Below the pieces are notes generated by a model that saw only the letters and a program-made list of their open reading frames with translations, was not told the origin of the DNA and did not search any database. From Flavihumibacter rivuli (GTDB lineage: Bacteria; Bacteroidota; Bacteroidia; Chitinophagales; Chitinophagaceae), in the NCBI RefSeq assembly GCF_018595685.2, contig NZ_CP092334.1:3438001-3502000 (forward strand): a stretch of 64,000 bases of DNA, given 5' to 3'. Positions 1-64,000 of this stretch are shown in pieces. Both the position numbers and the translations under genes were made by a program. Numbering within the stretch: the first letter of the stretch is position 1; each line of letters begins with the position of its first letter.

Positions 1-215
1 GCATTGAAAAGGTAAAGGAACTGCTCGCCTACGATGAGTTGACCATTAGTGAGATCTCTTATAGAACCGGCTTCAGCAGTATCCATCATTTGTCTGCGCA
101 GTTCAGGAAAGTGACTGGCATGACACCATCCCAGTTCAAGCAGACAGGAAACCTGGAACGTCTGCCTATTGACATGCTCCATTACAGCGGGGAGTCAATG
201 GCAGTTGGCGCATAA
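1..215 (+). CDS. AraC-family DNA-binding protein, C-terminal end (partial)
   Basis: The reading frame is open from base 3 to the TAA at 213-215 and enters from outside the window, so the start is not seen. The visible 70 residues are the second half of an AraC/XylS helix-turn-helix domain: the stretch ERVKELL-like 'EKVKELLAYDELTISEIS' followed by 'GFSSIHHLSAQFRKVTGMTP' carries the second helix-turn-helix and the family's F-K-x-x-G-x-T-P end. After it comes a short tail (QTGNLERLPIDMLH). Small proteins consisting of little more than this domain are common in Chitinophagaceae. The next gene starts 24 bases later on the same strand and has a diverged copy of the same domain, so the two may be tandem paralogues in one transcript. 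Target genes cannot be told. Confidence 0.85.
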   Translation, partial: IEKVKELLAYDELTISEISYRTGFSSIHHLSAQFRKVTGMTPSQFKQTGNLERLPIDMLHYSGESMAVGA

Positions 216-239
216 TAGTCTAATGTAAAAACAGTATTC

Positions 240-647
240 ATGCTTACAACTATAGATCCTAAAGCAGCAGCCCTAGCCGTTGGTCCAAATGGCCTTGAAG
301 AAACGGGCATCTTATTTCGCGTTACCTCAATGCTGGAAGAATGGTACAACAGTCATGGGCAACCTGCAGGAGGACTGAAGCGTTTTTTAGAAGGGCGATT
401 GGGTTTGTCCTATGAAATGATCAGTCATTTGCTGATCGTTGAGGAATTGAAGACCCTTGAGCAGGTGGATATGGAATACAGGATAAACCTTGCCAAGGAA
501 TGGCTGGTGTATGGTTGTTTCCCTCCCGAAGAGATTGCCAGTCGCTTACAGTTCAGGGACCTGAAAGAAATGGAATCCCGTTTTCGTTTACTCACGGGCC
601 TTGAGGTAAGGTATTTCCTTCTCCTTGGTGAGAAGCGAAAGCATTGA
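240..647 (+). CDS. Small diverged AraC-like DNA-binding protein
   Basis: A 135-residue protein. Residues about 58-128 align by eye with the AraC DNA-binding domain of the gene before it: 'SYEMISHLLIVEELKTLEQ' matches the first helix-turn-helix, 'RINLAKEWLVYGCFPPEEIASRLQF' matches the linker helix plus second helix-turn-helix, and 'RFRLLTGLEV' replaces the usual FKxxTGxTP end. The recognition-helix positions have drifted and the TP is lost, so DNA binding may be altered or gone. The N-terminal 55 residues match nothing I recognise. It starts 24 bases after the preceding AraC gene, which suggests a duplicated pair in one operon. The stop codon lies about 60 bases before a tandem repeat block. 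Confidence 0.7.
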   Translation: MLTTIDPKAAALAVGPNGLEETGILFRVTSMLEEWYNSHGQPAGGLKRFLEGRLGLSYEMISHLLIVEELKTLEQVDMEYRINLAKEWLVYGCFPPEEIASRLQFRDLKEMESRFRLLTGLEVRYFLLLGEKRKH

Positions 648-708
648 TCATCTCACGCAATTCATTAGTCCTCATCATCTTCATCGGGACCTTCAGTTTT
701 TCATCCTT

Positions 709-1058
709 TTTCACCTCAGCAGGTTCTCCCGCAGGGGACCCTGATGAATAGTAGGGTGAAAATTCATCGTGGACTCTTGAAGCGTACCAATATGGGGTGA
801 AAAGAAAGTCGTCTTTGTGTTCCTTCGTGGCTTCGAGTCTTTGTGGCCAGAATTCCGATGATTCTTTCACCTCAGCAGGGTCTCCCGCAGGGGACCCTGA
901 TGAATAGTAGGGTGAAAATTCATCGTGGACTCTTGAAGCGTACCAATTTGGGGTGAAAAGAAAGTCGTCTTTGTGTTCCTTCGTGGCTTCGAGTCTTTGT
1001 GGCCAGAATTCCGATGATTCTTTCACCTCAGCAGGGTCTCCCGCAGGGGACCCTGATG
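709..1058. repeat. 156-bp tandem repeat carrying the 30-bp hairpin (2.2 copies)
   Basis: The block repeats with a period of exactly 156 bases: the string ACCTCAGCAGG begins at 713, 869 and 1025. Each copy starts with a hairpin of 30 bases (717-746, 873-902, 1029-1058) with arms CAGCAGGGTC and GACCCTGATG and loop CGCA, and the outer flanks TTTCACC and GGGTGAAA are also inverted. Between the hairpins sits a second, unrelated repeat, the right half of a palindrome seen complete at 39892-39965 (copies at 811-848 and 967-1004). The block lies between the ends of two converging genes. Because 156 is a multiple of three, it leaves a long open frame on the minus strand, but that frame is just the repeat and has no sign of being a gene. 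Confidence 0.9.
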
Positions 1059-1098
1059 GTGATTAGTTATTGGGTATAAAGTCACATCAATAACGTGA

Positions 1099-1950
1099 TC
1101 AATGCCTCAACCGTTCTACCACGAAATTTTCAAATGAATTAACAGCCGGGTTCTGGTCGTCGTGTTTCAGCAGGGAGATATGGGTGTCATCCAGTTTGGG
1201 TATACCTTTCTTATGGCGGATGATCGGCAGGTTATCGGGAACCATATTCCTGGGGAGCACAGTAACGCCCATGCCTGCCTGCACAGCGGCAATGGTTCCG
1301 GCAAAACTGTGACTGGAAAAGACGATCCGCCATTTGCGCCTTGCCTGTTCCAAAGACTGTATGGCACGCGAACGGTACACACAGGGCTGGGGCGACAATA
1401 CCAGGGGGATCGCCTGGTCTGCTTCCTTTTCAAAATACGCGGCATCACCTATCCATTCCAGGGCTTCCGACCATACATCCATACCATTAGGGAAATCCTC
1501 CGGCCGGCTCATCTTCACCAATACCAGGTCAAACTCTTTTTTCTTGAAACGCTCAAACAGGTTGAGGGTAAGGTCACATTCTATATTGAGCAGGATGCGC
1601 GGATGCAGGCGCGAGAACTCCGTCAGCACTTCCGACAGGAACACACTGGCAAAGTCTTCCGGCAAGCCAAATCGCACCTCGCCTTCGAGGTCCGGTTCGC
1701 GGAACCGGTCGAAGGCTTCATGCTGCAGTTTCACGATCTGCCGGGCATAGCCCAGGAGGATCTCTCCCTCCGGGGTCAGCGTAAACTGCTTTCCCCTGAT
1801 GAACAGGGTCTTGCCCAACTGCCCCTCCAGTTTAGCGATCTGCTGGCTGATGGCCGATTGGGTGCGACCCACTTTTTCGGCGGCCCGGGTAAATCCACCT
1901 GTCTCCGCAACCGCCAGGAAACACTCCAACGTCAATACATCAAAGCTCAT
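1099..1950 (-). CDS. LysR-family transcriptional regulator next to dabBA
   Basis: A 283-residue protein of normal LysR length. The N-terminal winged helix-turn-helix spans about residues 3-62 ('FTRAAEKVGRTQSAISQQIAKLEGQLGKTLF' split across the recognition helix, then the R-G-K-Q-F-T-L-T-P-E-G wing). Residues about 90-280 form the periplasmic-binding-protein-like effector domain. It is transcribed away from dabB, 91 bases between the two start codons, the classic LysR layout in which the regulator controls the divergent genes and itself. The gap holds three palindromes suited to LysR binding. By position, the likely role is switching on bicarbonate/CO2 uptake when inorganic carbon is short, as related LysR proteins (CbbR, CmpR) do elsewhere; the effector is unknown. 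Confidence 0.9.
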   Translation of the reverse strand: MSFDVLTLECFLAVAETGGFTRAAEKVGRTQSAISQQIAKLEGQLGKTLFIRGKQFTLTPEGEILLGYARQIVKLQHEAFDRFREPDLEGEVRFGLPEDFASVFLSEVLTEFSRLHPRILLNIECDLTLNLFERFKKKEFDLVLVKMSRPEDFPNGMDVWSEALEWIGDAAYFEKEADQAIPLVLSPQPCVYRSRAIQSLEQARRKWRIVFSSHSFAGTIAAVQAGMGVTVLPRNMVPDNLPIIRHKKGIPKLDDTHISLLKHDDQNPAVNSFENFVVERLRH

Positions 1951-1951
1951 A

Positions 1952-2012
1952 ATTAGTATTTCTAATAGTAAACATAAGAATTTATCGTTTTACTAATATT
2001 AGTAATACTAAT
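1952..2012. promoter_or_regulatory. LysR-type operator cluster between the regulator and dabB
   Basis: Three AT-rich palindromes lie in the divergent gap. They are ATTAG-N5-CTAAT at 1952-1966, the perfect 16-base palindrome TTACTAATATTAGTAA at 1990-2005, and the overlapping 15-base ATTAGTAATACTAAT at 1998-2012. All share the half-site ATTAG/CTAAT. LysR tetramers typically bind one strong site near their own start and weaker sites near the target promoter, which fits a site beside the lysR start codon and a pair nearer dabB. Binding is inferred from symmetry and position only. Confidence 0.65.
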
Positions 2013-2041
2013 AGTTTTGCTGTTAAAATATAGAAAAACTT

Positions 2042-3394
2042 ATGAATGTTTTGGACTGGCTGGTAGCAAATGAGTGGATAGCAGTGGACCGCCTGACCCT
2101 GGTGATGTGGGGCCTGGTCGGTTTTGTGGCCATCAATATTGCGGCCTTCTCCTGGCGGTACCTCCAGGGGGATTCCCATCGTAAAACCTTCTTTTTCAAG
2201 TTGATAATGATGGTTTTGGCCCTCTTTGTGCTGGTCATGGCGGATCACTTCCTCCTTTTCCTTTCAGCCTGGGCACTGGCCAATTTCTTATTGTCCCGGC
2301 TCATGATCCATAACCCAGGCTGGCCGGCAGCCAGGGCATCCGGTAACCTGGCCCTCAGGAGCCTGGGCATTGGAACGGCCTTCCTGGCCATCGCTTTCCT
2401 GGTCTTTTATAACCTCACCGGCGAGTATACCCTCCATGGCATCGTGGAAAATGAGCAGGGTCAACCTGCTGCTTCCATTGGCCTTGCCTTTGTCCTGATG
2501 GCAGCCATGAGTCAGTCGGCCATCTGGCCCTTCCACCGCTGGTTGCTCAGCTCCCTCAACTCACCCACCCCGGTTTCCGCCATCATGCATGCCGGCCTCG
2601 TAAATGGAGGTGGTTTCCTGCTGGCCCGGTTCGCACCCTTATTCCTCCAGCAACCATCCTGGTTGATGATCATTTTTATGCTGGGCCTGCTGACCGCCAT
2701 CCTCGGAACCCTTTGGAAACTGATGCAGTCGGATATCAAGCGGATGCTGGCTGCTTCCACCATGGGACAAATGGGCTTTATGTTCCTGCAGTGCGGCCTG
2801 GGTTTGTTCCCCGCCGCGGTAGCCCACCTTTGCTGGCATGGGCTCTTCAAAGCCTACCTCTTCCTGGCTTCCGGTGATGCGGCTAAGGAAAAACGACTTA
2901 ACCTCGGTTATCCGCCACCGTTAAAACTGCTCCTTCCGGCCCTTTTAAGTGGAGCCCTGGGTGCCTGGTGTTTTGCAATGGTAGGCTATGGCCATTTATC
3001 TTTCAGTGATTCCACCCTGGTGCTGGTGGCCGTGGCATTTATGGCGGGAACCCAGCTTTCCATGCCCTTGTTAATGAACCCTACCATTGGGAAAATCTTA
3101 CTGGTTGCCCTGATAACAGCGGCCCTCGGCGCCCTTTACGGGTTGAGTGTGCTCGCAGTGGAATGGGCCCTGGAACCCCTGGGTATGATGCAGGCTCAGC
3201 CCCTCCAGCCCCTCCATCTAGTCGCCATCATTATCTTCCTCAGTTGCTGGATGGCCTTGTTGTATGGCCAGAGGCTCCTAAACAGGAAAGCCCTTCCCGC
3301 TTTTATTCTCAAGCTCTATGTTCAACAGCTGAATGCGAGCCAGCCCCACCCCCAAACGGTTACGGCCCATCGCAACCAGTATAGTTATAAATAA
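2042..3394 (+). CDS. dabB: DabB: NuoL-like proton-conducting subunit of the DAB inorganic-carbon uptake complex
   Basis: A 450-residue integral membrane protein with about 12 hydrophobic segments. It belongs to the proton-conducting subunit family of complex I and Mrp antiporters (NuoL/MrpA, Proton_antipo_M domain). The family signature is visible as 'PFHRWLLSSLNSPTPVSAIMH' in the central part, followed by the 'DIKRMLAASTMGQMGFM' and 'HLCWHGLFKAYLFLASG' segments with the conserved lysine and histidines of the proton path. It is not part of a complex I operon: it sits 41 bases before dabA, the diagnostic partner. In the DAB complex this subunit is thought to use proton flow to drive CO2 hydration by DabA, trapping bicarbonate in the cell. 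No rubisco or carboxysome gene is in view, so the bicarbonate may feed carboxylases of central metabolism. Confidence 0.88.
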   Translation: MNVLDWLVANEWIAVDRLTLVMWGLVGFVAINIAAFSWRYLQGDSHRKTFFFKLIMMVLALFVLVMADHFLLFLSAWALANFLLSRLMIHNPGWPAARASGNLALRSLGIGTAFLAIAFLVFYNLTGEYTLHGIVENEQGQPAASIGLAFVLMAAMSQSAIWPFHRWLLSSLNSPTPVSAIMHAGLVNGGGFLLARFAPLFLQQPSWLMIIFMLGLLTAILGTLWKLMQSDIKRMLAASTMGQMGFMFLQCGLGLFPAAVAHLCWHGLFKAYLFLASGDAAKEKRLNLGYPPPLKLLLPALLSGALGAWCFAMVGYGHLSFSDSTLVLVAVAFMAGTQLSMPLLMNPTIGKILLVALITAALGALYGLSVLAVEWALEPLGMMQAQPLQPLHLVAIIIFLSCWMALLYGQRLLNRKALPAFILKLYVQQLNASQPHPQTVTAHRNQYSYK

Positions 3395-3435
3395 ATCATC
3401 ATTACTCACGTAACAGTATAACCGAAAATTAGCAT

Positions 3436-5637
3436 ATGATCACCACGCTGGATAAACCTTCGATCAGTAGCCTTGAAAGCCTCTCCTTCCAGGTAAAGGA
3501 ATCATGGGCTTCCATTGCACCTTTCTGGCCCCTGAAACATTTGGTTGCGGTCAATCCATTGGGTGGGCTGGTTGACCTGCCTTTTGAAGAGGCGCTCAAA
3601 CTGGGGCAAGCTTATTTCCAGCAGGATGGTCTGCCCGAGCCCATGATGGAGGTGAACAGGCAAACCATCAAGTGGTTGCAGGTTTATTTTGATGAAGGCC
3701 AATCTACCTTGCGGCTGCCCCTGCAAAAGCAAGGATTGCTGCCCTCCATGATCCAGCTATTGCCCCATGATAACAGTTTACTACAACCGAAAAGGGGAAA
3801 GAAGGACTGGTGGAAGGACCTGCCGCAGGAGCCCCTTGCCCTGATCCAATATTGTCTTGATGAATTAGGAGTCGAGGCAGGTAAGGAGAAATCCTTTCTT
3901 ACCCTGCTGCTGAGCACCCTGCCGGGATGGTCGGCCTATATCCAGTACCGCTCCAACTGGGCAGGCAATGATGGGTTTACCCAGCAACCCGAGGGATTAA
4001 CAACTGAATACCTTGCTGTCCGCCTGCTGCTCACCTGCCTGCTATGGCCCGATGCAAAGCAATTGCTGCAATGGCATGAGCAGGCCCTGGCCAATGCAAC
4101 AGTAGATGGTTACCTCCAACAGCTGGAAGGTGCTGAAAAGGATTTTCGCCTGGGATTGTGTTCGGCCTTGCAACAAAATGGCGAAGCCCGAAAGCAAATC
4201 CCGGATGCTCAACTTGTTTTTTGTATTGATGTCCGCTCCGAGCCTTTCCGCAGGGCGATAGAACAACAGGGGCAATATGAAACTTTTGGTATGGCAGGCT
4301 TCTTCGGCATTCCCATTGCCATCCGGAATGGCCTCTCCGGAAGCCTGCATGCGTCCTGCCCGGTACTACTGAAACCTTCACATACCGTCCTGGAAAGACC
4401 CGCAGGACCCTTGATGCAGGCGCGGGTAAACTACCAACGCAAGCAACGCTGGAGGAGCCTGTACCAATCACTCAAACATAATTTCGCCACACCTTTTGCC
4501 CTGGTGGAGACCCTTGGTTGGTTCATGGGTGCTAGTATGGCCTGGCGTAATTTTTTTGCCGCGAGGAACATTCAATCGAAACCATCTGTCAAGGCTGACC
4601 ATCATCCTGTTCCCAATATCGCATCCATCCCATTTGACCAGCAACTGGTGTATGGAGAGAATGCATTGAGGGCCATCGGGCTGACAAAAGATTTCGCACC
4701 ATTGGTGGTATGGTGTGGGCATGGAAGTACCACCCGTAACAATGCTTTTGCCAGCGCACTGGATTGTGGCGCCTGCGGGGGTCATGAGGGTGCGCCCAAC
4801 GCACGGATCCTGGCGGCCATCCTGAACCAGCAAGCCATCAGGGATGGACTTCGTGAAAAAGGTATCGATATCCCTGCTACCACTCATTTTCTTGCCGGAC
4901 AGCACAATACCACTACGGACGAATTGCAATTGTTCGCGGCAGGCATTCCTGCAGGGTTACGGCAAAAGCTGGTTCAGTTGCAAGCCGACCTGCAAAAAGC
5001 AAGGCAGGTCAATAGCCTGTGGAGATCGGTTAAACTCGGCAAGGAGACTGACAGGGATTTGGCCGTAAGCCATGTAACAGCAAGGGCCAATGACTGGGCA
5101 GAGGTGCGGCCGGAATGGGGATTATCGCGCAACGCGGCCTTTATTGTGGCACCAAGGTCGCTCTCCCTGCAGGCAGACCTCGATGGCCGTTGCTTCCTGC
5201 ATTCTTACGACTGGCAGCAGGATCCTGATGGGGCAATACTTTCGGGCATCCTGACTGCACCGATGGTAGTTGGACACTGGATCAATGCGCAGTACCTCTT
5301 CTCTACCTTGGATAATGTGGCCTTCGGCAGCGGCAGTAAAGTGACCATGAACGTAGTGGGAAAGATCGGGGTGATGCAGGGCAATGCCAGCGACCTGATG
5401 CATGGATTGCCTTTGCAATCAGTTTACAAGAATGATGCGGAAGCCTATCACCAACCATTGCGCCTGACCACGGTTGTGGTTGCGCCAACGCAGCAAGTGG
5501 GAGCGATCATAGCCAAACATCCCATTTTGCAAACCTTGTTTGGAAATGAATGGGTGAAGCTCCTGGTGAAGGATCCCCTGACCAATCGCTTCTATGAATT
5601 AGGCGCCGATCTGGAATGGTATCCCGTGCAGGCATGA
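3436..5637 (+). CDS. dabA: DabA: carbonic-anhydrase-like subunit of the DAB inorganic-carbon uptake complex (DUF2309/UPF0753)
   Basis: A 733-residue protein of the DUF2309 family. The four zinc-site residues known from Halothiobacillus DabA (C351, D353, H524, C539) are all present: C263 and D265 in 'FCIDVRSEPFR', H429 in 'WCGHGS', and C444 in 'LDCGACGGHEGAPN', with the same C-x-D spacing and the same 15-residue step from His to Cys. The protein is peripheral and works with membrane subunit DabB, encoded just upstream, to take up inorganic carbon by energy-coupled one-way CO2 hydration. It is somewhat shorter than the roughly 800-residue carboxysome-associated relatives. No terminator is obvious after the gene. 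Confidence 0.92.
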   Translation: MITTLDKPSISSLESLSFQVKESWASIAPFWPLKHLVAVNPLGGLVDLPFEEALKLGQAYFQQDGLPEPMMEVNRQTIKWLQVYFDEGQSTLRLPLQKQGLLPSMIQLLPHDNSLLQPKRGKKDWWKDLPQEPLALIQYCLDELGVEAGKEKSFLTLLLSTLPGWSAYIQYRSNWAGNDGFTQQPEGLTTEYLAVRLLLTCLLWPDAKQLLQWHEQALANATVDGYLQQLEGAEKDFRLGLCSALQQNGEARKQIPDAQLVFCIDVRSEPFRRAIEQQGQYETFGMAGFFGIPIAIRNGLSGSLHASCPVLLKPSHTVLERPAGPLMQARVNYQRKQRWRSLYQSLKHNFATPFALVETLGWFMGASMAWRNFFAARNIQSKPSVKADHHPVPNIASIPFDQQLVYGENALRAIGLTKDFAPLVVWCGHGSTTRNNAFASALDCGACGGHEGAPNARILAAILNQQAIRDGLREKGIDIPATTHFLAGQHNTTTDELQLFAAGIPAGLRQKLVQLQADLQKARQVNSLWRSVKLGKETDRDLAVSHVTARANDWAEVRPEWGLSRNAAFIVAPRSLSLQADLDGRCFLHSYDWQQDPDGAILSGILTAPMVVGHWINAQYLFSTLDNVAFGSGSKVTMNVVGKIGVMQGNASDLMHGLPLQSVYKNDAEAYHQPLRLTTVVVAPTQQVGAIIAKHPILQTLFGNEWVKLLVKDPLTNRFYELGADLEWYPVQA

Positions 5638-5696
5638 ATCTAACCACGGGAACCTTAGTGATCAGTGTTGGGGTTTAGTTAATTTACCCGGAAGAA

Positions 5697-5727
5697 TTGT
5701 TATTCAAGCGTGCATAGCTAATCTTTG
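5697..5727 (+). promoter_or_regulatory. Probable sigma-A promoter of the PfkB kinase gene
   Basis: A TTG at 5697-5699 is followed after 20 bases by AATCTTTG at 5720-5727, one mismatch from the Bacteroidota -7 box TAnnTTTG. Transcription would begin near 5731, leaving about 30 bases before the ATG at 5761. This argues against the in-frame TTG at 5725 as translation start. Confidence 0.5.
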
Positions 5728-5760
5728 CGCCTGGAATTAAACCTCCCGGAAAAAATAGCT

Positions 5761-6651
5761 ATGCACGCACATCATATCGCCATCCTTGGCGGAACAACCT
5801 TTGATCATATCGTTTACCTGCCTGATTTGCCCAGGCCAGAACCTCATACTATCCACCAGGCCCGCTTCAATGAAGGCACCGGATCAACGGGTAGTGGTAA
5901 GGCCCTGGCCCTGACCAGGCTCGGGATGCAGAATACGCTCTATTCGGTTGTTGGCGATGATGCATGGGGAGAAAAGATCCGGGATTACCTGGCCGCACAA
6001 GGCGTACAAACGATTGTTGATCTGGATCCTGCTGGAACCGAAAGGCATATCAATATCATGGACCAGCATGGCGGAAGGATCTCCATGTTCATTACCCAAT
6101 CATCTGAAAGGATTGCTTTCAATGAACCAGCTGTAAGGCAATTGCTGGAGCGGTCAAGCGTGATCGTTCTAAATATCATTGCTTATTGCCGGCACCTTAT
6201 CCCATTGCTAAAAGGAATGGATAAGCCTGTTTGGACCGACCTCCATGATTATGATGGCAGCAATGCCTACCACCAGGATTTTATTGATGCGGCGCAATAC
6301 ATCCACCTGAGCTCCGATAACCTGCCTGATTATAAAGCCACCATGCAGCAGTTGATCGAAAGGGGAAAGGAACTGGTCATTTGTACCCATGGCAAGCAAG
6401 GTGCCAGCCTGCTCACCAGAAAGGGGGAATGGCTGGAACAACCCGCTTTGCCTAATGTGGACATAGTGGACAGCAACGGCGCAGGCGATAGCTTCTTTTC
6501 GGGATTCCTCTTTGCCTACCTTCAGGATTATCCTTTACAAAAATGCCTTCAATATGGCGCGGTATGTGGTGCCATCGCGGTCACTTCCCCTGCCTTGGTC
6601 CACGAGCAGTTGTCGCCTGAAATGGTGGAAGAAAAATTGAAGGCACTATAG
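5761..6651 (+). CDS. PfkB-family carbohydrate/nucleoside kinase
   Basis: A 296-residue member of the ribokinase/PfkB family. The N-terminal strand 'IAILGGTTFDHI' and the glycine pair 'GTGSTGSGKALALTRLG' form the substrate site and lid. The C-terminal signature 'VDSNGAGDSFFSGFL' holds the anion hole and the catalytic base, Asp243. These enzymes transfer the gamma phosphate of ATP to a sugar or nucleoside hydroxyl. The substrate cannot be told from sequence. The ATG at 5761 is preferred to an upstream TTG at 5725, which would fall in the promoter. The gene stands alone and ends before a strong terminator shared with the converging isochorismatase gene. Confidence 0.88.
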   Translation: MHAHHIAILGGTTFDHIVYLPDLPRPEPHTIHQARFNEGTGSTGSGKALALTRLGMQNTLYSVVGDDAWGEKIRDYLAAQGVQTIVDLDPAGTERHINIMDQHGGRISMFITQSSERIAFNEPAVRQLLERSSVIVLNIIAYCRHLIPLLKGMDKPVWTDLHDYDGSNAYHQDFIDAAQYIHLSSDNLPDYKATMQQLIERGKELVICTHGKQGASLLTRKGEWLEQPALPNVDIVDSNGAGDSFFSGFLFAYLQDYPLQKCLQYGAVCGAIAVTSPALVHEQLSPEMVEEKLKAL

Positions 6652-6773
6652 CATTACGCATAAGTCTCCTTTTGATCTATTACAGCATCGGGCAGGTCTT
6701 GGCATGAAGTGATTCAGGTAATCGCCATTCCACAGGCAAAATATTATTCCCGGTAGAGCCAGGGCTTAAATGG

Positions 6774-6800
6774 AAAAGCCGGGAGGTTATCCCGGCTTTT
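6774..6800. terminator. Bidirectional rho-independent terminator
   Basis: AAAAGCCGGGA, loop GGTTA, then TCCCGGCTTTT: an 11-bp perfect stem with A and T tracts on both sides. It lies between the end of the PfkB gene (plus) and the end of the isochorismatase gene (minus), so it can serve both. Confidence 0.85.
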
Positions 6801-6841
6801 ATGGATCCACTGCTCCTCCGGATCCTGGTATATGGCAAATC

Positions 6842-7471
6842 CTATTTTTTACTGAGTAGGGCTTGGAAAGTATAGCGCCAGGGTGATCCGTCAAGGGCTG
6901 CATATACTTCATTCGCAACAGGCCTTGCATTATCATAGATCATCTGGCAAAACGCTGTATAGGCGGAGCTGATCACCACGCCTCCCTGTTTCAGGTATTC
7001 CAGGGCAGACTTTTCCAACAGTTCGTTGTAAGTGCCGGAAAGGTCCATCAGGGCATGCACTTCATAGCCGGCTGCAGTTAATGAAACGGCGGGGAAAGCC
7101 AGGCAGACATTGGTGGTAATGGCACCGATCAGCACTTTCTTGCGTCCGGTCTGTTCGATGGCAGTCCTTACCTGTGGGTCATCCCAGGCATTGATAATGG
7201 TCCTGCTGATCACTTTGATATCCGGATCAATACTGGTCACATCTGGAATGAAAGGTCCCCAGAGGTTGGGCGTGACTTCTGTAAGGATCACTGGTACACC
7301 TAATATCTTCGCGGCTTTTACTGCGCCAACCAGGTTGTCGCGCAGCAAATGGGGATCGGTTGTTCCAACACCACCCATCAAGCCGGATTGGTGGTCGATC
7401 AATAAGAGTATACTGTTCTCAGGCGTAACGGGGTCCGCTACTTTCTGGAAAATTGATTTCTGTTCCATCAC
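6842..7471 (-). CDS. Isochorismatase-family cysteine hydrolase, YcaC-like
   Basis: A 209-residue alpha/beta protein of the isochorismatase/nicotinamidase superfamily. The catalytic aspartate is D26 ('LLLIDHQSGLM') and the nucleophile is C123 ('TTNVCLAFPA'). The central 'SRTIINAWDDP' and later 'SGTYNEL' segments resemble YcaC of E. coli, whose substrate is unknown. YcaC-like proteins are often called hydrolases of unknown specificity, so no substrate is assigned. The gene lies 150 bases downstream of a Crp/Fnr regulator on the same strand, which may control it. The sequence begins with two methionines; either could be the start. Confidence 0.85.
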   Translation of the reverse strand: MMEQKSIFQKVADPVTPENSILLLIDHQSGLMGGVGTTDPHLLRDNLVGAVKAAKILGVPVILTEVTPNLWGPFIPDVTSIDPDIKVISRTIINAWDDPQVRTAIEQTGRKKVLIGAITTNVCLAFPAVSLTAAGYEVHALMDLSGTYNELLEKSALEYLKQGGVVISSAYTAFCQMIYDNARPVANEVYAALDGSPWRYTFQALLSKK

Positions 7472-7621
7472 ATTTTGTTTTATTGTTTTAAATCGTCTTC
7501 AAATCTCAGATTGCAATCAATTTGTTTGACGATGTAAAATTGCAATGGAAGAATGTCGTGGAAAATGGAACAGGTTAAGATTTTGGCTTGAACAAGTTTA
7601 AGGAAGAAGCAAGAAAGGGGA

Positions 7622-8200
7622 TCATTTTTGCGCACTCAGTTTGCTGAGGAATTCTGGTGTTATGCCCAAATAAGAAGCGATCATATACCTGGGTACCCGT
7701 TGCTCCAGTTGGGGATACTTTTTCTGGAAATTCCTGTAACGCTCCAGGGCAGGTAAGGAAAAGTTTTGCTGGATCCTGTCGTAATTATTGATGATGGCAT
7801 TCCGGTAGATCAGCATGAAGTATTTATGGAGTTTGGGGAGATCGATCAATAAGCAATCAAGCGCCTGCCGGGTAATACAGATCACTTCGCTGTCCTCCAG
7901 GGCTTCAATGAATTGGGTGGATGGGACATTATTGGTAAAGCTGTTGAGATCGGTGATCCAATAGTTCTCGGTTGCAAACCGCAAAAGGTATTCTTTTCCT
8001 TTCTCATCGACATAGTAGGAACGAAGGCATCCTTTTGCAATGAAATGTTCTGTGCGGCAATGTTCCCCTTCGGAAACCAGGAATTGCCTTTTCTTGATGC
8101 GCCTGGTGGTAAGATAACCAATAATGACCTGCTGCTCCGATTCCGTTAGCGGAACATGAATGGAAATGTGTTGGATGATCTGATCAAAAATATTCTCCAT
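7622..8200 (-). CDS. Crp/Fnr-family transcriptional regulator
   Basis: A 192-residue protein. Residues about 20-115 form a cyclic-nucleotide-binding-type beta barrel ('RQFLVSEGEHCRTEHFIAKG' and 'YVDEKGKEYLLRFATENYW'), and residues about 150-190 are the helix-turn-helix end ('RYMIASYLGITPEFLSKL'). The phosphate-binding arginine-serine motif of true cAMP-binding Crp is not seen, as is usual in the large Bacteroidota branch of this family, so the ligand is probably not cAMP. It is followed by the YcaC-like hydrolase gene. It reads towards that gene, which makes the hydrolase a plausible target. Confidence 0.85.
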   Translation of the reverse strand: MENIFDQIIQHISIHVPLTESEQQVIIGYLTTRRIKKRQFLVSEGEHCRTEHFIAKGCLRSYYVDEKGKEYLLRFATENYWITDLNSFTNNVPSTQFIEALEDSEVICITRQALDCLLIDLPKLHKYFMLIYRNAIINNYDRIQQNFSLPALERYRNFQKKYPQLEQRVPRYMIASYLGITPEFLSKLSAQK

Positions 8201-8315
8201 AACCCTTTTTAAATTTACAGAATTTGCCTCAATGGTAAAGGAATTGATGATGATCTATGCAGTCTGGTAATGAAGGGCAGGGATTTGTTGGGTATCGATA
8301 GGGTCTTGGGTAATG

Positions 8316-8939
8316 CTATTTATGAAAACCTTCAGGCATTTGGATCAGGGCCATTTTTACAATGATCAGCAGGGTCATTACCATACCTGCTACTATAATC
8401 ATGTCGGCCTGCCTTTTTGCGTTGGATTCCGTTGTGTATGCAGCCATTTTCAACCGATGGATGCAGGCAATATGTATAAAGAAAGAAAGGATGGCCAGGC
8501 CGTAATAGGGTATATAGACCAGCATGGCAGGGTAGCTTGCCATTACACCAGCGCCAAAGTACAGGTTGGTGTCCAGGTGCAAGGTAAGTCTTCCGAATAA
8601 TACAGCCGCTACATGCACGATCATGAAATAGGCAAGGTAGAGGCCAGAGTACACATGCATACGATCAAATCCTGTGGCCATGAATTTCCTTTTGTTAACG
8701 GCCATAATGATCCCTGAGATGGCCTGGGTGAGTACAACAGCTAAGAGGATGAATTCCACAACAGGTTGGCGGTATACTTTCCTTGCCGCATCCATAAAGG
8801 CTATATGGGTGTCTTCTGATATCCAGACCAGGAGATGGTTAAAAAGATGCTGGCCAATAAATAGGGCGAGGATGATCCCCGAAAAATAGTGGTACTGGCG
8901 AATATACCTGCTTTGATTGTTTGTTGTTGCCTTGTTCAC
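8316..8939 (-). CDS. SdhC/FrdC-like cytochrome b membrane protein, orphan
   Basis: A 207-residue membrane protein with five hydrophobic helices. Helix one carries 'FIGQHLFNHLLVW', helix two follows 'YRQPVVEFILLAVVLTQAISGI', and helix three has 'HVYSGLYLAYFMIVHVAAV'. This histidine pattern is that of the heme-b-binding membrane anchor of succinate dehydrogenase/fumarate reductase. The flavoprotein and iron-sulfur subunits are not nearby, so it is an orphan copy with unknown partner. It lies 144 bases downstream of the cyclase-YHS gene on the same strand. The fold assignment rests on motif spacing, so it is moderate; heme binding is inferred. Confidence 0.65.
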   Translation of the reverse strand: MNKATTNNQSRYIRQYHYFSGIILALFIGQHLFNHLLVWISEDTHIAFMDAARKVYRQPVVEFILLAVVLTQAISGIIMAVNKRKFMATGFDRMHVYSGLYLAYFMIVHVAAVLFGRLTLHLDTNLYFGAGVMASYPAMLVYIPYYGLAILSFFIHIACIHRLKMAAYTTESNAKRQADMIIVAGMVMTLLIIVKMALIQMPEGFHK

Positions 8940-9083
8940 TGATCAATGATTTTGGTAAGATTTGAATAAGGTTTTTATTTCGTGCATTACAAAATTATCT
9001 TACCTGAACAGGCTAATAATTGAACTATATTAAGAATTGTAAAACCTAAACCTTACTTGTGCAAAGGAGCCTTGGCCTGTTGC

Positions 9084-9728
9084 TTAGTAGCTGTTGCGGA
9101 TAAATATTTCCCTGCACTGATCGGAGCAGAAATGGAAAATTTTCTGATCGAGCGCATACCGGTGGGGAGTGTTGGATTGAACCTGCATGTGGCATACGGG
9201 GTCGATGTGCATCCATTCCGACAGTGCTGGGTTTGGACTGACCAATTCCGCCACCATGATGGGTTGCATGATGTTCTTCAGGGTGATCTCCCTGGGTGAT
9301 TCGAAACAATAGTTCCCGGGACTAGCGATATTGTTTATGAAGTCTTTTGAGCAGAGTATCTTCCCCCTCCCGGCATGGGCAGCGATCCTTGCGGTAATAT
9401 TCATGGCAGAGCCGAAAAAACTTCCATTGTTTTCCAGCACCTCCCCAAAATGGAGCCCGGCATGGATCATTAGGAATTCAGGTTCCCTGGTGCATTTATC
9501 GACCAGGTTGAGGGCAGTATTGGCAAGATCATCAGGGTTTTCCGCAATGATTACCAGCTGGTCGCCTACGCGTTCCAATAAGCGACTGGTGCCGGCCATG
9601 GATAGCTGGGCTAATTCCAGGTATTTGCCGACAATTTGCATGGCAGATTCTGCTCCATGAACTTCAGTCATTGCAGTATAGCCTGTCAGGTCGGCCATTA
9701 ATATGGCAATCTCTTTGTGTTTGCCCAT
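9084..9728 (-). CDS. Class III nucleotide cyclase domain fused to a YHS metal-binding domain
   Basis: A 214-residue soluble protein. Residues 5-163 are a class III cyclase homology domain: metal-binding aspartates D13 ('LMADLTGYT') and D56 ('RVGDQLVI'), and the transition-state pair N110 and R114 ('GSAMNITARI'). The position that holds the adenine-selecting lysine in adenylate cyclases (four before the second aspartate) is E52, as in guanylate cyclases, and the partner position is Ser107. Residues about 174-210 are a YHS domain with 'DPVCHM' and 'FHFCSDQCREIF', giving cysteines C179, C201 and C205 as possible metal ligands. So it may make a cyclic nucleotide under metal or redox control, or it may be a non-enzymatic sensor. 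There is no membrane segment. Confidence 0.82.
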   Translation of the reverse strand: MGKHKEIAILMADLTGYTAMTEVHGAESAMQIVGKYLELAQLSMAGTSRLLERVGDQLVIIAENPDDLANTALNLVDKCTREPEFLMIHAGLHFGEVLENNGSFFGSAMNITARIAAHAGRGKILCSKDFINNIASPGNYCFESPREITLKNIMQPIMVAELVSPNPALSEWMHIDPVCHMQVQSNTPHRYALDQKIFHFCSDQCREIFIRNSY

Positions 9729-9996
9729 TTGAGCGGATTGGTACTACTATGATCCGGTAACAAGGTAAAAAAAATATTGTTTGGGCCGGTTGTATTGCCA
9801 TTATGCATTTACCTGTTTACTTGGACACATGGTAATGTGACAGTCCTTCCCCGACCCGGCTTTCCGCGGTGCCTGCAGGGATCGGGCTGGTAATAGGAGG
9901 AGGGTCTATAGGGTAGGAACAGGTCTCCCTATGATTGGGCAGGAGTATCCATGGTTGCCATAAGTTTGATTGGAAGTAGTGCCTACCCAATTCCGA

Positions 9997-10230
9997 TTAA
10001 TTCATGGCTAGGATATTTTCAACCCTGATGGCCCTGATGCCTGCGATCCTTATCGCTTCGCTTACTATTGACCTGTTGATTTGACCGGGTGAGAAAATAG
10101 TCAAATAAGCAGATTCCTCTTTTAGGTCCATTTCCCAGTTGCCCGGACCAATCATACTGTTCAGTATAGGGGCTACTTTGCAAACCGCTGCTTCATTCCT
10201 GATGTTGGTCTTGTAGGTGATAAGTTCCAT
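9997..10230 (-). CDS. HMA-like small protein without the metal-binding CxxC
   Basis: A 77-residue protein whose pattern of two helices and four strands follows the heavy-metal-associated (HMA) domain: 'ELITYKTNI', then 'KVAPILNSMIGPGNWEMDL', 'AYLTIFS' and 'VSEAIRIAGIRAIRV'. The metal-binding CxxC expected after the first strand is replaced by residues around N-E-A-A, so it should not carry copper. Proteins of this kind are frequent in Bacteroidota and their role is unknown. The ATG at 10230 was chosen over a TTG eight codons earlier. Confidence 0.6.
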   Translation of the reverse strand: MELITYKTNIRNEAAVCKVAPILNSMIGPGNWEMDLKEESAYLTIFSPGQINRSIVSEAIRIAGIRAIRVENILAMN

Positions 10231-10387
10231 GTCCAGTATTTTTTGATGGTGCAAAATTGGGTAATCGTTATTCCCTGGACATTGAACTGATTTAAGATTT
10301 CTGGAATTGGCAATTTTTATGAAAAATTCCCGGGTAATAAAGCTGTTTTAAATAAAGAGCCGTTGTATTGAATGAACCAAAAACAAA

Positions 10388-10423
10388 ATGGCCGCCCATC
10401 GCCAAAGGGATCAGGACGGCCAT
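10388..10423 (-). terminator. Terminator of the haloperoxidase-like gene
   Basis: On the minus strand, ATGGCCGTCC pairs with GGGCGGCCAT around a 16-base loop and is followed by TTTTGTTTTTGG. It lies 18 bases past the stop codon of the gene ending at 10441. Confidence 0.7.
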
Positions 10424-10440
10424 AGGTCAAGGGGGTAAAC

Positions 10441-11808
10441 TTATTTTTTGAATTTGATGGTCCGGAGAATGTTTTCTGCAACCACCTTTCCCTGTTTCAA
10501 TCCCTGCTCAATTGAATTGCGGTAATGGATACCGGCATAGAGCCTTGATAATCCTGCTTCTTTAGCAATGGCCCTGAAATTGGGATAGGTCCGGGATTTG
10601 AAAAGAAGCGGGTCTACAGCTGAATTGTAGAGATAGTCGAAAGTGTGGTCAGTAAAGGGATGATTGTCCCCGAAAACTACTGTGAGTGCTTCTGCATTCG
10701 CTGCTGACAGGGAAGAATGCGCTGATGGGTATTCAGGGTGCGGCGGTGTGCCCAGTGTCGGGGTCCAGGTGGTGTATCCCAGCACCTGCTGTATATAAGT
10801 GATAGGTCTCAGCAGCCAATAGTCATATTTGGATTGCCAGGTGCTGATGCTGGCATCAAATACCATGATACCGGCCATGGCAAAGGCCAGGGCGGCGCGG
10901 CCGAGGTCTACTTTATCCTGTTCCACCACTTGTTTCAGGATGCTGATATAATGACCTGGGGTAGTTGTTCCCGGCACATCCCTCCAATAGAAAGCCATTG
11001 CCCTTTCAGGGGAACCGATTGCTGGGGAAAGGTCATAAACTTCCTTCACCATATTGTAAAAGTCTGAACCAGGCATAGTACTATAATATGGCGGTGGCAA
11101 CAGTTCGGCTCCTTCACCACTGCTGCTAACCATCCTTCTTATGCCACCCCAGTTGGGTAAGCTTTGTACAGATGGGGTAGCGGGCGGTGTCCAATAGCCC
11201 GGACCAACCCTGTCTTCAGGTGCAATGATGGGAGTATTCACCTGGTCATAGCCATCCTTCTCAGACCAGCTAATAATTTTTTCTGCTACTTCCTTACCAA
11301 ATTTTTCTGAGCGTTCGATGGTTGCTGCTTCTGTTTCCTTGGCAAATTCTTCTGACCATTGGTCTTCAAGGGCGCCAATCAATGCGAGCTTATCAGAGGG
11401 GAGGTATGCAAAGAACCTCCGCATGATCGCCGCCAATGATGCATTGGCACTGGCTCCCCAATGGTAGGCGAAACCTGGTTTTGTAGTGGGCAGGTTTTCC
11501 AGCCCATTCAATTGTCCTTGTAAGGATCGATAGGCCGGCATGCCGGGCACAACCGATTCGTATAAGGCTACCCCTGCATAGGCAAAATGACGGCTGAAGG
11601 CTGCATTTCCCACCGCGGTTGGAGCAGCTTTCATGAGTTCTACCTCTAAATTCATCCAGCTGCTTGCCACGGTGGAGGAGAAGGTTTTTGTCTGCTCCAG
11701 GTGGCCCTTCTGAAGTTGGGCAGTCATTGGTTCTGTTTCGATGGAGCGCTCGCATTGAAAGGCGATGAAACTGATGGCCAATATTGTCCAGAAGTGAATA
11801 CGTTTCAT
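10441..11808 (-). CDS. Vanadium-dependent haloperoxidase/PAP2-like lipoprotein
   Basis: A 455-residue secreted protein. The first 19 residues are a lipoprotein signal ending in 'IAFQC' (an uncommon Q at -1). The acid-phosphatase-2/haloperoxidase fingerprint is in the C-terminal half: 'KYDYWLLRP' (first phosphate/vanadate ligand set), 'PEYPSAHSSLSAANA' (second) and 'SRLYAGIHYRNSIEQG' (third, with the histidine that binds vanadate or attacks phosphate). The N-terminal half is the all-helical part typical of bacterial vanadium-haloperoxidase homologues. Whether it oxidises halides or hydrolyses phosphate cannot be told. It is transcribed away from a large sensor kinase, with about 145 bases between starts. 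Confidence 0.85.
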   Translation of the reverse strand: MKRIHFWTILAISFIAFQCERSIETEPMTAQLQKGHLEQTKTFSSTVASSWMNLEVELMKAAPTAVGNAAFSRHFAYAGVALYESVVPGMPAYRSLQGQLNGLENLPTTKPGFAYHWGASANASLAAIMRRFFAYLPSDKLALIGALEDQWSEEFAKETEAATIERSEKFGKEVAEKIISWSEKDGYDQVNTPIIAPEDRVGPGYWTPPATPSVQSLPNWGGIRRMVSSSGEGAELLPPPYYSTMPGSDFYNMVKEVYDLSPAIGSPERAMAFYWRDVPGTTTPGHYISILKQVVEQDKVDLGRAALAFAMAGIMVFDASISTWQSKYDYWLLRPITYIQQVLGYTTWTPTLGTPPHPEYPSAHSSLSAANAEALTVVFGDNHPFTDHTFDYLYNSAVDPLLFKSRTYPNFRAIAKEAGLSRLYAGIHYRNSIEQGLKQGKVVAENILRTIKFKK

Positions 11809-11954
11809 AAATAAGGTTTTAGGGGAATAAAATTAGTTGGCCTTGTAGCCCGCATGGAAGCCATCTTAGGAACGGCGCCTTTGGTCTTATGAACGGGTAG
11901 GGAAGATTCCTTGGAATTATGTTAACTTTAAGTGCAACCTTATCTGCTCTTGTC

Positions 11955-14900
11955 ATGTTGTACAGGCCTCTTATCATAGCCGCGCTCTTGCTGGCTTTTG
12001 GGTTTGTTAGGTCATTTGCCCAACCGCTCCTTTTCGAGAATTACAATTCCCGGAACGGCCTGTCCCAGCACAATTGTATTTCGGTTACTCAAGACCGTGA
12101 TGGTTTCATGTGGTTCGCTACGCTGGATGGATTGAACAGGTATGACGGACACAGTTTCAAAGTTTACCTGCAACAAAATGAAGCGGGCCGGAAATTGCCT
12201 TCCAATGCCATTCTCGCTTTGAATTTTGACCATGCCAATGACCTTCTATGGATCGGGACTACACGTGGTCTCTGTCTGTACAGGCCATCCGGTGATAGCC
12301 TGGCCAGGTTCTCGGATTTCTTTCCCTTTGCCGCATTGCTGGATAGCGCCAATGTATTCAAGATACTTTCCTTTGCTCCCCATGAGTGGTGGGTGCTGAC
12401 CAACAGCCATGGCCTGGTCTACCTGAATACTGACAGGGCCGAGATCCGCAGGTATTTTGTGGATAATGCTCCCTCTAACCAGATAACTGACCTGACCATC
12501 CATAACGGAAGGGTAATGGTTGCCACGCAACAGGGAGTGTATGAATTGATACCGGGGAAGGATTCGTTCAGGATAGAACAGCGCTTTAAGGATTATCCAT
12601 TCCCACAGATACGCGCCATTGCTTCTTATGACAATAAACTATGGGTTGGCGCTATTTCAAGTGGTTGTTACCTTGTTGAATGGGACCATGACGGCCGGGA
12701 AATTGTTCGTCCATCTGACCTGGTATTTGGCGGGATTGAATCTTTTGCTACCGGGAAGCAAGGGGAACTCTGGATCATGACGAGGGGAAGTGGTATCATC
12801 CGGTATCATGCCCCTACAGGAAGAGTACAACAGGCATTCCAGGATCAATATGACCCAAGGTCGCCCATATCAAATTTTGGTGCATGTGTTTTTACGGATA
12901 AGCAGGGTATTGTATGGATCGGGGCAAGTGGCGGCATCATCAAGTATAATCCCCTTCGATACCAGTTCCTCACCATTAATGGGGCGAGTTCCAGGAACGC
13001 ATCGCTCACGGATAATGGAGTGTATTGTATGTACCAGTGCAGGGATGGTGTCAAGTTAGTGGGTACACAGGGTAAGGGGCTCTTCAAATGGGACGACAGG
13101 GATAATTATTTTACTTCCTACCCGGCATCTGCTGTAGTTCAAAAAGCCAATAATGTTATTTACAGCATTACAGAAGATGAGCCTGGCCTCATCTGGGCGG
13201 CAACCTGCGGAGGATTGATGCAGCTGGACCGAAGGACAAATAAGATCACATACTTTCCTGAGAAGAATAAATATCATCGCCTGAATAAGATGTATGGCAT
13301 CTTGAAATTGCGCCATAGTGATAGCCTGTTGTTGGGTACTGATGATGGGTTACAGGTTTTCTCCCTGCAGTCACTGGAATGGGAAAATCGAACAAGGTCA
13401 ATCAGCAGTAAGACGATTCGGGAAGGATTGGCAGGCTTTAAGAGAGCCACCTATATGTTGGAAGAAGAAGATGGAATAGTTTGGTTGTGTAATGAAAGTG
13501 TAGGACTTGCAAGATATCATTACCTGTCACAAGGGATAGAAGCCATCAGTAAGGTTAATGTCCTTGCAAAGGGGGTGAAACATTTTATTCGATACAGTGG
13601 TTATCTTGTACTGGCTACCAATAATGGATTGGTCGTTTATGATGATAAGAACGATCGGGTAATCCGCCAGGTATTAATCAGGCCAAAGGAACGGTCAAAT
13701 GTTTGCCATTCGGTACAGAAAGACAGGCAGGGGAATTTTTGGGTGAGTACCAATTATGGCCTATATAAACTCGACCGGCATTTTAAAGTGATAGGCGAGT
13801 ACAATACAGGTAACGGGTTGGGTTATGTAGAGTTCAATCCCGGCTCTACCCTTGCAGATAAGAATGGCAGGTTGTATTTCGGCGGGATGGACGGGATCAC
13901 GGCATTTGACCCGGCTTCCATAATGGCTACAGATTTTAGTCCAACACCTGTTATTACGGCTATCTCTATCAATAACAGCAATGCTCAAACGAAAAAACAT
14001 CCCAATTATATTCCTGAGCTTGAATTGACCTATCGGCAAAATTTCCTCCGGTTCCAGTTTGCCGCAACCAACTATTCCAATGAAAGTAATACGCGGTTTA
14101 GTTACAGGCTGAGGGGGTTGAATGATACCTGGTCTGTTCCTTCCAGGAACCCGGAGGCCATTTTTACTTCTTTACCACCTGGGGATTATACCCTTGAAGT
14201 AAGGGCGGCCAATAGTGATGGCAAATGGAGTGAAAAGGTCAAGTCCATGAGGGTGGTGATCCAGCCGGCATTTTGGGAGACCAATTTATTCAGGGGTGTT
14301 GCCTGCCTTGTCTTTATGGCACTAGTTACGCTGCTCTACCAGCGAAGGATCGCCAAGGTTCGCCAGGATGCCATATTGAAACATCAAATGGCAGAAATTG
14401 AGATCAAGGGATTGCATACCCAGATGAACCCCCACTTTATTTTCAATGCCCTGAACAGTATCAAGGAAATGATCTGGAAGGATGACAAGCGCAATGCCAG
14501 CCGCTACCTGAGCAAATTCGCCAACCTGGTCAGGATCAGCCTGGAGCAATCCCGCCAACCATTTATCACTATCCGGGAATGTGTTGACCACCTCGAGCAG
14601 TACCTGCAGCTGGAGAAGCTGCGGTTTGATGATTTTCAATACAAGATAGAGCTGGCCAGTGATCTTGATCCTGACCATACTTCCATTGCACCCATGCTGG
14701 TGCAGCCATTGGTAGAGAATGCCATATGGCATGGACTTCGAAGCAAATCAAATGACCGCCGGTTGATGGTGCGGTTCTTCAAGAGAAAGGGGGCCATTGT
14801 TTGTGAAGTGGAAGATAATGGGGTGGGCATTGCAAAGTCGCTGCAGGAAAAGGAAAACCGGCAGTCCTTGCATTCTTCGGTCGGCATTGCCAATATCAGG

Positions 14901-15023
14901 GAAAGATTGAGGGTGCTCAATGAAAAGTATCGGATGAATTGTTCCTTAAGGATAGCTGATAAATCAGAGCTTTCAGTACAGCAAGGGTCCGGCACTGTTG
15001 CAGTATTGGAATTATCCGGTTAA
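11955..15023 (+). CDS. Reg_prop/Y_Y_Y sensor histidine kinase, LytS-type
   Basis: About 1022 residues. A signal peptide (LYRPLIIAALLLAFGFVRSFAQ-like, uncleaved or cleaved) is followed by two blocks of Reg_prop beta-propeller repeats in the periplasm ('GLSQHN...DRDGFMWFATLDGLNRYDG' split over the first blade; many later 'W.G...GL' repeats), then a Y_Y_Y domain ('FSYRLRGLNDTW', 'LPPGDYTLEVRAANSDGKWS'). One membrane segment near residue 785 leads to a LytS-type kinase: phosphate-accepting histidine near residue 827 in 'QMNPHFIFNALNSI', ATP-binding N box 'NAIWHG' and G boxes 'DNGVGI' and 'GIANIRERL'. Its partner regulator starts ten bases later. Such sensors usually detect extracellular glycans. 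An earlier ATG at 11919 is possible, but the signal peptide fits 11955 better. Confidence 0.9.
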   Translation: MLYRPLIIAALLLAFGFVRSFAQPLLFENYNSRNGLSQHNCISVTQDRDGFMWFATLDGLNRYDGHSFKVYLQQNEAGRKLPSNAILALNFDHANDLLWIGTTRGLCLYRPSGDSLARFSDFFPFAALLDSANVFKILSFAPHEWWVLTNSHGLVYLNTDRAEIRRYFVDNAPSNQITDLTIHNGRVMVATQQGVYELIPGKDSFRIEQRFKDYPFPQIRAIASYDNKLWVGAISSGCYLVEWDHDGREIVRPSDLVFGGIESFATGKQGELWIMTRGSGIIRYHAPTGRVQQAFQDQYDPRSPISNFGACVFTDKQGIVWIGASGGIIKYNPLRYQFLTINGASSRNASLTDNGVYCMYQCRDGVKLVGTQGKGLFKWDDRDNYFTSYPASAVVQKANNVIYSITEDEPGLIWAATCGGLMQLDRRTNKITYFPEKNKYHRLNKMYGILKLRHSDSLLLGTDDGLQVFSLQSLEWENRTRSISSKTIREGLAGFKRATYMLEEEDGIVWLCNESVGLARYHYLSQGIEAISKVNVLAKGVKHFIRYSGYLVLATNNGLVVYDDKNDRVIRQVLIRPKERSNVCHSVQKDRQGNFWVSTNYGLYKLDRHFKVIGEYNTGNGLGYVEFNPGSTLADKNGRLYFGGMDGITAFDPASIMATDFSPTPVITAISINNSNAQTKKHPNYIPELELTYRQNFLRFQFAATNYSNESNTRFSYRLRGLNDTWSVPSRNPEAIFTSLPPGDYTLEVRAANSDGKWSEKVKSMRVVIQPAFWETNLFRGVACLVFMALVTLLYQRRIAKVRQDAILKHQMAEIEIKGLHTQMNPHFIFNALNSIKEMIWKDDKRNASRYLSKFANLVRISLEQSRQPFITIRECVDHLEQYLQLEKLRFDDFQYKIELASDLDPDHTSIAPMLVQPLVENAIWHGLRSKSNDRRLMVRFFKRKGAIVCEVEDNGVGIAKSLQEKENRQSLHSSVGIANIRERLRVLNEKYRMNCSLRIADKSELSVQQGSGTVAVLELSG

Positions 15024-15032
15024 ACCTGTTAT

Positions 15033-15794
15033 ATGATCAAAGCCATTCTTGTTGATGATGAGCCCAGCGGATTGTTCACCCTTAAACAATTGCTGGAAGA
15101 GTATTGCCCTGAGGTAAGGGTGATAGCGGAATGCGATAATGCCACGGATGCCAGGGAGAAGATAGAATTGCTGGACCCGCAGCTGGTATTTTTGGATATA
15201 TCATTGCCAGGTAAAAATAGCTTTGAACTCCTGGAAGAACTGGACCAGTTCGATTTCGAGATCATCTTCGTCACTGCCCATAGTCAGCACACGTTGAAGG
15301 CATTCCATTACAGTGCTGTTGATTACCTGGTGAAGCCAATTGATGAAGACCTGCTGGTGCATGCAGTAAGGCGCGCGGCAAGAAGAATTGAAAAGAGCAG
15401 TGTACAGAAAAATGTAGCTGATCTCATCCAGCATATCACCATACCTCCCGGCAACAGGCTGCAGAAATTATGTATTCCCTCACTTAAAGGTTTCCAGGTG
15501 GTAGAGATCCATGATATTATCTATTGTGAGGCATCGGGAAGTTATACCAATATTCATTTTGCCGGCCTTCCCATGATCTGTTCAGCGCGGCCAATACAGG
15601 ATTATGAAGCCCTGCTAACGGACGCGGGTTTTGTCAGGGTGCACAAATCATTCCTGGTTAACCTCATGCATATTAAAGAATACATCCGTGGTGACGGAGG
15701 TACACTGGTCATGTCCAATAATGAGGAAGTAGAAGTCAGCAGGAGGAAGAAGGACCTGTTGTTTACCCAGATGAAGGGGTTCAATAAGTTTTAA
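15033..15794 (+). CDS. LytTR-family response regulator, partner of the Reg_prop kinase
   Basis: A 253-residue two-domain regulator. Residues 1-120 are a receiver domain with acidic residues D8/D9 and phosphate acceptor D55 ('LVFLDISLPG') and the conserved lysine in 'DYLVKPID'. Residues about 150-250 are a LytTR DNA-binding domain ('IIYCEASGSYTNIHF', 'FVRVHKSFLVNLMHI', 'GTLVMSNNEEVEVSRRKK'). It begins ten bases after the kinase gene and must form one transcript with it. The target is unknown, but the divergent haloperoxidase-like gene upstream of the kinase is a nearby candidate. Confidence 0.92.
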   Translation: MIKAILVDDEPSGLFTLKQLLEEYCPEVRVIAECDNATDAREKIELLDPQLVFLDISLPGKNSFELLEELDQFDFEIIFVTAHSQHTLKAFHYSAVDYLVKPIDEDLLVHAVRRAARRIEKSSVQKNVADLIQHITIPPGNRLQKLCIPSLKGFQVVEIHDIIYCEASGSYTNIHFAGLPMICSARPIQDYEALLTDAGFVRVHKSFLVNLMHIKEYIRGDGGTLVMSNNEEVEVSRRKKDLLFTQMKGFNKF

Positions 15795-15840
15795 TGCATC
15801 TATACAGGGGAAGAAAGCCTTTCTTCTTCTTTTTCCCTTT

Positions 15841-15868
15841 TTGCGCGTGCTATTCTGGGGTAGATTTG
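15841..15868 (+). promoter_or_regulatory. Sigma-A promoter abutting the next start codon
   Basis: TTG at 15841-15843 and a perfect TAnnTTTG box, TAGATTTG at 15861-15868, are 17 bases apart. The ATG of the next gene is at 15873, only four bases after the box, so transcription would start at or just after the A of the ATG. The message would be leaderless, or the gene starts at a later ATG. Confidence 0.55.
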
Positions 15869-15872
15869 CCAT

Positions 15873-17285
15873 ATGGAGAACGATAAAACTACTGCGAAAC
15901 CTATATCGCTTAAGGAAGATATCCTGGATACGGATGATCCATATATCCCGGTACCGGAGTTAAAGGACCAGATGGATGAACTTTGGCAAAGCATCTCAAT
16001 GGGGGTTCCCATCACCCATCAATTGAAGGAACTGGTAAAGAAATTCCCGTCCTACCCGCAGCCGGTGAACCTCCTGTCATATGTATACAGCCAAAGGAAT
16101 AAGGGCAAGGAAGGAAAGGAGTTGAATGGCAAAGCCCTCAAGGATTTTCCCCTTTCTGTAGAAACCAGATTGGTTCACCTTCGGATCCTTCTGCGGGAGG
16201 AGGATTATGATGCCATGGAGGCATTCATGGATTTATCCCTGCCTTATGAACAGCAGTTCCCTGAAAGGAAGAAGGTGCTGATCACGGAGTATTTCGATTA
16301 TGAAGTATTGGGAATAGAGTGGCATTTGCTGAATGAAGAAACAGATAAGGCGATCCGGCGGGCTCACCGCCTGATGCCCCTGCTTCATAAAATGGACCTG
16401 GGTTACCTGGCAGAGAATGTGCTTCGGATAATGGATTCCTATTACGACGAAGATGATCCTTCGCCGGTCCTGGATCATTGCCTACTGAGTATTGAAAGGG
16501 TGATCATTGGTTATCCGCCCTTGCCAGACTTGCACCATCCTGAGCTTTCGATCCTTTATAGAGAGCTTTCTGCTGATGATGCCCCCGCCCTGGCTGCATT
16601 GGCGAAATTGCCAAAGACTACATTGGGGGCTGACTTGAACAGGATCGTGGTGGATGCCCTGGATGAAACTTCCTTTTTTGCCGCCGGTACCAACCGGGAT
16701 TGGGACCTGATCCTGGTAGGTTTTGTATTGCTTGCCGAAATAGGCGACCAGGAAGGCTGGACCAATTGGCTGCGGTTCCTGAAATATGATGAGGATACCA
16801 TCAAATATTGGACAGGGGATTTTTTGCTTAGCCATCTCTTTGTTGTGACGTATAAACTGTCGCATCAGGAGCCAGCCAGGCTTGTTCATGAAATGCTTTT
16901 CGATTACGACGACCATTGGATCCCTGTTCAATTCGTTATGGCATTATGGTTGATCGCGGTTTTGGATTCCACTCAAAAAGAGACAGTGGTAAAGGCCTTC
17001 CATGAGTCCATCAATAAGCAGTTCTACCTGGCAACCGAAACAGGGGATTTTAATGACACTTTATTAGCCAACCTGATCATTAAGGCCTGTGAACTGGACT
17101 TTTCGGAGTTCAGGAACTATATCTCCAAGGCTTTCGGGCAGAACCTGATCGATATACCGGTTTATGGTGAAGAGGAGCAATTTACCCGGGAATTGCAGGA
17201 AGAGGGTATGGCTTTACAGGAGCAAGTGGAATACCGGATCGCCACCATGTCTTTAACTGATCTGCTGAAGGATTTTTTTGAATGA
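15873..17285 (+). CDS. Conserved-looking 470-residue protein of unknown function, helical repeats
   Basis: I do not recognise a named family. The protein is soluble, acidic and rich in predicted helices. Residues about 35-150 look like TPR-type helical hairpins ('LKELVKKFPSYPQPVNLLSYVYSQR', split here into helix pairs). Residues about 330-400 contain 'LSHLFVVTYKLSHQEPAR' and 'LMLFDYDDHW'-type segments that recall DUF1186/HEAT-like proteins, but only weakly. No signal peptide or membrane segment is present. It has its own promoter 79 bases after the LytTR regulator and its own perfect terminator, so it is a single-gene unit. Start: the ATG at 15873 sits almost on the promoter. Confidence 0.7.
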   Translation: MENDKTTAKPISLKEDILDTDDPYIPVPELKDQMDELWQSISMGVPITHQLKELVKKFPSYPQPVNLLSYVYSQRNKGKEGKELNGKALKDFPLSVETRLVHLRILLREEDYDAMEAFMDLSLPYEQQFPERKKVLITEYFDYEVLGIEWHLLNEETDKAIRRAHRLMPLLHKMDLGYLAENVLRIMDSYYDEDDPSPVLDHCLLSIERVIIGYPPLPDLHHPELSILYRELSADDAPALAALAKLPKTTLGADLNRIVVDALDETSFFAAGTNRDWDLILVGFVLLAEIGDQEGWTNWLRFLKYDEDTIKYWTGDFLLSHLFVVTYKLSHQEPARLVHEMLFDYDDHWIPVQFVMALWLIAVLDSTQKETVVKAFHESINKQFYLATETGDFNDTLLANLIIKACELDFSEFRNYISKAFGQNLIDIPVYGEEEQFTRELQEEGMALQEQVEYRIATMSLTDLLKDFFE

Positions 17286-17290
17286 AAACA

Positions 17291-17317
17291 ATGCCCGACC
17301 TGGTGATGGTCGGGCAT
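17291..17317. terminator. Bidirectional-looking terminator hairpin
   Basis: ATGCCCGACC and GGTCGGGCAT form a perfect 10-bp stem around TGGTGAT, six bases past the stop of the 470-residue gene. A short T-rich run (CTGTTCTTT) follows. It also lies downstream of the converging oxidoreductase gene that ends at 17363. Confidence 0.75.
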
Positions 17318-17362
17318 CTGTTCTTTATAACCCTATTTGTATGGGCTCTTTTGAAGCGTCAC

Positions 17363-19624
17363 TTAAAACGCCTTCTTCTTATTGAGTTCATTTAAATAAG
17401 GCTGGTTATACACCCTCTTGCCCGTGTGTTTGTACAAAGCACTCGCTACCGCACCAAATACCGGCGGGAAGGGGGGTTCACCAAGTCCGGTTGGTTCAAT
17501 GTCGTTCTGTACAAAATGTACATCGATCATTTTAGGGGCCTCGCGGTTCCGGATCATCCGATAGCGGTTGAAATTATTCTGCTCGGCCGCTCCGTCCTTA
17601 TGGGTAAGTGCCCCATAGAACGCATTGCCAATGCCGTCAACCACTGCGCCCTGTACCATATTGGCCGCTGCATCAGGGTTAACGACGATACCGCAATCAA
17701 CGGCACTGAACACCCGTTCTACATAAGGTTGTCCATCCCTGGTAACAATGTCCACCACATGGGCAGCATAGGAATTGTGGCAGAAATAGGCTGCTACACC
17801 ACGGCTGTATTTTTTATTCTGGGCCTGTCCCCAACCTGATTTTTCCCTAACCAGTTTCAGTACGCCTGCATACCTGTCGGCATCATAATCGTTGTTTTTC
17901 CCTACAGGGTTAGTCTTCGCCCTGGCGAGTAATTCAAGGCGGAAGTCAATAGGGTCCTTGCCCATGACCTCGGCCAGTTCATCCAGGAAGGATTGTTCTG
18001 CCGCTGCGTTGAAATTAGAGCGGGGAGCCCTGAATGCACCGATGGTGATATTTGAGGGGATCTCCCAACCCTCCGCCAGGTAGTTATCCACTGCACCTGC
18101 CGGGAAACGATTCGCTGCGATCGGATGTTCCGGGATGCCGCCGCCTTTAACATGAAAAGCGATGAGGTTCTTGTTGGCATCCAATGCTGCCCGGTAAGTG
18201 GCCGTATACATGGGGCGATAGATGCCGTAGGTCATGTCGTCCTCCCTGCTATACACCAGCTTGATGGGTGCTTTTGCCTTCCTGGAGATAAGGGCTGCTT
18301 CTATGATATAATGTCCATATGCCCTGCGACCAAATCCGCCACCCATCCTTGTCATCTGGATCTCGATCTTTTCCACCGGTAGGTTAAGCCTTCTCGCCAG
18401 GGTCTTTTCCGCAAACTCTGGTGCCTGCAATGGTGCTACGATCAATGCCTGGTCATCCGTTACCTCTGCAAAGCAGTTGATGGGCTCCATGGAGTTATGT
18501 GCGAGGAATGGACCGGTATAGGTCCTTTCAATGACCTGTGCGGCATTGCGGAAAGCTGCTTCCGGGTCCCCGTCTTTCCGGAGTTGTTTGGCAGGCTTGG
18601 CGGACCATTCCTGCATCAGTTTATAGTGTTGGGCCGTACTTTCCAAACCGGCCGGAATGGTTTCTTCCCGCTTGTTGCCAAATATGCTGACGGTTTCTTT
18701 GGATTCACTGATAGGTTCCCATTGCACTTTTAGTTTTTTACGGGCATTCATCACTTCCCAGGTGGTGTTGCCTACCACTACCAATTGTTCATTGAAGGTG
18801 CGCGTGTCAAAGATCTCCCTTTCAAATCCCTCTTCGAATACCTTGATGGTGAATACATCCCTGATGCCCGGCATCTTCAGGGTTTCCGTGGCATCAAAGG
18901 ATTTGAGTTTCATGCCGAAGGCTGGCGGATGCTCGATCATGGCGATCAGCATTCCCTCTTTCACAAAATCCAATCCGAACATGGGTTTGCCGGTAACGAT
19001 GCTTTGGCCGTCCACATTCTTCTTCGACTGACGGATGACGGTAAACTTATTGGTCTCCTTTAATGGTATATCCTTGGGTAGTGCGATTCCGGCCGCACGG
19101 GAAGCAAATTCGCCATAAGTGGCTGACTTGCCTGAAGGTTCATGGTACAATACCCCTGACCTGGTGGTAACCTCTCCTATCGGTACATTCCAGGTCTGGG
19201 CGGCAGCTTCCCTTAGCATTTGCCGCGCAGCAGCGCCTGCCGTTCTCAAAGGCTTCCAGGCAGCGCGCACCGATTGGCTGCCCCCTGCCATCTGACGGGT
19301 ATAGATCGAGGTGTCAAACGGAGCCTGCTCTACGATCACGGAATTCCAGTCTGCATCCAATTCCTCTGCGATCATCATGGGGAGTGAGGTCTTTACGTTC
19401 TGTCCAAACTCCGGGTTGGGTGCCAGGATAATGATCTTGTTGTCAGGGCGAATCTTGATATAGCCATTCAGTTGACTCCATTGGGAGGGAATGTCTGTGG
19501 CACTGATGCGCTCAGCCATGCTGAATTCAGCCAGCCAGCTGAAACTGATCATGAGTCCGCCACTGGATAGTAAGGAAGACTTGAGGAAGGAGCGCCTGCT
19601 ATGATGAGGTTGTTGTTGTCCCAT
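17363..19624 (-). CDS. Molybdenum hydroxylase large subunit, isoquinoline 1-oxidoreductase beta (IorB) type
   Basis: A 753-residue member of the xanthine dehydrogenase family molybdopterin-binding subunits. A twin-arginine signal lies at residues 9-37 ('HSRRSFLKSS' then a hydrophobic stretch), so the folded enzyme is exported. Family landmarks include 'TRMGGGFGRRAYGHYIIEAA' for the molybdopterin site, 'GAFRAPRSNFNAAAEQSFLDE' and the C-terminal 'TGLGEPPFPPVFGAVASAL' with the glutamate expected to act as base. It is cotranscribed with the iron-sulfur subunit gene just upstream, 33 bases apart. There is no FAD subunit, so electrons probably go to a cytochrome. The substrate (aldehyde or N-heterocycle) cannot be assigned. 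Confidence 0.9.
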   Translation of the reverse strand: MGQQQPHHSRRSFLKSSLLSSGGLMISFSWLAEFSMAERISATDIPSQWSQLNGYIKIRPDNKIIILAPNPEFGQNVKTSLPMMIAEELDADWNSVIVEQAPFDTSIYTRQMAGGSQSVRAAWKPLRTAGAAARQMLREAAAQTWNVPIGEVTTRSGVLYHEPSGKSATYGEFASRAAGIALPKDIPLKETNKFTVIRQSKKNVDGQSIVTGKPMFGLDFVKEGMLIAMIEHPPAFGMKLKSFDATETLKMPGIRDVFTIKVFEEGFEREIFDTRTFNEQLVVVGNTTWEVMNARKKLKVQWEPISESKETVSIFGNKREETIPAGLESTAQHYKLMQEWSAKPAKQLRKDGDPEAAFRNAAQVIERTYTGPFLAHNSMEPINCFAEVTDDQALIVAPLQAPEFAEKTLARRLNLPVEKIEIQMTRMGGGFGRRAYGHYIIEAALISRKAKAPIKLVYSREDDMTYGIYRPMYTATYRAALDANKNLIAFHVKGGGIPEHPIAANRFPAGAVDNYLAEGWEIPSNITIGAFRAPRSNFNAAAEQSFLDELAEVMGKDPIDFRLELLARAKTNPVGKNNDYDADRYAGVLKLVREKSGWGQAQNKKYSRGVAAYFCHNSYAAHVVDIVTRDGQPYVERVFSAVDCGIVVNPDAAANMVQGAVVDGIGNAFYGALTHKDGAAEQNNFNRYRMIRNREAPKMIDVHFVQNDIEPTGLGEPPFPPVFGAVASALYKHTGKRVYNQPYLNELNKKKAF

Positions 19625-19657
19625 TTGGAAAAGATTTGAGGTGTAGGAATGATACGC

Positions 19658-20125
19658 TTAACCCTTTACAGTGGCCTTTGCCGCTGCTTTAATGGCTTCC
19701 CTGATGCGCAGGTAGGTGCCGCAGCGACAGATATTTCCATTCATGGCTGCGTCAATGGCTGCATCGTCAGGGTTGGGGTTCTTGCGCAACAAGGCAGCTG
19801 CTGCCATGATCTGTCCCGCCTGGCAATAACCGCATTGGGCTACATCATGTTCCAGCCAGGCTTTTTGGACAGGATGGTCACCCTGCTCCGATAGTCCCTC
19901 GATGGTAGTAATGTCCCGGTTGCCAATAGCCGAAACGGGAAGCTGGCAGGCCCTTACCGGATTTCCATCCAGGTGGATCGTGCAGGCGCCGCACATAGCC
20001 ACCCCGCAGCCGTATTTGGTGCCCTGCAGGTTAAGGTGCTCCCGCAGGACCCAAAGGATAGGGGTGGCAGGATCAACATCAACCGATTTTAACACTCCAT
20101 TGATCTTCAAGATATATGCTCCCAT
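19658..20125 (-). CDS. (2Fe-2S) small subunit of the molybdenum hydroxylase, IorA type
   Basis: A 155-residue protein with two iron-sulfur clusters. The plant-type ferredoxin cluster uses C40, C45, C48 and C60 ('[16 protein letters not shown]'), and the second, helical cluster uses C98, C101, C133 and C135 ('[11 protein letters not shown]' and '[11 protein letters not shown]'). It passes electrons from the molybdopterin subunit encoded 33 bases downstream. It has no signal of its own and is expected to be carried out with the Tat-signal partner, as in known IorAB-type enzymes. This is the first gene of the pair; the start ATG fits the family length. Confidence 0.92.
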
Positions 20126-20339
20126 ATGGAACTTTTTATGCCATAAAGTTAAATGCTTCGCGTAGTATGATGATTACGAGAATCAAACAATTGGCATTAA
20201 AAATCAAGCGATCAAAAATTGATCCGGTATGCCCAATAGAAGGTTTTGCTGACCAGGAAAGCACCATTCCAACAGCACCGGATGGCCTGGCTTGTGGGAA
20301 ATTATCCAGGAAGCAACTGACTAGTCCTCGAGTGTTTTA

Positions 20340-20789
20340 TTATCGTCCAAACTGCCTTAGGTGATGATCACAATGCTTGTACACAAATATTCCTAGTTCT
20401 TCCTTGCTCATTGGCCCAAAGAACCAGTGCCTGAACGATGAAAATGGATAATCAGCGTAGCGGAGAATACAATTTATCCACCTGTTTTTTTCCGATTCAA
20501 TATCGTCTACGGTTTCCCTGATGATAAATGTTGCGGAGGTCGGGGCGTTCCTCCCAAGTTGTGCCTGGTCATCCTTTATTATCTTATTTAGTACCATTCT
20601 ACCTATCAGTCTTCCCAACAGGGATCTTTTTACAGGGACCAGTCCATAATAATAATCTTCACAAAGCGAGCAATGCCGTAACATTTGTCCAACAGACATC
20701 ACTCCCCACTTTGGTTTTGAATACTTATTCAGGGATTGTATTCGATGGATGATCGCTTCCCGGTCATCTTTTTGAAAAATGGAATGCAT
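20340..20789 (-). CDS. DUF1569 family protein (DinB-like fold)
   Basis: A 149-residue soluble protein. The N-terminal 'KPKWGVMSVGQMLRHCSLCEDYYYG' (here in two helices, about residues 26-50) and the C-terminal 'HWFFGPMSKEELGIFVYKHCDHHLRQFG' match the DUF1569 pattern, a branch of the DinB-like four-helix family. The histidines at the ends could bind a metal. Function is unknown. It is the last gene of a same-strand run that begins with a LytS kinase at 23196, each gap being 63 bases or less, so it may be under that two-component system's transcript. Confidence 0.75.
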   Translation of the reverse strand: MHSIFQKDDREAIIHRIQSLNKYSKPKWGVMSVGQMLRHCSLCEDYYYGLVPVKRSLLGRLIGRMVLNKIIKDDQAQLGRNAPTSATFIIRETVDDIESEKNRWINCILRYADYPFSSFRHWFFGPMSKEELGIFVYKHCDHHLRQFGR

Positions 20790-20852
20790 GTTAATTGATT
20801 TAAATGGTCAGCTGGAGTTGATCTTATAGTAGGTTGTGCAATTTGTCTTATG

Positions 20853-21365
20853 TCAGGCAGTTGGGTGTTTGCTTTCCCACCTGCTATAAATGTAGGCAAT
20901 GGGGCATCCAATCGAAGTGATCAGGATGAAATTGCTTACCATGATGCTTTTAATGTCCGGATCAGGTAATTTGGGAATATTACTGAGCGGAAGTACCATG
21001 TAATTCATGACCAGCCAGATCATCCCCCCGATACCAATCCCGTTGAGTACCCAATTGTTGAAACGGAAAGGGGTGTTGCTGAGTATCCAGAAAAAAAAGA
21101 TGGTAAAGGTCATTGCAATAGAATAATGGATGATGATTCCTGCTGCGATCATAGTAGATCCTCCCGTCCGTGCCTCACTTCCAAATAGACCGCTGGCGAT
21201 ATAGGTAAGAATGGATGAAACAGGGTTTTTATGGGTCACCAACGCTCTATGTATGATGGCGCCTATAAGGTCCAGTGTGCCCACCAGTAGACCTGATGGA
21301 ACGAGGAGCTTTATGGGCACTCCTATGGTAATGGGTATTCCATATTGATTGAACAGCTTAGGCAT
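20853..21365 (-). CDS. Four-helix membrane protein of unknown function
   Basis: A 170-residue protein with four or five hydrophobic helices: about residues 22-42, 65-100, 105-130 and 145-162. It resembles small DUF1440/YagU-like membrane proteins only in length and layout, and I do not assign it. It begins 48 bases after the stop of the LytTR regulator on the same strand, so it may be an effector expressed with that system. No signal peptide cleavage site is seen. Confidence 0.65.
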   Translation of the reverse strand: MPKLFNQYGIPITIGVPIKLLVPSGLLVGTLDLIGAIIHRALVTHKNPVSSILTYIASGLFGSEARTGGSTMIAAGIIIHYSIAMTFTIFFFWILSNTPFRFNNWVLNGIGIGGMIWLVMNYMVLPLSNIPKLPDPDIKSIMVSNFILITSIGCPIAYIYSRWESKHPTA

Positions 21366-21413
21366 AACAGCCTTTGAATAAATGGATGTATGATCTGTAG
21401 AAGCCAGTCCCGT

Positions 21414-22148
21414 CTATGATTGTTCTGGCAAGGATCGGCCTATGGCTGTGAGGCTTTGAAAAACCTGTTCCTTGTATATTCTCCCAATGGGTATCAACTT
21501 CCCTTTGATCTCAACATCAGTTGCGGTGAAGGCATCTATCTTTTTCCGGGAGACGATAAAAGACCTGTGTATCCTGATAAACAGGGAAGCTGGCAATACC
21601 TGTTCTATTTCGCTGATCTGCATTTTGGTGAGGATTGTCCTTCCAGTGGTGGTGATCCTGATATATTCCTTCAGGCTTTCAATGGACAGGATGTCTTCCA
21701 GGTAAACCTTTACCAGTTTCTTATTCATATTGAAGAAAAGGTGGGGTTTGTCTGCGTATACTTGCTCTCTTGAATAATTAGTCCCCTTCGAAATTTCCTG
21801 TTTCAGCTTATTGACCGCTATCATGAACCTGCTGAATTCAATAGGTTTCAATAAATAATCAAGGACATCGAGCTCATATCCTTTTAATGCGTATTCCTGG
21901 TAAGCAGTGGTGACAATGATCTTCGGTGGATTATTCAGGGTGCGCAGGAAGTCCATGCCATTCATTTGAGGCAAGTTGATATCCAGGAAGATCATGTCCG
22001 TGTTTTCATGGAACAGGTAATCAATTGCCGAAACAGGATCCCTGAAGCTTTGCTTTAGTTGCAGGAACGGCACCTGTTTGATATAATCCTCCAGGACCTC
22101 AGCTGCAATAGGTTCGTCTTCAATAATGATACAATTAATATTTCGCAT
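21414..22148 (-). CDS. LytTR-family response regulator
   Basis: A 244-residue regulator: receiver domain with 'IIIEDEP' acidic pair, phosphate acceptor D56 ('DMIFLDINLP') and lysine in 'DYLLKPIEF', then a LytTR domain ('ILSIESLKEYIRIT', 'FIRIHRSFIVSRKKI', 'KLIPIGRIYKEQV'). It overlaps the upstream kinase gene by 14 bases, so the two are translationally linked. It is a close paralogue of the regulator at 26319-27014. Confidence 0.92.
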   Translation of the reverse strand: MRNINCIIIEDEPIAAEVLEDYIKQVPFLQLKQSFRDPVSAIDYLFHENTDMIFLDINLPQMNGMDFLRTLNNPPKIIVTTAYQEYALKGYELDVLDYLLKPIEFSRFMIAVNKLKQEISKGTNYSREQVYADKPHLFFNMNKKLVKVYLEDILSIESLKEYIRITTTGRTILTKMQISEIEQVLPASLFIRIHRSFIVSRKKIDAFTATDVEIKGKLIPIGRIYKEQVFQSLTAIGRSLPEQS

Positions 22149-23196
22149 GGCTGTGTAGGTTTAATTGAAGGGTTATTGAAAAGCTATCCGTGTTATCCGT
22201 AACCTCTAGCTGGTAGTCTTTGTACAATAGCTCCAACTGTCTTTTAACATTGCTAAGGCCAATATTTTCCACCAGTGCAGCTGACCTGGTCTGCTCTTTT
22301 GAGTTAATGACCTCAAATAAGAGCTTGCCATTATGGAGGTGAAGATTGATGTTGATAAATGCGTTGAACCGGTTTTGGCTGACGCCATGCTTAAACGCAT
22401 TTTCAACAAAGGGTAAAAGGATCAATGGGGAGATCATTTCATTGGTGTTGTCCAGTTCTTTCCGAAAACGGATGGTTAGAAGTTCGGAATACCTAAGCTC
22501 CTCCAGGTCAATATAGGTTTCCAGCATCCTGATCTCGTCTTCGATCCTGATCTGGTTATTGCCGGATTCATAGAGCATAAACCTTAGGAGTTTGGACAGT
22601 TTCAATATGGCTTCAGGTGCCAGGTCTGATTTTTTCCGGGCTAATCCATAGATATTGTTGAGGGTGTTGAACAGGAAATGTGGATTGGTCTGGTTCCTCA
22701 GGAATTTTAATTCTGTTTCAAGCTGCTGCCTGGTCAATATCTTTTCCCTTTCCTTGAATGCCAGTTGCATCCTGGAGAATTTTATAAAAGCTGCTAGTCC
22801 TGCTACACAACCCAGGTCCATAAATGCCATCAATACATTCCTAGGATCAAAGAAAGGGACATCCTTAAGTGATGATTTGAAAATTACTGGATTGACAAAA
22901 TATTTTACCATGCCCCTGTACAAGAGTATGGACATTACTGTTACCAGTATTATTTCACCAATGGCTTTGAACTGGTTATTGCCTTCCCGGATTAAAAGGG
23001 GGATGGCCCTATACATGAGATAATAACTCAATAGCATCTTGGGCAGCAGCATGGTGAAGGCGTCAGCCGATGCTGCTATAGTTAATTGTGAACCCGTAAA
23101 TCCTTTGAGGAATGGGCCGATCCAGGTGATGATAAGGACCAGGTCCTGAAGAAGGTATACCAGCCAGAAAGCAATATGGAGGCCAATCCTTTTCAT
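22135..23196 (-). CDS. LytS-type sensor histidine kinase
   Basis: A 353-residue kinase from the chosen start. Four N-terminal membrane helices (about residues 5-135) lack any extracellular domain of note. They are followed by the His_kinase domain with the acceptor histidine in 'NQTNPHFLFNTLNNIYGL' and ATP-binding motifs 'LPFVENAFKHG' and 'GLSNVKRQLELLY'. The ATG at 23196 was chosen over an upstream one at 23244 because it opens directly into the first membrane helix. The gene leads a probable operon of kinase, regulator, membrane protein and DUF1569. The kinase core is very similar to that of the kinase at 25268-26347. Confidence 0.9.
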   Translation of the reverse strand: MKRIGLHIAFWLVYLLQDLVLIITWIGPFLKGFTGSQLTIAASADAFTMLLPKMLLSYYLMYRAIPLLIREGNNQFKAIGEIILVTVMSILLYRGMVKYFVNPVIFKSSLKDVPFFDPRNVLMAFMDLGCVAGLAAFIKFSRMQLAFKEREKILTRQQLETELKFLRNQTNPHFLFNTLNNIYGLARKKSDLAPEAILKLSKLLRFMLYESGNNQIRIEDEIRMLETYIDLEELRYSELLTIRFRKELDNTNEMISPLILLPFVENAFKHGVSQNRFNAFININLHLHNGKLLFEVINSKEQTRSAALVENIGLSNVKRQLELLYKDYQLEVTDNTDSFSITLQLNLHSHAKY

Positions 23197-23382
23197 AAGG
23201 TAATTTACATTTAATAATCCCAATTTGGTCGCAGGATCGACCAAATCAAGGTTCTGGTATACAGAAAGAAGTTTTCTCCCTTCCTTTAACTTTTACAGAA
23301 GGAGGAACTGCTTCAGGAAAATAACAAGGCTAGCATTTCAGTCTTTTTGGGATGTATTTTCCCATACTTCCGCAAAAGAAAA

Positions 23383-23410
23383 CACCAAAGCCGGATCAAG
23401 GACTTTGGTG
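23383..23410 (-). terminator. Terminator of the alpha/beta hydrolase gene
   Basis: On the minus strand CACCAAAG pairs with CTTTGGTG around a 12-base loop, followed by TTTTCTTTTG. It lies about 60 bases past the hydrolase stop codon. Confidence 0.7.
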
Positions 23411-23468
23411 TACAAAGGTGAAATTAGAAGGCACGACCCTTCATTCGGCTGAGCAATTTAAAAGGCAA

Positions 23469-24191
23469 TTATTTCATTGCAATTTCTATCAGGATATCGC
23501 ATAGTTCCTTCGGCCTGCTAAAAAAGGGCGAATGACTGGTAGGCATTTGATATACTTTTTTACAGGGTAGTTCAGTGTACATCTTCCGCTGGATAAATGG
23601 GGTTACTGCCCTGTCTTCCGTGCATTCAATATAGTAGCGCGGAACAGTACCAAATCGTTCTTCACTCAATTGCAAAGGGGTAATACCGGATTCTACCGGC
23701 TCATGACTGAGCAGTAGTTTGGCTAGTTCAACGATGTCCTCATCACAATCGTGGTATAAGCCTTCTTTGTAGATCTCTGGCTGCAAGGTATGGGAGCCGG
23801 TCTCGGGATACCTGGTCACATAAGGCTTCAATACCCCTTCCGTATCCTGCAGGGAGTATTCCGCCTGGGTCTTGCCATTGGGGACCAGGTAGGCTGCGAG
23901 GTAGATGAGCTTTTCGATCTTTTCCGGTCTGTATTCCGCTGCCTGGGAGATCATGATGCCGTTCTTGCTATGGCCCACCAGGATAACTTTTCCTTCGATG
24001 CTGTCGATCAGCTGGCAAAGTTTTTCAACAGTATCCTGGAATCTCACTTCCTGTATCGGGGTCTTATCCCTTCCCATTCCCGGCAGGTCAATAGCAATGG
24101 CGCGGTGACCACGTGATTGCAGGATGGGAAGGACCTTGTGCCAGTTCCAGGCGCTATGCCAGGAGCCATGTAAAAGAATAAAGGTTTTCAT
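23469..24191 (-). CDS. Alpha/beta-fold hydrolase, EstC/methyl-ester esterase type
   Basis: A 240-residue alpha/beta hydrolase with an immediate start into the first strand ('FILLHGSWHSAWNWHKVLP'). The oxyanion-hole HG is at residues 8-9, the nucleophile serine is in 'LVGHSKNGI', and the catalytic histidine is probably in 'PTSHSPFFSRP' near the end. This pattern is that of the plant-like hydroxynitrile lyase/salicylate-esterase branch and its bacterial EstC relatives. It has no signal peptide, so it works in the cytoplasm. The substrate is unknown. It is a single gene with its own terminator. Confidence 0.85.
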   Translation of the reverse strand: MKTFILLHGSWHSAWNWHKVLPILQSRGHRAIAIDLPGMGRDKTPIQEVRFQDTVEKLCQLIDSIEGKVILVGHSKNGIMISQAAEYRPEKIEKLIYLAAYLVPNGKTQAEYSLQDTEGVLKPYVTRYPETGSHTLQPEIYKEGLYHDCDEDIVELAKLLLSHEPVESGITPLQLSEERFGTVPRYYIECTEDRAVTPFIQRKMYTELPCKKVYQMPTSHSPFFSRPKELCDILIEIAMK

Positions 24192-24268
24192 GTTGAATCA
24201 TTTTAGGCAAAATTGCCTTGTATGACCCGGCAGGAAAACCCGATTCTTGCTGAATTCGTTGTGCCAGC

Positions 24269-25054
24269 CTATTCGCTGAACCCTAGCTTGATCTTGTAAC
24301 GGTAACGGGTGCCATTCAGGACCTGTTCCAGTTTCAATACTTCCTGGGTTTGCTGGCTGACCCAAAACACTTCCTTATTCCCCTTGGTTTCATGGGTAAG
24401 CAACCAGCAGGCAATCTTCTGGTTATTGTAACCGGTAAGGTCTGCTTTCCCGGTAACCGTATAAGGGATGGGCCTGGGTTGGTCATATCCGCTTTCATAG
24501 AAGGGGATCAGGAAGGTAACCCCTTCGCGGTAGGGCAGCAGGGAGAATACTTCCAGGTCAGCATGCCAGTTCAGGGAGTATTGTCCCCATGCGCTTTTGA
24601 ATGACTGCCATAGCGTTTTCATCTGGAGGGCAGTATCCGCATCACTGAGGGAGTAGGTGTTGACAGATGCTGTTTGCTTATCGAAGTCATAGACAGCTTC
24701 CCCGCGTTTGGCCCACCAGCTTTGGTGGTAGAGCGTTTGGAAGGTACGGGCATCACTATGGGATAGGGCAGTATGGACGATGCTGTCCTTGTCCTCCCAT
24801 ACCTGGTTGATCGTGAAAACCTCATTCCCGTTATAGGTGGACCTGCTGATGGTGCGATTCCAGATCTGGAGGTAGGACCTTGGCGCATCTGGTTTCATTT
24901 TAAAATAGACGAGGTAGCGACTGGTGCCGGGTTTGAGGTATTGGGTTTTCAGGACCGAAGGATCGACCAAAAGGGTGTCATTCTTTTGGGCGAAGCCAAC
25001 AGATGAAAAGAGTGTACAGGAAAGTACAAGCGACAGCATCAGGACAATAGGCAT
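24269..25054 (-). CDS. Secreted protein of unknown function (DUF3108-like beta-rich)
   Basis: A 261-residue protein from the ATG at 25054, whose first 22 residues are a signal peptide ending 'SSVGFAQ'. The mature part is beta-rich and describes alternating strands ('YLVYFKMKP', 'FTINQVWED', 'VTFLIPFYESG', 'YTVTGKADLTG', 'QEVLKLEQVLNGTRYRYKI'). That layout resembles DUF3108/LolA-like lipid-carrier folds common in Bacteroidota, but this is a weak impression. An upstream ATG at 25105 would put 17 extra residues before the signal peptide and is less likely. It is divergent from a LytS kinase gene. Confidence 0.7.
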   Translation of the reverse strand: MPIVLMLSLVLSCTLFSSVGFAQKNDTLLVDPSVLKTQYLKPGTSRYLVYFKMKPDAPRSYLQIWNRTISRSTYNGNEVFTINQVWEDKDSIVHTALSHSDARTFQTLYHQSWWAKRGEAVYDFDKQTASVNTYSLSDADTALQMKTLWQSFKSAWGQYSLNWHADLEVFSLLPYREGVTFLIPFYESGYDQPRPIPYTVTGKADLTGYNNQKIACWLLTHETKGNKEVFWVSQQTQEVLKLEQVLNGTRYRYKIKLGFSE

Positions 25055-25227
25055 AATAAATGTTTTTGGTGGGTTGGTTGCTGGAAAAATGGGTTGACCA
25101 TACAAAGTTTACTTGCAGATGGCCTTCTAAAAAGGTCTTTAAGGAGAGGTATGCCCAGTGTTGTTTGCTATTGGTAGACCAGATCCGGTCATTGATTGAC
25201 AGAATGATAATGCCAATTGAAGAACTG

Positions 25228-25267
25228 TTGACCAGCCTGTACAATTGCGTTAATTTACCGGCGGTAA
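25228..25267 (+). promoter_or_regulatory. Possible promoter with palindrome upstream of the LytS kinase gene
   Basis: TTG at 25228-25230 and TAATTTAC at 25251-25258 are 20 bases apart, a weak match to the Bacteroidota promoter. The 13-base palindrome TTACCGGCGGTAA at 25255-25267 overlaps the box and touches the start codon at 25268. It could be a binding site for the system's own regulator; this is inference. Confidence 0.35.
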
Positions 25268-26347
25268 ATGGACAATATGAAAGGATGGGGCAGGAACAAT
25301 ATTGGGCTGACAGGCATAATAGCAGCTTCTTATACCCTGTTGTGGATCATGGCTAGCGTGGTCTCTTCGGGTGGGAATGTTGATGCCTATCAAAAGAATA
25401 TTCCCCCGCTTTTATGGCAGATGGTATTCATATCGCTAACCAATATCCTTTTATTCCATCTCCTGGCTCCAATGGTAAGGAAAAGGAGGCATCGGTTTTT
25501 ATCTGTACTGGTGACTGTGATCGTGATGGCTTTATGCATGGTCCTGGGTTATTGGTACTGGAATCTGTTAGGTAGCTTACTGGGAATTTTCCCAAAGCTT
25601 GATGTGGCATTTGGTAATAGCGAGTACATGGTAAGGACGATCATGTTCCAACTCTACGGGATCGCCTTTTTTGCGGTGATCAGGTTATTGGTCAATACCT
25701 CCCAATTAAGGTACAGGAACCAGGAATTGCAACTGGAGAAGACCAGGTCGGAATTGAATTACCTGAGATCGCAGACCAATCCCCATTTCCTCTTCAATAC
25801 CCTGAATAATATCTATGCCTTATCCAGGGTGAAGTCCGATAAGGCACCTGAAAGCATCCTTCGTCTGGCTGACCTGTTGCGGTATATGCTGTATGAAACG
25901 AGGGCGCGATTAGTGCCGGTAGAACAGGAAATAAAGATCATCAGGGAGTATATTGAATTGGAGGAGTTGCGTTACAATGATTCCTTCAGGGTGAATTTTT
26001 CCTTCCAGGTGGATCAGCCTGGCCAATTGGTTCCGCCATTGCTGATGATACCCCTGGTAGAAAATGCATTCAAGCATGGCGCAGCTGAAACAGTAGACAG
26101 TGCCTTTGTGGACATAAAGCTCCGGGTTCATAATGACCTGTTGCAATTAACTGTCGTAAATTCCATGGGTAAGGAAAAGGGATCCCTTTCTACCGGTGAA
26201 GGCATAGGGCTGGCAAACCTCAGGCGACAGTTGGAATTGCTGTTCGGGGAATACACCTTACAGTGCCAGCCGGAAGGGGATCAATACCGGGCTTACATGG
26301 AACTTAACCTGTTGACCTATGCGAAAGATGACCTGCATCATACTTGA
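25268..26347 (+). CDS. LytS-type sensor histidine kinase
   Basis: A 359-residue kinase with four N-terminal membrane helices (about residues 10-145) and a cytoplasmic His_kinase domain. The acceptor histidine is in 'SQTNPHFLFNTLNNIYAL', and the ATP-binding motifs are 'IPLVENAFKHG' and 'GLANLRRQLELLFGEY'. The core is closely similar to the kinase at 22135-23196, with shared runs such as TNPHFLFNTLNNIY and LEELRY, so the two systems are paralogues. Its end overlaps the regulator gene by 29 bases. An ATG four codons in is an alternative start. Confidence 0.9.
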   Translation: MDNMKGWGRNNIGLTGIIAASYTLLWIMASVVSSGGNVDAYQKNIPPLLWQMVFISLTNILLFHLLAPMVRKRRHRFLSVLVTVIVMALCMVLGYWYWNLLGSLLGIFPKLDVAFGNSEYMVRTIMFQLYGIAFFAVIRLLVNTSQLRYRNQELQLEKTRSELNYLRSQTNPHFLFNTLNNIYALSRVKSDKAPESILRLADLLRYMLYETRARLVPVEQEIKIIREYIELEELRYNDSFRVNFSFQVDQPGQLVPPLLMIPLVENAFKHGAAETVDSAFVDIKLRVHNDLLQLTVVNSMGKEKGSLSTGEGIGLANLRRQLELLFGEYTLQCQPEGDQYRAYMELNLLTYAKDDLHHT

Positions 26348-27014
26348 GGACGAGCCGCTGGCTGCAGCTTTACTAGCCGAGTATATCAGCCAGGTACCTT
26401 ACCTTGACCTGAAGGGTCAGTATAGGGATGCCAGATCAGCTGCCGGTCATTTACAACAGGAAATGGTAGACCTGGTCTTCCTGGATATACATTTGCCCGG
26501 ATTGAAGGGTTTCGATTTCCTGCGGACCATTCCGGTCCAGCCTACGGTCATTGTTACCACTGCCTATCCACAATATGCCGTGGAAGGATTCGAGTTGAAT
26601 ATTACCGATTATCTCCTGAAGCCATTTTCATTTGAGCGGTTTGCCATTGCCGTTAGAAAGGCTTATTCCCGTTTCGATGCTGCCAAGCCTGCTGCACTTC
26701 CTGAAAAGGAAGATGGAAATGTGTTGGTCCTGACGGTTGACCGAAAGAAGTTGTTGATTGACCTGGATAACATCCTGTACATTGAAAGCCAGCGGGAATA
26801 TGTAAAGGTTGTTACAACAAATGGGGTGTATCAATCCAAGATCAGTACAGCTGAGATAGAATCGCTGTTGCCATCCTCTAGATTTTGCCGGATCCATCGT
26901 TCCTTCATTGTTGCCCTTGATAAGGTCACCGGTTATTCAAAGACCCAGGCCCTCGTTGGTGGCCAATGGTTGCCTATCGGCAGGTCTTACCGTGGCGCTG
27001 CCTGGATGAAGTAG
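26319..27014 (+). CDS. LytTR-family response regulator
   Basis: A 231-residue regulator: receiver domain with D56 ('DLVFLDIHLPG') and 'DYLLKPFSF', then a LytTR domain ('ILYIESQREYVKVV', 'FCRIHRSFIVALDKV', 'QWLPIGRSYRG'). The ATG at 26319 is preferred to the one at 26328 because it aligns without gaps with the start of the paralogue at 22148. It overlaps its kinase gene by 29 bases. No further gene follows on this strand, so targets are elsewhere or in the divergent gene. Confidence 0.92.
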   Translation: MRKMTCIILEDEPLAAALLAEYISQVPYLDLKGQYRDARSAAGHLQQEMVDLVFLDIHLPGLKGFDFLRTIPVQPTVIVTTAYPQYAVEGFELNITDYLLKPFSFERFAIAVRKAYSRFDAAKPAALPEKEDGNVLVLTVDRKKLLIDLDNILYIESQREYVKVVTTNGVYQSKISTAEIESLLPSSRFCRIHRSFIVALDKVTGYSKTQALVGGQWLPIGRSYRGAAWMK

Positions 27015-27032
27015 GGAATACAGCCCATCTAG

Positions 27033-28157
27033 TCACACAATACTCCTGACGGTTTTGTTCTTCCTGATTAGGATACTTACACCAAGGGAGGTCAATATTC
27101 CCAGGAAGGTCACCACGATGAATTTGATGGTAGGATTAGCCTGCCACCCAAGCAGCAACTGCTGGAATATGATCACAATAAACAGGTGCACCAGGTAAAT
27201 GCCGTATGCATTTTCTGACAATGATGCAATGAAGCCATTCATGTTATTGCCCCAGCGCCTGAAGAAGCTCAGCAGGCCGATGCTGATGCCCACACAAAGC
27301 AAGGATTCCACCAACGATTCGGTGATCCAGAATTCCTTAATGCTGGCAGGAGCGAATGCCTGTGCGGCATAAGTGATCACTGCGATGGCAAAGAAGAGGA
27401 TGCCCTGGCTGCCGGTGATGCGGTTCAGCCAGTTGGCATGATTGAATAGAGTGCCTGCAATAAAGAGGCTAAGGTATTGGGGAAGGTGGGCGGGCTCGAG
27501 AGGGATGATCCAGGTTTTCCAGGTATCGATGGGGTAGTATTGGCGTACCCATGCACTGACCAGGGTAAGCGCGGCAACATAAAGGAAGATATAGGTGTTG
27601 CTGATGGGCTGGGTTTGTTTACTTACTTGTGTAAAGCGTTGATGGAAGAAGATCAGGTAAAGAAAACTATAGGCCAGTAAGGAAGCTACGAACCAAAGAT
27701 GCCCGGTAGCAATGGGAGGGCGCTCCAGGTAGGTGGTGGCCAGGAACTGGAGGATATTACCTTTCCCTCCCGCGCCAAAATAATTGAAGGGCAGGAAGAC
27801 CAGCAGGGTGAAGAAAGCCAATGGGATACCCAGTCGCTTCAGGCGATCCTTGGCAAATGCTGCATTGGTTTTCCTTTGGATGCTGAAGACCATGAAATAC
27901 CCGGAAATGAAAAAATAGAGTCCCATCATGTAGGCGGCGTTGACGAAAAAGAAGTGACGCAGCCAGGATGCCTTATGGGGATCATCCACCACCCATACCC
28001 CTCCGGTCGGACCATAGGCTTGGGCGGCATGGTGGGCAACAACAAGGCAGGTCAGGAAGACCTTGATCTGGTCGATATAAGCGATTCTGTTTTTCTGCAT
28101 GGCGAAAGGGCTTGGGGTTGTATGTTGAACAGAAGGTCCGGATGAAACAGTTGACAT
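27033..28157 (-). CDS. Acyltransferase-3 family membrane protein (MdoC/OpgC-like)
   Basis: About 374 residues with ten or so membrane helices. The family signature appears near the start: 'RIAYIDQIKVFLTCLVVAHHAAQAYG' (read as helix one with the catalytic histidine of the acyltransferase-3 family), followed by 'FFFISGYFMVFS' and 'KDRLKRLGIPLAFF'. The C-terminal 'AYGIYLVHLFIVIIFQQ' is also typical. These proteins O-acylate surface sugars, lipids or secreted glucans. The acceptor is unknown. Three in-frame starts exist (28199, 28157, 28100); 28157 was chosen as a compromise, and the last would begin right at the first helix. Confidence 0.85.
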   Translation of the reverse strand: MSTVSSGPSVQHTTPSPFAMQKNRIAYIDQIKVFLTCLVVAHHAAQAYGPTGGVWVVDDPHKASWLRHFFFVNAAYMMGLYFFISGYFMVFSIQRKTNAAFAKDRLKRLGIPLAFFTLLVFLPFNYFGAGGKGNILQFLATTYLERPPIATGHLWFVASLLAYSFLYLIFFHQRFTQVSKQTQPISNTYIFLYVAALTLVSAWVRQYYPIDTWKTWIIPLEPAHLPQYLSLFIAGTLFNHANWLNRITGSQGILFFAIAVITYAAQAFAPASIKEFWITESLVESLLCVGISIGLLSFFRRWGNNMNGFIASLSENAYGIYLVHLFIVIIFQQLLLGWQANPTIKFIVVTFLGILTSLGVSILIRKNKTVRSIV

Positions 28158-28272
28158 TTCCCGGGGTAGGATCAGGTTATGCCATGCCACAGTGGCCATG
28201 GGTTAATGCCAAATGTAATGAAGTGGTGATAAATTGAAAAGGTTTTAGGGTATACTTTCCAGAAAATAAGGT

Positions 28273-28749
28273 TCAGGATTCCCTGATCATTTTCTTGAGT
28301 ACCACGATCTGCCCAAGATGGTAATGGGTGTGCTCGATCACACCATGCAGGTTGCGGTAATAGTTTCCGTATTTGGGGTCTGCGAAAGTTTCCCAAAGTG
28401 TGGGTTCCGGCAATTGCTCCACCAGTTGTGCAAAGATCTCTGCGGCTTCAAATACTTTGCTTACAAATGCCTCCCATTCCTGCTGGTTGTTGATGGAAGG
28501 GTGATCAAAGCTGTATTGGTGATGGGAATTGATGGGGTTCCCCTTCAATACATTCAGGATCGCATTCTCGTAATAATGGATATGGTAGGTCAATGCCAGT
28601 ATGGTATTGTAACCTTCCCTTTTATGTACGGCTTCTTCCCAACTGATATCTGCCAATTGTTCCTTCAGGTTCACCCAGGTCCAGTTTCCACCGGTATGTA
28701 CTTCGCGGAAATGTTTGGCTATTTGGCTGGCTATAGTGGGAGTTTGCAT
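28273..28749 (-). CDS. DinB/DUF1572 family protein
   Basis: A 158-residue four-helix protein. Histidines in 'ALTYHIHYYENAIL' and in the C-terminal 'HGVIEHTHYHLGQIVVLKK' form the metal-binding triad of DinB-like proteins. Members act in thiol or damage metabolism, but most are uncharacterised, and no substrate is assigned. The stop lies 73 bases before the highest usable start of the acyltransferase gene on the same strand. Confidence 0.8.
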   Translation of the reverse strand: MQTPTIASQIAKHFREVHTGGNWTWVNLKEQLADISWEEAVHKREGYNTILALTYHIHYYENAILNVLKGNPINSHHQYSFDHPSINNQQEWEAFVSKVFEAAEIFAQLVEQLPEPTLWETFADPKYGNYYRNLHGVIEHTHYHLGQIVVLKKMIRES

Positions 28750-29140
28750 GATTAAGTATTAAGCAGGTGAGTGTTTATATTTCTTTTGTTTGGTTTCAAT
28801 AGGATGGATGCAAACCAGCAAAGTCAACTGCCTTCTAGAAACAAGCATCTTTTTGAAAAGCAAACAATTCATGGACTACATTTGGTGGTGGTTGGTATAC
28901 TAGGTACCAATCAGGCATATCTTGAAGATAGTCAATCGGGTTCGGAAAGTATTATTTGCAGTCTGGAAACGGGAAAGTCAATAACTACCCATAAACCACA
29001 GTTCTTTCCTGCAGGTTTGATTTGAGGGCTAATCAAGTCTTAACTAATATTCTATTCCTTGACAGATAAGCTTAAATTACAATAGGTACCAATGTGTGCA
29101 ATTACCTGCACTCTTTCCGAATATTAAATACAACCCTTAA
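28750..29140. other. Intergenic region, no gene seen
   Basis: This 390-base stretch separates the divergent DinB-like and T9SS-cargo genes. I see no RNA gene, terminator or clear promoter box. One 84-codon open frame on the plus strand lacks any protein-like pattern and was not called. Confidence 0.6.
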
Positions 29141-32100
29141 ATGAAGATCAGCATTTGGTTTTCCATTATGATGGTGTTTGCGCTATCAACTTCAATTGCC
29201 CAACCTCGTATCCAATCCTTCTTGCCGGTTAGCGGACCTGTCGGGACTTCAGTTCAAATCAACGGTTCCGGATTTGATCCCAATCCATCTAACAATATCG
29301 TCTATTTTGGTGCGGTAAAAGCAGTTGTTGAATCAGCCAATGCTACTTCCTTAGGAGTGAAAGTGCCGATGGGTGCCAATTACCAACCGATTTTGGTGAC
29401 CGTTGGTAATAAGTCAGCATCTTCCGTTTTGCCTTTCCTGGTTACATTTTCCAATGCAGGTAATATTGCTAATAATACCTTGGCCGCGCCTCTTGACCTG
29501 CCAACCGGACTTAAGCCCAATGATGTGGTCATGATGGACCTGGATGGTGATGGTCTTCCTGACCTGGCAACGGCAAACAATTACAGCATTACGGGTGAGC
29601 TGGCTTCCCTTTCAGTACTGAGAAACAGATCAACAGCGGGGGAATTAAATTTTGAGCCCAAAATTGATTTGCCTAATGGGGTGATGGCCTACGCGATTAC
29701 TGCAGGGGATTTTGATGGTGATGGGAAGCAGGACCTCGCCTCAACCAGCATTGCAGAAGGGAAGCTCGCGGTATTCAGGAATACCAGCACCGTGGGGGCA
29801 ATAAGCTTTGCCGCCAGGAAGGAATGGCCTACCGGTAATAGCCCATTTGATCTGGCCACCATTGATTTTGATGGGGATGGAAGGATGGATTTGGTGGTAG
29901 CTAACTTTTTATCTAACGCTATTTCCTTATACCAGAACACAAGTATTGGCAGCAACATTTCATTTACCCGGTTAACCGACCTGTCAACCGATATTGACCT
30001 CGGACCAGCCAGCCTGGTAACGGGTGATATAGATGGTGATGGAAAACCTGATATTGCCGTAACCTGCCAACTTTCCAATACCATAGCGATTTTCAGAAAT
30101 AAGTCGACAGGTAGTTCTATTAATTTCGGTGATAAGATTCGTTTTTACGGAGGGGACCAACCGTTAGGACTGGCATATGGTGATTTCAATAATGATGGCA
30201 AGCCGGATCTCGCATGTGCTATGTATAATGACCGGGCTTCCACAAAGGTTTACCTGAATTCCAGTACCCCCGGCACCCTTTCCTTCACCGCTACCGCAAC
30301 CATCTATTACGACCTTACTACCCCTAAACATCCGGGTTTTGGCGATATTAATGGTGATGGTAAAATAGATGTGGTATTGACATCGTATAATACGGTTAGG
30401 GTGTTTCAGAATGGAACGGCACCCGGAAATCCGGTCTTCAGCAATTATGCGGATTTTTATGGCAATTCACCCTATGGGGTAGCAATAGGGGATTTGAATG
30501 ATGATGGCTTCCCCGATGTCGTGACCACTAATTTTACTTCAGAAAGTATATCAGTTTATAAGAACCAGGCGTTACTCCCCAGCATACAATCCTTTGATCC
30601 TGCCATAGCGAGCAAAGGCACCAAAGTGGTGATCAAGGGGAACAACTTTACCGGGGCTACTGCGGTAAGTTTTGGCGGGGTGCCGGCTGCATCCTTCAAT
30701 GTGATTGACAACTTTACCATTGAGGCGATAACGGCTGATGGTGCCGGTGGGTTGGTACAAGTGACCAATCCATATGGTTCCGGTAAACTAGCCGGCTTCA
30801 CCTTTGCGGCGCCACCGGTAATTCAATCCTTTACTCCCGAAGTGGGTGATTCAGGAGTGGTGGTCACCATAACAGGATTGAACTTCATTAATGTCCTGGA
30901 TGTTCGCTTTGGCGGAACCGCTGCGCTGGCTTTTGAAGTCGTTTCCCCCACCGTTATCAAAGCCAAGGTTGGTTTGGGTAGTTCAGGAATCATTAGTATC
31001 GTCAATGCCTATGGTACGGGACAGAAGGCCGGTTTTGTGGTTGCCCGGCCAGTGATCAGTGGCTTTAGTCCTGTTGCTGCAGGGAGAAAGGATACGGTAA
31101 GGATCATAGGTAACTATTTCAATGCCGTTAGTGGTGTTGAATTTGGCGGTCAGCCGGCATTGTCATTTGAAGTGGTTTCCCCAACAGAGATCAGGGCAGT
31201 TGTAGCAGGTGGCAATTCAGGAAAGATTAGTCTGAGCACGGTTCGCAAAGTTGAGAAAGATGGGTTTACCTTCTCCCTACCTGCCTCACCCAGGGTGACG
31301 GCTGTTAGCCCACAGAAGGGAATTTTAGGGTCAACCATAAGTATTAGCGGCCAAAACTTTAATGCTGACCCCATCCAAAACCGGATCCTGCTTGGTGGGG
31401 TGAAGGCTGAGATTCAATCGGCCACACCATCGCTTATCCAGGCCAAAGTGCCGCCAGGTGTGGCTTTAGGGCCAATTGAAGTGGAGAACCTTGCTACGGG
31501 GCTACAATTCCGGTCCAATGTCAATTATTCTATTGTGCATCCTGACAAAACAGTATTTGATAGCACGCTTTTTGGCAGGTCACTGATATTGGATGGCAAT
31601 GAGGTTGACCCGCAACTGGTTCAATTGCATGACCTGAACAAGGATGGCAAGCTGGATATTATCGGCGCATTCGTTGTAGAGAATATCATTATCCGCCAGA
31701 ATTATTCTTCACCAGATAGTCTTGTTTTCAGTGAGCCCAGGCAGATGCCGATTGATGCCGACGGTGGCGGTGGAAGTGCCTTGCTAAGTATAAGGATCGC
31801 TGACATGGACGGGGATGGTTGGGATGACCTCGTGACGGCCAACTATTTCGCCAATCAAGTAGGCAAGGTCTCTGTGTACAGAAATGACGGGAAAGGGGAT
31901 ACAATTTCCTTTACCTTCTTGTACGAGAAAACGGCATTGGTGAATACCTGGGCAGTAGAAGTGTTGGATGTGGATGGAGATGGCAGGTTAGATGTTTGGG
32001 TAGGTGCGCAGTCTGGTGCCTATTATTTAAAGAATGTTAGTGCGGGACCCGGCCATGTTGGTTTGGAAAGGGTGTATTCTCCACTGCCGGAAGGTATTCC

Positions 32101-33373
32101 GTTCGACCTGGATAATGATGGGAAAGTAGACCTGATATCGGTATCCATTTTTAGCCTGGATTTTTATAAGAATATTTCTGCAAATGGGGTGATGGCATTT
32201 TCTGGACCGGTGAGGTTATACGATGGGTATTACGAAAACTATATCCAAACCATCTCTGTTGGGGATATTGACGGTGATGGAAAGAAAGATATTTTCCTGG
32301 CCAATTCTTCAAGTGGAAAGATGTCCCTTACCCTCTTAAGGAACACGAGTGCCGGATCTGTTGTAAGTTTTGTTCCAGTTGAGGTACCCGCACCAGGGGA
32401 TAGCCGATGGGGAAGGATGGCAGATATTGATGGAGACGGGAAACTGGACCTGGTTCTTGTTTTACGTGATGTGACCGGGCCTGTTATCTACAGGAATAAA
32501 AGTGAGATTGGCAGCTTTTCTTTCGATCCGCCGAAGCAAAACCAGTTTACCAACAAGAGCTATTCCGTTGAGCTGGGTGATCTTGATTCGGATGGCAAGT
32601 TGGATATGGTGCTGACAAACTTTAATGGCAATTATCTCGAAATTGTCCGTAACAGGATGAATGAGCTTGCCATAACACCAAACCTTGATACAATCATATG
32701 TGGTAATAGCTCGATAGATTTGATTTCTTCCGCAACACAGGCTAACCAATGGTACAAGGACGGTGTAGCCATACCTGGTGCCAATGCTGCTGTATTGAAG
32801 GTAAATACAACAGGAAGCTATTCCGTGAAGGCTGTTATTAATGGCATCAATTATGCCTCCCCAAGGCCGGTAAGGGTTATTGTAACCCCGGTTCCATTGC
32901 AGCCCTCCATTACGAAGGATATGGACAATAACCTGGTTAGCTCAGCACCTACCGGTAACCAATGGTATAAGGATAATGTGATCATTGCGGGGGCAACCGA
33001 ACAGGTTTATAAGCCTGTAGCTGCAGGCAGCTATACAGTTAAGGTTACCAGCAATGGCTGTTCCAGCGCCTTTTCACTGCCCTATTCATTTATCGGGACC
33101 GGGGTTGATGATATTGAAGATAATAATGACCAGTTATCTGTTTATCCCAACCCTGTCCAAAAGAATTTGATCATTCAGTTTAAGCTTCCCGGATTGTATA
33201 CCACTGCTATAAAGGTTTACAATGTATTTGGGGTAGAAGTAATGCAGAAAAATGGCGTAGTGAATGGTTCAAGTGTTGACTTGTCAGGCCTTGCAGCAGG
33301 TAATTATTTCCTTCGGATATATGACCCACGTAAAATGACATTGATAGGTACCCGAAGGATATTAAAACTTTAG
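29141..33373 (+). CDS. Giant secreted FG-GAP/IPT protein with T9SS C-terminal sorting domain
   Basis: A 1410-residue surface or secreted protein. Order of parts: signal peptide (1-20), one IPT/TIG domain (about 22-105), seven FG-GAP/VCBS repeats each with a calcium motif of the D-x-D-x-D-G-x-x-D type (for example 'DLDGDGLPDLA', 'DINGDGKIDVV'), four IPT domains (about 485-815), seven more FG-GAP repeats ('DLNKDGKLDII' to 'DLDSDGKLDMV'), two short Ig-like repeats marked by 'NQWYKD', and a T9SS type A sorting domain starting 'VYPNPV' and ending 'GTRRILKL'. Two sets of seven suggest two seven-bladed propellers joined by an IPT rod. No catalytic domain is visible, so a role in adhesion or ligand binding is likely. 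It is a lone gene with its own terminator. Confidence 0.9.
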   Translation: MKISIWFSIMMVFALSTSIAQPRIQSFLPVSGPVGTSVQINGSGFDPNPSNNIVYFGAVKAVVESANATSLGVKVPMGANYQPILVTVGNKSASSVLPFLVTFSNAGNIANNTLAAPLDLPTGLKPNDVVMMDLDGDGLPDLATANNYSITGELASLSVLRNRSTAGELNFEPKIDLPNGVMAYAITAGDFDGDGKQDLASTSIAEGKLAVFRNTSTVGAISFAARKEWPTGNSPFDLATIDFDGDGRMDLVVANFLSNAISLYQNTSIGSNISFTRLTDLSTDIDLGPASLVTGDIDGDGKPDIAVTCQLSNTIAIFRNKSTGSSINFGDKIRFYGGDQPLGLAYGDFNNDGKPDLACAMYNDRASTKVYLNSSTPGTLSFTATATIYYDLTTPKHPGFGDINGDGKIDVVLTSYNTVRVFQNGTAPGNPVFSNYADFYGNSPYGVAIGDLNDDGFPDVVTTNFTSESISVYKNQALLPSIQSFDPAIASKGTKVVIKGNNFTGATAVSFGGVPAASFNVIDNFTIEAITADGAGGLVQVTNPYGSGKLAGFTFAAPPVIQSFTPEVGDSGVVVTITGLNFINVLDVRFGGTAALAFEVVSPTVIKAKVGLGSSGIISIVNAYGTGQKAGFVVARPVISGFSPVAAGRKDTVRIIGNYFNAVSGVEFGGQPALSFEVVSPTEIRAVVAGGNSGKISLSTVRKVEKDGFTFSLPASPRVTAVSPQKGILGSTISISGQNFNADPIQNRILLGGVKAEIQSATPSLIQAKVPPGVALGPIEVENLATGLQFRSNVNYSIVHPDKTVFDSTLFGRSLILDGNEVDPQLVQLHDLNKDGKLDIIGAFVVENIIIRQNYSSPDSLVFSEPRQMPIDADGGGGSALLSIRIADMDGDGWDDLVTANYFANQVGKVSVYRNDGKGDTISFTFLYEKTALVNTWAVEVLDVDGDGRLDVWVGAQSGAYYLKNVSAGPGHVGLERVYSPLPEGIPFDLDNDGKVDLISVSIFSLDFYKNISANGVMAFSGPVRLYDGYYENYIQTISVGDIDGDGKKDIFLANSSSGKMSLTLLRNTSAGSVVSFVPVEVPAPGDSRWGRMADIDGDGKLDLVLVLRDVTGPVIYRNKSEIGSFSFDPPKQNQFTNKSYSVELGDLDSDGKLDMVLTNFNGNYLEIVRNRMNELAITPNLDTIICGNSSIDLISSATQANQWYKDGVAIPGANAAVLKVNTTGSYSVKAVINGINYASPRPVRVIVTPVPLQPSITKDMDNNLVSSAPTGNQWYKDNVIIAGATEQVYKPVAAGSYTVKVTSNGCSSAFSLPYSFIGTGVDDIEDNNDQLSVYPNPVQKNLIIQFKLPGLYTTAIKVYNVFGVEVMQKNGVVNGSSVDLSGLAAGNYFLRIYDPRKMTLIGTRRILKL

Positions 33374-33394
33374 AAAGTATTGGGCTTTCATAGC

Positions 33395-33448
33395 AAGAAT
33401 GGTTCCGGTTAATGGGAGGGTACCCTTTATTGGAACCATTCTTTTTTT
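33395..33448 (+). terminator. Strong rho-independent terminator
   Basis: AAGAATGGTTCC and GGAACCATTCTT form a 12-bp stem, with a smaller hairpin in the loop, followed by seven T residues. It ends the large T9SS gene and lies just before the converging SRPBCC-VOC gene. Confidence 0.85.
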
Positions 33449-33454
33449 ATTCAA

Positions 33455-34420
33455 TTATTTGGCCAGGCAATTCACCATCCAGTTGATGCCATACCTGTCT
33501 GTAAAGCTGCCGAAATAGGCGCCCCAGAACATGTCCTGTAAAGGCATGGAGATGTTGCCTCCAGCTGATAGCTCGTTGAATAGTCGTTTGGCTTCTTCCC
33601 TGGTTTCCGGTTCGATGGAGATATGCATGTTGTTGCCTGCCGTTACCGTGAAACCCATTTCCTTCGGCGCATCTGTGCCCATCAGGATATGATTGGCGGT
33701 AATGGGCAACTCCACATGCAGGACCATATCCCTGACTGTTTCGGCTATAGGAGGCTGGCCGGGTTCGGTCGGTAACTGGCCAAAGCGCTGGATACCGGGC
33801 GCGACAAATTCCTTGCGGAATACTGACTGGTAGAACCTGAACGCTTCTTCAGTATTTCCAGGAAAGTTAAGGTAGGTACATACACGGGCCCTGGTATCGG
33901 TGCGCATCTGCTGGCGCAGTTTGAACTGGGCAGCAATGTACTGGTCGAGATTTTGGAGGGCAGCTGTGAATCCTTCCCTGAAGCCCATTTCAATGATCTT
34001 TTCGAGGTCAGCCAGCTGCTGGTATTTGATCTTGATCTCTACTAGTGTGGAATCACCCTGGTCGATGAATTGGATGGTCCATAAGGACCTGGGAAATGCA
34101 GCATTGATATTGCCGGCTTCATCACAAAAGGCATCGAGTCCGGTAAAGCCCCGTCCTGGTTCAACGGAATGATATTCGGCCATGCACCAATGTACTTCCT
34201 TGTTGGGGCCTATCATGGAGTAGTGCCATCGCCCGCCGGGACGGAAATCCATTGATTTGGTCCTGGTATGGTAGGGTTTGGGCGCCCACCAGAGGTCGAG
34301 TAATTCGGGCTGGGTCCAGGCCGCCCATACCAGGGCTAATTCAGCTGCGAATTCCCGCTTTACATTGATGGTGTTGTCCGACTTGTTAACAGTAAAGTCG
34401 AACTGCAAATGGCTGTTCAT
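33455..34420 (-). CDS. SRPBCC (AHSA1-like) domain fused to a PhnB-like VOC domain
   Basis: A 321-residue two-domain protein. Residues about 10-165 are an AHSA1/activator-of-Hsp90-like SRPBCC fold ('[28 protein letters not shown]', here over strand one and the first helices, and '[16 protein letters not shown]' at the end). Residues about 178-320 are a PhnB/3-demethylubiquinone-like VOC domain ('[20 protein letters not shown]', 'LMGTDAP', '[21 protein letters not shown]'). Both folds bind small hydrophobic ligands, and both occur alone next to ArsR regulators; here they are one chain. The start ATG overlaps the stop of the ArsR gene (ATGA), so they are translationally coupled. The ligand is unknown. 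Confidence 0.88.
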
Positions 34421-34737
34421 TTTTTTTGCTTTTTGAGTGTGGATAAGACTTTATCGAGTTCGGAGAACCTGTTCTCCCAAAGTTTCCTGAATTGGGCCAA
34501 CCATTTGTCGATCTCTTTCATTTTGTTGGCATTGAGTTGGTAGTAGATCTCACGGCCGGATTGGCTGGGGGTCACCAGTTCGCATTCAGCCAGTATGCGG
34601 AGGTGTTTGGATATGGCCTGCCTGCTGCTGTCGAAATGCTCTGCGATGGCATTGGGTGTCATGGCCTGGACGGCAATCAGGGTGATGATCGCCCTGCGGG
34701 TGGGGTCAGCTATTGCCTGGAATACATCTCTTCTCAT
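34417..34737 (-). CDS. ArsR-family winged-helix repressor
   Basis: A 106-residue repressor. The winged helix spans about residues 5-85: '[17 protein letters not shown]', recognition helices '[24 protein letters not shown]' (two helices) and the wing '[11 protein letters not shown]'. There are no cysteine ligands of the ArsR/SmtB metal sites, so it belongs to the non-metal branch that usually accompanies SRPBCC proteins. A 14-bp inverted repeat overlaps its promoter, which points to autoregulation. It is followed with a 4-base overlap by the SRPBCC-VOC fusion gene. Confidence 0.9.
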
Positions 34738-34753
34738 AGACTATATTGATAAA

Positions 34754-34799
34754 TGCAACCATTCGGTAGCAAATATAAGCGAAACCGAATGGTTGCAAA
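34754..34799 (-). promoter_or_regulatory. Promoter and ArsR operator of the arsR/SRPBCC-VOC operon
   Basis: On the minus strand a TTTG (34799-34796) is followed after 18 bases by the perfect -7 box TATATTTG (34777-34770). A perfect 14-bp inverted repeat, TGCAACCATTCGGT and ACCGAATGGTTGCA, has one arm over the -33 element and the other at the expected transcription start (34797-34784 and 34767-34754). The start codon is at 34737. A bound dimer would cover the whole promoter, the expected arrangement for an autorepressing ArsR protein. Confidence 0.8.
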
Positions 34800-34840
34800 A
34801 ATATTTTTTGCTGTGAAGCGAATGGACTGTTTATACTTAT

Positions 34841-35395
34841 TCAGGAAAGGAACTTGTCGAGGCTTTGCCAGCTGGGTGTCTGTTGGATGGGTTTTTTAAA
34901 GGTGGCGAGGGCAGTGAGTACCAGGCTGATCAGGGCTGAAGCTGCGCGGATATGCTGCCAGGTGTTCCAGCTTTCCTGTATTTGGTGACGGCTGGAAAGG
35001 TACTGGTTCGTTAATGCAATATTGTTGGCATTGAAACCTAATCCCAGCTGCAAAGGGAAGATGCGGAACACGGTAAAGGCAAAGATGCCGGTATAATAGA
35101 CGATTGTTGCTGCCAACAGAAGGGGTACCCTGAACTGGTTGCCCAGGGTGTATTGGTCAAAACAAACTGTTGGTAACAGGATCATTGGACCCAGCAGTAG
35201 CGCACAAAAGGGAAAAGCAATGGTGTAGGAATGAATTTGCCTGAAGGCATGGAAATAGTCTATGTCAGTTAAATTACGGAAACCAAAATGTACTGTGCAG
35301 CTAAGTGCCAACAGGGATAGGGTTACCAATCCATGGCATAGCAGGGTAAGGATCAATAAGCGACTGGTTCGCTTGACAGCAAATTCTTGTTCCAT
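34841..35395 (-). CDS. Four-helix membrane protein of unknown function (DUF1772-like)
   Basis: A 184-residue protein with four hydrophobic helices (about residues 12-35, 58-85, 100-125 and 155-172), plus a hydrophilic loop holding 'NQYLSSRHQIQESWNTWQHIRAA' type sequence before the last helix. Length, helix layout and a histidine/tryptophan-containing loop recall DUF1772/anthrone-oxygenase-like membrane proteins, but no firm family signature is seen. The ATG at 35395 was chosen over a TTG ten codons earlier. It precedes the arsR gene on the same strand by 100 bases, but arsR has its own promoter. Confidence 0.6.
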   Translation of the reverse strand: MEQEFAVKRTSRLLILTLLCHGLVTLSLLALSCTVHFGFRNLTDIDYFHAFRQIHSYTIAFPFCALLLGPMILLPTVCFDQYTLGNQFRVPLLLAATIVYYTGIFAFTVFRIFPLQLGLGFNANNIALTNQYLSSRHQIQESWNTWQHIRAASALISLVLTALATFKKPIQQTPSWQSLDKFLS

Positions 35396-35736
35396 GCGGG
35401 CGATCAGGGTGAATGCGTTAACCAAATGCTATTGGTGGATCCAATAGCTGATCATAAGGATAAGGTGTTGGGACAAATTTCTTTCTTTTCACCAGAATTG
35501 AATATTAATTCTGGGAGAATTTTATAAATGGTCAATATTCTTTACACCTTGGTAAGGGTAAATATTTAGTACTAACGTTGATTACTATGCGAAGAGACAG
35601 TAATTGTACGATTTTATAATTTATTGAAATCCAATTACAAGAAATTGCGCAGTACATTTATTGTATGTACAGGGTGATCCGTCCCGCAGTTGTAGCCCGG
35701 TTTTATCGAAATACAGATCAGTTGTTGTGATATAAC
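35396..35736. other. AT-rich intergenic region, no gene seen
   Basis: A stretch of 340 bases rich in A and T. It holds a short inverted repeat (AGAATTGAATATTAATTCT near 35490-35510), but no terminator run, promoter box pair, RNA or protein signal I can support. Confidence 0.5.
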
Positions 35737-36441
35737 TTATAGTTCTGTTGTGTTGATGATCAACAGGCCTTCTTCTTCACCAAGGGATTGGTATAGTTCT
35801 CCCTTCCTGTTCCATGCGGCCGATCCTCCTGCTCCAATGAAATGATCAGCCGGTCCTACCGAATTGGCCATAAGGATGGGTATGTTGAACTTGCTTGCAT
35901 GCACCGGCAACTGGATGGCAGAATGTTCCAATCCGTCTTTTGTCTTTGCGACACTGGCAACATAAAGGGTTGCTCCGTCCTTATGGGCCCTTGTAATATG
36001 ATCAATGACGCTGAGTTCATAGCAGATGGCCAAAGCGATCTTTTCCCCTTTTAATTCAAGGTAGTGCATCTTTTCACCTGCAACGAAATAAGGGAATTCA
36101 TCCATGTGCAGGTATTGTTTGGTATAGCATTCCCTTTCCTTGCCTGGCTGGAAGATCACCAGGCCGATCCTGGTGCCTTCTGCTGAGCGAATGGGTATAC
36201 CAACGGCAATAATGATTTGGTGTTGGTCACTGAGTTGCTGGAAGACAGCTAAACGTTTGTCACCTGGGTAGGTTGCCAGTTGGGCCGCCAGGCTGGGTTC
36301 GTAATTGGTAAGGGAGAGTTCAGGAAAAACGATCATACCCACGCCTTCCTTTGCTGCCTGTTCAATATAATTGCAATGCTTCAGGATATTGGCTGCTATA
36401 TCCCCTTTAAGCGAGCTGATCTGTACCAGTCCTATTTTCAT
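35737..36441 (-). CDS. Carbon-nitrogen hydrolase (nitrilase superfamily)
   Basis: A 234-residue amidase of the nitrilase superfamily with the full Glu-Lys-Cys triad: E41 ('IVFPELSLTNYEP'), K108 ('YTKQYLHMDE') and C140 ('ALAICYELSV'). Substrates in this family are linear amides such as carbamoyl derivatives or deaminated glutathione; which one cannot be told here. It starts 17 bases after the LOG-family gene on the same strand, so they form a two-gene operon. It is slightly short for the family (usually 250-300 residues) but complete. Confidence 0.88.
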   Translation of the reverse strand: MKIGLVQISSLKGDIAANILKHCNYIEQAAKEGVGMIVFPELSLTNYEPSLAAQLATYPGDKRLAVFQQLSDQHQIIIAVGIPIRSAEGTRIGLVIFQPGKERECYTKQYLHMDEFPYFVAGEKMHYLELKGEKIALAICYELSVIDHITRAHKDGATLYVASVAKTKDGLEHSAIQLPVHASKFNIPILMANSVGPADHFIGAGGSAAWNRKGELYQSLGEEEGLLIINTTEL

Positions 36442-36458
36442 GACGTAATGTTGGGCAG

Positions 36459-37040
36459 TCAGATTTTTTCTTTACTGATCCACTTGGTAACCCTGGGTGC
36501 AGTATATTCCTGCATAAGGACAAGCAAGTGTTCGATATTGTCACTAACCAGAAGCATATTGCGGTTCTCCGGTTTGAGAAACCCTTTTTCTACCATCTTG
36601 TCCGCGAAGGCCATAAGGGGCTCGTAGAAACCATCAATATTCAATAAGCCTATGGGTTTATGGTGAAGGCCGAGCTGTCCCCAGGTGAGCATTTCCATCA
36701 GTTCATCCATGGTTCCAAACCCACCGGGAAGGGCTATCACGCCGTCGCAGTAATCATTCATCAATGACTTCCGTTCATGCATGGTCTTCACCATGATCAG
36801 TTCTGTCAATCCCTGGTGGGCCAATTCCTTCTGCTGCAGGAAATCGGGCAGGATACCTATTACTTCGCCGCCTTCCTCTAAAGCCGCACTGGCAATAGCT
36901 CCCATTAGTCCAACTTTTGCACCGCCATAGACGATCCTGGTGCCTCTTGCTGCGAGCATCTTTCCCAGTAGGCTAGCTTGCTCCAGGTAAATAGGATCAT
37001 TGCCGTTATTGGCGCCGCAATAAATGGCTATACATTTCAT
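36459..37040 (-). CDS. LOG-family protein (nucleoside monophosphate phosphoribohydrolase-like)
   Basis: A 193-residue Rossmann-fold protein of the TIGR00730/LOG family. The signature 'PGGFGTMDE' lies at residues 105-113, with the family's glycine-rich start 'IYCGANNGNDPIYLE' and the arginine in 'MHERKSLM'. Plant and bacterial members release free base from nucleoside 5'-monophosphates (cytokinin activation in plants); bacterial roles are mostly housekeeping. It is the first gene of a pair with the nitrilase-family amidase. Confidence 0.9.
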   Translation of the reverse strand: MKCIAIYCGANNGNDPIYLEQASLLGKMLAARGTRIVYGGAKVGLMGAIASAALEEGGEVIGILPDFLQQKELAHQGLTELIMVKTMHERKSLMNDYCDGVIALPGGFGTMDELMEMLTWGQLGLHHKPIGLLNIDGFYEPLMAFADKMVEKGFLKPENRNMLLVSDNIEHLLVLMQEYTAPRVTKWISKEKI

Positions 37041-37334
37041 AAACGCTTAATTGATTTTGGACCCAAATACTATGGGGCAAAATTAGTGAAAGGCTATTCC
37101 ATTACCCGAAAGGCTTTGATGACAGGCTTGTGCTGCCTTATTAGCGGTAATCAAGGGTGATCCCGGATTACGGCAGGAATGGCTGGAAAGGGGGAATAAA
37201 AATTGGTAGCACCGGGAAAAACACCCCCGGCCTCGGTTTGGTCATAAGGGATGGAATGAGGTACCTTGTACTTGTATTTGCGACCCGAACCACAATTCCC
37301 GATTATGCTGCGTTCCAAGTTAGATCATAATGCA

Positions 37335-37460
37335 ATGGACAAGAAAAAAGTGTTGGCCATTTCGGTACTGGTCTTCGCCCTTGTAGTGCTGCTGGTTGCT
37401 TATGTGGCATACAATCATCACCTCAATGAACTGGAGTCAAGGATCCTGAATGGTAATTGA
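37335..37460 (+). CDS. Very small single-span membrane protein
   Basis: A 41-residue protein: 'MDKKKVLAISVLVFALVVLL' opens a positive N-terminus and one membrane helix, then a short hydrophilic tail with 'HHLNELESR'. Nothing assigns a function. An upstream in-frame start at 37266 exists but the added 23 residues are not protein-like. It lies between two genes on the minus strand. Confidence 0.45.
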   Translation: MDKKKVLAISVLVFALVVLLVAYVAYNHHLNELESRILNGN

Positions 37461-37552
37461 TTGTTCATGCCCTTGGTATCAAAGTTGTAAGGATCCAAAC
37501 AGGGATTGGCAGGCCGGAACAGGCCATCGTTACCGGTTACCCTTACTTTACT

Positions 37553-38866
37553 TCAGGCCATGCCCAGTGCCCATCTCAGCCAACCCAGGACAGCACTTAC
37601 GAAGATCCAAAGGATCATGTTCACTTTGAATTGCTGCAATGCAATGAAGGAAAGGATGATCCATCCCAGTGCCATCCAGTCCAACCCATTCCACGTGATG
37701 CCATCCGGGAAGATCACTGCCTTTCCCAGGTAGATGGTGAGGTTAAGGATCACACCGACCACGGCTGCTGTCACAAAGGCCAGCAATTCCCTGATATGGT
37801 TATTTCCTTTTGTCCGTTCAATGATAGGTGCACCGATGAAGATGAAGAGGAAGCAGGGAAGGAAGGTATAATAAGTGGTGACCAGCAATCCAAGTGTCCC
37901 GGGTAAAAGCGCATGATCATAGTAGTTATATCCTGCCATGAACCCTACAAAGGCCAGCACCATGATCAGTGGACCTGGCGTGGTTTCCCCCAGGGCCAGT
38001 CCATCGATCATTTGCAGCCTGGATAACCACTGGAATTTCTCCACCGTAACCTGAGCTACATAAGGCAATACGGCATAAGCGCCACCGAAGGTCACCAGCG
38101 CCGCTTGTGTAAAGAAAAAACTGAGCCTTTCCCAGAACGCAAAATCATCTGCCAGCAGGTAAAGCAGGTAGAAAGGAAGTAACCATAATAAGATACCTGT
38201 TGCAACCTGTTTCCAGAAGCGGGCCGGGTTGAAGCCTATATTCGGAACCTCTGTTTGGTTGTTGATATAGAATGCCGATTCGTCTTGCTGCTGTTTTTTA
38301 GAAGCCTGCTGACTGATGCCCAGCCATTGGGGAAATAGTTTTCTTCCGGCAAAGGCCAATGCTATGGTGGCCAGGATGATCAGGGGGAAGGGAATGTTGA
38401 AGAAGAAGATACCTATGAAAGCAAGTATAGCTATGCCCAGGTGAAATGGGCTAAGCAATGATTTCTTCCCGATCTTGATCAGGGCTTGCAGGATGATAGC
38501 CATTACTGCCGGTTTCAGGCCATTGAACAAGGCATAGACCCAGGGGAGTTGGCCGAAGCTTACATAGGCAATACTAAGGGCCAATAAGATAAATAGGGAT
38601 GGAAGGATAAAGAGCAGTCCCGCTGCCAATCCACCCCTTGTGCCATGCAGCAGCCAGCCGATATAAGTAGCCAATTGCTGGGCCTCCGGACCGGGGAGCA
38701 ACATGCAATAATTCAGGGCATGCATGAACCGGCTTTCGCTGATCCATTTCTTTTTGGTCACCAGGTATTCATGCATGATGGCGATCTGCCCGGCTGGTCC
38801 GCCGAAACTGATGAATCCCAATTTGGTCCAGAAGGCTAAAGCTTGTTTGAAGCTGGGTTTGCCCAT
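37553..38866 (-). CDS. chrA: Chromate transporter, ChrA family (two-domain form)
   Basis: A 437-residue membrane protein with two homologous CHR halves. The first has 'WTKLGFISFGGPAGQIAIM' and 'NYCMLLPGPEAQQLATYIG', the second 'QAALVTFGGAYAVLPYVA' and 'ALGETTPGPLIMVLAFVGF'. These F-G-G-P and P-G-P motifs define the family, which exports chromate (some members may carry sulfate or other oxyanions). Length is normal for the two-domain form. A TTG seven codons upstream is possible but the ATG at 38866 is preferred. No chrB-like regulator is adjacent. Confidence 0.9.
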   Translation of the reverse strand: MGKPSFKQALAFWTKLGFISFGGPAGQIAIMHEYLVTKKKWISESRFMHALNYCMLLPGPEAQQLATYIGWLLHGTRGGLAAGLLFILPSLFILLALSIAYVSFGQLPWVYALFNGLKPAVMAIILQALIKIGKKSLLSPFHLGIAILAFIGIFFFNIPFPLIILATIALAFAGRKLFPQWLGISQQASKKQQQDESAFYINNQTEVPNIGFNPARFWKQVATGILLWLLPFYLLYLLADDFAFWERLSFFFTQAALVTFGGAYAVLPYVAQVTVEKFQWLSRLQMIDGLALGETTPGPLIMVLAFVGFMAGYNYYDHALLPGTLGLLVTTYYTFLPCFLFIFIGAPIIERTKGNNHIRELLAFVTAAVVGVILNLTIYLGKAVIFPDGITWNGLDWMALGWIILSFIALQQFKVNMILWIFVSAVLGWLRWALGMA

Positions 38867-38982
38867 AAGTAGTTTGGTTGGAAACAAAGAATAAGGGTGA
38901 AATGCTAAAATAGAAAAAGTCTATTAAAATAATAGGATAATGAAAAAATGTCCATGATTTTCTGCCAAAGCTGGTATAATGG

Positions 38983-39213
38983 ATGAGTGGGGATGGCCCC
39001 AAAGGCTCTGGCGGTATTTTTGATGGACATAGTGGTAGAACTATGGCAATATTTGGAATCGTCTTAACCGCAGTGGCAGCATTGATGCTGGTGATCTGGG
39101 TGATCCTGGCCAACAAGAAGGACAGGTTTTCCCTGGAGCGGAAGCTTTACCATGATGAAGTGATCGAGAAGCATAAGGAGGCAGATGACCCTGATGACCT
39201 GAAAGGGGAATGA
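38983..39213 (+). CDS. Small membrane protein of unknown function
   Basis: A 76-residue protein with one membrane helix (about residues 21-43, 'AIFGIVLTAVAALMLVIWVI') between a glycine-rich start and a charged tail ('KHKEADDPDDLKGE'). Its codon use and acidic tail look like a real gene, and a clean terminator follows about 70 bases later. I do not recognise a family. Confidence 0.55.
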   Translation: MSGDGPKGSGGIFDGHSGRTMAIFGIVLTAVAALMLVIWVILANKKDRFSLERKLYHDEVIEKHKEADDPDDLKGE

Positions 39214-39285
39214 TCACAGCATCCTTGCTGGACAGTGGCCCACCGCTTTGAGTAATTAAGCAACTGCCCTATCTAAAAAATAACA

Positions 39286-39306
39286 AGCCCTTTACGGGCT
39301 TTTTCT
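39286..39306 (+). terminator. Rho-independent terminator
   Basis: AGCCC, loop TTTAC, GGGCT, then TTTTCTTTT. It lies about 70 bases after the small membrane protein gene that ends at 39213. Confidence 0.75.
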
Positions 39307-39362
39307 TTTGTAAACCAATAAATAACGGGTATTAACCCATACCCTTTGGAGCATTTCAGGTC

Positions 39363-39572
39363 CTAGAAAAGCCGGGGATCAAGGATTCCCTGTGGACCGG
39401 CCAGGAAATTCATCCTGAATGCTTTTTGCTGGATTGCATTGAGTTTTGTTTCCTCTGCAGCGGTACGCTTTCCAGCTTCCATTTTGATCTCAATGACGGG
39501 ATTGGGTCGGCGGTTAAGTCCCGCTACATACATCCTCTTCCATCCCATCAATTCAAATTTCTGTGTCTTCAT
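39363..39572 (-). CDS. Small basic protein of unknown function
   Basis: A 69-residue basic protein ('MKTQKFELMGWKRMYVAGL' at the start, then a charged middle 'EIKMEAGKRTAAEETKLNA' and end 'GILDPRLF'). There is no signal peptide and no family I recognise. The upstream extension to 39659 adds 29 residues of low protein likeness, so the ATG at 39572 was used. It could be a false gene; the amino-acid make-up is the only support. Confidence 0.4.
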   Translation of the reverse strand: MKTQKFELMGWKRMYVAGLNRRPNPVIEIKMEAGKRTAAEETKLNAIQQKAFRMNFLAGPQGILDPRLF

Positions 39573-39815
39573 ACGTTTTGTTTTCGTGAATAATGGACCG
39601 ACAGGGTATAAAAAAACCTGCCGGGAGCAGGCAATCGTATGAAAAGGTTCCGGAAGCAATTCAGGGCAAAGATAAGAAAGTATAAGTTCAGGGAATGTTA
39701 AGTTCCTATAAATTCTGTGTTAAATGATTTGTTTAGTATTGATTTTTAGTTGCTTATGTATTTTTCGGATTTCTTTGGCTGGCTGGCTGCCTTTGATTTC
39801 TACCCTCAATTGATG

Positions 39816-39884
39816 AAATTTTATCCTGCTGTTCATCAGGGTCCCCTGCGGGAGACCCTGATGGGGACAGAAAATTTTATCCTG
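39816..39884. repeat. Single 30-bp hairpin element flanked by 13-bp direct repeats
   Basis: The hairpin at 39834-39863 has perfect 10-bp arms CATCAGGGTC and GACCCTGATG and a middle CCCTGCGGGA, identical to the copies at 62491, 62834 and 63177. The 13-base string AAATTTTATCCTG occurs on each side, at 39816-39828 and 39872-39884. The direct repeats may be a target-site duplication of a mobile element or part of the repeat's own flanks. Confidence 0.85.
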
Positions 39885-39891
39885 TTATTGG

Positions 39892-39965
39892 GCCACGAAG
39901 ACGCGAAGGCACTAAGTGGCACTAAGGCGCCTTTGTGTTCCTTCGAGACTTCGAGTCTTCGTGGC
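39892..39965. repeat. 74-bp interspersed palindrome (GCCACGAAGAC type)
   Basis: The left arm GCCACGAAGACGCGAAG (39892-39908) and the right arm CTTCGAGTCTTCGTGGC (39949-39965) are inverted with one mismatch, around 40 bases containing twice-repeated GGCACTAAG. Partial copies (right half) lie in the tandem block at 811-848 and 967-1004. Similar 'cacgaag/cttcgtg' palindromes are widespread in bacterial genomes as small non-coding repeats. Confidence 0.8.
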
Positions 39966-40015
39966 AAATACCCTGTATCCCCTCATCGGAGGCCCAGCTG
40001 ATTAAAAAATCGTTC

Positions 40016-40453
40016 TCATTTCGGCAAATAGGCAATCACCTCGATCTCCAGTTTGGCTTCCTTCATGAACAAACGGGAGATCTGTACCCAGGTGGCTGCC
40101 GGATAATCGCCCTTATAAAAAGCCTTCCTTGCTGCATTATATGCCGCCATAGCTTCAATATCCGTGGTATAAAGGTTCTCCTTCACCACATGCTGCATGG
40201 TGGCCCCATAATGGGCCAGGGTCTTTTCGATATTCCTGTAAGCAAAGCTGATGCCTTCTGGGGTAATGTCCAGGGCTACCGTTCCCGAAACATAAATGAG
40301 ATTGTCCACTTTTACTGCCTGCGTGTAACCGGCTGCCGTGTCCTGTTGGGTGGGGGCGCCAAAATGGAATTTCTCTTTTTTGATGGGAGCCTGCTGCGCC
40401 CATGCCAGTGCATTGAGGCCAATGCCCAAGACAAGTAGGATGGTCTTTTTCAT
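40016..40453 (-). CDS. Secreted RidA/YjgF-family protein lacking the catalytic arginine
   Basis: A 145-residue protein: a signal peptide at residues 1-19 ('KKTILLVLGIGLNALAWAQ') followed by a whole YjgF/RidA domain ('VDNLIYVSGTVALDITPEG', 'NIEKTLAHYGATMQHVVKEN', 'AKLEIEVIAYLP'). In RidA proper an arginine in the P-A-R-S motif binds the imine substrate; here the motif is P-A-A-T (residues 118-121), so imine deaminase activity is doubtful. Export is also unusual for a family that acts in the cytoplasm. The start ATG overlaps the stop of a small upstream gene by four bases (ATGA). Confidence 0.85.
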   Translation of the reverse strand: MKKTILLVLGIGLNALAWAQQAPIKKEKFHFGAPTQQDTAAGYTQAVKVDNLIYVSGTVALDITPEGISFAYRNIEKTLAHYGATMQHVVKENLYTTDIEAMAAYNAARKAFYKGDYPAATWVQISRLFMKEAKLEIEVIAYLPK

Positions 40454-40668
40454 GTACAAGGTTTTAGTGCTACAAACCTAATGAATTGCACATGCCGGCC
40501 ATTCACATATTGATGTGAGGTAGTTGCCTGACAATAGATGGTCCATTCATGAAAAGGTCCTTTCGGCCACATATCCTTCCAATTGCCCGCGGCCTGTTGA
40601 ACCTGCTCAATCGATTGACCAACCTGGGGGTTAACCATTCCGTAAAATAGATATAATGTTAACTTCAT
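40450..40668 (-). CDS. Possible small protein coupled to the RidA-like gene
   Basis: A 72-residue frame starting 'MKLTLYLFYGMVN' and containing 'GNWKDMWPKGPFHEWTIYCQ'. No family is recognised. The main support is the ATGA overlap with the next gene on the same strand, an arrangement that rarely arises by chance, plus an unremarkable amino-acid make-up. It could still be an unused frame in the leader of the RidA-like gene. Confidence 0.35.
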   Translation of the reverse strand: MKLTLYLFYGMVNPQVGQSIEQVQQAAGNWKDMWPKGPFHEWTIYCQATTSHQYVNGRHVQFIRFVALKPCT

Positions 40669-40960
40669 AGGGTGCAGTTAGCTTTGCCCTTCCTGTCACC
40701 AGTATGAACCTTGATGGAGCGAAGAATGAATTGTTTGGAGGATTATTCGGGTAAGGCTGGAGCAAGGGAGATTTTATAGGGATCATTGGTACGCTTTAGG
40801 ATAGGTCAGACTATTTCGGTTGTCTTTAAACGTTATATCCCATTTAAGATGGTACACAAGATCCCTTATCCTGCCGGGTGATGGCCACAGATCTTATTTC
40901 GGTTCCTTAAATGTAGTCACCCGGGAAGAGAATGAATACGTCATTTCGCAAACAAACAAT

Positions 40961-43471
40961 ATGAGCTACTTCCTTCAACTGGCAACCGGCCTGGGTTTAT
41001 TGCTGGGTGCCCTTCCTGCATTTGCGCAGGAAACAACGATCGACAATGAACTGGCAGCGCGGAGGGTTAAACTACCCAATGGCTGGCAGCTTTCCCCCGC
41101 CGGAAGGTCATTGCCACTGGGGGACCTGCCCTTGAACCTCGCCCTTTCCCCATCGGGGAGATACCTGGCTGCCACCAATAATGGCCAGAGTGTCCAAAGT
41201 ATCCAATTGATCGACCCTAAGGCAGAAAAGGTCTTGCATTCGGTGGTGGTTCCTAAATCCTGGTACGGACTGGCCTTCTCCCCCGATGAAAAATTCCTTT
41301 ATGCCAGCGGCGGCAATGATAACTGGATCCTGAAATATGCGGTGGGTCCGGACCTGCTCAACCTGGTCGATAGCATACCCTTAGGAAAGAAATGGCCGGA
41401 AAAGATCTCCCCGGCCGGACTAACGGTCCACCCTAAACGCAATGAACTTTATGTGGTTACCAAGGATAACAATAGCCTGTACGTGATCGACCTTGCCGGA
41501 AAGTCAATAAAGAAAATTCTGCCTTTAGGTGCTGAAGCCTATACCTGTGTGCTGAGTGCCGACAGGAAATTTCTCTATATCTCCCTCTGGGGTGGTGCGC
41601 AGTTGCTCGAATATGATGTGAACAAGCAGGTCATCAGCAGAAGACTTGCTATAGGCAATCACCCTAATGAATTATTGTTAACGAAGGATGGCAACAGGCT
41701 GTTTGTGGCCAATGCCAATGATAACAGTGTTGCAGTGGTGGACCTCAAATCATGGACTGTATCGGAAGTATTGAATGCAGCCCTTTATCCCGATGCGCCG
41801 GAAGGTTCTGCTACGAATGGCCTGGCCTTATCAGAAGACCAGCATACCCTGTATGTGGCGAATGCCGACAATAACTGCCTGGCCGTATTCGATGTGGAGC
41901 ATCCGGGCCGGTCCCACTCCTTGGGATTCATTCCTGTCGGCTGGTATCCCACCAATATAAAGGTATTGGGAAAGAAGCTCTTCGTGAGCAATGGAAAAGG
42001 CTTTACTTCCTATGCCAATCCTTACGGCCCCAGCCCGGTGCGCAAAACAGAGGCCGTAGTTTACCAGCAAGGTGATCCCTCTAAAAAACAGGAAGTGCAA
42101 TACATCGGCGGCCTGATGAAAGGAACACTTTCCATCATCGATATGCCAGATGCGGCTACCCTTGCCCGTTATTCCAAAGCTGTTTATACCAATACCCCCT
42201 ATTCGAAAGAAGGTGAACTGGTGGCTACAGGGGAATTGGGGAATCCCATCCCCATGAAGGTTGGCGATCCTTCGCCCATCAAGCATGTATTCTATATCAT
42301 CAAGGAGAACCGCACCTATGACCAGGTATTGGCCGATATGCCTGGTGGCAATGGGGATACCAGCCTTTTGTTGTTTGGGGAACGCATTACGCCTAACCAA
42401 CACCAGCTCGCTCGTGAGTTTGTATTGTTGGATAACTTCTATGTAGATGGTGAGGTTAGTGCCGATGGGCACAACTGGAGCCTGAGCGCCGGGGCAACGG
42501 ATTACCTCGAGAAGAACTGGCCCACCAGCTATGGCGGCAGGGGTGGCACTTACGATGCGGAAGGCACAAGGTCCATTGCCAACCCGACCAAAGGTTTTAT
42601 CTGGGACTATTGCAAAAGGGCCGGAGTAAGCTATCGCACCTATGGTGAGTTCGCTGATGACTATAAGGCCAACATTCCTGTATTGGAAGGGCATTTCTGT
42701 CCTTATTATACCAGTTGGGACGAGAGTGTAAGGGATACTACCCGGTTCTACCAATGGAAGCGTGAGTTCGACTCCCTGCTGGCAGCCAATGCTGTTCCGC
42801 AATTCAACTCCCTCCGCTTCATCAATGATCATACCGAAGGCCAGCGCCTGGGCAGGCCAACACCATTTGCGCATGTGGCAGACAATGACCTGGCAGTGGG
42901 GATGTTTGTGGAATACCTTTCCAAAAGCCCGATCTGGGAAAAGTCGGTTGTGTTCATTGTGGAAGATGATGCACAAAATGGTCCCGACCATGTGGATGCC
43001 CACCGCACCACTGCCTATGTGGCTGGTGGCTACGTGAAGCGTGGTTTTATCGACCACACCATGTATTCCACTTCGTCAATGCTGCGGACCATCGAGCTGA
43101 TCCTCGGGTTGCCGCCGATGAGTCAATATGATGCGGCTGCCACACCCATGTGGCGCTGCTTTAACAAGACGCCGGACAATACGGTCTTTAGTTCCCTTCC
43201 TGCCAATGTAGACCTGAATGAGAAGAATGTAGCCAATACACCCAGTGCCCACCTGAGCGAAAGTTTTGATCTTTCAAAGGAAGATGCCATCCCTGACCTC
43301 GTGTTCAGTGAGGTGATCTGGAAGGCTGTGAAAGGGGAACAGAGCGTGATGCCTGCCCCAAGGAGAAGCGCCTTCCTGTTGGTGAGTGAAAAGGACGAAG
43401 AGGAGGGGGAAAAGGAAGAAGGGGAGAAATCATCAAAGAAACACCGCAACCATAAAGGGTCGGATAAATGA
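40961..43471 (+). CDS. Secreted YncE-type beta-propeller fused to a phosphoesterase domain
   Basis: An 836-residue exported protein. A signal peptide at residues 1-23 (SYFLQLATGLGLLLGALPAFAQ-type) is followed by a YVTN/YncE seven-bladed propeller at about 50-380 ('LALSPSGRYLAATNNG', 'LFVANANDNSVAVVDL', 'LYVANADNNCLAVFDV'). Then comes a phosphoesterase (acid-phosphatase/phospholipase-C-like) domain at about 435-770 ('HVFYIIKENRTYDQVLADM', 'VSADGHNWSLSAGATDYLEK', 'VVFIVEDDAQNGPDHVDAHR'). The tail is a low-complexity Glu/Lys run. The ATG at 40961 opens directly on the signal peptide; a longer frame from 40820 is unlikely. Its stop overlaps the TonB receptor start by four bases, so the two probably act together at the cell envelope. 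Confidence 0.9.
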   Translation: MSYFLQLATGLGLLLGALPAFAQETTIDNELAARRVKLPNGWQLSPAGRSLPLGDLPLNLALSPSGRYLAATNNGQSVQSIQLIDPKAEKVLHSVVVPKSWYGLAFSPDEKFLYASGGNDNWILKYAVGPDLLNLVDSIPLGKKWPEKISPAGLTVHPKRNELYVVTKDNNSLYVIDLAGKSIKKILPLGAEAYTCVLSADRKFLYISLWGGAQLLEYDVNKQVISRRLAIGNHPNELLLTKDGNRLFVANANDNSVAVVDLKSWTVSEVLNAALYPDAPEGSATNGLALSEDQHTLYVANADNNCLAVFDVEHPGRSHSLGFIPVGWYPTNIKVLGKKLFVSNGKGFTSYANPYGPSPVRKTEAVVYQQGDPSKKQEVQYIGGLMKGTLSIIDMPDAATLARYSKAVYTNTPYSKEGELVATGELGNPIPMKVGDPSPIKHVFYIIKENRTYDQVLADMPGGNGDTSLLLFGERITPNQHQLAREFVLLDNFYVDGEVSADGHNWSLSAGATDYLEKNWPTSYGGRGGTYDAEGTRSIANPTKGFIWDYCKRAGVSYRTYGEFADDYKANIPVLEGHFCPYYTSWDESVRDTTRFYQWKREFDSLLAANAVPQFNSLRFINDHTEGQRLGRPTPFAHVADNDLAVGMFVEYLSKSPIWEKSVVFIVEDDAQNGPDHVDAHRTTAYVAGGYVKRGFIDHTMYSTSSMLRTIELILGLPPMSQYDAAATPMWRCFNKTPDNTVFSSLPANVDLNEKNVANTPSAHLSESFDLSKEDAIPDLVFSEVIWKAVKGEQSVMPAPRRSAFLLVSEKDEEEGEKEEGEKSSKKHRNHKGSDK

Positions 43472-45495
43472 GCAGGTCGTTTGGGGTAGTGATAGCCATG
43501 ATTGCGCCTCTTGCCACAGCGTTCGCGCAGGAGAAGAAGGACTCTGCAGCCCAGCCATTGAAGGAAGTGGTGGTGACCGCTCATAGGAAATCAGTGGAGA
43601 ACCTGTCCATTCCCTATATGGTGGAAAGTATTGGGGCGAAAACCATCGCTGCCCACCAGCCCCGTACCACACCGGAAGCGCTGCAGGGCCTGAACGGGGT
43701 ATTTGTACAGAAGACCAACCATGGCGGTGGTTCCCCATTCGTGAGGGGCCTCACCGGTAACCAGTTGCTGATACTGGTGGATGGTATACGCCTGAACAAT
43801 TCCACCTTCCGTTATGGTCCCAACCAATACCTGAACACCATAGATGCCTATTCGATCCAAAGGATTGAAGTTGCCAAAGGGACAGGCTCTGTCCAGTATG
43901 GATCAGATGCAATTGGTGGGGTAGTGCAGGTGTTCAGCAAGGAACCGGAGTTTTCGGATAAGGGTTCCCGTTGGCAGGGTAACCTTCTGGGAAAATACAT
44001 GTCTGCCGGGATGGAGCAAACCGGAAGGGGAGAGCTGTCTTACAGTAGTGAAAAGCTGGCTGTTGGTATTGGCCTTACCTATCGTCATTTTGGCGACCTG
44101 GTGGGAGGGGATACTACGGGTAAGCAATCGCCATCGGGTTATGAGGAATATGCTTTTGATATCAAGCTCAAGTGGGCGCTGCCGGATCGTTCCACCCTCA
44201 CCTTTGCGAACCAGTTCCTCCGGCAGAACCATGTGCCTGTATACCACAAAGTGCAGCTGGAGCGGTTCCGGAACAACGAAATGGATCCCCAGCAAAGGCT
44301 CCTGACCTATTTGCGTTGGGATAAGAAGGGTGAGACCAAATGGATGCGGCAGCTATCCGTAACGGCCTCTTACCAGGATAGCAGGGAAGGAAGGATAAGC
44401 AGCAAACAGGGTAGCACAGTAGTGAGAAAGGAGCAGGATGCCGTGAGCTCTTTTGGCCTGTCAGCGGACCTGTCCAGCGAGATCGCCAGGGGTTGGTCGG
44501 CCAATTCCGGAATAGAACTCTATCATGATATCATAGGTAGTGAGCGCTATGACCGTAATGAAGCAGATGGCACTATTCGTCCATTGCGCGCCTTGTACCC
44601 TGATGGCTCCACCTATGGAAACTATTCGATCTATACCCTGCATCACTTTGCCTGGAAAAACTTTAGCGCTGAACTGGGGCTTCGTTACAATGCCTTCAAC
44701 ATAAGGCTGGAGGATAGTTCCCTCGGGCAAGTCAGGATCCAACCTTCTGCCCTCGTTGCTAATGCGGCATTGATGTACCATGTCAATGATCATCATAAGT
44801 TGTTTGCGGCCCTGGGTAATGGGTACCGCGCCCCCAATATTGATGATATGGGTTCATTGGGCATTGTTGATTTCCGTTATGAAGTACCTGCAAGGGACCT
44901 TCGTGCAGAACAATCCATCAATTCAGAATTGGGTTACAAGTTCCTGGATGGACGTTTTTCCGGGGCTGCCTCTGTTTTCCATATGGACCTCCGTAACCTG
45001 GTCACAAGGGTGAGGGTGCCCGGCGATTCCATCAGTGGTTACCCGGTGTACAGGAAGGAGAATGTGGAAGAGGGATATATCTGGGGATGGGAAGCTGCGC
45101 TATCCTATCGCGCAGGGGCCCATTGGCAATTCAGCGGGAATATGGCCTGGCAGTACGGCCAAAATGAGACCCGTGGGGAACCCATGCGTAGGATCCCCCC
45201 GGTGAATGGCAGGTTGTTAGCTGCGTATACTGATGACCGTTGGTCGGCCACCATGGAGTGGTTATTTGCGGGAAAGCAGGACCGTTTGGCAAAGGGCGAT
45301 AGGGAGGATAACAGGATACCCCAAGGAGGCACTCCGGGTTGGGAGGTGTTGAACCTCTATGGTGGCTACCGCTGGCGAACGATCCAAATGAATGCCGGCC
45401 TGCTGAATCTTTTCAATATAGATTACCGAACCCATGGTTCGGGCATTAATGGCGTGGGGAGAAGTTATTGGATCTCGGTGCAATGGCGTTGGTGA
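43468..45495 (+). CDS. TonB-dependent outer membrane receptor
   Basis: A 675-residue receptor. After a signal peptide (residues 1-21) comes the TonB-box region 'LKEVVVTAHRKSVENL', the plug ('PEALQGLNGVFVQKTNHGGG' in its first part, then 'LLILVDGIRLNN', 'IEVAKGTGSVQYGSDAIGGVVQVF') and a 22-stranded-barrel-like region to the C-terminal aromatic end 'YWISVQWRW'. It lacks the N-terminal CarboxypepD_reg domain of SusC-type receptors and more resembles siderophore, heme or vitamin receptors. It is coupled by an ATGA overlap to a secreted propeller/phosphoesterase, so it may import a product of that enzyme. The ligand is unknown. Confidence 0.92.
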   Translation: MSRSFGVVIAMIAPLATAFAQEKKDSAAQPLKEVVVTAHRKSVENLSIPYMVESIGAKTIAAHQPRTTPEALQGLNGVFVQKTNHGGGSPFVRGLTGNQLLILVDGIRLNNSTFRYGPNQYLNTIDAYSIQRIEVAKGTGSVQYGSDAIGGVVQVFSKEPEFSDKGSRWQGNLLGKYMSAGMEQTGRGELSYSSEKLAVGIGLTYRHFGDLVGGDTTGKQSPSGYEEYAFDIKLKWALPDRSTLTFANQFLRQNHVPVYHKVQLERFRNNEMDPQQRLLTYLRWDKKGETKWMRQLSVTASYQDSREGRISSKQGSTVVRKEQDAVSSFGLSADLSSEIARGWSANSGIELYHDIIGSERYDRNEADGTIRPLRALYPDGSTYGNYSIYTLHHFAWKNFSAELGLRYNAFNIRLEDSSLGQVRIQPSALVANAALMYHVNDHHKLFAALGNGYRAPNIDDMGSLGIVDFRYEVPARDLRAEQSINSELGYKFLDGRFSGAASVFHMDLRNLVTRVRVPGDSISGYPVYRKENVEEGYIWGWEAALSYRAGAHWQFSGNMAWQYGQNETRGEPMRRIPPVNGRLLAAYTDDRWSATMEWLFAGKQDRLAKGDREDNRIPQGGTPGWEVLNLYGGYRWRTIQMNAGLLNLFNIDYRTHGSGINGVGRSYWISVQWRW

Positions 45496-45618
45496 GTAGT
45501 ATTAATAGCCTGCAATCACATTGCCTTATGCCAGTATTGACCATAATCATGGTCCCTGCCTATTATCATCATGGTCGCCGGAACTGGAATAGGGTAATTT
45601 GCCCGACAATCGATCGCT

Positions 45619-47268
45619 ATGTCCTTTCCGTTCTCCCATCGTTATGCATTTGATGACTCCTTCAAAAAGCCTGTCGCCTATTTCTGTATGGAATTTGCCA
45701 TCCACCAGTCGTTCAAGATCTATTCCGGTGGATTGGGATTCCTTGCCGGCTCCCATATGCGTAGCGCCTATGACCTGAAGCAGAATATGGTAGGGGTAGG
45801 CATCTTATGGAAATATGGGTATTATGACCAGGTGCGGAAGGCAGACCAGACCATGGATGTGCTTTTCCAGGAAAAAGTATATGGCTTCCTGCAGGAAACG
45901 GGCATCCGCTTCTCCATCAAGGTCAATGGGCACCCGGTATGGGTAACGGCCTATTACCTGGCCCCGGAAATTTTCCAGACAGCCCCTATGTTCTTTCTCA
46001 GTACAGACCTGCCGGAGAACGACTACCTGGCCAGGACCATCTGTCACCGCCTATATGATGCCAACCCGGAAGCGAGGCTGGCCGCAGCGATCCTCCTGGG
46101 TGAGGGCGGCGCCAAGCTTTTTGAGCAACTGGATTGGAAACCCGAAACCTATCACCTCAATGAATCCCACGCCCTCCCCCTTGCCTTCTATCTCTATAGC
46201 CAGTATGGAAGCCTCGAAGCCTTTAAGCGCCACCTGGTCTTCACCAACCATACCCCGGAGTCGGCAGGCAATGAGCAATCGGATATGCGCCTGCTCGGCA
46301 AGATGGGATTCTTCAATGACCTTTCGGAAGAAACGGTAAGGAAGATCACAGGCACTACAACGGATACACTTAACCATACACTGGCTGCCTTGCGACTGGC
46401 GGGAATAGCCAATGGGGTGTCGGAGCAGCACCGGCTCACCATGTGCAAGATGTGGCAGCCCGACAAGGAAACCTGCGGGATCAGGGCTATCACCAATGCG
46501 CAGCATTTTGGTTATTGGGCCGATAAGCCTATGTATGATGCCCTGCTGGACAATGATGATGAAGCACTGGCTGCTAGGAAGCTCGCATGCAAGCGGGCCC
46601 TTTTTGAGGAAGTGGCAGACCAGAATGGGGAGTTGTATGATGAGCATGTTTTCACCCTGGTCTTTGCCAAGCGATTTGCCGGGTATAAACGCGCGGAGCT
46701 CCTGATGCAGGATATGGATCGTTTCAGGAAGCTGTTGGGGAACAAGCGGTATCCCATCCAGGTGATCTGGGCCGGGAAGCCTTACCCGATGGACTATGCT
46801 GCCATTGGCAGTTTTGACCGGATCGTTCATCTCTGCAAGTCCTTCAGTAATTGCGCCATCCTGGTAGGCTACGAGCTGAAATTGTCAAAGCTCCTGAAGG
46901 GTGGTGCCGATGGCTGGTTGAATGTGCCCCGACTCCGGCATGAAGCTTCGGGTACCAGTGGCATGACGGCTGCCATGAATGGTGCCGTGAATATTGGCCT
47001 GCCAGATGGCTGGTTCCCTGAGTTTGCCAGGGACCACCAGAACAGCTTTGTGATCCCGCCCTGCGATACCTGCCTGCACGACCATGAGCAGGATGACCGC
47101 GATGCGCACAGTCTTTATACCTTATTGGAAGAGACCGTACTGCCAATGTTTTATAATGACCGCCCGTCCTGGCTGCAATTGATGAAGCAGGGCATGCGCG
47201 ATGTAGTGCCACAATTCGATAGTGCCCGGATGGCGAGGGAGTATTATGAAAAATTATACCTGGCTTGA
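45619..47268 (+). CDS. Alpha-glucan phosphorylase-like protein without the PLP lysine
   Basis: A 549-residue protein of the short alpha-glucan-phosphorylase family (GT35 fold, TIGR02094-like). Features: 'KPVAYFCMEFAIHQSFKIYSGGLG' (in two parts at the N-terminus), 'HLNESHALPLAFYL' and the C-terminal 'EASGTSGMTAAMNGAVNIGLPDGW'-type motif, here cut to its key part GTSGMTAAMNG. In phosphorylases this motif reads GTSGMKAA (or GTGNMKF), and its lysine holds pyridoxal phosphate. Here residue 450 is threonine (ACG, one base from the lysine codon AAG). Without it the normal PLP-dependent phosphorolysis should not work, so the protein may be another glycosyltransferase or a binding protein. It is cytoplasmic and a single gene. 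Confidence 0.85.
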   Translation: MSFPFSHRYAFDDSFKKPVAYFCMEFAIHQSFKIYSGGLGFLAGSHMRSAYDLKQNMVGVGILWKYGYYDQVRKADQTMDVLFQEKVYGFLQETGIRFSIKVNGHPVWVTAYYLAPEIFQTAPMFFLSTDLPENDYLARTICHRLYDANPEARLAAAILLGEGGAKLFEQLDWKPETYHLNESHALPLAFYLYSQYGSLEAFKRHLVFTNHTPESAGNEQSDMRLLGKMGFFNDLSEETVRKITGTTTDTLNHTLAALRLAGIANGVSEQHRLTMCKMWQPDKETCGIRAITNAQHFGYWADKPMYDALLDNDDEALAARKLACKRALFEEVADQNGELYDEHVFTLVFAKRFAGYKRAELLMQDMDRFRKLLGNKRYPIQVIWAGKPYPMDYAAIGSFDRIVHLCKSFSNCAILVGYELKLSKLLKGGADGWLNVPRLRHEASGTSGMTAAMNGAVNIGLPDGWFPEFARDHQNSFVIPPCDTCLHDHEQDDRDAHSLYTLLEETVLPMFYNDRPSWLQLMKQGMRDVVPQFDSARMAREYYEKLYLA

Positions 47269-47470
47269 TAATGGCTTTGGTATTGCCCGAATAGAGGGCG
47301 CCTTTTTGCAATATTTTTTTATCCAAGTGTAGGCGGATTACTACCTGTCCCTCCGGCAGGTTTTGGAACGGGGAGTTTTCAGCAGTGAATTATACTTCCA
47401 GGGAATGAATTCGGCTAAGTGCCAATGTGCTTTTTAGTATATTTAACCTCCATTTTAAACAGCAAGCAAC

Positions 47471-48628
47471 ATGAATCGAAAACTACGTATGGGCATGATC
47501 GGTGGTGGCCTCGACGCATTTATTGGCGCTATCCACCGACTGGCAGCCAACATGGATGGTAAGATCGAACTGGTTTGTGGCGCACTCAGCATCAACGAAG
47601 AGATTGCCATCAAAAGTGGTAAGGCACTGTTCCTTAACGAGGACCGCATTTACAAGAATTACGAAGAGATGCTGGAGAAGGAAGCCGCTTTGCCGGCCGA
47701 CCAGCGGATGGATTTCGTGACCATTGTTACCCCCAACTTCGCGCATTTCGCTCCGGCCATGAAGGCACTGGAGAAAGGCTTCCACGTAGTGATCGAGAAG
47801 CCGATCACGCTTTCGCTGGAAGAAGCCAAGCAATTAAAGGCCAAAGTGGAAGAGACCGGTCTCATCCTCTGCCTTACGCATACCTATACCGGTTATCCCA
47901 TGGTGAAAGAGGCGAAGGACCTCATTGCAAAGGGCGAACTGGGCAAGATCCGCAAGGTATTTGTTGAATACCGGCAGGGCTGGCTGAGCCGCCTGTCGGA
48001 GCGCGAAGGCAATGCCGGCGCCGCCTGGAGGACGGATGCCAAGAAATCGGGCAAGAGCGGTGTGATGGGCGATATCGGCACCCATGCTTTTAACCTGGCT
48101 GAATACATCAGTGGCCTGCAAGTAAGCGAACTCTGCGCCGACCTGAATGTGGTGGTGGATGGCCGTGCCCTGGATGATGACGGGGCCGTGCTGCTGCGTT
48201 TCAACAATGGGGCCAGTGGAGTGCTGATGGCTACGCAGGTAGCAGCCGGTGAGGAAAATAACCTGTCGATCCGCATTTATGGCGAGCAGGGTGGAATAGA
48301 ATGGCAGCAGCAGGAGCCCAATACCCTACTGGTAAAATGGTATGACAAGCCAATGGAAGTACGTCGTGCCGGCCAGGGTTACCTGAGCGCCATCGCCAAA
48401 CAAAATACCCGCACGCCCGGTGGCCATCCCGAAGGTTACCTGGAAGCTTTCGCCAACCTCTACCGCAATTTCACCCAAACCCTTGCGGCCCGCATGGAAG
48501 GCGGCAGCGTTGATGCCAGCGTGGTTGAATTCCCCTCCGTGAATGAAGGCATCAGGGGAATGGCCTTTATCGAGAACGTGGTAAGGAGCAATGAAAGCGG
48601 GGAGAAATGGGTGAGTTATACAATTTGA
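47471..48628 (+). CDS. Gfo/Idh/MocA-family oxidoreductase
   Basis: A 385-residue NAD(P)-dependent oxidoreductase. The N-terminal Rossmann motif is 'RMGMIGGGLDAFIG', the family's E-K-P is in 'HVVIEKPITLSLEEAKQL', and the C-terminal domain follows from about residue 135 ('GDIGTHAFNLAEYISG' holds the catalytic histidine). It has no Tat signal, so it is cytoplasmic, unlike many Bacteroidota members. Substrate: probably a sugar or inositol derivative. It stands alone between the phosphorylase-like gene and a long gap. Confidence 0.9.
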   Translation: MNRKLRMGMIGGGLDAFIGAIHRLAANMDGKIELVCGALSINEEIAIKSGKALFLNEDRIYKNYEEMLEKEAALPADQRMDFVTIVTPNFAHFAPAMKALEKGFHVVIEKPITLSLEEAKQLKAKVEETGLILCLTHTYTGYPMVKEAKDLIAKGELGKIRKVFVEYRQGWLSRLSEREGNAGAAWRTDAKKSGKSGVMGDIGTHAFNLAEYISGLQVSELCADLNVVVDGRALDDDGAVLLRFNNGASGVLMATQVAAGEENNLSIRIYGEQGGIEWQQQEPNTLLVKWYDKPMEVRRAGQGYLSAIAKQNTRTPGGHPEGYLEAFANLYRNFTQTLAARMEGGSVDASVVEFPSVNEGIRGMAFIENVVRSNESGEKWVSYTI

Positions 48629-49238
48629 GATAGAATTCAGATAATTAAGTGCCGTAGTTACATTTTAACTACTAATGAAGCACAGGGTAATTCGATATGA
48701 TAAAAATATTTCGGATTTCCTTGTGCTTCTTAATTTTTGGTGATATCTGCTTGTAGAATAATCCGGGCTTTTGGGTTTAACTATATTTAATGGTTGCCGA
48801 AATCCATTGGCATTTTCTTTAATTGACTGGAGTTTAGGTTCTGTAGCTCCATTACTTCAAGATCAGCCCCACAATTATAATCAGGATGGAAATTACCCAC
48901 GGGTTGAAGTACTGATCATTTGTGGTCAACCAGGTATTCTGAACAGGAAGAATTCAGGTGATCAGAAAATAAAATTTGGAGGAAAGAATATTTATGCTAA
49001 TTTAGTCTATAGAAATAGTAGACTAATAATCTTTCATGCATCAATTGACCAGGTATATAGCTAGGGTGTTGGCCGGTGATGGAAACATTACAGGTTCGAG
49101 GTTTGAATCCTATTACTCCTGGTATGCTTCAGCCACCTGTTGACTTGATCCAGTTCATCAATGAACAAGCGGTTAATGTTGGGAATATCTTTTTTCCCAA
49201 CTTGATTTTCTGTGATTGTTAACTAAACGCAGTAGGCA
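48629..49238. other. Long intergenic region with a possible gene remnant
   Basis: A 610-base AT-rich stretch. On the minus strand a 33-codon open segment (48852-48953, no ATG) reads as a membrane-helix end, 'NPWVISILIIIVGLILK' before a stop, which may be the tail of a decayed gene. A 97-codon frame on the plus strand has no protein-like pattern. No tRNA, terminator or repeat is clear. Confidence 0.4.
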
Positions 49239-49553
49239 ATGAAATTGATCCTGATCATGTTCGCATGTTTAATCGCTGGTAAGCCGACAATAGTTGATAT
49301 GAAGAATGACGCATTAGTTATCCAGGGAAAAGTTATCAGTTTTAATGAATCCTTTCCCCTTGAAGGTGTTTTGGTTCAGGTGAAAGGAACCAGTACCATA
49401 ACAGGAACCCAGGCTGATGGGACCTATTCACTTGAGATAAGGCCTATAGATACGATGCTTGTGTTTAGCCTAAGTGGCTATGAACGACAGGAGGTCAGGG
49501 TTATGCCAGATAAAAGGGAGTATGATATCGCTTTGAAACCTTCTGGACAATAG
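49239..49553 (+). CDS. Stand-alone CarboxypepD_reg-like domain protein
   Basis: A 104-residue protein: a weak signal-like hydrophobic start (residues 1-14), then a CarboxypepD_reg-like beta sandwich ('VIQGKVISFNESFPLEGVLV', 'GTSTITGTQADGTYSLEI', 'LVFSLSGYERQEVRV'). This domain normally sits at the front of SusC-type TonB receptors; here the chain ends at 'IALKPSGQ', exactly where the receptor plug would begin. It may be a free domain or the remainder of a receptor gene. It is followed 14 bases later by a TlpA-like gene on the same strand, so it is expressed with it. Confidence 0.75.
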   Translation: MKLILIMFACLIAGKPTIVDMKNDALVIQGKVISFNESFPLEGVLVQVKGTSTITGTQADGTYSLEIRPIDTMLVFSLSGYERQEVRVMPDKREYDIALKPSGQ

Positions 49554-49567
49554 TAAAACAATTATGT

Positions 49568-50122
49568 ATGGGGAAGATATTGATGCTTTGTTTAGGGATT
49601 AGTTTGCTGGCCATTGACACCCTTCTTGCGCAAGAAAATCAGGTTGAGTCAAAGAGTACAGTTGATGTGAATAGGGGCTTTATCGTTAATGTTGGTGAAA
49701 AGGCTCCTGGTGGCATTTTGCTCGAGCTGACGAATGGGGAGAAGTTGACATTGGAATCGCTAAGGGGAAAGGTTGTGTTGCTCCAATTTACAGCTAGCTG
49801 GTGTGTGGTATGCAGGAAGGAAATGCCTCATCTTGAAAAGGAGGTCTGGCAGGTGTATAAAGACAGGGGCCTGGTGTTGATTGGTATTGATCGTGATGAG
49901 CCCATTGATACTGTGAGGCAGTTTGCATCTAAAATGAAAGTAACCTATCCATTAGCGTTAGATCCAGGCGCCGCGATATTCCATAAGTTCGCCTCAAGGG
50001 ATGCCGGTGTTACCCGAAATGTCCTGATTGACAGAAATGGTAATATTAGTTTCCTGACAAGATTATTCGACATGCAAGAGTTTGAGCAGCTCAAGCAGAA
50101 GATTTCCGAATTACTGAATTGA
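49568..50122 (+). CDS. TlpA-like periplasmic thioredoxin
   Basis: A 184-residue exported thioredoxin-fold protein. A signal peptide (residues 1-21) precedes the redox domain with active site C79-V-V-C82 ('ASWCVVCRKEMPHLEKEV'), the strand 'GLVLIGIDRDEP' and a cis-proline-region 'VTRNVLIDRNGNI'. TlpA proteins reduce disulfides or mature cytochromes in the periplasm; in Bacteroidota many are general redox helpers. It lies 14 bases after the CarboxypepD_reg-domain gene and ends before a clear terminator. Confidence 0.9.
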   Translation: MGKILMLCLGISLLAIDTLLAQENQVESKSTVDVNRGFIVNVGEKAPGGILLELTNGEKLTLESLRGKVVLLQFTASWCVVCRKEMPHLEKEVWQVYKDRGLVLIGIDRDEPIDTVRQFASKMKVTYPLALDPGAAIFHKFASRDAGVTRNVLIDRNGNISFLTRLFDMQEFEQLKQKISELLN

Positions 50123-50202
50123 CCGATGGCTTTTTAACACACACATAAAGGGTATTCCTGAAATAGCAAGCAGCTTTTGGTTGATTTGAGGTCCTGCCCA
50201 AT

Positions 50203-50229
50203 GGGGAGGAGGAATTTTCCTCCCCTTTT
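50203..50229 (+). terminator. Rho-independent terminator after the TlpA gene
   Basis: GGGGAGGA and TCCTCCCC form an 8-bp GC-rich stem around GGAATTT, followed by TTTTA. It separates the TlpA operon from metY. Confidence 0.8.
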
Positions 50230-50291
50230 ACTCTATAAAAAAAGTAGACTAAAATAAATGCTGAGGTAGCTTAACAAACTAATTAACGTGA

Positions 50292-51632
<1,341 letters not shown>

Positions 51633-51662
51633 TTCGATCCTATTAGCAATAAAAGAAAAACA

Positions 51663-52700
51663 ATGACGGAAATATTTTACCTAAAGGAACCCTTTCATTT
51701 AGAGTCTGGTGAGGTCCTTCCTTCCTTACACCTCGCCTATACCACCTATGGTTGGCTAAATGAAAGCAGGGACAATGTGGTATGGGTCTTTCATGCCTTA
51801 ACTGCTAATAGTGACCCGGCAGAATGGTGGCCCGGCTTAGTGGGTCAGGGTAAACTTATTGATCCCGCTAAATATTTCATTGTTTGTGTAAATATGCCAG
51901 GAAGTTGCTACGGAAGTATTGGGCCATTAAGTAAGGATCCTGATACTGGTGAAAGTTATTTCCATGCTTTCCCCTTCTTTACTACAAGGGATATGGTAAA
52001 AGCATACCAGCGTCTCAGGTATGCTCTAGGTATAAGGAGGATAAAGCTGGGTATTGGTGGCTCAATGGGTGGTCAACAATTACTTGAATGGGCAATTGAA
52101 GAGCCAAGGCTTTTTGAACACATAGTCCCTATAGCAACAAATGCATTTCATTCAGCATGGGGTATTGCCTTTAATGAATCCCAAAGACGTTGTATTGAAG
52201 TTGATGCAACATGGACGGATAGAGGGCGATGGGCTGGAATTGAAGGCATGAAAGTAGCCAGGGGTCTTGGACTCTTGTCTTACAGAAATTACCACATTTA
52301 TGATATACATCAGCGCGAGGATGACAGGAGAAAGCTGACTGATTTTAAGAGTTCATCTTACCAGGTTTACCAGGGAGAGAAGCTCGCCAGAAGGTTCAAT
52401 GCATTCAGTTACCATACATTAACCAGAAGCATGGATGCCCACAATGTTGGTAGGGGAAGACTGTCTGTTGCTGCAGCATTAAATACGATACAGGCCCATA
52501 CCTTGGTGATCGGTATAGGTACGGATATTTTATTCCCCCTCAGTGAGCAGCAATACATTGCAGCACATATCAATAATGCTCGTTTTGTGGCCATCCACTC
52601 CAACTATGGCCATGATGGGTTTTTACTTGAGAATGATTCATTAACCAGGATCATAGGGCCATTTGTTGAGGAGGCATTCATTTCCACAAGTTCTGTTTAG
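51663..52700 (+). CDS. metX: Homoserine O-acetyltransferase (MetX)
   Basis: A 345-residue alpha/beta-hydrolase-fold acyltransferase. The nucleophile serine is in 'LGIGGSMGGQQLLEWA', the pre-motif 'VNMPGSCYGSIGPLS' lines the substrate site, and the acid and histidine are in 'GIGTDILFP' and 'SNYGHDGFLLEN' near the end. It acetylates homoserine with acetyl-CoA for the MetY step encoded just upstream. Some homologues use succinyl-CoA, but sequence alone does not show which acyl donor is used. A terminator follows. Confidence 0.92.
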   Translation: MTEIFYLKEPFHLESGEVLPSLHLAYTTYGWLNESRDNVVWVFHALTANSDPAEWWPGLVGQGKLIDPAKYFIVCVNMPGSCYGSIGPLSKDPDTGESYFHAFPFFTTRDMVKAYQRLRYALGIRRIKLGIGGSMGGQQLLEWAIEEPRLFEHIVPIATNAFHSAWGIAFNESQRRCIEVDATWTDRGRWAGIEGMKVARGLGLLSYRNYHIYDIHQREDDRRKLTDFKSSSYQVYQGEKLARRFNAFSYHTLTRSMDAHNVGRGRLSVAAALNTIQAHTLVIGIGTDILFPLSEQQYIAAHINNARFVAIHSNYGHDGFLLENDSLTRIIGPFVEEAFISTSSV

Positions 52701-52727
52701 CAATCGTTGATCTATAGTTTGGTTTTG

Positions 52728-52767
52728 AAAAAGCAGGCTCCGGTTTCCCGGTTGACCTGCTTTTTTA
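52728..52767. terminator. Terminator between metX and the alpha-2-macroglobulin gene
   Basis: AAAAGCAGG pairs with CCTGCTTTT, with a smaller CCGG-CCGG stem inside the loop, and T and A tracts on both sides. It lies between converging gene ends and may serve both. Confidence 0.75.
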
Positions 52768-52798
52768 TGATATTCACCCTGGTTGTCTTACGTTCATT

Positions 52799-55700
52799 TT
52801 AAGGCTTCTTTACCGTAATCATGCCCGCTCCATGGTAAGAATGGTACTCGCTGTTGTACATGGCATCAGCACTGGCCGGCCCCATCCTGAACTTGCCCGG
52901 TGATACCGCCCTTACGGCATAGTAATATACCTGGCGGTTCTGCTGCGCATCCACAAACAAATGGATCCTGTCATCACGGACATCTATATGCGTAGGCGTG
53001 GAAGCATCCTTGATCCAATCCATACCCGGGATCTCCTTGGTCCGCGGGTTCTCGATCTCGAAGCCTGCGGGCAGGAGATCGGTGATCACGACGTTCTCCA
53101 CCACGCTGCTATAGGATTTTTCCAGCACCAACTGCACGATCACCAGGTCATTTTGATTGAAGACATTGGAATGGATCGGTTGTCCATTACGGTTATAGAA
53201 TTTCCGCCTGATCTTCAGGTAGCTGTCTTCTTCCTTGTAAGCACCCGAAATGCTGATGCCTTCTGACTGCCACCAGTAGTACAACTGGCCATTTCCTTTC
53301 ACCACAAGGTCCACATTGGTGCCTGGCAATTCCTTATCGCTAAGCTTGACCGTATTGTTATTGATCCGGGCAATGGTCTTGCCATTGGCCCTGATCTCCC
53401 CGCTGGTGTTGGCTTGATTGGCCTTGCGGGAGAGTTTGCCAATGGCCAGGAAACCAAAGGATGATTCCTGGGTGCTGTACCATCTGCGCTGTTTCAACTG
53501 ATCCGTTACATGCCTTGCCATTACCGGTACCTGGGCATTATTGGGGTCGATCTCAATAAGGGCATTCAGGGCAATGGCCTCATCGCGAATATCAGAATAG
53601 AAGCTGCCTCCTGTCTGCGCCACTGCTACCTCCCCGCTGAACGAACCGGGCAGTAACTCCTTGAAGCGACTTTTATCACCTGCCAGTGCATAAGTGGCCG
53701 CGAGCAGGTATTTGCTATCCAGGCTCAGGATATCGGGCCTTGACTTGTAATAGTTCATGACCGGCACATTCGGCCTGCCGGCCAGTGCCAGTACATACAG
53801 GCTGTAGGCTACTTCCTTCGGTGCGATCTTCTTTTGCTTGTCGCGGTTATAGATGTAATTGATGGTTTCCTTATTGCGCAGCCTGTTATTGATATAGCCC
53901 AGCATGGTGTTCAGCAGGCCCTGCTCCACTTCGAAGCCTGCTTTCCTGGCTTCCAGCAGGAAATGCGCTGAATAGGTCGTCGCCCACCAGTTCTCAGTAT
54001 CGGCCTGGTCCCATAGGGTGATGGCACCATTGTATAACTGGCGCATCTTGATCTTCCGGATGGCTTCCATCACATTGGCATTGGCGCTTTGTTTATTGGC
54101 CGTTCCTTTCTTCAGCAAGTCTGCCATATCACCAAAATACAATTGGGGGAAGGCGGATGAAACGGTCTGCTCGGTACAGCCATAGGGATATTCCACGAGG
54201 TATTGCAATTGATTGGCCAGTTCGAGCGCAGGTGACCTACTCACCACCAACTGGTAGCGACTGCTGCCGGGCATGAAGTCGGCCGTGCCGATACTGATCG
54301 CCTTTGTGCTGTTGGCATTGACCACTCCTGATCCGGTCATCTTTTGAAGGGTAGAAGGCGGCCTGACGGTGATATCGGTTTCTTCCCTGAACTTTTCGCC
54401 CATGCCGGCCACTTCAATTTCTACTTTTCCTGCAGCTATTTGTGAACGCGCAGCCACCCTGAAGTTCACCACGGCCTCACTGCCAGCTTCAACACTGGCC
54501 GTTTGCTGGCCGGACCCGATCACCTCCAGCGGCCCTTGTACCCTGATGCTGGCCGTTAAGTTGCCATTGTTCCTGGTGGTATTGGTGATGGTCACCGGAA
54601 CATTGATGGTATCGGTTGGACTCAGGAATCTTGGCATGGCTGTACTCAGGACAACAGGATCTGCCACTGTCATCAGTTTTTCGCCTGAACCAAATTGGTT
54701 ATTGTTGACAGCCAGTGCCATCAACCTGACCTCACCGGAGAATTGCGGGATATCAAACTCAAAGCTGGCTTCCCCTGAGCTGTTAGCGGTCTTGATGCCA
54801 CTCCAGTAGGAAACGATCTTCACGCGCTTATTGGGCATGGGGTTTACCCGCTGGTTCATGCTCAGCGCCCCATCGCCACCGGTGCTGCTCAGCCTGGCTT
54901 TCAACTCGGGGAACAGCAAAGGGTAGAGGTCGAAGGCGTTTACCCCCAGGGCGCGTTGTGCATAGAAATGCGCATAGGGATCAGGGGTAGCAAAGTCGGT
55001 AACCTGCAAAACGCCATTGTCAACTGCGGCGAGGGTGACCTGGCTTCCCGGTTGGGTTTTCACCATTACCTTCTGGTGGGTACGGGAGCGAACGGCCGAC
55101 TGGGCCTGGATATCCACCCGCATTTTCCGCGATGCCTGTTCCACCTTCACGCTCCTGAAACCATGCGCTACCGTAAGCGGGATATCTGAGGCATCATGGG
55201 GTTTGAATAGGGTAGCAGTGATGTATACATTGGGCAGGTGCTCGGCGGTTAGTTGCAGGTCCAGGCTGGCATTGCGTTTGGAAACATCAACGTATTGATG
55301 GCTCAGAACCTTGTCCTGCTCCATGGTAACCAGCATCTTCCCGTTGAAAGGGGTCTTGAAAAGCAGTTTAACAGATTCCCCTTCCGCGTAGCTGGCCTTA
55401 TCTGTTTCAATATCGATCTCGCCTTCCGTATTCACATCAAAGGAATTGTTGTCGCCACCCCAACTGCCATAACTATAGAAACTGCGGCTGACATAGGCCG
55501 ATGCACCGGGGATGTACAACCGAATTTCATAATTGCCGGGCGTGCGAGGGGTGAAACTGTAGAAGGTGTTCTCCCCGTTGATGGTGGCATTGCCTTGTGC
55601 GACCACCTTGTCTTCCTGTTGCGATTCATACCGGAAATAATTCCCGCTCTTTGCGAGCACGGTCCGGTATTCATGTTTGATGACCTGTACAGCAGCTACA

Positions 55701-58189
55701 GCACCATTAAGTGGCCGTTCATTCTTGTCGAGTGCGATCACCGGGAAGCGGATAGGCTGTTGCAGCGGGAAATAATCATAACCGTTATCACCGATGCCGA
55801 AGAATACTTCCTGGGTATAGATCTCGGCACTGGCCTTCCTGCTAACCGGCCTGCCCGTTTCATCGAAAACAGTAGTATAGAAATTGGTTTGCAGGAGCCC
55901 GATATTCTTGTACATATCCGGGACGGTAAAGCTTTCACTGGCATTACCCTGCTCATTGGTATTGCCTTCCCTCAGTTGTTTGTCGAAGAAACTGTTCTGG
56001 TTGGCCAGGTTGAACTGGAACTGGCGGTATTTTTTGGGGGAGAAGGCCAGTTGGTTCACCTGGATCTCTGTTTCGTATTTACGGTTGGCGGCAGGTGGCC
56101 CGAAGAAATTGGTGGCGGTAATGGACAGGTTGGCCTTCTCGCCCGGTTTGAGCTGTGCTTTATCCAGCTTCGTGTTCACTTTAATGCGATCTGGTACGAA
56201 TTCTTCCACCATGAAGTTTTTGGTGGTGAGCAGGACATCATTGCCGGTATAGACTTCCATGGTGTAGCTGCCCGTAATGGCTGCAGTTGCAATGTCGAGA
56301 CTGCCTTCGAGCATACCCTGGGCATTGAGGTTCTTGCGGATGGTCTTCAGTTCCTTACCCGTTGGCAGGAGGAACTTCATTTTCAAAGGCATTTCCCCGG
56401 GGGATTGCCAATTCGCATTGCGGGCGATCAGGGCAAAATTGATCTTCTCGCCGGGCCGGTAAATATCCCTTTCCGCATATACAAATGCATCGATGCCTGT
56501 ACTATTGATCCTTTTGCCCCCTACTTCAAAGCGGGAAGTATTGACGGCCGTATTGCTAAAAGGCAGGTAGTTGAAATCGCCGGCTGTCTTCGCTACCAGC
56601 ATCGCCGGTTTGAAGCCTGCCATTTCTTTTCGCATATACGCAATCGTTGCCACGCCGTTCTCGTCCGTTGTTCCCATCCCCAGGAGCTGGTTATTGGCGC
56701 CGTAAGCGGAGACCGTTACATCCTTCATGGCCTTGGCGGTTTTGATGGAATTGGCAAAGACCCAGATCGCGTCCTTGCCTTCCTTCGCGATCAATCCAAT
56801 ATCAGACAGCGAGATGAAGCGGCTATCACTTACCCAGTAATCATCACTGGACCTGATGCGGATATGGTAGATGCCTTTGAAGTCCGGTAATTTGTCCTCA
56901 ACCGAGAAATGAAAGAGCCTTGACGCGCCATTTTTCGGAAGGGTGCTGGTCTCGATCTCTTTTTCATAGATCACATCGCCGAAACTCAGGTCGCCGCCTT
57001 CATTATAATAGTATCCCTGCTCGCCGTCCTTTTCCTCCGGGGAATAGCCGTAATTTTTAGCGGCCAGCAGGTTGTTCTCATAGATCTTGGAGACCACTAC
57101 CTTGACCTTGGGGATATTGACAATGCTGACCTCAATATTCTTATAGCCTTCACCGGACAGGTAGGTCGCTTTCCGGTTGGTGAAGTTGACCGAAGGTTCC
57201 AGTTCACCAAACCCGAAGCTGTTGGTGTAGTCCTCCTTCAGTTGCCCGCCGATCTTTCCCCTCAATCCTTTGAGGATGGTCAGCTCATAGGTTTTCTCGT
57301 TGCTGAAGCCATCACTGCTGATGAACAGTCCGTTCTCGGTCAGTTCGGTGGAGAATTTTACAGCAGGACTGATCTTTACCAGGGCTGAAAGGTCGTTGTT
57401 GGCGAGTTGCTGGCTGGTCCTGATGATGAGTTTACCCGTTGAACCATCGTGTTCAGTTTCCATATCATTTATGGTCAGCACAAAAGGGGAAGGTACATTG
57501 CCATCCATTTGCTGTGCCTCGGCAGTGGGGTTGCTTCCACCTTCCGGCAGTAGTCCTTTGTCGAGACTGATAGAGATGGGCATATCCCTGTCTTCCGCCC
57601 GGAGGTCCAGGATCCGCAGGACCATGAACCTGGATGCGGAAGCGCTGACCAGTGAGTAGTTGACAGATTTGCCATCCACTTGCAGCCTGAGTTTCTCCTT
57701 CAGCTGAGCCGGCTGGATGGGGTAGTTGAAACTAAGTTCCACCTGCGGGATCGCCGAGGTACTGTTCTCGTCCTGTAAGACCCAGGTAATGTTAGAGCCT
57801 TCCAGTTTGAGGGCTGGTGTGTAGAAGCTGATCTTTTTGGGTTGTTCGATCTGGCCGTAAGCCGAATGTTGCAGGACGGCTTTGTTGATCGTGGCGGTAT
57901 AATTGGTGGCCGGCGCCAATGGATTGGCCGGGGAGAAGACCAATTCATCCGGGCTTTCCCATCGGAACTTTCCCGGGATCTTGGGTTCGAAACTGATGTA
58001 TTCCGTTGCATCCCAGCGATTCAATAGCGAGTCGCTGACCAGTGGTTTACTGAAACGGAATACCAGGTTCTGGAGTTGGGAGACTTCTTTTTCAGCGTTG
58101 GTGAATTCAAGGCTTACTGTTTTGCGGTTACAGGCCGATAACGTTGTAAACAGTATTACAACGAAGGCCAGGGCCAATTTGCTGCGCAT
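52799..58189 (-). CDS. Bacterial alpha-2-macroglobulin lipoprotein (YfhM-like)
   Basis: A 1796-residue lipoprotein: signal with lipobox 'TLSAC' (C20), a run of macroglobulin domains, a bait-like region in the middle, and a thioester domain with the motif 'YGCTEQ' (C1338) followed by a helical alpha-barrel and the C-terminal receptor-like domain. The thioester lets it trap attacking proteases covalently, in the periplasm. The ATG at 58189 opens on the lipoprotein signal; a longer frame from 58273 would put 28 residues before it. It is divergent from a penicillin-binding protein 1C gene, its usual partner in Gram-negative bacteria, where the two guard and repair the cell wall. Confidence 0.93.
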   Translation of the reverse strand: MRSKLALAFVVILFTTLSACNRKTVSLEFTNAEKEVSQLQNLVFRFSKPLVSDSLLNRWDATEYISFEPKIPGKFRWESPDELVFSPANPLAPATNYTATINKAVLQHSAYGQIEQPKKISFYTPALKLEGSNITWVLQDENSTSAIPQVELSFNYPIQPAQLKEKLRLQVDGKSVNYSLVSASASRFMVLRILDLRAEDRDMPISISLDKGLLPEGGSNPTAEAQQMDGNVPSPFVLTINDMETEHDGSTGKLIIRTSQQLANNDLSALVKISPAVKFSTELTENGLFISSDGFSNEKTYELTILKGLRGKIGGQLKEDYTNSFGFGELEPSVNFTNRKATYLSGEGYKNIEVSIVNIPKVKVVVSKIYENNLLAAKNYGYSPEEKDGEQGYYYNEGGDLSFGDVIYEKEIETSTLPKNGASRLFHFSVEDKLPDFKGIYHIRIRSSDDYWVSDSRFISLSDIGLIAKEGKDAIWVFANSIKTAKAMKDVTVSAYGANNQLLGMGTTDENGVATIAYMRKEMAGFKPAMLVAKTAGDFNYLPFSNTAVNTSRFEVGGKRINSTGIDAFVYAERDIYRPGEKINFALIARNANWQSPGEMPLKMKFLLPTGKELKTIRKNLNAQGMLEGSLDIATAAITGSYTMEVYTGNDVLLTTKNFMVEEFVPDRIKVNTKLDKAQLKPGEKANLSITATNFFGPPAANRKYETEIQVNQLAFSPKKYRQFQFNLANQNSFFDKQLREGNTNEQGNASESFTVPDMYKNIGLLQTNFYTTVFDETGRPVSRKASAEIYTQEVFFGIGDNGYDYFPLQQPIRFPVIALDKNERPLNGAVAAVQVIKHEYRTVLAKSGNYFRYESQQEDKVVAQGNATINGENTFYSFTPRTPGNYEIRLYIPGASAYVSRSFYSYGSWGGDNNSFDVNTEGEIDIETDKASYAEGESVKLLFKTPFNGKMLVTMEQDKVLSHQYVDVSKRNASLDLQLTAEHLPNVYITATLFKPHDASDIPLTVAHGFRSVKVEQASRKMRVDIQAQSAVRSRTHQKVMVKTQPGSQVTLAAVDNGVLQVTDFATPDPYAHFYAQRALGVNAFDLYPLLFPELKARLSSTGGDGALSMNQRVNPMPNKRVKIVSYWSGIKTANSSGEASFEFDIPQFSGEVRLMALAVNNNQFGSGEKLMTVADPVVLSTAMPRFLSPTDTINVPVTITNTTRNNGNLTASIRVQGPLEVIGSGQQTASVEAGSEAVVNFRVAARSQIAAGKVEIEVAGMGEKFREETDITVRPPSTLQKMTGSGVVNANSTKAISIGTADFMPGSSRYQLVVSRSPALELANQLQYLVEYPYGCTEQTVSSAFPQLYFGDMADLLKKGTANKQSANANVMEAIRKIKMRQLYNGAITLWDQADTENWWATTYSAHFLLEARKAGFEVEQGLLNTMLGYINNRLRNKETINYIYNRDKQKKIAPKEVAYSLYVLALAGRPNVPVMNYYKSRPDILSLDSKYLLAATYALAGDKSRFKELLPGSFSGEVAVAQTGGSFYSDIRDEAIALNALIEIDPNNAQVPVMARHVTDQLKQRRWYSTQESSFGFLAIGKLSRKANQANTSGEIRANGKTIARINNNTVKLSDKELPGTNVDLVVKGNGQLYYWWQSEGISISGAYKEEDSYLKIRRKFYNRNGQPIHSNVFNQNDLVIVQLVLEKSYSSVVENVVITDLLPAGFEIENPRTKEIPGMDWIKDASTPTHIDVRDDRIHLFVDAQQNRQVYYYAVRAVSPGKFRMGPASADAMYNSEYHSYHGAGMITVKKP

Positions 58190-58383
58190 AAAGATGAGGG
58201 TTAATGGTCGGTGAGTGGACTGCCGGTTTATCAGCGGAAGTTGATGTAAGTTACAAAAGAAAATTGCCGGCAAGAATGTTGGTGAGCAGTCTTTGTTGAT
58301 TTATCAATCATTTAAGAAATCGCTTTTTTCGCTGCTGTTGATTTGTTGGAATTTTAATTGTTCCTTGCTTAGGAATATCGGCC

Positions 58384-60732
58384 ATGATCACCCGACTCCA
58401 AACTTATTTTTCGCAACCCAACCGGGCAAGGTCCTGGCTCAAGGGGTTGTTGGTTTTCCTTTCTCCCTTCCTTCTTTTTATCCTGCTGAATATCGTTTTC
58501 CCTTTGCCTGACAGGGTAGAGTATTCAACGATCATCACGGACAGGAAGGGGGAGGTCATCCATGCCTTTCTCTGTACCGACCAGCAATGGCGTATGAAGA
58601 CAGAGTTGGAAGAGATCTCGCCGCTTTTGCAGAAGGCCATTGTGGCGAAAGAAGACAAATGGTTCTATCGCCATCCTGGTGTTAACCCATTGGCCATTGG
58701 CAGGGCGGTTTTTAATAATGTTGCGACAGGAAGGCGAACATCAGGAGCTTCTACCATCACCATGCAGGTGGCGAAATTGCTGGAGCCGAAACGCAGGACC
58801 TACCTGAATAAATTGGTGGAGGTCTTCCGGGCCTTTCAACTGGAATGGAAATACTCGAAGCAGGAGATCCTGCAACTCTACCTCAACCTGCTTCCCTATG
58901 GCGGCAATATCCAGGGGGTGAAGTCGGCCGCGGTTATTTATTTCAGGAAGAATCCCGACCATCTTTCCCTTGCCGAGATCATGGCACTTGCAGTCATCCC
59001 GAATCGCCCGGGCAGCCTGGTCATTGGCAGGAATAACCCGGCCATAGTTGACGAACGCAACCGGTGGTTGGGAAGGTTCAGGGAGGAAGGGCATTTCAGC
59101 GGGCAGGATATCAGGGATGCCCTGGAAGAGCCATTGGTGGCAGAACGCCATGCAGTGCCGCGACTGGCGCCGCACCTGGCCTATAAGCTGAAGCAGAGTG
59201 GACAGGTGATCTGTCATAGTACTATTGAGCTTAATACCCAATTGAAGGCGGAGAAGATCGTCGCTGATTATATCAGGGGCCAGCGTCTGCAGGGAATCCG
59301 GAATGCGGCAGCAATGATCATTGATAACCGCAGCCATAAGGTGGTCGCCTATATCGGGTCGGCTGATTTTTATGATACTACAGATGCGGGGCAGGTGAAC
59401 GGTGCGGCAGCCGTTCGGCAACCGGGCAGTACCCTTAAGCCCCTGCTCTATGGGTTATGTATGGATGGAGGATTGATGACACCGAGGTTAATGATCAGCG
59501 ATGTTTCGGTTAATTATAATGGTTATATGCCGGAGAATTATGATAAGGAGTTCAATGGCAATGTGACCATGGAATATGCGCTGGACCATTCCCTGAATAT
59601 CCCGGCCGTCAAGGCCCTTAGCTGGTATGGCAAGGACAGGTTCATCGCTAAGCTGCTCGATTGCCGTTTTGAACAGGTACGGAAGGACCAGCGCAAGCTG
59701 GGACTGTCCATGATCCTGGGCGGCTGCGGGGCTACTTTGGAAGAGTTGACGGCAGTCTTTGCAGCCTTTGCCACCAGGGGCGATTATTATCCCCTGCAAT
59801 ACCTGGAGCAGGACAGTAGTGCGAAACCGGGACGGGCAAGGAAAAAGCAATTGGTTTCCCAGGCATCAGCTTATTTATTGAGCGAGATGCTTTCCAAGGT
59901 CAATCGTCCAGATTTTCCACTGAATTGGCAGAGTACGGAGAAGATGCCCAAGATCGCCTGGAAGACCGGCACCTCCTACGGTCGCAGGGATGCCTGGAGT
60001 ATCGGTTATAACAAGGATTATACCATTGGGGTGTGGGTAGGAAATTTTTCCGGTGTTGGTGTACCCGGACTCAGTGGAGCGGAAGTGGCGACGCCCTTGC
60101 TTTTTCGGTTATTCAATACCGTTGATTACGATAATGAAGGGGAGTGGTTTGAAGTGCCGAATGGCCTGGACAGCCGCATCGTTTGCGAAGTATCGGGCAA
60201 GGTACCGGGGGAGCATTGTACCAACCTGGTGACGGATCATTTTATCCCTCTTGTTTCCGGAACAGAGACCTGCGAACACCTTATTGAAGTGGCAGTGGAT
60301 GAAAAGGAGACCAGATCGTATTGCCGGAACTGTATGCCTGAAGCAGGCTACAGGAAATTGCTCTATCCTAACCTGGGTCCTGAGATGCAGTCCTGGATGG
60401 AAGAACGAAAGATCGTTTTCAAACGGATCCCCCCGCATAATCCCGATTGCGAAATGGTGTTCAGGGAGGGGGCTCCAAGGATCACTTCACTTTCAGCCAA
60501 TGAGGAATACCTGATCGATCAATCGGATCCCGAACCTCTTCAACTGGCCTGCCGAACGGGCAGTGATGTGTCGCGGGTGTATTGGTACATCAATGACCAG
60601 TATTATAAATCAGCTTCCCCTGGCAGCAGTATTTTCTTTATGCCATCAGAAGGTCCGGTAAAGATTTCCTGTACCGATGATAAAGGCAGGAATACCAACC
60701 TCTGGATCAGGGTGCGGATGGTAGCATTTTAG
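58384..60732 (+). CDS. pbpC: Penicillin-binding protein 1C
   Basis: A 782-residue inner-membrane peptidoglycan synthase. After one membrane helix (about residues 18-40) comes a glycosyltransferase-51 domain with catalytic E90 ('KEDKWFYRHPGVN'), then a transpeptidase domain with S349-T-L-K352, the 'SLN' motif in 'DHSLNIPAVKAL' and K527-T-G529. The C-terminal 110 or so residues are the small BiPBP_C-type domain found only in PbpC. All motifs of an active bifunctional enzyme are intact. It is divergent from the alpha-2-macroglobulin gene, the known partner, with about 190 bases between starts. Confidence 0.95.
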   Translation: MITRLQTYFSQPNRARSWLKGLLVFLSPFLLFILLNIVFPLPDRVEYSTIITDRKGEVIHAFLCTDQQWRMKTELEEISPLLQKAIVAKEDKWFYRHPGVNPLAIGRAVFNNVATGRRTSGASTITMQVAKLLEPKRRTYLNKLVEVFRAFQLEWKYSKQEILQLYLNLLPYGGNIQGVKSAAVIYFRKNPDHLSLAEIMALAVIPNRPGSLVIGRNNPAIVDERNRWLGRFREEGHFSGQDIRDALEEPLVAERHAVPRLAPHLAYKLKQSGQVICHSTIELNTQLKAEKIVADYIRGQRLQGIRNAAAMIIDNRSHKVVAYIGSADFYDTTDAGQVNGAAAVRQPGSTLKPLLYGLCMDGGLMTPRLMISDVSVNYNGYMPENYDKEFNGNVTMEYALDHSLNIPAVKALSWYGKDRFIAKLLDCRFEQVRKDQRKLGLSMILGGCGATLEELTAVFAAFATRGDYYPLQYLEQDSSAKPGRARKKQLVSQASAYLLSEMLSKVNRPDFPLNWQSTEKMPKIAWKTGTSYGRRDAWSIGYNKDYTIGVWVGNFSGVGVPGLSGAEVATPLLFRLFNTVDYDNEGEWFEVPNGLDSRIVCEVSGKVPGEHCTNLVTDHFIPLVSGTETCEHLIEVAVDEKETRSYCRNCMPEAGYRKLLYPNLGPEMQSWMEERKIVFKRIPPHNPDCEMVFREGAPRITSLSANEEYLIDQSDPEPLQLACRTGSDVSRVYWYINDQYYKSASPGSSIFFMPSEGPVKISCTDDKGRNTNLWIRVRMVAF

Positions 60733-60848
60733 GTCGAGGATAGTTTTTTTGCAGTCGGAACCTATGGTTGTGGCCCAAGGTTGCCTGATTTACAGGATAA
60801 GGGCATTCCATCGTCCAGTTGCCCTGGTGGATCCTATTCTCTTTTATC

Positions 60849-62168
60849 TTATTTGGCTACTTCTATTTTCACCTTTATTTTTTTAAGCTTCTCATTTTTG
60901 ATCAGCTGAAGGGTATGCGTAGCTTTTGATTTCCGGATGGCCACAAAGGAAAGGAAATCCTTTACCTCGATCAGCCCGATATCCTCCTTCTTTAATTGGC
61001 CTTTATTGGTCAGGAAACCTACAATATCAACTTTGTTCACTTTGTCCTTCTTGCCGGCAGAAATGTAAAGGGTGGTCCATTTCGGCTTTTCCGGGATTTC
61101 TACCTTTTCCGGCAACTTCATCTCTGCAACGGCGGGATCAATGAATTCAGGAAGGTGTTCACCCGGGCCAACTATCAGGATCGCGCAACCACTGGCATCC
61201 ATTCTGGCGGTTCGTCCATTCCTATGGGTAAAGCTTTCTTCTGTAGCAGGCAAATGGTAGTGGATGATGTACCGGATATTTGGTATGTCGAGTCCGCGGG
61301 CAGCAAGGTCGGTGGTCACCAATACATTGGAAGTGCCATTCCTGAATTTCGCAATCGCGAGGTCCCGGGATTGCTGATCAAGGGCTCCATGGTAGAAAAC
61401 AGTGGTGATCCCTTTGTCCTTCAGGAATTGACTGGTCTTTTCCACAGCCTCCCGAAAATTAAGGAAGACGATCGTTGACCGGTTGCCAAGTTCGCAGATC
61501 AGCCTGAAAAGGCTTTCGAGCTTGTCCTCATCAATACTTGCCACCCACCTGACCTCCAGTGCTGCAGGAGGTTCCCCCGTCAGGAAATTCAATTTGTAGA
61601 CATCCTTCATGCTGACGAATGACGGGATCTCCAAGGCTTCAGTGGCTGATATCATCATCTTTTTATGGAGGTTCGAAAGACTTTTCAAAATGAAGGACAT
61701 CTCCTCTTCAAATCCCAGTTCAAGCGATTTATCGAATTCATCAAGTACCAGGGTTTCGATCCCGGTTAGCCGGATATTTCCTCGGCGGATATGGTCTGCG
61801 ATCCTGCCAGGTGTTCCAACGATCAAAAGTGGTGATTCCCTGAGGTTATTTTCTTCTGTTTCCCTCAGGTGACCGCCATAACAACAGGTCACCGAGATTC
61901 CCGTGCCCATATTCTTGAACACCTGTTCAATTTGAAGGGCGAGTTCGCGGGATGGTGCAATGACCATCGCCTGGGTATGCTTTTTCGCGGGATCGATCCT
62001 TTCCAATAGCGGCAACAGAAAGGCAATGGTTTTTCCTGACCCTGTCCCGGAAAGCAGGATAATGTCCTGGTGTTCCCGGTTGGCTTTTATAGAGGCTTCC
62101 TGCATCTCATTAAAAGCGGCTATGTTCAGGGCTTTAAGGATGGCTTCGGGATTATAGTGGCTTGGCAT
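60849..62168 (-). CDS. DEAD-box RNA helicase, DbpA-like
   Basis: A 439-residue helicase. Motifs in order: Q motif 'FNEMQEASI', Walker A 'GTGSGKT', 'PSRELALQIEQ' (Ia), 'GTPGRIADHI' (Ib), motif II 'LDEFDKSLELGF', 'ISATEA' (III), 'LVTTDLAARGLDIP' (V) and 'HRNGRTARMD' (VI). Motif II reads D-E-F-D instead of D-E-A-D. The C-terminal 75 residues, with 'LYISAGKKDKVNKVDIVGFL', form a DbpA-type RNA-binding domain, which in E. coli targets hairpin 92 of 23S rRNA. It likely acts in ribosome assembly. A promoter box lies four bases before the start codon, so the message may lack a leader. Confidence 0.9.
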   Translation of the reverse strand: MPSHYNPEAILKALNIAAFNEMQEASIKANREHQDIILLSGTGSGKTIAFLLPLLERIDPAKKHTQAMVIAPSRELALQIEQVFKNMGTGISVTCCYGGHLRETEENNLRESPLLIVGTPGRIADHIRRGNIRLTGIETLVLDEFDKSLELGFEEEMSFILKSLSNLHKKMMISATEALEIPSFVSMKDVYKLNFLTGEPPAALEVRWVASIDEDKLESLFRLICELGNRSTIVFLNFREAVEKTSQFLKDKGITTVFYHGALDQQSRDLAIAKFRNGTSNVLVTTDLAARGLDIPNIRYIIHYHLPATEESFTHRNGRTARMDASGCAILIVGPGEHLPEFIDPAVAEMKLPEKVEIPEKPKWTTLYISAGKKDKVNKVDIVGFLTNKGQLKKEDIGLIEVKDFLSFVAIRKSKATHTLQLIKNEKLKKIKVKIEVAK

Positions 62169-62172
62169 TTGG

Positions 62173-62180
62173 CAAAGGTA
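62173..62180 (-). promoter_or_regulatory. -7 promoter box of the helicase gene
   Basis: On the minus strand TACCTTTG, a perfect TAnnTTTG box, ends four bases before the ATG at 62168. A TTG lies 24 bases upstream of it, slightly further than usual. If this is the promoter, the message begins at or next to the start codon. Confidence 0.5.
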
Positions 62181-62310
62181 TAGGATAGCAGCCGGTATTT
62201 TTTACAAGGCTCCCGCCAGGGAACTTCTAAGGAGCAGTTGGGATCTTTTTTGCAATGAGCCTTCCTCAACAACATAACCGGAACACCCAGCCTTGAAAAA
62301 TTTTTAATCC

Positions 62311-63664
62311 CAGCGGGCGCGGCCGAAAGGGACCCCGATGTATAAAAGGCGAAATATTTATGCATCTAACTGGTAATCTCATCTTCCAACTACCCGTTGG
62401 TCATAAGACACAACGGGGGCGAAGGGGGTGAATCTTTTCACCCCATAGTGGTATTCTTCAAGAGACCCGATGAATATCTATCCTACTGTTCATCAGGGTC
62501 CCCTGCGGGAGACCCTGATGGGGAGAGAGGGTATTAGCGTCGTTCATTGTAGCGATGCAACTATATTCTGCGCCGCTGTTGTGTGTTATCACCAACAGCT
62601 CCTATACGTATACAGTCATCAATGTTAGCTGATAATGTGAAATATCTAACCTCATCAGGGTCTCCCGCAGGGGACCCTGATGTATAAAAGGCGAAATATT
62701 TATGCATCTAACTGGTAATCTCATCTTCCAACTACCCGTTGGTCATAAGACACAACGGGGGCGAAGGGGGGTGAATCTTTTCACCCCATAGTGGTATTCT
62801 TCAAGAGACCCGATGAATATCTATCCTACTGTTCATCAGGGTCCCCTGCGGGAGACCCTGATGGGGAGAGAGGGTATTAGCGTCGTTCATTGTAGCGATG
62901 CAACTATATTCTGCGCCGCTGTTGTGTGTTATCACCAACAGCTCCTATACGTATACAGTCATCAATGTTAGCTGATAATGTGAAATATCTAACCTCATCA
63001 GGGTCTCCCGCAGGGGACCCCGATGTATAAAAGGCGAAATATTTATGCATCTAACTGGTAATCTCATCTTCCAACTACCCGTTGGTCATAAGACACAACG
63101 GGGGCGAAGGGGGGTGAATCTTTTCACCCCATAGTGGTATTCTTCAAGAGACCCGATGAATATCTATCCTACTGTTCATCAGGGTCCCCTGCGGGAGACC
63201 CTGATGGGGAGAGAGGGTATTAGCGTCGTTCATTGTAGCGATGCAACTATATTCTGCGCCGCTGTTGTGTGTTATCACCAACAGCTCCTATACATGTATA
63301 CAGTCATCAATGTTAGCTGATAATGTGAAATATCTAACCTCATCAGGGTCTCCCGCAGGGGACCCTGATGTATAAAAGGCGAAATATTTATGCATCTAAC
63401 TGGTAATCTCATCTTCCAACTACCCGTTGGTCATAAGACACAACGGGGGCGAAGGGGGTGAATCTTTTCACCCCATAGTGGTATTCTTCAAGAGACCCGA
63501 TGAATTTTCAACCTACTATTCATCAGGGTCCCCTGCGGGAGACCCTGCTGAGGTGAAAAATATCTATCCTACTGTTCATCAGGGTCCCCTTCGGGAGACC
63601 CTGCTGAGGTGAAACGGTGTACCTATATATTTTACCCCATCGGGGTCTGCAGGGGACCCTGATG
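62311..63664. repeat. Tandem array of about 343-bp units, each with multiple hairpins
   Basis: The unit repeats with periods of 343, 343 and 344 bases (hairpin starts 62491, 62834, 63177, 63521). Each unit has one hairpin in orientation A (arms CATCAGGGTC and GACCCTGATG, middle CCCTGCGGGA) and one in the exact reverse complement, orientation B (62653, 62996, 63341; middle TCCCGCAGGG). It also has three further inverted repeats: CCCGTTG/CAACGGG (62393-62417 in unit one), GGGGTGAA/TTCACCCC (62425-62444) and GCTGTTG/CAACAGC (62575-62599). A degenerate B copy opens the array (62311-62340), and shorter A-like and B-like copies end it (63577-63606, 63638-63664). Units are nearly identical; the differences seen include G-run length and a two-base insertion. 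No protein-like frame runs through it. It lies upstream of the helicase gene and downstream of a LytTR gene. Confidence 0.92.
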
Positions 63665-63714
63665 AGGTGAAAAGATGGTAACTTACTGAAGATGGAAATT
63701 TGGAAAATCAACCC

Positions 63715-63780
63715 ATCGAGGTATCCCTGGGGATACCTTCGATAGATCAATGCATCAGAACCTTAACCTTCATTGATGCA
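63715..63780. terminator. Two hairpins just past the LytTR gene
   Basis: ATCGAGGTATCC and GGATACCTTCGAT form a near-perfect stem at 63715-63743, and TGCATCA and TGATGCA pair at 63750-63780. Both lie right after the stop codon (63785) of the minus-strand LytTR gene, so at least one may end its transcript, though no long T run follows. Confidence 0.5.
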
Positions 63781-63784
63781 TAAA

Positions 63785-64000
63785 TTATAGATCGAGCCAA
63801 CATTTGAATTCCGTGATCCGGTCCTTGCTGACCACGATGCTGCCTTCTGCCGCCGGTGGATTCAACTGGATGCTGATATTCCTGCCGGCATATACTTCTG
63901 TCTTATCAATGGCTGCATGACTGATCAGGTAGTTCCTGTTCACCCGGATAAAATCAGCCGGGTTCAGCACAGCGCTCAGGTGATCGAGGCTTTCCGTATA
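63785..64000 (-). CDS. LytTR-domain regulator, C-terminal end (partial)
   Basis: The frame is open from the window edge to the stop TAA at 63785-63787, giving 71 residues. They are the second half of a LytTR DNA-binding domain: 'YTESLDHLSAVLNPADFIRV', then 'NRNYLISHAAIDKTEV' and the last strands ending 'EFKCWLDL'. The N-terminal part, probably a receiver domain, lies beyond the window. It would be the fourth LytTR regulator in 64 kb. The last residues lack the usual R-R-x-x-L end and read 'VSKDRITEF' instead. Confidence 0.88.
   Translation of the reverse strand, partial: YTESLDHLSAVLNPADFIRVNRNYLISHAAIDKTEVYAGRNISIQLNPPAAEGSIVVSKDRITEFKCWLDL

Follow-up and report, generated by a model that had tools for sequence, protein, structure and literature searches.

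The repeat block in the window, a 64,000-nucleotide stretch of Flavihumibacter rivuli DNA analysed here at full length, is probably an ordered tandem cluster of REPINs composed of two hairpin families and mobilized in the manner of RAYT-associated elements. Judged by their sequences, the two families, which we call REP-I and REP-II, are short strand-specific hairpins and non-autonomous elements, probably spread by a domesticated transposase. The array itself is secondary to REPINs dispersed in the genome and very probably serves no function of its own. It belongs to a type of bacterial repeat that is already known, of which it represents a new version.

The initial annotation had described about three and a half near-identical units with little divergence and no coding frame, all of which was borne out. 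Tandem Repeats Finder (TRF) delimited the array at window positions 62329-63547, with a period of 343, 3.6 copies and 98% matches. Compared pairwise, the three full units shared 341-342 identical bases, with 0-1 mismatches and 2-4 gap positions, and the partial fourth unit showed 145 identities and 5 mismatches to each full unit (63371-63520 compared). Three ORFs of at least 60 aa overlapped 62311-63664, the longest being 79 aa and the shortest 61 aa. On either side of the array lies a minus-strand gene; from a reading of their translations, one encodes a helicase-like protein and the other a LytTR-type regulator. The span originally assigned, 62311-63664, encloses the array and, at its start, a decayed left hairpin at about 62314-62337, but the hairpins at 63580 and about 63641 do not belong to the array (Table 1). 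Near-identical units are prone to collapse or expansion during assembly, and an artefact would be a conceivable source of the repeat. However, the genome is a single contig of 4,297,234 bases with a completeness of 99, the units have private differences, and clusters with other spacings occur elsewhere, which makes an artefact scarcely credible. We conclude that the array is real and that its copy number alone is open to assembly error.

Table 1. Repeat features of the analysed stretch, in window coordinates
Feature	Position	Strand	Basis
Tandem unit 1, 343 bp	62340..62682	+	TRF, unit comparison
Tandem unit 2, 343 bp	62683..63025	+	TRF, unit comparison
Tandem unit 3, 345 bp	63026..63370	+	TRF, unit comparison
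Partial unit 4	63371..63547 (TRF end)	+	TRF, unit comparison
Long REPIN, decayed left REP-I hairpin 62314-62337	62303..62528	+	Sequence; outer ends set ~11 nt beyond hairpins
Long REPIN: REP-I '<', REP-II IIa, REP-I '>'	62645..62871	+	Hairpin spacing; ends by similarity-stop rule
Long REPIN	62988..63214	+	Hairpin spacing, REP-II mapping
Long REPIN	63333..63558	+	Hairpin spacing, REP-II mapping
REP-I core '>'	62494..62517	+	Hairpin search
REP-I core '<'	62656..62679	-	Hairpin search
REP-I core '>'	62837..62860	+	Hairpin search
REP-I core '<'	62999..63022	-	Hairpin search
REP-I core '>'	63180..63203	+	Hairpin search
REP-I core '<'	63344..63367	-	Hairpin search
REP-I core '>'	63524..63547	+	Hairpin search
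Single REP-I hairpin, outside array	63580..63603	+	Hairpin search
Decayed REP-I hairpin	63641..63664	.	Sequence
REP-II IIa	62393..62417	-	Hairpin mapping
REP-II IIb	62575..62599	+	Hairpin mapping
REP-II IIa	62735..62759	-	Hairpin mapping
REP-II IIb	62918..62942	+	Hairpin mapping
REP-II IIa	63078..63102	-	Hairpin mapping
REP-II IIb	63261..63285	+	Hairpin mapping
REP-II IIa	63423..63447	-	Hairpin mapping
Second array: 156-bp period, 2.2 copies, three REP-I '<' hairpins (720, 876, 1032)	709..1058	-	TRF, hairpin search
Single REP-I hairpin '>'	39837..39860	+	Hairpin search

Each 343-bp unit contains four hairpins, all bulged and strand-specific, which belong to two palindrome families. Family and orientation alternate in the order REP-I '<', IIa, REP-I '>', IIb, with successive hairpins about 80-100 bases apart. 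The REP-I hairpin reads CATC[A/G]GGGTC-CCC-TNC-GGG-A-GACCC[T/C]G followed by a foot, MTGRGGTKAA, and its conservation drops a few bases past this foot. The mapped '>' and '<' cores confirmed the earlier observation of one hairpin in both orientations, and the bulged A (a T on the opposite strand) was kept in 169 of 170 REP-I hairpins. Neither GTAG nor CGTC, the foot tags that define two large REP super-families, was present at REP-I, whose foot reads TTMACCYCAKC on the other strand. In REP-II, we distinguished IIa (CCCGTTG-T-GTC-TTAT-GAC-CAACGGG) from IIb (GCTGTTG-T-GTG-TTAT-CAC-CAACAGC), which differ by three pairs changed on both sides. The fetched stretches described below contained 132 REP-II hairpins, with the bulged T in 117 of them. 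These REP-II hairpins account for two of the further inverted repeats that had been reported per unit; another stem is taken up below. Pieces like CTTTGTGTTCCTTCG(T/A)G and CTTCGAGTCTT recurred beside REP-I hairpins at window positions 39894-39960, 805-845 and 961-1001, and are perhaps another repeat.

Both families occur as 20-60 nt palindromes in high copy, as expected of REPs. Allowing up to 3 mismatches, we located 261 REP-I places in the genome, against 0 with a reversed-pattern control, and fetched 55 stretches around places among the first 100 listed of these 261. As a query, the 343-bp unit gave 121 matches in its own genome, where the copies outside the array mostly covered unit positions 1-216 or parts thereof, the longer ones being about 78-91% identical. 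The search in relatives that had been proposed for the unit returned nothing from any of 14 genus relatives, and among 39 genomes (own included) two responded, namely its own and G015, the latter through a single match of 28 bases (E 7.5e-4). Similarly, the REP-II array produced 84 own-genome matches and none in the 14 genus relatives. A covariance model of the REP-I hairpin found it in its own genome only among 15 of the genus (up to 150 candidates scored per genome), and the plasmids and phages searched contained no match. The exact REP-I pattern was absent from the genome-contig and viral-contig collections, a count that diverged copies would escape and from which the own genome was perhaps left out.

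REPs lie between genes, and 260 of 305 hairpins were found outside ORFs of at least 100 aa, even though such ORFs span 77% of the bases. The other 45 were mostly inside short ORFs; those longer than 172 aa contained 4 of the 305, and a further hairpin lay in an ORF truncated at the edge of its stretch. Hairpins in such places might be kept for the cell, as binding sites or for mRNA 3' protection or termination, as has been proposed for other REPs. Indeed, genes were convergent at 22 of 78 hairpin gaps compared with 13 of 101 hairpin-free gaps of at least 60 bp (script-predicted ORFs). This bias is mild, however, and compatible with a mobile origin, and 16 of the 78 hairpin gaps were divergent; we consider a benefit to the cell a distinctly unlikely explanation of the repeats.

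The arrangement of the hairpins pointed to inverted doublets as the spreading unit. In the fetched stretches and the window, 309 hairpins (up to 4 mismatches) formed 85 clusters, and among the 221 neighbour pairs within 400 nt the configuration <> was the most frequent (92, versus 58 ><, 41 << and 30 >>), and its spacing peaked near 48 and 184 nt. Such inverted doublets of set spacing, foldable as one hairpin, are what characterizes REPINs. We took 33 copies of a short REPIN of about 80 bp and 52 copies of a long one of about 215 bp, the latter carrying a REP-II hairpin (IIa) in its conserved middle and having, array included, a mean identity of 83.4% (range 69-100%). In the 343-bp unit, the spacer between long REPINs carries the IIb hairpin. 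Copies of both orientations were scattered over intergenic places. We then compared 34 copy pairs that were at least 93% alike and more than 20 kb apart. Similarity ended 4-11 nt beyond the hairpin on the left in 25 and on the right in 23 of the 34 pairs, and continued or stopped inside in the remaining 9-11. Since similarity stops just outside the hairpin in most pairs, the REP-I feet usually mark the limits of what spreads. The proposal of a non-autonomous, REPIN-like element was thus supported, but what spreads is the doublet of about 80 or about 215 bp and not the 343-bp unit. Local amplification was supported as well, given that the array units are about 99% alike compared with the 83.4% mean over the long copies. 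At least ten other clusters repeated a spacing (for example 98 x7, 156 x2, 164 x2, 181 x2 and 138 x3, read from the spacing list); unit identity was computed for this array alone. The left REP-I hairpin also has a variant that recurs, with GGGCGCGGCC replacing GGGTCTCCC and the stem broken; it was seen in 3 of the 52 long copies (L031:9777-10016, L031:10217-10454 and L032:8634-8870) and also at the start of the array (window 62314-62337).

Similar inverted ends, sharp outer boundaries and the lack of coding capacity would also be expected of a MITE, in which the REP-I ends serve as terminal inverted repeats of about 38 bp for a cut-and-paste (DDE) transposase acting in trans and the inner palindrome is incidental; the lack of a RAYT linked to REP-I speaks for this reading too. 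Against it, the hairpin itself is under pairing constraint and keeps its bulge, as expected for a single-strand enzyme, and single hairpins and same-direction neighbours are common. Moreover, ten ORFs between or beside hairpins included eight with ordinary Pfam domains, two without any, and no transposase. We therefore regard a MITE as unlikely, and an autonomous element made of the hairpin-neighbouring genes was rejected on the same ORF scan.

The pairing constraint was apparent in an alignment of 137 of the 143 distinct REP-I sequences (six irregular ones omitted), where pairs were changed on both sides in 50 cells, compared with 10.5 in shuffles (reached in 0 of 500), by exchanges of A-U to G-C and of C-G to U-A. 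The number of REP-I pairs with such changes, three, was not above shuffles, 100 of 500 of which reached it. Folding was likewise strong. Single hairpins, folded as DNA, had z-scores of -3.2 to -6.7, and a 236-nt stretch with both REP-I hairpins folded at -124.1 kcal/mol (z -11.1). The latter value is the one point in favour of a structured RNA produced as multimers from the array, yet any inverted doublet folds likewise. Across the 52 long copies, both-sided change occurred in 10 cells, of which 9 belonged to one REP-I pair, while the right REP-I stem and the REP-II stem had none. The extra stem GATGTATAAA...TTTATGCATC was paired in 89.4% of cells but changed on both sides in 1 cell, so it does not support the rest of the long REPIN as an RNA structure. 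The folding and covariation checks that had been suggested thus yielded strong folding, but both-sided changes almost wholly within REP stems and not in the rest of the unit. In addition, no Rfam family reached its gathering score in the whole window (weak miRNA matches fell far below), and the copies lie in both orientations at scattered intergenic places and were not found in genus relatives. With nothing positive beyond folding, an RNA product is very improbable.

To relate the REPINs to a transposase, we turned to Y1 genes. PF01797 detected none in the own genome, and the view derived from it, that the genome has no RAYT, proved wrong: a four-RAYT genus profile and NF047646 found two genes, both under the NF047646 cut-off of 80 bits (76.9 and 34.0). 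RAYT-A (C1:785446-786105) is intact and 219 aa long. Its predicted model (mean pLDDT 87.4) was nearest to 4er8, a REP-associated tyrosine transposase bound to a REP hairpin (E 1.3e-6, TM 0.51/0.66, rmsd 5.8); by sequence, RAYT-A matched no solved structure. In the genome-contig collection, 37 stretches matched a pattern for the protein and none was confirmed. Upstream of RAYT-A, an 11-base unit, CGACCCGTCTC, is arrayed at G000:C1:785249-785399 (L115:2250-2400); this array is dispersed, with 32 genome matches including itself, and constitutes a third palindrome family. In RAYT-B (C1:2305159-2305674), a first frame of 59 aa, which ends in NHIHLI, is separated by an in-frame TGA from a second frame of 101 aa that contains YIHYNP.

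The linkage to a transposase that the initial annotation had asked about held for REP-II but not for REP-I. REP-II hairpins border RAYT-B at distances of 23 and 36 bp, so that a RAYT flanked by its own REP, another mark of REPINs, is present for REP-II, in a gene with an in-frame TGA. REP-II arrays, their units measuring about 254 and 221 bp, extend on both sides of it (G000:C1:2304046-2305142 and 2305688-2305925; L116:1547-2643 and 3189-3426). REP-I flanks neither of the RAYT genes found: none occurred in 6 kb around RAYT-A, and the best trace near RAYT-B was a weak match of 14.3 bits (E 0.17) 2 kb away. REP-I is thus apparently an orphan REP family; its enzyme may have come from RAYT-A, from RAYT-B while that gene was still uninterrupted, or from a gene since lost.

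The 101-aa piece of RAYT-B matched 63 of 147 genomes of the same family, own included. At 29 loci of RAYT-B relatives, [ND]HxH and Y[IV][HQ]xN motifs were both present in 24, and a profile of 23 relatives matched one solved structure, again 4er8 (E 2.3e-6). A core GTTGGT-N3-10-ACCAAC was found in other genomes 33 times in 20.8 kb beside these genes (15 of 29 loci), compared with 7 times in 48.9 kb farther away (5 of 29 loci); the other 14 relatives had no core beside the gene. One locus, L144, carried GTTGTTG-T-GTC-TTTT-GAC-CAACAAC, with a bulged T as in REP-II, and was the only such locus among the 29, most other listed hairpins having no bulge. Among genus RAYT loci, the gene was bracketed by inverted repeats in 9 of 10 examined, with sequences unlike those described here (L052-L055, L104, L105, L107, L108 and L112).

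Taken as a REPIN cluster, the array could have arisen as follows. A Y1 (HUH) RAYT would recognize the bulged hairpin in single-stranded DNA and cut near its foot, and two hairpins with outward feet would then move as one REPIN. A piece with a REP-II hairpin may have entered the middle of an 80-bp REP-I REPIN, giving a 215-bp REPIN that would afterwards have spread with its REP-I ends. Finally, one long REPIN, together with a spacer bearing the inverted REP-II hairpin, may have been duplicated in place by recombination or slippage, presumably recently, as the units are still about 99% alike. Movement by a Y1 transposase is something we infer, because the search for empty sites found none: in 12 relatives, the 1.5 kb around the helicase did not include the regulator gene, and joined REPIN flanks gave 333 matches that were uninformative because the flanks contain further hairpins.

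These features place the array among described systems. In Pseudomonas fluorescens SBW25, ordered tandem clusters of nearly identical REPINs with their flanks (16 in that genome), as well as mixed GI-GIII tandem clusters, are known (PMC3116915), and excised REPINs have been reported from this strain. Inverted REP doublets between genes, tandem clusters and mixed-group clusters are shared with our case, whereas the sequences differ, and here the doublet encloses a hairpin of a second family and no RAYT is linked to REP-I. The E. coli BIMEs, mosaics of y and z REPs, likewise combine related hairpin types, a mid-stem bulge and alternating orientation, but have a GTAG foot and a two-base mismatch, in contrast to the one-base bulge without GTAG found here (PMC8266576). 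The E. coli TnpAREP requires a bulged, tagged REP, with both bulge and foot mattering, and the IS608 TnpA holds an unpaired T of the stem (PMC8266576). By analogy, the one-base bulge kept in both families would fit recognition by a TnpAREP/IS608-type enzyme; a search of the open-licence literature found no paper on an extrahelical base with IS608. The IS608 and ISDra2 ends are also small hairpins with an unpaired or mismatched stem base read by a Y1 transposase (PMC8266576), but they end an element with its own transposase gene, and none lies inside these REPINs. Subclass 2.6 TnpAREP genes of Bacteroidetes have atypical hairpins beside the gene and copies in the genome (PMC6006769). With their mostly NH[LIV]H, WQ and YIHxNP type motifs and their host group, the RAYT-B relatives would fit this subclass, an assignment that rests on the motifs (PMC6006769), although RAYT-B is interrupted and REP-I is not tied to it. 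CGTC REPs, which in Neisseria are interleaved with other repeat families, apparently have no dedicated transposase either, but the REP-I foot lacks CGTC (PMC3733652). The earlier statement that no named element has this unit therefore holds for the sequence but not for the kind, REPIN clusters being already known. As far as searches of the open-licence literature go, which returned nothing on REPs in Chitinophaga and nothing relevant on composite or nested REPINs, three things are new: the sequences of both families, the placement of a REP-II hairpin within a REP-I doublet, and a REP family that is apparently an orphan and accompanies an interrupted RAYT.

In this one genome, a REP family with hundreds of copies, which the searches of 14 genus relatives did not find there, is joined to a second family; the latter's own transposase gene is interrupted by an in-frame stop, and one intact RAYT is also present. 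It is possible, though we would not bet on it, that the long REPIN answers to two enzymes, with the REP-I ends defining the moving unit, the REP-II middle acting as the recognition element of a second RAYT, and REP-I being an orphan family moved by a foreign RAYT; if so, one element would be addressable by two transposases. For the RAYT-B family, the recurrent hairpin GTTGGT...ACCAAC makes recognition by a little-studied group testable. Together, the two families bear on the origin and spread of REP families and on how these persist once their transposases are gone.
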